The translations under genes and the position numbers were made by a program. Positions 1 through 20,191 of a stretch of DNA of 20,191 nt are shown here, piece after piece. Numbering within the stretch: position 1 is the first letter of the stretch; each line of letters begins with the position of its first letter. The DNA is from Candidatus Dormiibacterota bacterium (GTDB lineage: Bacteria; Chloroflexota; Dormibacteria; UBA8260; Bog-877), in the NCBI GenBank assembly GCA_003133485.1, contig PKXR01000098.1, forward strand, positions 1-20,191, read 5' to 3'. The notes beneath the pieces are model-generated. The model was not told where the DNA came from. It searched no databases and saw only the letters and a program-made list of their open reading frames with translations.

Positions 1-202
1 CGGCCAGCTTGCGCTGGCCCATGTTCCAGACCACCACGTCGTGGTAGTCGGTGAACTCGCGGCGCTCTCCGTCCTGGGAACTGCTGTAGCGATTGGTGGC
101 AATTCGCAGCTGGGTCACCGGCTGGCCGCTGGGGAGATAGCGCATCTCCGGGTCAGCAGTGCACCGGCCGATCAGCATCACCCGGTTTAGGGATCCTGCC
201 AT
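1..202 (-). CDS. ssb: Single-stranded DNA-binding protein SSB, N-terminal part (runs off the window)
   Basis: Binds and protects single-stranded DNA in replication and repair. The 67 complete codons visible begin MAGSLNRVMLIGRCTADPEM, followed by a typical OB-fold segment (GQPVTQLRIATNRY, then TDYHDVVVWNMG), which is the classical bacterial SSB N-terminus. The ATG at 200-202 is preceded by GGGGAGGAG (RNA sense). This Shine-Dalgarno lies inside the last Glu-Glu codons of rpsF, and only 2 nt separate the rpsF stop from this start, so translation is probably coupled. The rpsF-ssb order is the common ribosomal operon arrangement; rpsR and rplI would be expected beyond the left edge. The C-terminal tail cannot be seen. 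Confidence 0.96.
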   Translation of the reverse strand, partial: MAGSLNRVMLIGRCTADPEMRYLPSGQPVTQLRIATNRYSSSQDGERREFTDYHDVVVWNMGQRKLA

Positions 203-204
203 CG

Positions 205-705
205 TTACTCCTCCCCGTCCTCGTCGCCAGTTAGCTCCGTCAAGTCAATGGCCTCAATAGCGTCATCCGGAAAACCGTCATCCGCGGCGACTTCGGCTCC
301 CAGAGCATCGTCCGTCAGCTCTTCGCTTTCGGGGCCAGAGCCGTCGGCGGCCTCCCCCCGGTCCTTGCCACGAGTCCGGACGCGACCTCGCCGGTCCTCG
401 TCCCCAGGAAGGTAGTACACCTGCTTCAAGCTGATCAGCTGTCGAATCACTCGTTCATCCAGCCGAAGTTGCCGCTCCAGTTCCCGGACCTTCTCCGCCG
501 GTAAGGTCAACTCCTTTAGGGCGTAGTACCCATCGTTGAAACCGGCGATGGGATAGGCGAGGCGACGTCGCCCCCAGAGGGATGATTTGGTCATCTCGCC
601 ACCGTGGCCGGCGATCAGCGAGGCCACCTCGTCCATGGCGGTTCGCACCTGATCCTCATCGATATCAGGGCGGATGATGTAGAAGAGTTCGTACTCGCGG
701 TTCAA
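205..705 (-). CDS. rpsF: 30S ribosomal protein S6 with long acidic C-terminal extension
   Basis: Small-subunit ribosomal protein that pairs with S18 on the platform. Residues 1-96 carry the S6 fold: YELFYIIRPDIDEDQV, then GGEMTKSSLWGRRRLAYPI, then YYALKELTLP and the ERQLRLDERVIRQL helix. S6 is usually about 95-100 residues; this one has 166. The tail begins with a short basic run (about 105-116) and is then dominated by Asp and Glu to the end. The start codon is TTG at 703-705, chosen because GGGAGG lies 8-9 nt upstream and the protein begins exactly where S6 should. It is the first gene of an rpsF-ssb transcript. Identity is certain; the role of the tail is unknown. Confidence 0.96.
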   Translation of the reverse strand: MNREYELFYIIRPDIDEDQVRTAMDEVASLIAGHGGEMTKSSLWGRRRLAYPIAGFNDGYYALKELTLPAEKVRELERQLRLDERVIRQLISLKQVYYLPGDEDRRGRVRTRGKDRGEAADGSGPESEELTDDALGAEVAADDGFPDDAIEAIDLTELTGDEDGEE

Positions 706-805
706 GTCAAGCGCCTCCCAAGTCCTGTGGGTATGCAGCCGGCTGGGTACCGGGTGCAGGGGAGCCGAAGTCTAGCATTCGGTCGGTTCAGAGGGCGGCC
801 GGGAG

Positions 806-824
806 GTAGGCGTCGGGAGCCTAC
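806..824 (-). terminator. Short hairpin overlapping the stop codon of the membrane-protein gene
   Basis: GTAGGC at 806-811 and GCCTAC at 819-824 form a 6-bp stem with a 7-nt loop. The stop codon of the upstream minus-strand gene (821-823) lies in the stem. No U-run follows, so function as an intrinsic terminator is only possible. Confidence 0.3.
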
Positions 825-1642
825 TGTCCGAGACCCAGTTCCTTCACCAGACGCTGGCCGTACCAACGCGTGAACAGCGCTACCCCGCCGGCCAGCACGA
901 CTGCCAGCACGGCGGTCACAAGGGGATGGATGGCATTGTCCGACAGCGGCAGCAAGGCGCCCACCAGGCAGCCGAGGGCCAGCGCCATCGCGATCGCCCC
1001 GACCGAGATCAGCGGTAACCAGATTGAGATCCTAATTGCCCTCGTCACCGGAGGGGTGGTCATGGTGGCCAGGCGATCGCGGCGGATGACAGTCAGGGCT
1101 TGGACGTAGTTCAAACTCGGGGTCACGGTTAGGCCGACGACTGTCGCGCCTCCTGCCCGGAGCTTGTCAAAGAGTTCGGAGCGCACCCGGAACTGCTCGA
1201 CAGTCTTGCCGACGCTGATCGCGACCGTGGCCAGTCCGGGAGTTGGCGAGACAAGGCTGGCACCCATTAGCGGACCTTGGATGTTGCGGGCGGGGAGGCG
1301 GCGATCACGTCGGACCGCTCTCATGGCAGGCGCCACCACCGACCCGGTTACCCCGGTGATGATCAGCGCCACAAGCATGACCACGATCCCCAGGAACAGA
1401 TCGTTCTGGCCGATCTCCACCAGTATTCCAAAGACAGCGCCGACGATCATGATCAGGCTGATCAAAGTCACCGCCAGAGTGAGGCGGGTGACGACTCGGG
1501 GAGGAAGGCCCTCGAGGAGGCCGCCCCGGCGCATCATGTCGGACCGGCGAGGGACCGGAGTTTGATCTCGGACCGTGGTGCGCTGCTGGTTCTCCAACCG
1601 GGCCTGGCGGCGGCGGAGTTCTCTGCTTCCCGGGTTACGCAT
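821..1642 (-). CDS. Four-helix integral membrane protein of unknown function
   Basis: I do not recognise the family. The 273-residue protein has a basic N-terminal 50 residues (many Arg), then hydrophobic segments at about 54-76 and 82-106, a soluble stretch at about 107-203, and two more segments at about 205-231 and 238-258, ending in a short basic tail. This suggests four membrane helices in two hairpins around a roughly 95-residue soluble domain (VAISVGKTVEQFRVRSELFD and TPSLNYVQALTVIRRDR are its most regular parts). The ATG at 1640-1642 has no Shine-Dalgarno and is preceded by CCTCCC, so the start could be leaderless or lie further in (Met36 or Met37). It sits between tRNA-Val and rpsF on the same strand. 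Nothing in the context reveals a function. Confidence 0.75.
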   Translation of the reverse strand: MRNPGSRELRRRQARLENQQRTTVRDQTPVPRRSDMMRRGGLLEGLPPRVVTRLTLAVTLISLIMIVGAVFGILVEIGQNDLFLGIVVMLVALIITGVTGSVVAPAMRAVRRDRRLPARNIQGPLMGASLVSPTPGLATVAISVGKTVEQFRVRSELFDKLRAGGATVVGLTVTPSLNYVQALTVIRRDRLATMTTPPVTRAIRISIWLPLISVGAIAMALALGCLVGALLPLSDNAIHPLVTAVLAVVLAGGVALFTRWYGQRLVKELGLGQ

Positions 1643-1708
1643 GGGAGGCTAAGGATCGCATTTGGACCATAGTCGGCGCGTTGGGTTACCCCTCTCGGGT
1701 TCCTCCTG

Positions 1709-1730
1709 GGCTTCGACAGCCTTCGAAACC
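1709..1730 (-). terminator. Hairpin downstream of tRNA-Val
   Basis: In the minus-strand transcript GGTTTCGA (1730-1723) pairs with TCGAAGCC (1716-1709): 8 bp including one G-U, with a 6-nt loop. It begins about 10 nt after the encoded CCA of the tRNA. No U-tract follows (CAGGAGG). The position suggests a terminator or processing barrier for the tRNA transcript. Confidence 0.45.
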
Positions 1731-1740
1731 GCTCCGGATG

Positions 1741-1817
<77 letters not shown>

Positions 1818-1825
1818 GTGACGTG

Positions 1826-1853
1826 TCGGGCGCCCAGTCTACCGAACGCCCGA
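1826..1853. repeat. Inverted repeat between the exported-protein gene and tRNA-Val
   Basis: TCGGGCG (1826-1832) and CGCCCGA (1847-1853) are perfect 7-bp arms around a 14-nt loop. It lies 14 nt after the stop of the 315-residue exported protein and 9 nt before the tRNA 5' end. It could terminate the upstream transcript or be a control site for the tRNA. There is no U-tract. Confidence 0.4.
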
Positions 1854-1866
1854 ACGCGTGCTAGTT

Positions 1867-2814
1867 CTATCCCAACCCAGGTTGAATCTGCTCCACGGAA
1901 TAGTCGAGCTGCCCGCCGATCGGAATGGTTCCAACGGAAACAGAAGGCAGGTCATGGACCGTGACTCCGTCGGACCAGAATCCCGTCGCGGTCACGGTGT
2001 AGACAAGGCTCGCGCGCATTACACCGCCCTCAACATAGGTCTGGGGGATCCACCTTCCGTCTGCCGTCAGGGATCCGTCAGGCCACGCCCATGACACAAC
2101 CTCGGGAGTCGCCACTACCACCCAGACCACGTGCAACGTCTCGCCCGGATCTCCGTCGCCGGCGTCCGGCACCGCGAAGTCTATCTCGGCGTACTTGGGC
2201 TCCGGCGCTGGAGACAGTTGCGCTTCTACCGGAACACCGACAATTCCGACCCCGGATGGAGTGGCCTCGATGGTCTCCGCTGGCACTTGGCCCGTGACGG
2301 CCGCCAGGAATACGCTGGGGTCGAGCCCCGGTAGGCAGTCCCCGGGCGCGGTCTGGGGAGTGCACGGACTCGGAGTGCGCGGGCCGGAGACAACGCGGAC
2401 GAAGCGCACAGCGCCCGGCGCTCCACACGTGACGGTGAAAATCCAACCCCAGTCGGTCAGCGGGGTGGAGATCACGATGGGTACGCGCTGACCCTCCGCG
2501 GTCCATACCTCTCCGACCGCACCGCCGCTGCTAGCGGCAGTTGCCGGTGCCCACTCGGTGGTGAGGTACGGTGCGCAGACGGGTTGAACGGACGGGAGGG
2601 TCGTCGTCCAATCATGGTCCAGCGCGGGCTGCGTTGGCGATGAAGGTGTCTCGAGTGCAATGCAATTGCCATTGAATTCGGCGTCTGACGTGCTCGCTTG
2701 GCAGCCCGCACTCGATCCGCCGAGTCCGTAGCTGGCGTACACGTTAGCGCGCGGGTACGCGGAGCACATCGCGGCGGCGACCGCAATCGCCGCTATAAAA
2801 CCGACACGTCGCAT
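1867..2814 (-). CDS. Predicted secreted protein of unknown function
   Basis: I do not recognise the family. The 315-residue product starts with a typical Sec signal (MRR, then the hydrophobic stretch VGFIAAIAVAAAM, with likely cleavage after ANVYA near residue 27). The mature part is rich in Ser, Thr, Pro and Val with scattered cysteines (about 38, 51, 80 and more near 129-165), and looks beta-rich: TDWGWIFTVTCG, ETLHVVWVVVATPEVVSW and MRASLVYTVTATGFW resemble strands of an extracellular beta-sandwich. There are no further membrane segments. The ATG start overlaps the end of the upstream lipoprotein-like gene by 22 nt and has no clear Shine-Dalgarno, so it is probably translated by coupling. 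The signal peptide supports this being a separate gene rather than a frameshifted continuation. GC content is lower than in neighbouring genes. Confidence 0.75.
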   Translation of the reverse strand: MRRVGFIAAIAVAAAMCSAYPRANVYASYGLGGSSAGCQASTSDAEFNGNCIALETPSSPTQPALDHDWTTTLPSVQPVCAPYLTTEWAPATAASSGGAVGEVWTAEGQRVPIVISTPLTDWGWIFTVTCGAPGAVRFVRVVSGPRTPSPCTPQTAPGDCLPGLDPSVFLAAVTGQVPAETIEATPSGVGIVGVPVEAQLSPAPEPKYAEIDFAVPDAGDGDPGETLHVVWVVVATPEVVSWAWPDGSLTADGRWIPQTYVEGGVMRASLVYTVTATGFWSDGVTVHDLPSVSVGTIPIGGQLDYSVEQIQPGLG

Positions 2815-3404
2815 CGCAAGTACTTATGAAGAGTTGTCGACCAAGCCACCCAGATCAGCACATGGAAATCGTTCGACTTATGCGATTCCGCACCTTGAGC
2901 ATCTTGCGTAGTGATCCGCTCAACCCCTTCAACATTCAAAGCAGCCCGAGCCGCAGAGTTATTTGGATCGCCCTCGCTCCCAAGCACTAGGCTGGAGATC
3001 GAATCGTTGATGCTGACGATTCGTGTGTCGACTGACTGATTAGTTGAGATTGTCGCCTCGTCGATCGCTAGCATTCCACCCGAATCTGAAAATGCGAGTA
3101 GCGGCGCGTCGCCGCGTTCAATCGCGAGGTTTTCAATAAGGTTATCGGCGACAACATCCATCACTACACGTTTAGCTGAGACACCCGCGGGCAGCGGATT
3201 GGTCGTTGATACGGTATACGGTGGGACAACAAGTTCTGACGGGTTCACGGAAACGCCGGGCGCGATGGTGGTGGGAGCCGCCGACGGCGTCGCGGCCGCC
3301 GAGGGAATCCTGGCTGGGGCGCCAGCGCAGGCCGCAGTCCACACCACCATCATCCCCAACCCCATCGTCAACGCAGCCCGCTGCGACCGTCCCCATCCGG
3401 TCAC
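2793..3404 (-). CDS. Predicted exported lipoprotein of unknown function
   Basis: I do not recognise the family. The 203-residue product has a basic start, a hydrophobic segment (about 11-25) and Cys26 in the context VWTAACAG. This is a plausible though imperfect lipobox, followed by a Pro/Ala/Thr-rich linker (about 28-55) as in many membrane-anchored lipoproteins. A compact domain follows (about 57-200: VNPSELVVPPYTVS, then VVMDVVADNLIENLAIERGD, ending DFHVLIWVAWSTTLHKYL). The start is GTG at 3402-3404 with GGGGG about 6 nt upstream. The 3' end overlaps the next gene by 22 nt, so the two form an operon of exported proteins. The stretch 2820-3200 is the most AT-rich of the window (hand count 27 of 60 G+C at 2821-2880). 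Confidence 0.7.
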   Translation of the reverse strand: MTGWGRSQRAALTMGLGMMVVWTAACAGAPARIPSAAATPSAAPTTIAPGVSVNPSELVVPPYTVSTTNPLPAGVSAKRVVMDVVADNLIENLAIERGDAPLLAFSDSGGMLAIDEATISTNQSVDTRIVSINDSISSLVLGSEGDPNNSAARAALNVEGVERITTQDAQGAESHKSNDFHVLIWVAWSTTLHKYLRCDVSVL

Positions 3405-3448
3405 CTGGCGCCCCCGTTAAATCTGGCGAGGCGAGAAACGTAGTCTCT

Positions 3449-3483
3449 GGTCTCCGGGTTAGACAACCCCCCTTCAGGAGACC
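3449..3483 (-). terminator. Hairpin directly after the six-gene minus-strand array
   Basis: GGTCTCC (3449-3455) pairs with GGAGACC (3477-3483), and inside it GGGTT (3456-3460) pairs with AACCC (3465-3469) around a 4-nt loop. A 7-nt bulge lies on one side. The structure begins 2 nt after the stop codon of the 98-residue gene, the last of the array. No U-run follows, so it would be a U-less intrinsic terminator or a 3'-end stabiliser. Confidence 0.5.
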
Positions 3484-3484
3484 G

Positions 3485-3781
3485 TCACCGACCACTGAGG
3501 GGTAGCTCGGTGAGCTGTAGACCAAGCTCCGCGGCAGTTCGTCGCAGGCAACTGATCAGCCACCCTGGATCGCCGGGGGCCAACGTGAGGACCCGGGTGC
3601 CGCGCTCCCCTGTCTCCGAGTCGAGCGCTAGGCCCAGCGTCGCCACCGGCTCGCCGAGGAATCCCCTGATCCGCAGGCAGAGTTCGGGGTCGCCCTCCAG
3701 CTGCACCGGAAAACCCCATATCTCCGCCGATTTCCTGCCGCCCGTCTCTCGGAGTCGGAAACGCTGGTCCATATCACTCAC
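3485..3781 (-). CDS. Small soluble protein of unknown function, coupled to the HExxH protein
   Basis: I do not recognise the family. The product is 98 residues from the GTG at 3779-3781, or 95 from the ATG at 3770-3772. It looks like a real alpha/beta protein: GGRKSAEIWGFPVQLEGDPE, then CLRIRGFLGEPVATLGLALD, then RVLTLAPGDPGWLISCLRRT, ending AELGLQLTELPL. I prefer the GTG start because it overlaps the TGA stop of the upstream HExxH gene (GTGA, 4 nt), the coupling pattern seen elsewhere here. No signal peptide or membrane segment is visible. Much larger open frames cover the same bases upstream, but their Pro/Arg-rich translation is the shadow of the HExxH gene; only this C-terminal part is protein-like. 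The coupling suggests a partner of the HExxH protein. Confidence 0.65.
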   Translation of the reverse strand: MSDMDQRFRLRETGGRKSAEIWGFPVQLEGDPELCLRIRGFLGEPVATLGLALDSETGERGTRVLTLAPGDPGWLISCLRRTAAELGLQLTELPLSGR

Positions 3782-4860
3782 CGCCCGAGTTCTCGACCCA
3801 CGCCGCGCCGAACCAGTTGCAGGGCCTCCCAGGGACGCTCTGGCGCCAGCGCCGGCCGACGAGCTCCAATCGTCCGGTCGGCGGTACGCCAGGGTTCCAC
3901 CAGGACACGCTCTCCCTCGAGCAGCGCCGGACGACTGTGCTCGGCCCGGGTGAAAGGGGCGTGGATGCAGCGAAAGATCTCGGCCGGCGTCTCTGCAATT
4001 GCATCCTCCGAATAAAGTGAGATGCCCCGGCGGCGCCGCAGCGCCGAATCGACATCCTCCAGGACCAGTCCGCAATCCGCCAGCTCGCGGGTCAGGCGGC
4101 CAGGCTCCTCTCGTCGGAGCCGGCGGAGCAACTGGTCCGACCCCTGCAGACCGAGCGTTCCACGGGCCTTGGTGCGCTGCCGGTTGAAGGTGCTCACCTC
4201 GCGCATCAGGTCTCGGTCCAGTTGCGAGGAGGATGGGAGCGCGGGACTTCCCAGTGATAGGTCTCCATCCCAGCTCGGGTCGAGTTGGCGCAGCCGCTTC
4301 AGATAGTACGCACTTAGGGTTGCGACCTGCCGGCCGACCGCCCCGTAGGGGAGAGGGTCGTCGAGTGGGTGGGGGAGCCACCCTGATGCGGCGATCAGGG
4401 CCACAGCGTCGCGCAGCCGGATCCCGCCCCGCGGATCCTCGACCAGGGCGTGGCCGGACTCGTGGACCAAGGTGGCCCTCATCAGGTCGTAGCCGAGATC
4501 CCGGTGCCAGCCGGGGTGTCGCAGAGAAGGGATCAGTGACCAGTCCCGGTTGACCCGCATGGTTCCGTCGCGCCAGGTGCCCAGGGTGTCGGTCGGGAAG
4601 CTCCCCTCGGAGTCCAGACGGAACTCGTCGATGACTCCGCGGAGGATGTCCTTGACCTGGAGCGGGAGCCGGTCTACCGTCTCCCAAACCTGACCGGCCC
4701 GCTTGTCACCGCCTTCCGGTCCGTCCGGCGAAACGTGGACCCGGAGGCTGAACTGCTCAGCCGCCCAGGTAGCGTCTGGCAACCCAAGCCGCCGGTAGGT
4801 CTCCAGCCGGGCGAACTGCCGGTCGGACCGGTAGGGGCTGAGCGGGACCAACTCCTCCAC
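3778..4860 (-). CDS. Putative zinc metalloprotein with HExxH motif, unknown family
   Basis: The 360-residue product carries HESGH at residues 133-137 in a helix-like context (YDLMRATLVHESGHALVEDP), the zinc-binding and catalytic signature of many metallopeptidases. I cannot place it in a named family or identify the third zinc ligand. Upstream of the motif are a Trp/Arg-rich region and a likely strand (GTMRVNRDW). Downstream is a mainly helical, Arg/Leu-rich region to about 340. No signal peptide or membrane helix is visible, so it is probably cytoplasmic. The start is GTG at 4858-4860; upstream complementarity to 16S rRNA is weak (GGGG about 6 nt away), and no better start precedes the motif. 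It lies 51 nt after the 71-residue gene and overlaps the following 98-residue gene by 4 nt. Peptidase activity is inference from one motif. Confidence 0.72.
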   Translation of the reverse strand: MEELVPLSPYRSDRQFARLETYRRLGLPDATWAAEQFSLRVHVSPDGPEGGDKRAGQVWETVDRLPLQVKDILRGVIDEFRLDSEGSFPTDTLGTWRDGTMRVNRDWSLIPSLRHPGWHRDLGYDLMRATLVHESGHALVEDPRGGIRLRDAVALIAASGWLPHPLDDPLPYGAVGRQVATLSAYYLKRLRQLDPSWDGDLSLGSPALPSSSQLDRDLMREVSTFNRQRTKARGTLGLQGSDQLLRRLRREEPGRLTRELADCGLVLEDVDSALRRRRGISLYSEDAIAETPAEIFRCIHAPFTRAEHSRPALLEGERVLVEPWRTADRTIGARRPALAPERPWEALQLVRRGVGRELGR

Positions 4861-4911
4861 GCTGCCCCAGTCCGCTCGCGGGAGCTAACGGGGGCGGTGG
4901 AGAAGGCTGGA

Positions 4912-5127
4912 TCAGCTCATGTCGGGCCAGGCCGGGGTCTCTGTCTCCCCGCCTTCGCCCTCTTCGCCTCCAACCTTCTGGTGGAACCGGGCCGCGACCA
5001 TCTGCTGGGCCATGGCCTTGGGTATCCCGAACTTGACCAGGGATCGGACTTCGTCGGCCATCACCTTGTCGCGGGCGGTCTCTACTGCCGTGATCAGATC
5101 GTCGAGCGAGATGGTGGCCTGCTTCAC
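4912..5127 (-). CDS. Small protein of unknown function (71 residues)
   Basis: I do not recognise the family. From the GTG at 5125-5127 the product reads MKQATISLDDLITAVETARD, continues through a second helix-like part (DEVRSLVKFGIPKAMAQQMV), and ends in a Gly/Glu-rich tail (GGEEGEGGETE) closing PDMS. It appears soluble, helical and acidic at the C-terminus. A TTG at 5158-5160 would add 11 Gly-rich residues that look untranslated; neither start has a strong Shine-Dalgarno (GGA lies 4 nt before the GTG). It lies 77 nt after the rhodanese-ThiF gene and 51 nt before the HExxH gene on the same strand. It has no C-terminal Gly-Gly, so it is not an obvious ubiquitin-like sulfur carrier for the upstream E1 enzyme. 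Confidence 0.6.
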   Translation of the reverse strand: MKQATISLDDLITAVETARDKVMADEVRSLVKFGIPKAMAQQMVAARFHQKVGGEEGEGGETETPAWPDMS

Positions 5128-5204
5128 GATTCCATCGTACCCGCCCGCGCCCGAGCTCAAGCGCCCGCTACCGGCTGCCGGGCTGGGTGCCGCTATCTCC
5201 GGGG

Positions 5205-6398
5205 TCAGGCCAAGACCGCGGCCGGAACCACCGCGTTGGGATTTAGGCAGAAACCCTCATAGTCGATCGGCTCGGTGATCGAGGGACTCTCGCCACAGAC
5301 CGGGCACTCCGGGTCGCGCCGCAGCCGGAAGGTGTTGAACTCCATAGCCAGGGCGTCGACATGCAGAAGTCGGCCACTGAGTGTCTCGCCGATGCCCAGG
5401 ATCAGTTTCACCACCTCGGTCGCCTGGATCGTGCCGACCAACCCCGGCAAGACCCCGAGCACTCCCGCCTCAGAGCAGCTGGGCGCCTCCTCCGGGGGCG
5501 GGGGGGCCGGATACCGGCAGCGGTAGCAGGCCGACACGAAGGGGATCATCGTCGTGACCTGGCCCTCGAACCGGAAAATCCCCCCGTCGACCAGCGGCTT
5601 GCGCAGGAAGACGGCCACATCGTTGGCGAGGTAGCGGGTCGGGAAGTTGTCGCTGCCGTTCACGATCACGTCGTACTGGGCGAATATCTCGGCGGCGTTG
5701 GCGCTGTCCAGGTGGATGTTGTGCTCCACCACCCGGACGTCCGGGTTGAGCGCCTTGAGCGCGATCGCCGCCGACTCGGTCTTGAGCATCCCAAGCCGGT
5801 CCACAGTGTGGACAATCTGCCTTTGCAGGTTGCTCAGCTCCACCCGGTCGAAGTCCACCAGCCCAATGGTCCCGACCCCGGCGGCGGCTAGGTAGTAGGC
5901 GACAGGGGAACCCAGGCCGCCGGCTCCCAGCAGCAGAACCTTGGCGGCCAGGAGCTTGGCCTGACCGGCCTCGCCCATCTCCGTGAGCAGGAAATGGCGG
6001 CTGTAGCGCTCACGCTGGTCCTGAGTGAAGGAATGGGGCACCGAGACCGGAAGACCCTGGTCCTTCCACGCGTTGAAGCCGCCCTGCAGCGAGACCACGT
6101 CGGAGTAGCCCATCGACCGCAGGGTCTTGGCGGCCAACAGGGAGCGCACGCCCGAGGCGCAGTAAACGGCGACCGGCGTCGAACGATCGGGGATCGCCGA
6201 CTCGACCCTCAGCTCGAGGAACCCTCGCGGGATCAGCACGGCGCCTGGGAGCACGCCCTGGGCCACTTCTTCCGGCTCTCTGACGTCGAGAAACTGGCGA
6301 GCACCATCGTTGTCTAGTCGCACCCGCAGGTCCTGAGGTGCCACCTCCGGAATCTCCAGGCGCGCCTGATCTACCAATTCCCGCGAACTCAAAGCCAT
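5205..6398 (-). CDS. Rhodanese-ThiF/MoeB fusion: sulfur-carrier adenylyltransferase/sulfurtransferase
   Basis: E1-like enzyme that would adenylate the C-terminus of a small sulfur-carrier protein (MoaD, ThiS or similar) and deliver persulfide sulfur to it in the cytoplasm. Residues 1-118 are a rhodanese domain (FLDVREPEEVAQG; active loop CASGVR with Cys80; then GGFNAWKDQGLPV). Residues about 125-397 are the ThiF/MoeB domain: nucleotide loop GAGGLGS (158-164), DFDRVELSNLQRQ (182-194), NGSDNFPTR, the Cys308 loop (SCSEAGVLGVLPG), and zinc cysteines C291/C294 and C365/C368. The order is reversed relative to MoeZ/MOCS3-type proteins, which carry rhodanese at the C-terminus. The ATG at 6396-6398 has GGGAG 11 nt upstream; a GTG at 6414-6416 would add six residues. 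Its substrate carrier is not in the window. Confidence 0.93.
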   Translation of the reverse strand: MALSSRELVDQARLEIPEVAPQDLRVRLDNDGARQFLDVREPEEVAQGVLPGAVLIPRGFLELRVESAIPDRSTPVAVYCASGVRSLLAAKTLRSMGYSDVVSLQGGFNAWKDQGLPVSVPHSFTQDQRERYSRHFLLTEMGEAGQAKLLAAKVLLLGAGGLGSPVAYYLAAAGVGTIGLVDFDRVELSNLQRQIVHTVDRLGMLKTESAAIALKALNPDVRVVEHNIHLDSANAAEIFAQYDVIVNGSDNFPTRYLANDVAVFLRKPLVDGGIFRFEGQVTTMIPFVSACYRCRYPAPPPPEEAPSCSEAGVLGVLPGLVGTIQATEVVKLILGIGETLSGRLLHVDALAMEFNTFRLRRDPECPVCGESPSITEPIDYEGFCLNPNAVVPAAVLA

Positions 6399-6481
6399 CT
6401 GAAGGTGCACTCCCACGGAAAAAAGCCTGGGCCGAAAATCCGACCCGCTACCAAAGAATACCCGAGGAGGCGCGGCCCGAA

Positions 6482-6823
6482 TCAGGCAGGAAGGCGGCGC
6501 ATGCTCCCAGCCATGACATGGATGTGGAGATGGGGGACGGTCTGACCGCCAGCCGAGCCAACGCTGACGTAGAAGCGGTAACCATCTTCGTGGCCTAGGT
6601 CGGCGGCAACCTCGTTGGCCACCTGGCTCAGGCGTAGCCAGAGCGGGGCGTCCTCCTCCTTGAGCTGGCGGAGATCCTCAATGTGCCGCTCGGGGATCAC
6701 CAGAACATGGGTCTCAGCGACTGGGTGGATGTCCTTGAAGGCGAGGATGCCCGGCTCGCGTTGAACCTCGTCGGCGGGTAGCTCACCGGCCACAATCCGA
6801 CAGAAGAGGCAGTCGGAAGTCAT
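6482..6823 (-). CDS. HIT-family nucleotide hydrolase (HinT-like)
   Basis: The 113-residue product is a complete histidine-triad protein, usually a purine nucleoside phosphoramidase or adenylate-ester hydrolase. It shows the N-terminal signature CLFCRIVAGELPAD (residues 5-18, with the CxxC that often binds zinc), the FKDIHPVAETHVLVIPERHI core, and the catalytic triad HLHIH (His98, His100, His102) followed by VMAG. Length is normal for the family. The ATG is at 6821-6823, with GGAG very close upstream. It is 48 nt after the MBL-rhodanese gene and 83 nt before the rhodanese-ThiF gene on the same strand. Cleavage of adenylylated by-products would suit a neighbouring adenylyltransferase, but that link is inference. 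Confidence 0.93.
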   Translation of the reverse strand: MTSDCLFCRIVAGELPADEVQREPGILAFKDIHPVAETHVLVIPERHIEDLRQLKEEDAPLWLRLSQVANEVAADLGHEDGYRFYVSVGSAGGQTVPHLHIHVMAGSMRRLPA

Positions 6824-6850
6824 GACTCCATGATAGGTCGGATGGGGGAT

Positions 6851-6871
6851 CTTCCCGGACCGATCCGGAAG
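6851..6871 (-). terminator. Hairpin immediately after the MBL-rhodanese stop codon
   Basis: CTTCCCGGA (6851-6859) pairs with TCCGGAAG (6864-6871): 8 bp with one bulged C and loop CCGA. It starts at the base after the stop codon of the MBL-rhodanese gene and lies within the 48-nt gap before the HIT gene. There is no U-tract, so it may attenuate or stabilise rather than fully terminate. Confidence 0.42.
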
Positions 6872-8236
6872 CTACTGCGCGCCGCTCACCAACTCCAGAC
6901 CGACCTCCTCGAGCCGTCCGATGTCGTCGTCCACCAATACCACCTCGCGGCCAGCTCGGTCGAGCAGGCTGGCGGCGACGGCGGCCCGATACCCGGCAGC
7001 GCAGTGCACCCAGGTGGGCCGAACGGGAAGCTCGTGGAGCCTGTTCGGCAGGTCGGCGAGGTGGATGTTGATCGCGTTCTTGATGTGGCGGGCGCGCCAC
7101 TCATCGGGACGGCGGGCGTCGAGGATCTGGACATCCCGGGACCGGACAGCCTCCGCGAGGCCTCGGAAGTCGGTGACTAGATAGGAGGAGCTTTCGAGGG
7201 CAGCCTCCAGCTCGGCAAGCGGGGCGCTCGACCAGCCGGCGAGCCCGTCGATTCCGATCCGGGCGAGGTCCCGACGAGCCCGCCTGACGACCTCTCGGGA
7301 GCTGGCCACCAGGGTAAGCGGCGCACCCCAGGGGACGACCCACCCAACGTAGGTCGCCAGTTGGTCGCCGGTCGGGAAGTTCACCGTGCCCGCCACGTGC
7401 GATGGCCCGAACTCGGTCCTTGGCCGAAGGTCAATGACCCACTCGCCGGCCTGGATGCGACTTCCGACTTCGGCGATGTCGATTTCGGGAGGCAGGGCGA
7501 GGTCTGGGTTCGACGCGCCCTTCAGATTGAGAGCGCTCATGTGGGCGTAGTAGCGGGGATACAGGGAGTACCCCGCCAGCAGCGTCCTGACGAAGCCCTC
7601 CTCATCGTCGGTCATGGCGGGATTGCTGGCGCGCTGAGTGCCGATGGTGTGGCTCGGTTCCGTCGACGAGATAGGCCCGCTGGCGCAGAAGCTTCCGAAG
7701 CCGTGGGTGGGATAGAGGTCCAGCTCCGCCGGTAGGGCGGCCAAACGCAGAACCGATCGGTGTTGGGCGTGGGCCAGCTCTTCGGTGAGACTCGGCGAGA
7801 CCAAGTCGGTGCGACCGACCGCTCCATACAGGAGCGAGCCCCCGCTGAAGAGCGCTCTTGGTCTGTTCTCGGCCCCCACCAAGAAGGAGAGATGGCTCGA
7901 GGTGTGTCCGGGAGTGGCCAGCGCCTGCAGGGTCATGGAGCCGACATCGACCCGGTCCCCCTCACCCACCGGTTCGCGGGGGAAGGAGACGTCGTCGGCA
8001 GCGGCGACCAGATAGCGGGCTCCCGCTGCTTGGGAGAGCGCCCACCCCCCGGAGACGTAGTCGTTGTGGATGTGGGTCTCCACCACGCAGCTGATCTTGA
8101 CCCGGGCCGAGTCGGCCAGCTCCATCACTCGGTCGGTGTCGCGCTGGGGATCGACAACGATGCTCTGCTGCCCATCGTGGATGAGATAGGTGCGGTCCCC
8201 GAGTTCAGGCGTCTCCAGGGTTACTACCTCGACCAA
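6872..8236 (-). CDS. MBL-fold hydrolase with two rhodanese domains (persulfide dioxygenase-like)
   Basis: Probable cytoplasmic sulfur-metabolism enzyme of the ETHE1-like MBL/rhodanese group. From the TTG at 8234-8236 it has 454 residues. The MBL fold (about 1-235) contains THIHNDYVSGG (His55, His57, Asp59, with Tyr60 where HxHxDH has His), His111 in TPGHTSSHLSF, and PTHGFG (His178). The strand that normally reads GDTL is SGGSL (132-136), so the usual metal-ligand Asp is missing. The first rhodanese domain (about 252-350) lacks a catalytic Cys (TLVASSREVV). The second (about 355-450) has an intact loop CAAGYR with Cys412. The start was chosen because TGGAGG lies 7 nt upstream and the protein begins at the first MBL strand; an upstream in-frame extension looks untranslated. 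It is the first gene of the six-gene array. Confidence 0.9.
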   Translation of the reverse strand: MVEVVTLETPELGDRTYLIHDGQQSIVVDPQRDTDRVMELADSARVKISCVVETHIHNDYVSGGWALSQAAGARYLVAAADDVSFPREPVGEGDRVDVGSMTLQALATPGHTSSHLSFLVGAENRPRALFSGGSLLYGAVGRTDLVSPSLTEELAHAQHRSVLRLAALPAELDLYPTHGFGSFCASGPISSTEPSHTIGTQRASNPAMTDDEEGFVRTLLAGYSLYPRYYAHMSALNLKGASNPDLALPPEIDIAEVGSRIQAGEWVIDLRPRTEFGPSHVAGTVNFPTGDQLATYVGWVVPWGAPLTLVASSREVVRRARRDLARIGIDGLAGWSSAPLAELEAALESSSYLVTDFRGLAEAVRSRDVQILDARRPDEWRARHIKNAINIHLADLPNRLHELPVRPTWVHCAAGYRAAVAASLLDRAGREVVLVDDDIGRLEEVGLELVSGAQ

Positions 8237-8445
8237 GCTCAGGCCTCCAGAAATCCACCTGTCGCGGTGCTCAAATCGCGCGGATCGCCCAGCCCTGGCG
8301 GTCTGCCCCATCTCGCTGCCGGCGACCGCGGGTAGTGTGACAGACGATCCTTGTGTACGGACCGAGCGCAGGCTGGGAAAGTGCTGAGAAGTCAAAAGGG
8401 GGCCCGGACCGCAACGACACCTCCCGGTGCTGAGCGACTCCCGAA

Positions 8446-8455
8446 TGACGCGTCA
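8446..8455. promoter_or_regulatory. Perfect 10-bp palindrome, candidate operator
   Basis: TGACGCGTCA is identical to its reverse complement. It lies in the divergent region, about 210 bp from the MBL-rhodanese start and 185 bp from the FolD-fusion start. The form suits a dimeric regulator, but one copy alone is weak evidence. Confidence 0.3.
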
Positions 8456-8476
8456 CGCGGTCAGCGCCATTCCGAG

Positions 8477-8496
8477 GCACGCATATATCAGCGTGC
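8477..8496. promoter_or_regulatory. Inverted repeat GCACGC-N8-GCGTGC, candidate operator
   Basis: Perfect 6-bp arms flank the 8-nt centre ATATATCA, one of the few AT-only stretches in the region. The centre holds a TATATC element that could act as a -10 box toward the FolD-fusion gene, so a regulator bound here would cover it. No matching -35 was found. Confidence 0.33.
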
Positions 8497-8558
8497 TGCC
8501 GATCCCGCCTGCTACGGTCGGGCCATCAAATCAGCGTTGGTGACTAGCCGAACGGGCG

Positions 8559-8598
8559 GTGCCTTCGGGAGGGCCTGGGTGGTGTCGCCTTCCGGCAC
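8559..8598 (+). promoter_or_regulatory. Leader hairpin upstream of the FolD-fusion Shine-Dalgarno
   Basis: CGGGAGG (8566-8572) pairs with CCTTCCG (8588-8594), 7 bp with one G-U, around a 15-nt loop. GTGC (8559-8562) pairs with GCAC (8595-8598) after a 3-nt bulge. The structure ends 8 nt before AGGAGG, placing it in the 5' leader, where it could affect ribosome access. Confidence 0.38.
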
Positions 8599-8606
8599 TC
8601 AACTTT

Positions 8607-8612
8607 AGGAGG
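8607..8612 (+). promoter_or_regulatory. Strong Shine-Dalgarno AGGAGG without a normally spaced start codon
   Basis: AGGAGG has a full match to the 16S 3' end. The codon at ideal distance (8618-8620) is ATC, whose frame reaches TAG at 8648-8650 after ten codons. The first ATG of the FolD-fusion frame is at 8641, 28 nt away. This leaves the fusion's true start unsettled. Confidence 0.5.
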
Positions 8613-8640
8613 CGCCGATCACGAACCAAGCGGTGGCCGT

Positions 8641-9954
8641 ATGGGTCTAGGCGCCGGGGGCGGCCTCACGACGAATTCAGCACCGGCCAACTTGGTCGAC
8701 CTCGCCCCCCTCCTAGAGGAGCTCCGGGCACAGCTGGCAGATCGCGTTCAGGCTAGGCAGCGTCCATACCGTCTGGGGGTAGTGGTCGAGGAAGGCAACA
8801 TCGCCGGTGGCTCGTTCGCCCGCTCCCTGGAGCAAGAGGCAGTGGCGGGGGGAGTTGAGGTCGTGCACTGGACGGTGCCCCGGGACAATTCGGAGAGGAC
8901 CCTCACCGTTCTCGACGCCCTGGTGGTGGACCCCAGCGTGAACGGGGTGGTGGTGGTTCAACCAGTGAAGTCGCTGCCTGCTGGGGTGGTGGCGGCCCAC
9001 CTGCCCGCCAGCAAGGACGTCGAGGCCGTCACCCCGGCGGCCCTCTCGGCCGCGGCTGAGGGCCAGCGCCGGGGGACGCCGGTTGCGGAGGCCTGCCTGG
9101 CGACCCTGAACCACCTCGAAATCGACTGTGCGGGGGCTCGCATTCTGGTGGTCGGCCATGGGTCGACCGGCGGCCGCCCGATCGCCCAGCGCCTGCTCGC
9201 TACCGGAGCCCAGGTTTCGGTGATCCAGAGCGACATCGCCCATGTCGATCCTCTGCCCCCATACGACGTGCTGATCTCTGCGATCGGGATCGCCGGGGTC
9301 ATGCCAAAGGCCGCGATCCGCCTCGGAACAACGGTGCTGGACGTGGGGACCTCGATGGTCGAGGGTCAACTCCGCGGCGACGTTTCACCAGATGCCGGCG
9401 CGGCGGCCGCCCGGGTTACCCCGGTGCCTGGTGGGATCGGCCGGATCACCGCCGTGTGCGCGCTGCTGTCCTTGACCGAGCTCGGGGGGCTTCAGCCCGG
9501 CCCGGTCGCCTCCTGGTCACTGCTCGAGACGGTCGCCCGGATGCTCTCCCCTCGGGATGCGGCGGGCGGTGCCGCCGCGGCCGCGATCACCGGGGCCCTG
9601 GCGGCTGCCTTGGACGGGCTCTGCCGGTTGCACGCGCCCGCGGAGGAGATCTCTGAGTCCGGGCAGGCGGCGGTGCGACTCCTGCTCGCCGCCGATCGGG
9701 ACAGGCTGGCGTTCGGAGCGTTCCAGGATGCCCAGCGGCACGGAGAACCAGCGACGGTCGCGGCGGCCCGCCTCCGGGCGCTGGCGACTCCCGGTGAGAT
9801 CGCGGACCAGCTCCACCTGCTCGAAGTTCGGCTGCGGTCCCTCCAGACGACCCCGTCGTTGGACCTGGACCGGCGGTTGGCCCTAGAGCTCACCGTGGCC
9901 GCCCGGGAGGCCGTCACCCGGCTCCAGGCTGAGTTCTCCTCTCAGTCTTCCTGA
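8641..9954 (+). CDS. FolD homologue fused to a C-terminal FTCD_C/FchA-like (cyclodeaminase/cyclohydrolase) domain
   Basis: 437 residues. About 20-285 align with FolD (methylene-THF dehydrogenase/methenyl-THF cyclohydrolase): LLEELRAQLADRV, VVVVQPVKSLP, the dinucleotide loop VVGHGSTGGRP (170-180), LDVGTSMV and TPVPGGIGRIT (260-270). Of the E. coli FolD active-site residues Tyr50, Lys54, Gln98 and Asp121, only Gln is kept; the others are Phe59, Leu63 and Glu128. About 288-437 resemble FTCD_C/FchA: SLLETVARMLSP, then AAGGAAAAAITGALAAAL (family PTPGGGS(A)A...), then ADRDRLAFGAF and a helical end. This half is about 50 residues shorter than stand-alone FchA and has a degenerate glycine motif. It probably acts in cytoplasmic folate one-carbon metabolism; catalysis is unproven. 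It ends 1 nt from the convergent alcohol dehydrogenase. Start uncertain: no Shine-Dalgarno at the ATG. Confidence 0.85.
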   Translation: MGLGAGGGLTTNSAPANLVDLAPLLEELRAQLADRVQARQRPYRLGVVVEEGNIAGGSFARSLEQEAVAGGVEVVHWTVPRDNSERTLTVLDALVVDPSVNGVVVVQPVKSLPAGVVAAHLPASKDVEAVTPAALSAAAEGQRRGTPVAEACLATLNHLEIDCAGARILVVGHGSTGGRPIAQRLLATGAQVSVIQSDIAHVDPLPPYDVLISAIGIAGVMPKAAIRLGTTVLDVGTSMVEGQLRGDVSPDAGAAAARVTPVPGGIGRITAVCALLSLTELGGLQPGPVASWSLLETVARMLSPRDAAGGAAAAAITGALAAALDGLCRLHAPAEEISESGQAAVRLLLAADRDRLAFGAFQDAQRHGEPATVAAARLRALATPGEIADQLHLLEVRLRSLQTTPSLDLDRRLALELTVAAREAVTRLQAEFSSQSS

Positions 9955-9955
9955 T

Positions 9956-10951
9956 CTAGGGAACCAGGACAGCCGCTCCAGACACGCGGCCTTCCTCAAG
10001 CTGCCTTAGGGCCGTGTTGGCCTCACGTAGGGGAAATCGCTCGACCAGCGTACGGACGGGAATCTGCTCGGACAGTTGGAGAAACTCGGCGGCATCCTGG
10101 CGGGTGAAGTTGGCGACGCTGAGGAGCCTCCGTTCCCAGTAGAGCAGTTCGTACGGGAATTCGGGGATCCGATCTAGGTGGATCGCGTTCACGACGCAGG
10201 TGCCTCCTCGGTCCAGCGCTCGCAGCGCATCGACCACGACTGCCCCCACCGGGGCGAACGTAATCGCTGCCTGTAGAGCTACCGGGATTTCGTCGCCAGG
10301 AGCGCCCACCCAGGCCGCGCCCTGATCCTTAGCTCGCCGACGGGCCGACACGTCTCGAGTCACGACGAACACCTCGCAACCCGCGGCGATCGCGAGCTGA
10401 GCCACCAGCAGCGCCGACGCTCCGAAGCCGAACAGGCCCAGACGGGCCCCTCGGCCAACCTCGGTGAGGCGCCACGCGCGATAGCCGATCACCCCCCCGC
10501 AGAGGAGAGGGGCCTGCTGGACCGCATCGCCGTCGCCGGCTAACCGCTGCGCGAAGTCCGCCCGCACCGCCACTTGGCTGGCGAACCCTCCGTCCCGGTC
10601 CCAACCCGTGAAGGTCGCCTGGCGACAGAGGTTCTCTCGGCCGCCCTGGCATAGCTCGCAGCTGCCACAGGCGAAAGCCAGCCACCCCACCCCGAGCCGC
10701 TGACCGAGCAGCTCCCCGGCAACTCCCTGACCCAGCTCTTCCACTCGCCCCACGATCTGGTGCCCAGGCACGACGGGGAACTTCCTGGCGGGAAGTTCGC
10801 CGGAGGTGATCTGGAGGTCGGTCCGACAGACGGCACAAGCTTCCACCCGTAGCCGCACCTCGCCGGGCCCCGGGCTCGGGTCGGGCCGCTGACTCCACCG
10901 CAGCGCTGCCAGCCGACCCTCGACGGGAGCCGGAAGTTCCATCGCCTCCAT
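9956..10951 (-). CDS. Zinc-dependent alcohol dehydrogenase, MDR superfamily
   Basis: NAD(P)-linked oxidoreductase interconverting alcohols and aldehydes; substrate unknown. Numbered from the ATG at 10949-10951, Cys42 (CAVCRTD), His64 (PGHQIVG, with Gln where many relatives have Glu) and Cys151 (LLCGGVIGYRA) are the likely catalytic zinc ligands. Cys95, Cys98, Cys101 and Cys109 (CGSCELCQGGRENLC) form the structural zinc lobe. The Rossmann loop is GLFGFGASA, the variant seen in a recognised subfamily of zinc-binding dehydrogenases. Length (331) is normal. GTG at 10952-10954 and ATG at 10940-10942 are alternative starts; GGAGG lies just before the latter. It is convergent with the FolD fusion (1 nt between stops) and divergent from the MurE-like gene (53 nt), so it forms a single-gene unit. 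Confidence 0.92.
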   Translation of the reverse strand: MEAMELPAPVEGRLAALRWSQRPDPSPGPGEVRLRVEACAVCRTDLQITSGELPARKFPVVPGHQIVGRVEELGQGVAGELLGQRLGVGWLAFACGSCELCQGGRENLCRQATFTGWDRDGGFASQVAVRADFAQRLAGDGDAVQQAPLLCGGVIGYRAWRLTEVGRGARLGLFGFGASALLVAQLAIAAGCEVFVVTRDVSARRRAKDQGAAWVGAPGDEIPVALQAAITFAPVGAVVVDALRALDRGGTCVVNAIHLDRIPEFPYELLYWERRLLSVANFTRQDAAEFLQLSEQIPVRTLVERFPLREANTALRQLEEGRVSGAAVLVP

Positions 10952-10960
10952 CACTTCATT

Positions 10961-10968
10961 GTGGCCAC
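10961..10968. promoter_or_regulatory. 8-bp palindrome in the short divergent gap
   Basis: GTGGCCAC is self-complementary and sits in the 53-bp gap between the divergent alcohol dehydrogenase and MurE-like genes, which must hold both promoters unless one is read from outside. An 8-bp palindrome is easily chance in GC-rich DNA. Confidence 0.2.
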
Positions 10969-11004
10969 GAGATGTTGGAGGAAGTTGGCGACTAGGCTTG
11001 GGCC

Positions 11005-12501
11005 ATGCGTTGGTCCGTGCTCGCGGCCGCGATTCAGCGGCCGCCGGTTGTCGAATCGATCGGGGCCAGCGAGGTTTTCGCGGTCACCTACGATTCACGG
11101 GAAGTGCGACCCGGATCCGTTTTCGTCGCCATCCCCGGTCAGCATCAGGATGGACACAATTTCGTGGAAGCCGCGCTCGCCCAGGGAGCGATCGTGGCGG
11201 TGGTCGAGCAGGACGTGCCGGCGGCCGACTCCGGGCGCCTCGTCGTGGTCGACGACAGCCGCTCGGCCCTGGCGGTTCTCGCGGCGACCTTCTATCGCCA
11301 TCCCTCGAATGCGGTCCCAGTGGTGGGCGTCACCGGCACCGATGGCAAGACCACCACCACGACCATGCTGCACGCCGCCCTCTCCGCCGCACTGGGGAAG
11401 GTGGGTAGCCTGAGCACCGTGGACTTTCGCCTGGGCTCTGAGATCGAGCCCAACCTCAGCCGGCAGACCACCCTGGAGTCGCTGGAACTCCAGGCTTGGA
11501 TGCGCCGCATGGTGGACCAGGGATGCCAGGCGATCGCACTGGAGTCGACATCCCACGGCCTGGCACTGGGACGGCTCAACGAGATTCGCTTCGCAGGCGC
11601 CGTGTACACCAGCATCACTCACGAGCACCTGGACTTCCACGAGAGCTGGGAGGCGTACTTCGAAGCCAAGGCCTCACTGTTGGATCGGGCGGCTGCCGCC
11701 GGGGGCTTTGCGGTCCTCAACCGCGACGACTCGCGGGCGTTTCCGGTGCTGCGCGATCGAACCTCGGCCCGAGCCCTTACCTACAGCGCGAGCGGGGACG
11801 GGGAGGCGGATCTCCGAGCTGAGCGGGTTAGCCCCCAAACGACAGGGGTCATCTTCTCCGCGGTGACCCCGGCCGGAACCGCCGAGGTCAGGCTGTCGAC
11901 CGCCGGGCGCTGGAACGTCGGCAACGCGCTGGCCGCCCTGGCCGCCGGACTGCTCTTGGAACAACCGCTACTAGCTCTAGTAGCCGGCTTGACCGAGCTG
12001 CGGGCCGTGCCGGGCCGTATGGAGGCGGTCAACCTAGGCCAGCCCTTCGCCGTAGTCGTCGACTACGCTCACACCCCGGCCGCACTGACCCTCGCTCTGC
12101 ACGAGCTGCGGGGGGCGACCGCAGGTCGGCTCTGGGTGGTATTCGGGAGCGCGGGGGAGCGGGACATCACCAAGCGCGCGGAGATGGGTAGGATCGCCGC
12201 CCAGCTTGCCGACCAGTTAATCATCACCTCCGAAGACCCCAGGGGAGAGGACCCGGAGGCGATCATCGACGAGATCTGGGGCGGGGCAGTTGCCGGCGGC
12301 GCCGACCCCGAAGCCAACCTGCACCGGGACGCGGAGCGGGACCGGGCGGTCCGCATCGCGATCGGAGCAGCCATGCCTGGGGACACCGTCCTCCTGGCCG
12401 GGAAGGGTCACGAGCGCAGCATCATCGGAAGCACGGGGGCGATACCGTGGGACGAACGGGTAGCTGCGGAGACGGCGCTGCGGGAACTCAGAGGGTTTTG
12501 A
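11005..12501 (+). CDS. murE: MurE-type Mur ligase (UDP-MurNAc-tripeptide synthetase family)
   Basis: Cytoplasmic ATP-dependent ligase that would add the third residue of the peptidoglycan stem peptide. 498 residues with the full Mur layout: N-terminal UDP-substrate domain (TYDSREVRPGSVFVAIPGQ, DGHNFVEAALAQGA), P-loop GTDGKTTT (111-118), ALESTSHGLALGRL, HLDFHESWEAYFEAKASL with Lys222 as the expected carbamylated lysine, then NVGNALAALAA, PGRME, VDYAHTPAAL and GSAGERDITKRAEMGRIA. The third-residue specificity loop reads SEDPRGEDP (409-417), a variant of the DNPR motif of diaminopimelate-adding MurE that keeps Pro and Arg. No other mur gene is present. GGAGG lies 23 nt before the ATG, too far to be ideal. 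It is followed 50 nt later by hutH on the same strand. The exact amino acid added is uncertain. Confidence 0.88.
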   Translation: MRWSVLAAAIQRPPVVESIGASEVFAVTYDSREVRPGSVFVAIPGQHQDGHNFVEAALAQGAIVAVVEQDVPAADSGRLVVVDDSRSALAVLAATFYRHPSNAVPVVGVTGTDGKTTTTTMLHAALSAALGKVGSLSTVDFRLGSEIEPNLSRQTTLESLELQAWMRRMVDQGCQAIALESTSHGLALGRLNEIRFAGAVYTSITHEHLDFHESWEAYFEAKASLLDRAAAAGGFAVLNRDDSRAFPVLRDRTSARALTYSASGDGEADLRAERVSPQTTGVIFSAVTPAGTAEVRLSTAGRWNVGNALAALAAGLLLEQPLLALVAGLTELRAVPGRMEAVNLGQPFAVVVDYAHTPAALTLALHELRGATAGRLWVVFGSAGERDITKRAEMGRIAAQLADQLIITSEDPRGEDPEAIIDEIWGGAVAGGADPEANLHRDAERDRAVRIAIGAAMPGDTVLLAGKGHERSIIGSTGAIPWDERVAAETALRELRGF

Positions 12502-12510
12502 AAAGTGGGA

Positions 12511-12555
12511 ATGATCACCGGCGAGACGCCGCGCTCATCGAGGGCGGACGGGTGA
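12511..12555 (+). other. Possible 14-codon leader peptide coupled to hutH
   Basis: An ATG at 12511 opens a 14-residue frame ([14 protein letters not shown]) ending in TGA at 12553-12555, which overlaps the hutH GTG at 12552-12554 (GTGA). GTGGGA precedes the ATG closely. It contains no His codons, so it is not a classical attenuation peptide. It may be chance, or may deliver ribosomes to hutH. Confidence 0.25.
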
Positions 12556-14102
12556 GCTCCGCTCTGCCGGAGCAGATCACGTTGGGCTCCGACGGAGTTT
12601 CTCCGGAAGCGGTGGTGGCGGTTGCGCGAGATGCGGCCAGGGTGGAGATCTCCGCCGAAGCCCTGGCCTGCATGGAGCGGGCCCGGGCTCTCGTGGACCA
12701 GGCCGGCAGCAGTCCGGACCCGGTGTACGGAGTGTCGACCGGTTTCGGCTTGTTGGCCACGACCAGGATCGATCCCGACCGCCGGGCCGACCTACAACTC
12801 GCCCTGATCCGCTCCCACGCCGGCGGGATGGGAGACCCTGTCGAGAGGGAAGTGGTGCGTGCCATGATGCTGCTCCGGGCCCGCACTCTGTGCATGGGTT
12901 TCTCCGGCAGCCGGCCCGCCGTGGCGACGGGGCTGGTTGACCTGCTCAACGCCGGGATCACCCCAGTCGTACCCGAGCACGGCTCGCTGGGCGCCAGTGG
13001 CGATCTGGCTCCCCTCGCCCACATGTCGCTCGTGCTGGTGGGGGAGGGCCGCGCCCAGCTCGCCGACGGCCGCACCGTGGATGGCGGCCTCGCGCTCACG
13101 GAATGCGGCCTGACGCCGCTCCGCCTGGAGGTCAAGGATGGGCTCAGCCTGATCAACGGCACGGACGGGATGCTCGGGATGCTGGTGCTGGCCCTGGCCG
13201 ACCTCGCGGTGCTGCTCCCCACCGCGGATGTCGCGGCTGCCCTCTCGATTGAGGGACTGATGGCGACCGATCGTCCATTCGCCGCTGATCTCCATAGCAT
13301 CCGGCCCCATCCCGGCCAGATCCAGAGCGCGGCCAATCTTCGGGTGCTCCTGCGAGGCTCCGCGGTCCTGGCTTCGCACCGCGGCTCTCCCCACCTGGTC
13401 CAGGATCCCTACTCGATCCGTTGCGCCCCCCAGGTGGTGGGGGCGGCGCGCGACACGACGGAATTCGCCCGCCAGGTCGCTGGCCGCGAATTGAGGTCCG
13501 CGGTGGACAACCCGGTGGTGCTCCCGGACGGGCGGCTGGAATCCACCGGTAACTTTCACGGCGAGCCGCTGGCGTTCGCCTGCGACTTCCTCAGCATCGC
13601 CGCCGCAGAAGTTGCCTCGATCGCTGAGCGCCGAGTCGATCGGATCCTGGACCCGGCCCGCTCCGCCGGATTGCCCCCCTTCCTGGCCCCTGAGGCCGGG
13701 GTCAACTCGGGACTGATGATCGCTCAGTACACGGCCGCCGCCATCGTGGCGGAGAACCGGCGGCTGGCCGCTCCCGCCAGCGTGGACTCCATCCCCACCT
13801 CCGGGATGCAAGAGGACCACGTATCCATGGGCTGGGGGGCGGCCCGCAAGCTGCGCCAGGTGGTGACCAACCTGTCCCGGGTGCTCGCCGTGGAGCTGCT
13901 GGCCGCCTCCCGGGCGCTGGAGTTGCGGGCGCCCCTCGAGCCGTCAAAGGCGGATGCCCAAGTGGCGGGGCTGGTACGCCGACTGGGTGGCGGGGTTGGC
14001 CCGGACCGCTTCCTCTCTCCCGAACTGGAGGCGGTGGCCGCCGCCGTGAGGTCGGGCGAGATCCTGCGCCAAGCGGAGTCGATCGTGGGGGAGCTCCCTT
14101 GA
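12552..14102 (+). CDS. hutH: Histidine ammonia-lyase (histidase)
   Basis: Removes ammonia from L-histidine to give trans-urocanate, the first step of histidine degradation in the cytoplasm. The product is 516 residues from the GTG start, normal for the family. The Ala-Ser-Gly triad that cyclises into the MIO cofactor is at 148-150 ([14 protein letters not shown]). Other family motifs are VYGVSTGFG (58-66), [36 protein letters not shown], the [10 protein letters not shown] substrate region and [12 protein letters not shown]. The GTG at 12552 was chosen because the protein then begins about eight residues before the first conserved strand and is preceded by GAGGGCGGA. A TTG overlapping the murE stop would add 18 poorly protein-like residues. 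The 3' end overlaps hutU by 4 nt (TTGA). Confidence 0.97.
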
Positions 14103-15754
14103 CCGGGGCACGGCCGGTGAGAGCCCCTCGGGGAACCGAGATCAGTTGCAAGGGCTGGCCCCAGGAAGCGGCGATGCGGATGCTGATGAACAACCTCGAC
14201 CCCGAGGTGGCGGAGAACCCCGATCAGCTGGTGGTCTACGGCGGTTCGGGGCGTGCCGCCCGCTCCTGGGAAGCCTATGACGCGATCATCCGCAGCCTGC
14301 GAGAGCTGGAAGGCGATGAGACGCTCCTCGTCCAGTCCGGCAAACCGGTCGGGGTATTCCGCACCCACGAGTGGGCTCCGCGGGTGCTGATCGCGAACGC
14401 CATGCTGGTGCCTCAGTGGGCGACCCAGGAGGAGTTCCGTCGGCTGGAGCTGGAGGGTCTGACGATGTACGGGCAGATGACCGCCGGCTCCTGGATCTAC
14501 ATCGGCACTCAGGGCATCCTCCAGGGCACTTACGAGACCTTCGCCGCGATCGCCACGAAGAGGTTCGGCGGGTCGCTGGCCGGGACGGTTTCCCTGACGG
14601 CCGGATTGGGCGGGATGGGGGGCGCTCAACCACTGGCGGTGACCATGAACGGTGGGGTGGCCCTCTGCATCGAGATCGACCCGGAGCGCATCCAGCGCCG
14701 AATCGACCACCGCTACCTGGACCGCTGGGCCGCCGACCTCGACTCAGCGCTGGAGCAGGCGGATGCGGCAAGAGCCTCTCGGGAAGCGGTCTCGATCGCG
14801 GTCCTCGGCAACGCCTCCGAGCTCGTTCCCGAGATCCTGAAGCGCAACTTCAAGGTGGACATCGCGACCGACCAGACCCCGGCTCACGACCCCCTCATGT
14901 ACCTGCCAGCCGGGCTGACCCTACCGGAGGCGACCGACCTGCGATTGGAGGATGCCGACGATTACATCCGCCGCAGCCGGGAGTCGATGGCCCGGCACGT
15001 CACGGCCCTGGTGGAGCTGCAGGACCGGGGCACCGAGGTCTTCGACTACGGCAACAGCCTCCGCGCGGAGGCCGAGCTGGGCGGCTGCACTAGGGCCTTC
15101 GACTACCCGGGCTTCGTCCCGGCCTACATTCGGCCTTTGTTCAGCGAGGGCAAGGGCCCCTTCCGGTGGGCGGCCTTGAGCGGTGACCCGGAGGACATCG
15201 CCGCCACTGATCGGGCTGCCCTGGAGGAGTTCCCGGAGAACGAGGCGCTCGCGCGCTGGATCCGGATGGCCGAGGAGCGGGTCGCTTTCCAGGGACTGCC
15301 GGCCCGGATTTGCTGGCTGGGATACGGGGAGCGGGACCGGCTCGGGCTCCGGTTCAATGAGATGGTCGCTACGGGTGAGCTGAAGGCGCCGATCGTGATC
15401 GGTCGGGACCACCTCGACTCGGGCTCGGTCGCTTCTCCCTACCGGGAGACGGAGTCGATGCGGGACGGCAGCGACGCGATCGCTGACTGGCCGATCCTCA
15501 ACGCGCTCCTCAACACCGCGAGCGGGGCGACCTGGGTCTCCGTTCACCACGGCGGCGGGGTGGGGATCGGCCGGTCGATCCACGCCGGACTGGTGGCGGT
15601 GGCCGATGGCTCGGAGCTGGCGGGCCAGAAGCTGGCCCGCTGCCTCTTGAACGATCCTGGCACCGGGGTTATCCGCCACGCCGACGCCGGCTACCCGATC
15701 GCCCTGGACACAGCCGCTGACCGCGGAGTTCGAATCCCCATGCGGGAGGATTGA
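14099..15754 (+). CDS. hutU: Urocanate hydratase (urocanase)
   Basis: Adds water to urocanate to form 4-imidazolone-5-propionate using tightly bound NAD+, the second step of the pathway. 551 residues, normal length. The N-terminus [20 protein letters not shown] is the urocanase signature region; the NAD-binding loop is GGMGGAQP (171-178); the active-site cysteine is Cys405 in [30 protein letters not shown] (435-451) and [11 protein letters not shown] (481-491) complete the fold. The TTG start overlaps the hutH stop as TTGA, with GGGGGAG 6 nt upstream; a GTG at 14117 would be a slightly shorter alternative. The stop overlaps the hutF ATG by 1 nt (TGATG). Confidence 0.98.
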
Positions 15755-17127
15755 TGACCGCTTGGCTGGCAGAGCTGGCCTGGATCGGGGATCGGCTCTT
15801 GCCGAGGGTCCTTTTGGAGGAGGAGGGTGGCCGGCTGCGCCGGGTGGAAGAGTTGGGCCACGCGCAAATCCCTGAGGGAGCGAAGGTGCTCTCCGGCCTG
15901 ACCCTCCCGGGGCTGGTCAACGTCCACTCGCACGCTTTCCACCGGGCGTTGAGAGGGCGATGCCAGGCGCCCGGACAGAGTGGGAAGGACTTCTGGGGAT
16001 GGCGGCGCTGGATGTATGCCCTGGCCTCGTTCCTGGAGCCCGACCAGTACTTCGAATTGTCCCGAGCGACCATGGGGGAGATGACGCTCGCCGGCATCAC
16101 CGCGGTCGGGGAGTTTCACTACCTCCACCACCAACCGGGCGGGCAGCCGTATCGGCGGCCCGAGATGGAGGAAGCGTTGGTCGCGGCTGCAGAGGAGGCG
16201 GGATTGCGACTCACCCTGCTCGACACCTGTTACCTACGCTCCGGCTTTGACGGCAGCCCGCTGGGGAGTGCCGCCCTCCGGTTCACCGATGGGGAGGCCG
16301 ACGCTTGGGCTCGGCGGGTCGATCGGCTAGCAGAGAGCTCCCGGGTCCGCCGGGGTGCGGCGATCCACAGCGTCCGGGCGGTCGACCAGGATGCCATGCG
16401 CGTGGTCGCGGAGTGGGCCTTCGAGCGGAGAGCGCCTCTTCACCTCCATCTCTCGGAGCAGCTGGAGGAGAACGCCGCCTGCCTGCAGGCGACCGGCCTG
16501 ACCCCGACTGAACTGGTGGATTCCTGTGGCGCCCTAGGCGCCCAGACGACCGCGGTTCACGCGATTCACCTCACCAGGAGCGACATCGCGAGATTGGGCG
16601 AGACCGGCACCAGGATCTGCGTCTGTCCCACCACCGAGCGGGACCTTGGGGATGGGGTCTGCCCGGCGGATGAGCTCCAGGCGGCTGGCAGCCCAATCTG
16701 CCTGGGCAGCGACAGCAACGCCTTGGTCGATCTGTTCGAGGAGGCTCGGGCGATCGAGCTCGATCGCCGCCTGGTCACCGGACACCGGGGTTGGCTTAGC
16801 TCCGAGGACCTGCTGAAGGCGAGCACCTCCCAGGGTGCCGCGGCCCTGGGATGGGATGCCGGAGAGCTTCGGACAGGCTGCCTCGCCGATTTCACGACCT
16901 TGGAGCTCTCCAGTCCCCGGCTGGCCGGAGCCGGACTGGCCGACCTCCTGCCGCGGGTGGTTTTTGGGGCCAGCGCCGCGGACGTGCGCTCCGTGATCGT
17001 GGGAGGTGAGGAGGTGGTCCGGGACGGCCGGCACCTGCGGCTGGGGAGCGTGGCGGAGAAGCTGGAGAGCGTATTGGAGGCATTGGAGCCGGCTTGGAGC
17101 GAGGCATTGGCGGGCATGTCCTCTTGA
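15754..17127 (+). CDS. hutF: Formiminoglutamate deiminase (amidohydrolase family)
   Basis: Hydrolyses N-formimino-L-glutamate to N-formyl-L-glutamate and ammonia, so this organism uses the five-step HutF route. 457 residues. Metal and catalytic residues of the amidohydrolase barrel are visible: His58 and His60 (NVHSHAFHRAL), His232 (HLHLSEQ), His269 (TAVHAIHL) and Asp320 (CLGSDSNALVD). HutF-specific stretches include DFWGWRRWMYALAS, GEFHYLHHQPGGQPY and CPTTERDLGDGVCP, which separate it from HutI and other amidohydrolases. The ATG at 15754 follows GGGAGGA by 3-4 nt and overlaps the hutU stop by 1 nt; a TTG just before it is poorly spaced. The acid product would need HutG, which is absent here. 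The stop overlaps the hutI TTG (TTGA). Confidence 0.95.
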   Translation: MTAWLAELAWIGDRLLPRVLLEEEGGRLRRVEELGHAQIPEGAKVLSGLTLPGLVNVHSHAFHRALRGRCQAPGQSGKDFWGWRRWMYALASFLEPDQYFELSRATMGEMTLAGITAVGEFHYLHHQPGGQPYRRPEMEEALVAAAEEAGLRLTLLDTCYLRSGFDGSPLGSAALRFTDGEADAWARRVDRLAESSRVRRGAAIHSVRAVDQDAMRVVAEWAFERRAPLHLHLSEQLEENAACLQATGLTPTELVDSCGALGAQTTAVHAIHLTRSDIARLGETGTRICVCPTTERDLGDGVCPADELQAAGSPICLGSDSNALVDLFEEARAIELDRRLVTGHRGWLSSEDLLKASTSQGAAALGWDAGELRTGCLADFTTLELSSPRLAGAGLADLLPRVVFGASAADVRSVIVGGEEVVRDGRHLRLGSVAEKLESVLEALEPAWSEALAGMSS

Positions 17128-18320
17128 ACACCCTGCTCTCCCACGTGGGCCGGCTCTTCACCGGCGGCCAGTCGGTCGCCGAGAACGTGGAAGTCATGCT
17201 CGGTGAGGGCTCGATTCTCGCGGTCGGTGGGAGCGGCTCCCTCGCTTCGGCGGCCGACGCCGAAACCTATGACTGCCGGGGCGCGCTGCTCACCGCGGGG
17301 CTGATCGATGCCCACACCCATCCGGTCTACGCCCACCCCCGGCTCGCCGAGATCGCCGAGCGTTCCGCGGGAGTCGACTATGCGGAGATCGCAGCCCGCG
17401 GAGGCGGCATCAGGGCCACCGTCCGAGATACCCGAGACGCGCCGTGGGCGGAGTTGGAGCTGGGGGTTAGGGACCGACTTCAGCAGTGGTTGCACGGCGG
17501 GACCACCACCGTGGAGGCGAAGACCGGCTACTGGCTGGAGCGAGACGGCGAACTGCGAGCGGTGAGACTGCTTCGGGAAATTGCCGGCGATGTCCGCCTG
17601 CCCGAGCTGGTGGTGACCTTCCTGGGAGCGCACGCGCTGCCAGAAGAGTTCGACGGCCGCCGCCAGGCATTCGTCGACGAGGTGGGTAGCTGGAGCGCGG
17701 CGGCGCAGCGCGAGGGCGCACGTTTTGCTGATGTTTTTTGCGATGAGGGGGCCTTCACGGTGGCCGAGTCGGCGCAAATTTTACACGCCGCCCAGGAGGC
17801 GGGCTTGGAATTGCGCGTCCACGCTGATGAGCTGGCGCTCACTGGGGGGACGAAGTTGGCGACTGAGCTGGGGGCGGTCTCTGCCGATCACCTGCTGCGC
17901 ATCGGCGCTGCCGAGATCGCGGCCCTGGCCGATTCCTCGACGGTCGCGACTCTCTGCCCGGTGACCGCTCTGGCCATGGGTCGAACGCCTCCTGCGCGCG
18001 AGCTACTCGCCGCCGGGGTATCGGTGGCCCTGGGCAGCGACCACAACCCGGGCACTTCGGGTGGAACTTCCATGAGCCTGATCGTCTGGCTGGCGATCAC
18101 CGAGTTCGGACTCAGCGTGGACCAGGCGCTCACCGCCGCCACCCTCGGGGGGGCCCGCTCCGTGGGGCTTCCGGATCGCGGTCAGATCGCCCCTGGAAAA
18201 GTTGCAGACCTGGTGCTCTGGGGCACCGATCACGAGGGTGGGTTCGGGTGGAGCCCGGACCTCCAGCCGCTGCAGGTCTGGCGGGCGGGCAGGCCGTGCC
18301 TCGGGCCGCCCGCCGCTTAG
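17124..18320 (+). CDS. hutI: Imidazolonepropionase
   Basis: Hydrolyses 4-imidazolone-5-propionate to N-formimino-L-glutamate, the third step of the pathway. From the TTG at 17124 it has 398 residues, in the usual range. Metal-site residues are His64 and His66 (IDAHTHPVYA), His233 (RVHADEL), His256 (SADHL) and Asp306 (LGSDHNPGTSGG). Family motifs GGGIRATVRDTR, TTTVEAKTGYWL and LGAHALPEEF are present. TTG is preferred because it overlaps the hutF stop as TTGA and fits the family N-terminus; a GTG at 17094 would add ten residues inside hutF. No good Shine-Dalgarno is seen, so coupling is likely. Its stop TAG overlaps the stop of the convergent rsmG. Confidence 0.97.
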   Translation: MNTLLSHVGRLFTGGQSVAENVEVMLGEGSILAVGGSGSLASAADAETYDCRGALLTAGLIDAHTHPVYAHPRLAEIAERSAGVDYAEIAARGGGIRATVRDTRDAPWAELELGVRDRLQQWLHGGTTTVEAKTGYWLERDGELRAVRLLREIAGDVRLPELVVTFLGAHALPEEFDGRRQAFVDEVGSWSAAAQREGARFADVFCDEGAFTVAESAQILHAAQEAGLELRVHADELALTGGTKLATELGAVSADHLLRIGAAEIAALADSSTVATLCPVTALAMGRTPPARELLAAGVSVALGSDHNPGTSGGTSMSLIVWLAITEFGLSVDQALTAATLGGARSVGLPDRGQIAPGKVADLVLWGTDHEGGFGWSPDLQPLQVWRAGRPCLGPPAA

Positions 18321-18925
18321 CCCGGCAGCTTCACGAATCGGAGGAAACGGCTGCGCCCCGAGGTCTCCAGCCGTAGATCGCCAACCCCGGCGCGGTCGGA
18401 GGATCCGGCCAGTTCGGCGCCCAGGGCCGTCGCTGCCCCGACATGGACCAGCCCTTCGCCCCCTACCCGCAGCAGCCGGGCCGCGGTGCGAAACAAGTCG
18501 GGGGCCGGCAGCGCAGCCCTGGACACCAGCACATCGGCGGCTGTGAAACCCGCGCTTCGAGCAAGCGCTACGGCGTCCTGCGCCAGCACCGTGACGGCGG
18601 ACAGCCCTAGCTGCCCGAGGCAATTCAACAGGAAAGCTGCCTTGGCTCGATCCCTCTCGATGAGGCCCACTAGGAGCTCAGGCTGCGCGATCGCCAGGGG
18701 GATGCCCGGGATCCCGCCGCCACTGCCCAGGTCGAGGACCCGCTCGCCGGGAGACCATTCGCGCAACGGAACTAGGTCCAGCGATTCCTCAATGTGCCGC
18801 GCCCACGCCTCCGACCGCGGTATCCGAGTGAGGTTGAGCCGGTTCGATTCCGCGTACAGCAAATCGAGGTAGCGCTCCAGCATTCGACGCTCACCGTCGG
18901 CGTATCGGTGGAGCGGACCGCTCAT
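18317..18925 (-). CDS. rsmG: 16S rRNA (guanine-527-N7) methyltransferase
   Basis: SAM-dependent methylation of G527 in 16S rRNA. Loss of this enzyme in other bacteria gives low-level streptomycin resistance. 202 residues from the ATG at 18923-18925, normal length. It shows YLDLLYAESNRLNLTRI, ARHIEESLDLVPL, the SAM-binding motif VLDLGSGGGIPGIPLAIA (63-80), the GLIERDRAKAAFL acidic strand and DVLVSRA (131-137). The same frame opens upstream at 19015, but those 30 residues are Ser/Gly/Arg-rich, overlap the permease gene and are not typical RsmG. GGAG lies 13 nt before the ATG. It follows the ABC-2 permease by 55 nt on the same strand and ends inside the last codon of the convergent hutI. Confidence 0.94.
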   Translation of the reverse strand: MSGPLHRYADGERRMLERYLDLLYAESNRLNLTRIPRSEAWARHIEESLDLVPLREWSPGERVLDLGSGGGIPGIPLAIAQPELLVGLIERDRAKAAFLLNCLGQLGLSAVTVLAQDAVALARSAGFTAADVLVSRAALPAPDLFRTAARLLRVGGEGLVHVGAATALGAELAGSSDRAGVGDLRLETSGRSRFLRFVKLPG

Positions 18926-18980
18926 AGCGCGACCGGCTCCACCGCCCGATGAAGAGCCCCTAGGACCGCCGGTTCGTGAC

Positions 18981-19895
18981 TCAGTTGAGCACGTCGTGGC
19001 GCGCCAGCGAGGCAATGGCGACGACCAGCAGGACTAGCCACCAAACCGCGACTACGACAATCGTTTCGGCGAGCGATGTCGGCACTGAGGGAGTCGTGAG
19101 GGCGCTAACCGCGGCGGACTGGCGCACTTGCAGCAGCGAGGGTAGATGGTTGAGATTCGGTCCGTACAGAAACGCAGTCGCATCCTTCCAGAGGTCCGAC
19201 TTGGTGATAACGGTGAGCTGATTGAGTGCCATCGACAAGCCGTTGTCGATGGGAAAGAAAAGTATGGCCAGCAGCATTCCGCCGGTCACCGCGCGCAGCA
19301 GCGCGGCCATCGCCACTGACAGAAGGATGCAGGAGAACTCGCTGATCGCGCAGGAGAGGATTGCCAACCCCACGTTCTCCCACGCGGCGACCGGCAATCC
19401 CTGTAGCGCCGACAACGAGCCGGTCTGATGCTGCACCACGACCACGGTGCCGATCGTCGACAGCGCGACGATACCCGCCAGGAGAATCAGGGCGTAGATG
19501 GAGAGGGCTGCGATCTTGGCGGCTAACAGCTGTTGGCGCCCGGTGCCGCGGGAGAACAGCACCCGGACCGTGCCCAGATCGTATTCCATCCCCAGAAGCC
19601 GCGATCCCGTCAACAGCAGCGCGATCCCGGCGCCCGCTGTGAAGATGGTCTCCAGGGGATGCAGGATGCTGTAGAAGCCCGTCACAGGGTGGTGAGTTAA
19701 GGACATCTGGAACTGGGGCTCGGTCGCGAAGAGCAACATCATCAGAGTGAGGAACAGGAGGCCCAGGGCGGTTATCACCGACGTGGGCCGATTGCGTCGC
19801 AGCTTGTAGAGTTCGCCAACCAGGGCGCCTTTGAAGGTGGGTCGCGCGGGACGGGTGCTGGGCAACATCGGCAGGCGCAGGGAATGGGCCGTCAC
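18981..19895 (-). CDS. ABC-2 type transporter permease
   Basis: Membrane subunit of an ABC exporter; cargo unknown. The 304-residue product has a cytoplasmic N-terminus with the GELYKLRRNR motif common before the first helix of ABC-2 permeases, then membrane segments at about 38-57, 80-99, 128-154, 172-200, 203-222 and 277-297 (six). It keeps GMEYDLGTVRVLFSRGTGR (102-120), the coupling segment typical of the family. The start is the GTG at 19893-19895, which overlaps the TGA of the ATPase gene (GTGA) and has GGGGGAC about 5 nt upstream; a longer open frame reaching 20069 only shadows the ATPase. rsmG follows 55 nt downstream. Confidence 0.9.
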   Translation of the reverse strand: MTAHSLRLPMLPSTRPARPTFKGALVGELYKLRRNRPTSVITALGLLFLTLMMLLFATEPQFQMSLTHHPVTGFYSILHPLETIFTAGAGIALLLTGSRLLGMEYDLGTVRVLFSRGTGRQQLLAAKIAALSIYALILLAGIVALSTIGTVVVVQHQTGSLSALQGLPVAAWENVGLAILSCAISEFSCILLSVAMAALLRAVTGGMLLAILFFPIDNGLSMALNQLTVITKSDLWKDATAFLYGPNLNHLPSLLQVRQSAAVSALTTPSVPTSLAETIVVVAVWWLVLLVVAIASLARHDVLN

Positions 19896-20191
19896 TGGCC
19901 GTCCCCCGTGAGCTCCAGGAAGATCTCTTCCAAGTCGCGCTGCAGTCGGACGATCCCGTCCGGTACGAAACCGGCCCGGCTCAATACGGTGTTGAGCTCC
20001 CGTCCGCTGCCTCCTGGAGCCTCGGTGACAATCCGCCCTTGGGGGTCCAGGTGGGCGCGCTGCCCCCAAGGCTGGCAGTTGAGCAGGTCCAGAGCTCCCT
20101 GGGCATCCTCCACGTCGACCACGAAGGGACCGGTGGCCTCCCGAAAGTCCTCGATCCGGCCTACCTGGATGAGCTTTCCTTGGCGAAGGAG
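19892..20191 (-). CDS. ABC transporter ATP-binding protein, C-terminal part (runs off the window)
   Basis: Only the last 99 residues are visible. They begin LLRQGKLIQVGRIEDFREAT, the usual end of the nucleotide-binding domain (gene family pattern: G-K/R-L-I-x-x-G-x-x-x-D/E), then a short C-terminal domain (VVDVEDAQGALDLLNC), ending LQRDLEEIFLELTGDGQ, the characteristic tail of ABC-2 exporter ATPases. Walker A, signature and Walker B motifs lie beyond the window edge. The stop overlaps the permease start by 4 nt, so the two are coupled and almost certainly form one exporter. Confidence 0.9.
   Translation of the reverse strand, partial: LLRQGKLIQVGRIEDFREATGPFVVDVEDAQGALDLLNCQPWGQRAHLDPQGRIVTEAPGGSGRELNTVLSRAGFVPDGIVRLQRDLEEIFLELTGDGQ

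What the first reader, a model, noticed from the sequence alone, without database searches (positions are those of the whole stretch)
8641..9954. FolD fused to an FTCD_C/FchA-like domain, with the FolD cyclohydrolase residues lost
Seen: a FolD-like half in which the residues at the positions of E. coli Tyr50, Lys54 and Asp121 are Phe59, Leu63 and Glu128, in ungapped local alignment around N-x-A-x4-(Y/F)-x3-(K/L); Gln107 and the dinucleotide loop are kept. The C-terminal 150 residues resemble the FTCD_C/FchA family. Known: the Tyr/Lys pair is needed for methenyl-THF cyclohydrolase activity of FolD; FchA of Methylobacterium is a stand-alone methenyl-THF cyclohydrolase of that fold; FTCD_C can also deaminate formimino-THF. 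Inference: the FolD half may be dehydrogenase-only, with cyclohydrolase activity moved to the fused domain, giving a rebuilt bifunctional enzyme. The FTCD_C glycine motif is degenerate (DAAGGAA instead of PTPGGGS), so a non-catalytic folate sensor or scaffold is the main alternative.
Basis: partly seen in the sequence, partly recalled or inferred. Interest (0 to 1): 0.8.

Follow-up and report, generated by a model that had tools for sequence, protein, structure and literature searches.

The report
Rebuilt folate enzyme replacing FolD
In one lineage of bacteria the usual two-step folate enzyme FolD appears to be missing, and a single fused protein stands in its place: a FolD-like half that has lost the residues for the second step, joined to a domain shaped like a separate enzyme known to do that second step.

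The parts
8641..9954 (+). FolD-like / FTCD_C-fold fusion gene, 437 aa (ATG start as listed; start codon not proven)
8710..9024 (+). FolD substrate-binding (THF_DHG_CYH-like) region, residues 24-128
9079..9468 (+). FolD NAD(P)-binding domain, residues 147-276
   Evidence: PF02882 82.3 bits, cut-off 27
8815..8829 (+). Phe59...Leu63 in place of catalytic Tyr50...Lys54 of E. coli FolD
8956..8961 (+). Val106-Gln107: Val at the place of Gln98, Gln one place later
9022..9024 (+). Glu128 in place of Asp121
9157..9159 (+). His173 in place of the Arg of the GRS motif that lies at the NADP site of other FolDs
   Evidence: 33 of 33 Arg in ordinary FolDs; place of this Arg from PMC6443876, passages
9493..9531 (+). 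Linker and start of the first C-terminal helix, residues 285-297; model confidence under 50 at 285-293
9532..9951 (+). FTCD_C/FchA-fold domain, residues 298-437
9565..9570 (+). Gly309-Gly310, remnant of the PGGG loop of FTCD_C
9700..9702 (+). Asp354, at the place of an Asp invariant in 40 of 40 FchA/FTCD_C sequences
   Evidence: 49 of 49 fusion rows, 43 of them distinct
9868..9870 (+). Asp410, at the place of the second Asp invariant in 40 of 40 FchA/FTCD_C sequences
   Evidence: 46 of 49 fusion rows; two Asn, one row cut off

Best explanation
The protein is the main or sole 10-formyl-THF-forming enzyme of a Dormibacterota lineage. Its FolD half oxidises 5,10-methylene-THF to 5,10-methenyl-THF (dehydrogenase only, perhaps with NAD since the NADP-site Arg is His). 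The fused FTCD_C/FchA-fold domain hydrolyses the methenyl-THF to 10-formyl-THF. Bifunctionality, lost from the single FolD active site, has thus been rebuilt from two domains. Shown by computation: domain folds (predicted models), residue replacements, purifying selection on both halves, absence of another FolD across the lineage's draft genomes, and Lys-less FolD genes beside FchA-like genes elsewhere in the phylum. Inferred: both catalytic steps, the coenzyme, and any transfer of methenyl-THF between the halves.
For: (1) 16 of 110 class genomes hold the fusion and none of them holds another PF02882 match over cut-off; 76 of the other 94 hold a PF02882 match over cut-off and no fusion. PF00763 finds nothing but the fusion in these genomes (a match in 13 of 16, none in 3). 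(2) In the 16: Fhs absent in 15, FTCD_C-family genes over cut-off absent in 14, FTCD absent in 14, PurH present in 16, fmt over cut-off in 12. 10-formyl-THF is needed and in at least 14 no other known source is seen. (3) Elsewhere in the phylum 30 of 30 FolD loci drawn with a Lys-less query have Ile or Leu for Lys54, and 21 of the 30 have an FTCD_C gene next to them, upstream and on the same strand, against 0 of 28 Lys-bearing loci. (4) C-domain fold: best PDB matches are the two members of this family; two invariant Asp are kept. (5) E. coli FolD K54N has no detectable cyclohydrolase but ~19% dehydrogenase activity (PMC5688156, passages). (6) dN/dS 0.07-0.21 (N half) and 0.04-0.31 (C half) over seven pairs.
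Against: The Pro and third Gly of the glycine loop and both invariant Asn of FTCD_C are replaced; the Pfam FTCD_C cut-off is not reached. Changes at Tyr50 and Asp121 greatly lower E. coli FolD activity (PMC6443876, passages), so the dehydrogenase is not assured. Methenyl-THF can hydrolyse spontaneously and E. coli mutants without detectable cyclohydrolase grow, if slowly (PMC5688156), so the second step need not be enzymatic. The 21 Lys-less FolDs with an FchA-like neighbour all keep Gln98 and Asp121; the four Lys-less FolDs that share the fusion's Glu at 121 (L136, L137, L138, L144) are among the nine without FTCD_C in the flanks seen. In the class, Lys-bearing FolD coexists with FTCD_C genes (for example G018, G200).
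Confidence: 0.55

Rival explanations
1. Dehydrogenase half only: the FTCD_C-fold domain is a non-catalytic oligomerisation or folate-holding part, and methenyl-THF hydrolyses on its own.
For: Part of the glycine loop and both Asn of FTCD_C are lost; E. coli FolD mutants without detectable cyclohydrolase still grow (PMC5688156, passages); Lys-less FolDs without an FchA-like neighbour exist (9 of 30).
Against: The two invariant Asp are kept and the domain is under purifying selection; 21 of 30 Lys-less FolD loci of the phylum have an FchA-like gene.
Confidence: 0.24
2. Both activities stay in the FolD half through replacement residues (Glu128, Gln107, His173, Arg268); the C domain is structural.
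For: These residues are invariant in the 35 aligned relatives, so that site is still under selection.
Against: Neither the Lys nor the Tyr is left; K54N abolishes detectable cyclohydrolase in E. coli FolD.
Confidence: 0.07
3. Non-enzymatic folate or nucleotide sensor, or an enzyme acting on another substrate.
For: Very long branch, about 5.6 changes per column in all, between the fusion and the ordinary FolDs, and change of all four substrate-site residues.
Against: Would leave at least 14 of 16 genomes without any visible 10-formyl-THF source although PurH is present.
Confidence: 0.1
4. The C domain is a formimino-THF cyclodeaminase serving histidine breakdown by the nearby hut genes.
For: The FTCD_C family includes cyclodeaminases; hut genes lie about 2.5-8.4 kb from the fusion in the window, and FTCD lies about 11 kb from the fusion in G331.
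Against: The window's hut cluster has HutF (NF006681 582.7 bits, cut-off 362), a route that makes no formimino-THF; FTCD is absent in 14 of 16 fusion genomes.
Confidence: 0.03

Closest known systems
FolD / MTHFD (PF00763 + PF02882), e.g. E. coli FolD, human MTHFD1/2
   Different: Tyr50, Lys54, Gln98, Asp121 and the GRS Arg are replaced; an extra C-terminal domain
FchA of Methylobacterium extorquens (7vg4) and the cyclodeaminase TM1560 (1o5h)
   Different: 19-20% identity, shorter (152 aa), degenerate P-G-G-G loop, both Asn replaced, fused to FolD
Separate Lys-less FolD with an adjacent FchA-like gene in other genomes of the phylum (21 of loci L136-L165)
   Same: FolD with Ile/Leu for Lys54 beside an FTCD_C protein
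   Different: Two genes, FchA-like gene first; Tyr50, Gln98 and Asp121 kept in all 21
Lys-less FolD with Glu at 121 (L136, L137, L138, L144; P0063)
   Same: Ile for Lys54 and Glu for Asp121; L136 and P0063 also have the Gln shifted by one place
   Different: Tyr50 kept, not fused, no FTCD_C gene in the flanks seen
Monofunctional methylene-THF dehydrogenases: yeast NAD-dependent enzyme (1edz); acetogens with separate enzymes
   Different: Not fused to a cyclohydrolase-fold domain
MTHFD1 (FolD fused to formate-THF ligase)
   Same: A FolD fused to another one-carbon folate enzyme (PMC11064299, passages)
   Different: Different partner; human MTHFD1 keeps Tyr52, Lys56, Gln100 and Asp125 (PMC6443876, passages)

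Membership tests
FolD (bifunctional dehydrogenase/cyclohydrolase) | PF02882 NAD(P)-binding domain over cut-off | tested here: met
   82.3 bits, cut-off 27
FolD (bifunctional dehydrogenase/cyclohydrolase) | PF00763 catalytic domain over cut-off | tested here: not met
   29.9 bits, cut-off 32.8; over cut-off for the fusion in 5 of 16 related genomes
FolD (bifunctional dehydrogenase/cyclohydrolase) | Y-x3-K, Gln98 and Asp121 | tested here: not met
   Phe, Leu, Val and Glu; Phe59, Leu63 and Glu128 invariant in the 35 aligned relatives
FolD (bifunctional dehydrogenase/cyclohydrolase) | Both activities measured | not testable with these tools
   needs purified protein
FTCD_C / FchA (PF04961) | Pfam gathering score 24.5 bits | tested here: not met
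   9.8 bits for this domain; best score shown for a relative 18.7 bits
FTCD_C / FchA (PF04961) | Five-helix fold of 1o5h / 7vg4 | tested here: met
FTCD_C / FchA (PF04961) | P-G-G-G loop | tested here: not met
   A-G-G-A; two of three Gly kept
FTCD_C / FchA (PF04961) | Two Asp invariant in 40 of 40 relatives | tested here: met
   Asp354 in 49 of 49, Asp410 in 46 of 49 fusion rows
FTCD_C / FchA (PF04961) | Two Asn of the N-V-x-I-N-L motif | tested here: not met
   Arg427 and Glu431 in that alignment, which is uncertain in the last helix
FTCD_C / FchA (PF04961) | Cyclohydrolase or cyclodeaminase activity | not testable with these tools
   needs purified protein
Monofunctional methylene-THF dehydrogenase (yeast type) | Fold of 1edz | tested here: met
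Monofunctional methylene-THF dehydrogenase (yeast type) | NAD-dependent dehydrogenase without cyclohydrolase | not testable with these tools
   only the loss of Lys and of the NADP-site Arg was seen

The most novel reading that the evidence does not exclude
A whole bacterial lineage has thrown away FolD's near-universal shared active site and rebuilt the bifunctional enzyme as a two-domain protein that passes methenyl-THF from a dehydrogenase half to an FTCD_C-fold half; half-way states, Lys-less FolDs with and without an FchA-like neighbour gene, still live in other genomes of the phylum.
Probability: 0.38. Interest if true: 0.75.

Novelty: new variant of a known kind. Interest (0 to 1): 0.6.

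Why it matters
FolD, whose single site does both steps, is found across nearly all life (PMC11064299, passages). A lineage in which that site is dismantled and the second step seems to have moved to a fused domain would show how an essential bifunctional enzyme can be replaced, offers living intermediates to test (Lys-less FolDs, many beside an FchA-like gene), and warns against calling such proteins bifunctional FolD from the fold alone, as some sources do (names). It would also sharpen metabolic models of Dormibacterota.

Tried and rejected
Single-sequence Pfam scan of the C domain: too weak. Profile-profile comparison of the C domain with class FTCD_C by hhalign gave low probabilities, 4.3% local and 7.6% global, E 0.0096 and 0.0012 (in that run L095, L100 and L107 were read on the wrong strand and four to six loci skipped). 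With this put right, plain HMM searches gave at best 13.0 bits one way and 15.1 bits (L095) the other; the PDB profile hit and the fold comparison decided. MtdA-type route (PF09176): 0 of 16, but nothing rang in the controls either, so uninformative. THF riboswitch or other RNA: only a tRNA in the window. Promoter and terminator scan of 8350-10100: none found. Tree: meant to include other phylum FolDs, but the script took none (49 rows: 16 fusion, 33 ordinary, one of these, L032, from outside the class); it shows one fusion clade on a very long branch, warns that long branches meet, and cannot place its origin. Simple read-through fusion of the neighbouring gene pair: disfavoured, since in 21 of 21 pairs the FchA-like gene comes first, whereas the fusion has FolD first. 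Literature: no paper on a FolD-FchA fusion or on FolD in Dormibacterota was seen in the listings and in the listed part (15 of 4,327; 10 of 42); only titles and starts of abstracts were seen there. The FchA structure paper was not found. PMC7219735: passages seen, little used. One fusion row, L077, has letters before about residue 66 that do not belong to the family match; its Tyr and Phe at 59 and 63 are therefore not counted against the motif, and it was left out of the tree. My draft confidence was lowered a little after one search showed that the Lys-less FolDs with Glu at 121 have no FTCD_C neighbour.

Full report
The gene. The ORF at 8641-9954(+) reads as 437 residues without a stop. A protein search found 77 proteins at E <= 1e-3; 59 of them, with the query making 60, form a tight family (60-89% identity among the full-length ones), then a gap to other FolD-type proteins at 27-36%. 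A search with the alignment added one family fragment (P0079) and no new full-length member. Of the 12 family members for which one search shows a readable organism name, 11 say Ca. Dormibacteria/Dormibacterota/Dormibacteraeota and one Ca. Nanopelagicaceae. I aligned 35 of the 60. Motif counts over all 60: the F-x3-L motif in 56, K-D-V-E-A in 57, G-H-G-x2-G-G-R-P in 58, the start of the C domain in 56; the misses are short or partial entries except P0028 (463 aa), which lacks the third motif.

Replacement of FolD. In G001, the genome of the nearest relative found, the fusion is the only PF02882 match. In 110 genomes of its class, 92 have PF02882 over cut-off: 16 have the fusion and no other match over cut-off, 76 have another FolD, some of these fragmentary, and no fusion. 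If another FolD were present in the 16 and missed as often as in the other 94 (18 of 94), missing all 16 would have a chance of about 3e-12 (treats misses as independent). The distribution is probably one evolutionary event: the fusion is one clade with a conserved neighbourhood, HIT, MoeB, fusion, ADH and MurE, all five found in 9 of the 12 fusion genomes fetched; in G290 the contig ends, in G332 the order differs, and in G331 the fetched stretch ends beside the fusion. G333, listed among the fusion genomes, has neither fusion nor other FolD over cut-off.

Need for 10-formyl-THF. Of the 16 fusion genomes PurH is in 16 and fmt over cut-off in 12, with near, partial or weaker matches in the other four. 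Formate-THF ligase is in 1 (G332), FTCD_C-family genes over cut-off in 2 (G331, G332), FTCD in the same 2. So in at least 14 the fusion is the only member of the families searched that could make 10-formyl-THF. This is an argument by elimination from draft genomes, and an MtdA-type route was not properly excluded.

Lys-less FolDs elsewhere. P0063, a Lys-less FolD among the nearest non-fusion relatives, was searched in 400 genomes of the phylum. Of the 30 best loci, 30 have Tyr50 but Ile (29) or Leu (1) for Lys54. They were chosen by likeness to a Lys-less query, so that number is biased; the neighbourhood is not. In 21 of 30 an FTCD_C gene lies next to it, upstream and on the same strand (one of them cut off by the contig end), against 0 of 28 Lys-bearing loci (Fisher 4.6e-9, not corrected for kinship). 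Wider flanks (up to about 9 kb, or the contig) gave no FTCD_C for the other 9, nor for 20 of the 28 Lys-bearing ones. A result against a simple story: the 21 with a neighbour all keep Gln98 and Asp121, while of the 9 without, 5 have His for Gln98 and 4 have Glu for Asp121; the latter are the most like the fusion. So two kinds of Lys-less FolD exist, and the fusion shares residues with the one and the partner with the other. Also, in the class, Lys-bearing FolD coexists with FTCD_C genes (for example G018 and G200).

Mechanism. Best reading: the N half is a dehydrogenase and the C half the cyclohydrolase. Passages of PMC5688156 report that E. coli FolD K54N loses detectable cyclohydrolase but keeps about 19% dehydrogenase, and that hydrolysis can be spontaneous; passages of PMC6443876 tie Tyr50 and Asp121 to substrate binding and the GRS Arg to the NADP site. 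So loss of FolD-type cyclohydrolase in the N half is very likely by analogy, retention of dehydrogenase is likely but not assured, and NAD preference is a guess. A passage of PMC9124964 gives the precedent of monofunctional enzymes in acetogens. A cyclodeaminase role is unlikely, since the window's hut genes include HutF and FTCD is absent in 14 of 16 fusion genomes. Both halves are under purifying selection (dN/dS 0.07-0.21 and 0.04-0.31 over seven pairs).

Verdict. A real, conserved protein family, not FolD in the strict sense nor Pfam FTCD_C by score, but built from both folds and very probably standing in for FolD. New variant of a known kind. The catalytic claims need assays. The phylum and class are those of G001 in the genome collection, whose members are unnamed.

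Noticed in passing
loci L139, L142, L143, L145-L150, L154-L165 (21 of L136-L165): FchA-like gene next to and upstream of a FolD with Ile/Leu for the catalytic Lys in other genomes of the phylum; a possible split of FolD's two activities that deserves its own study.
   Followed up: partly
loci L136, L137, L138, L140, L141, L144, L151, L152, L153: A second kind of Lys-less FolD with His for Gln98 (5) or Glu for Asp121 (4) and no FTCD_C gene in the flanks seen; how these genomes do the second step is open.
   Followed up: partly
window 12447-18320; L122, L123-L124: The window's hut cluster (HutH, HutU, HutF, HutI) uses HutF, while fusion genomes G331 and G332 have FTCD near hut genes instead: a swap of the two formiminoglutamate routes within one lineage.
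   Followed up: partly
P0082: A 562-aa protein labelled with both FolD domains and PF13277 and PF00149 (metallophosphoesterase-type, recalled): another FolD fusion, by precomputed Pfam labels only.
   Followed up: no
window 6872-8395; L001, L133: A metallo-beta-lactamase/rhodanese protein lies between HIT and the fusion in the window, G001 and G330; no match at 1e-10 was seen in the other fetched regions.
   Followed up: no
G333: Genome listed among the fusion genomes that has neither fusion nor other FolD over cut-off, though it has PurH and fmt; perhaps a gap in the draft.
   Followed up: no
L077, before about base 880: The first ~50 family positions of the fusion are missing and the frame continues upstream in letters that do not match the family; assembly error or rearrangement.
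   Followed up: partly
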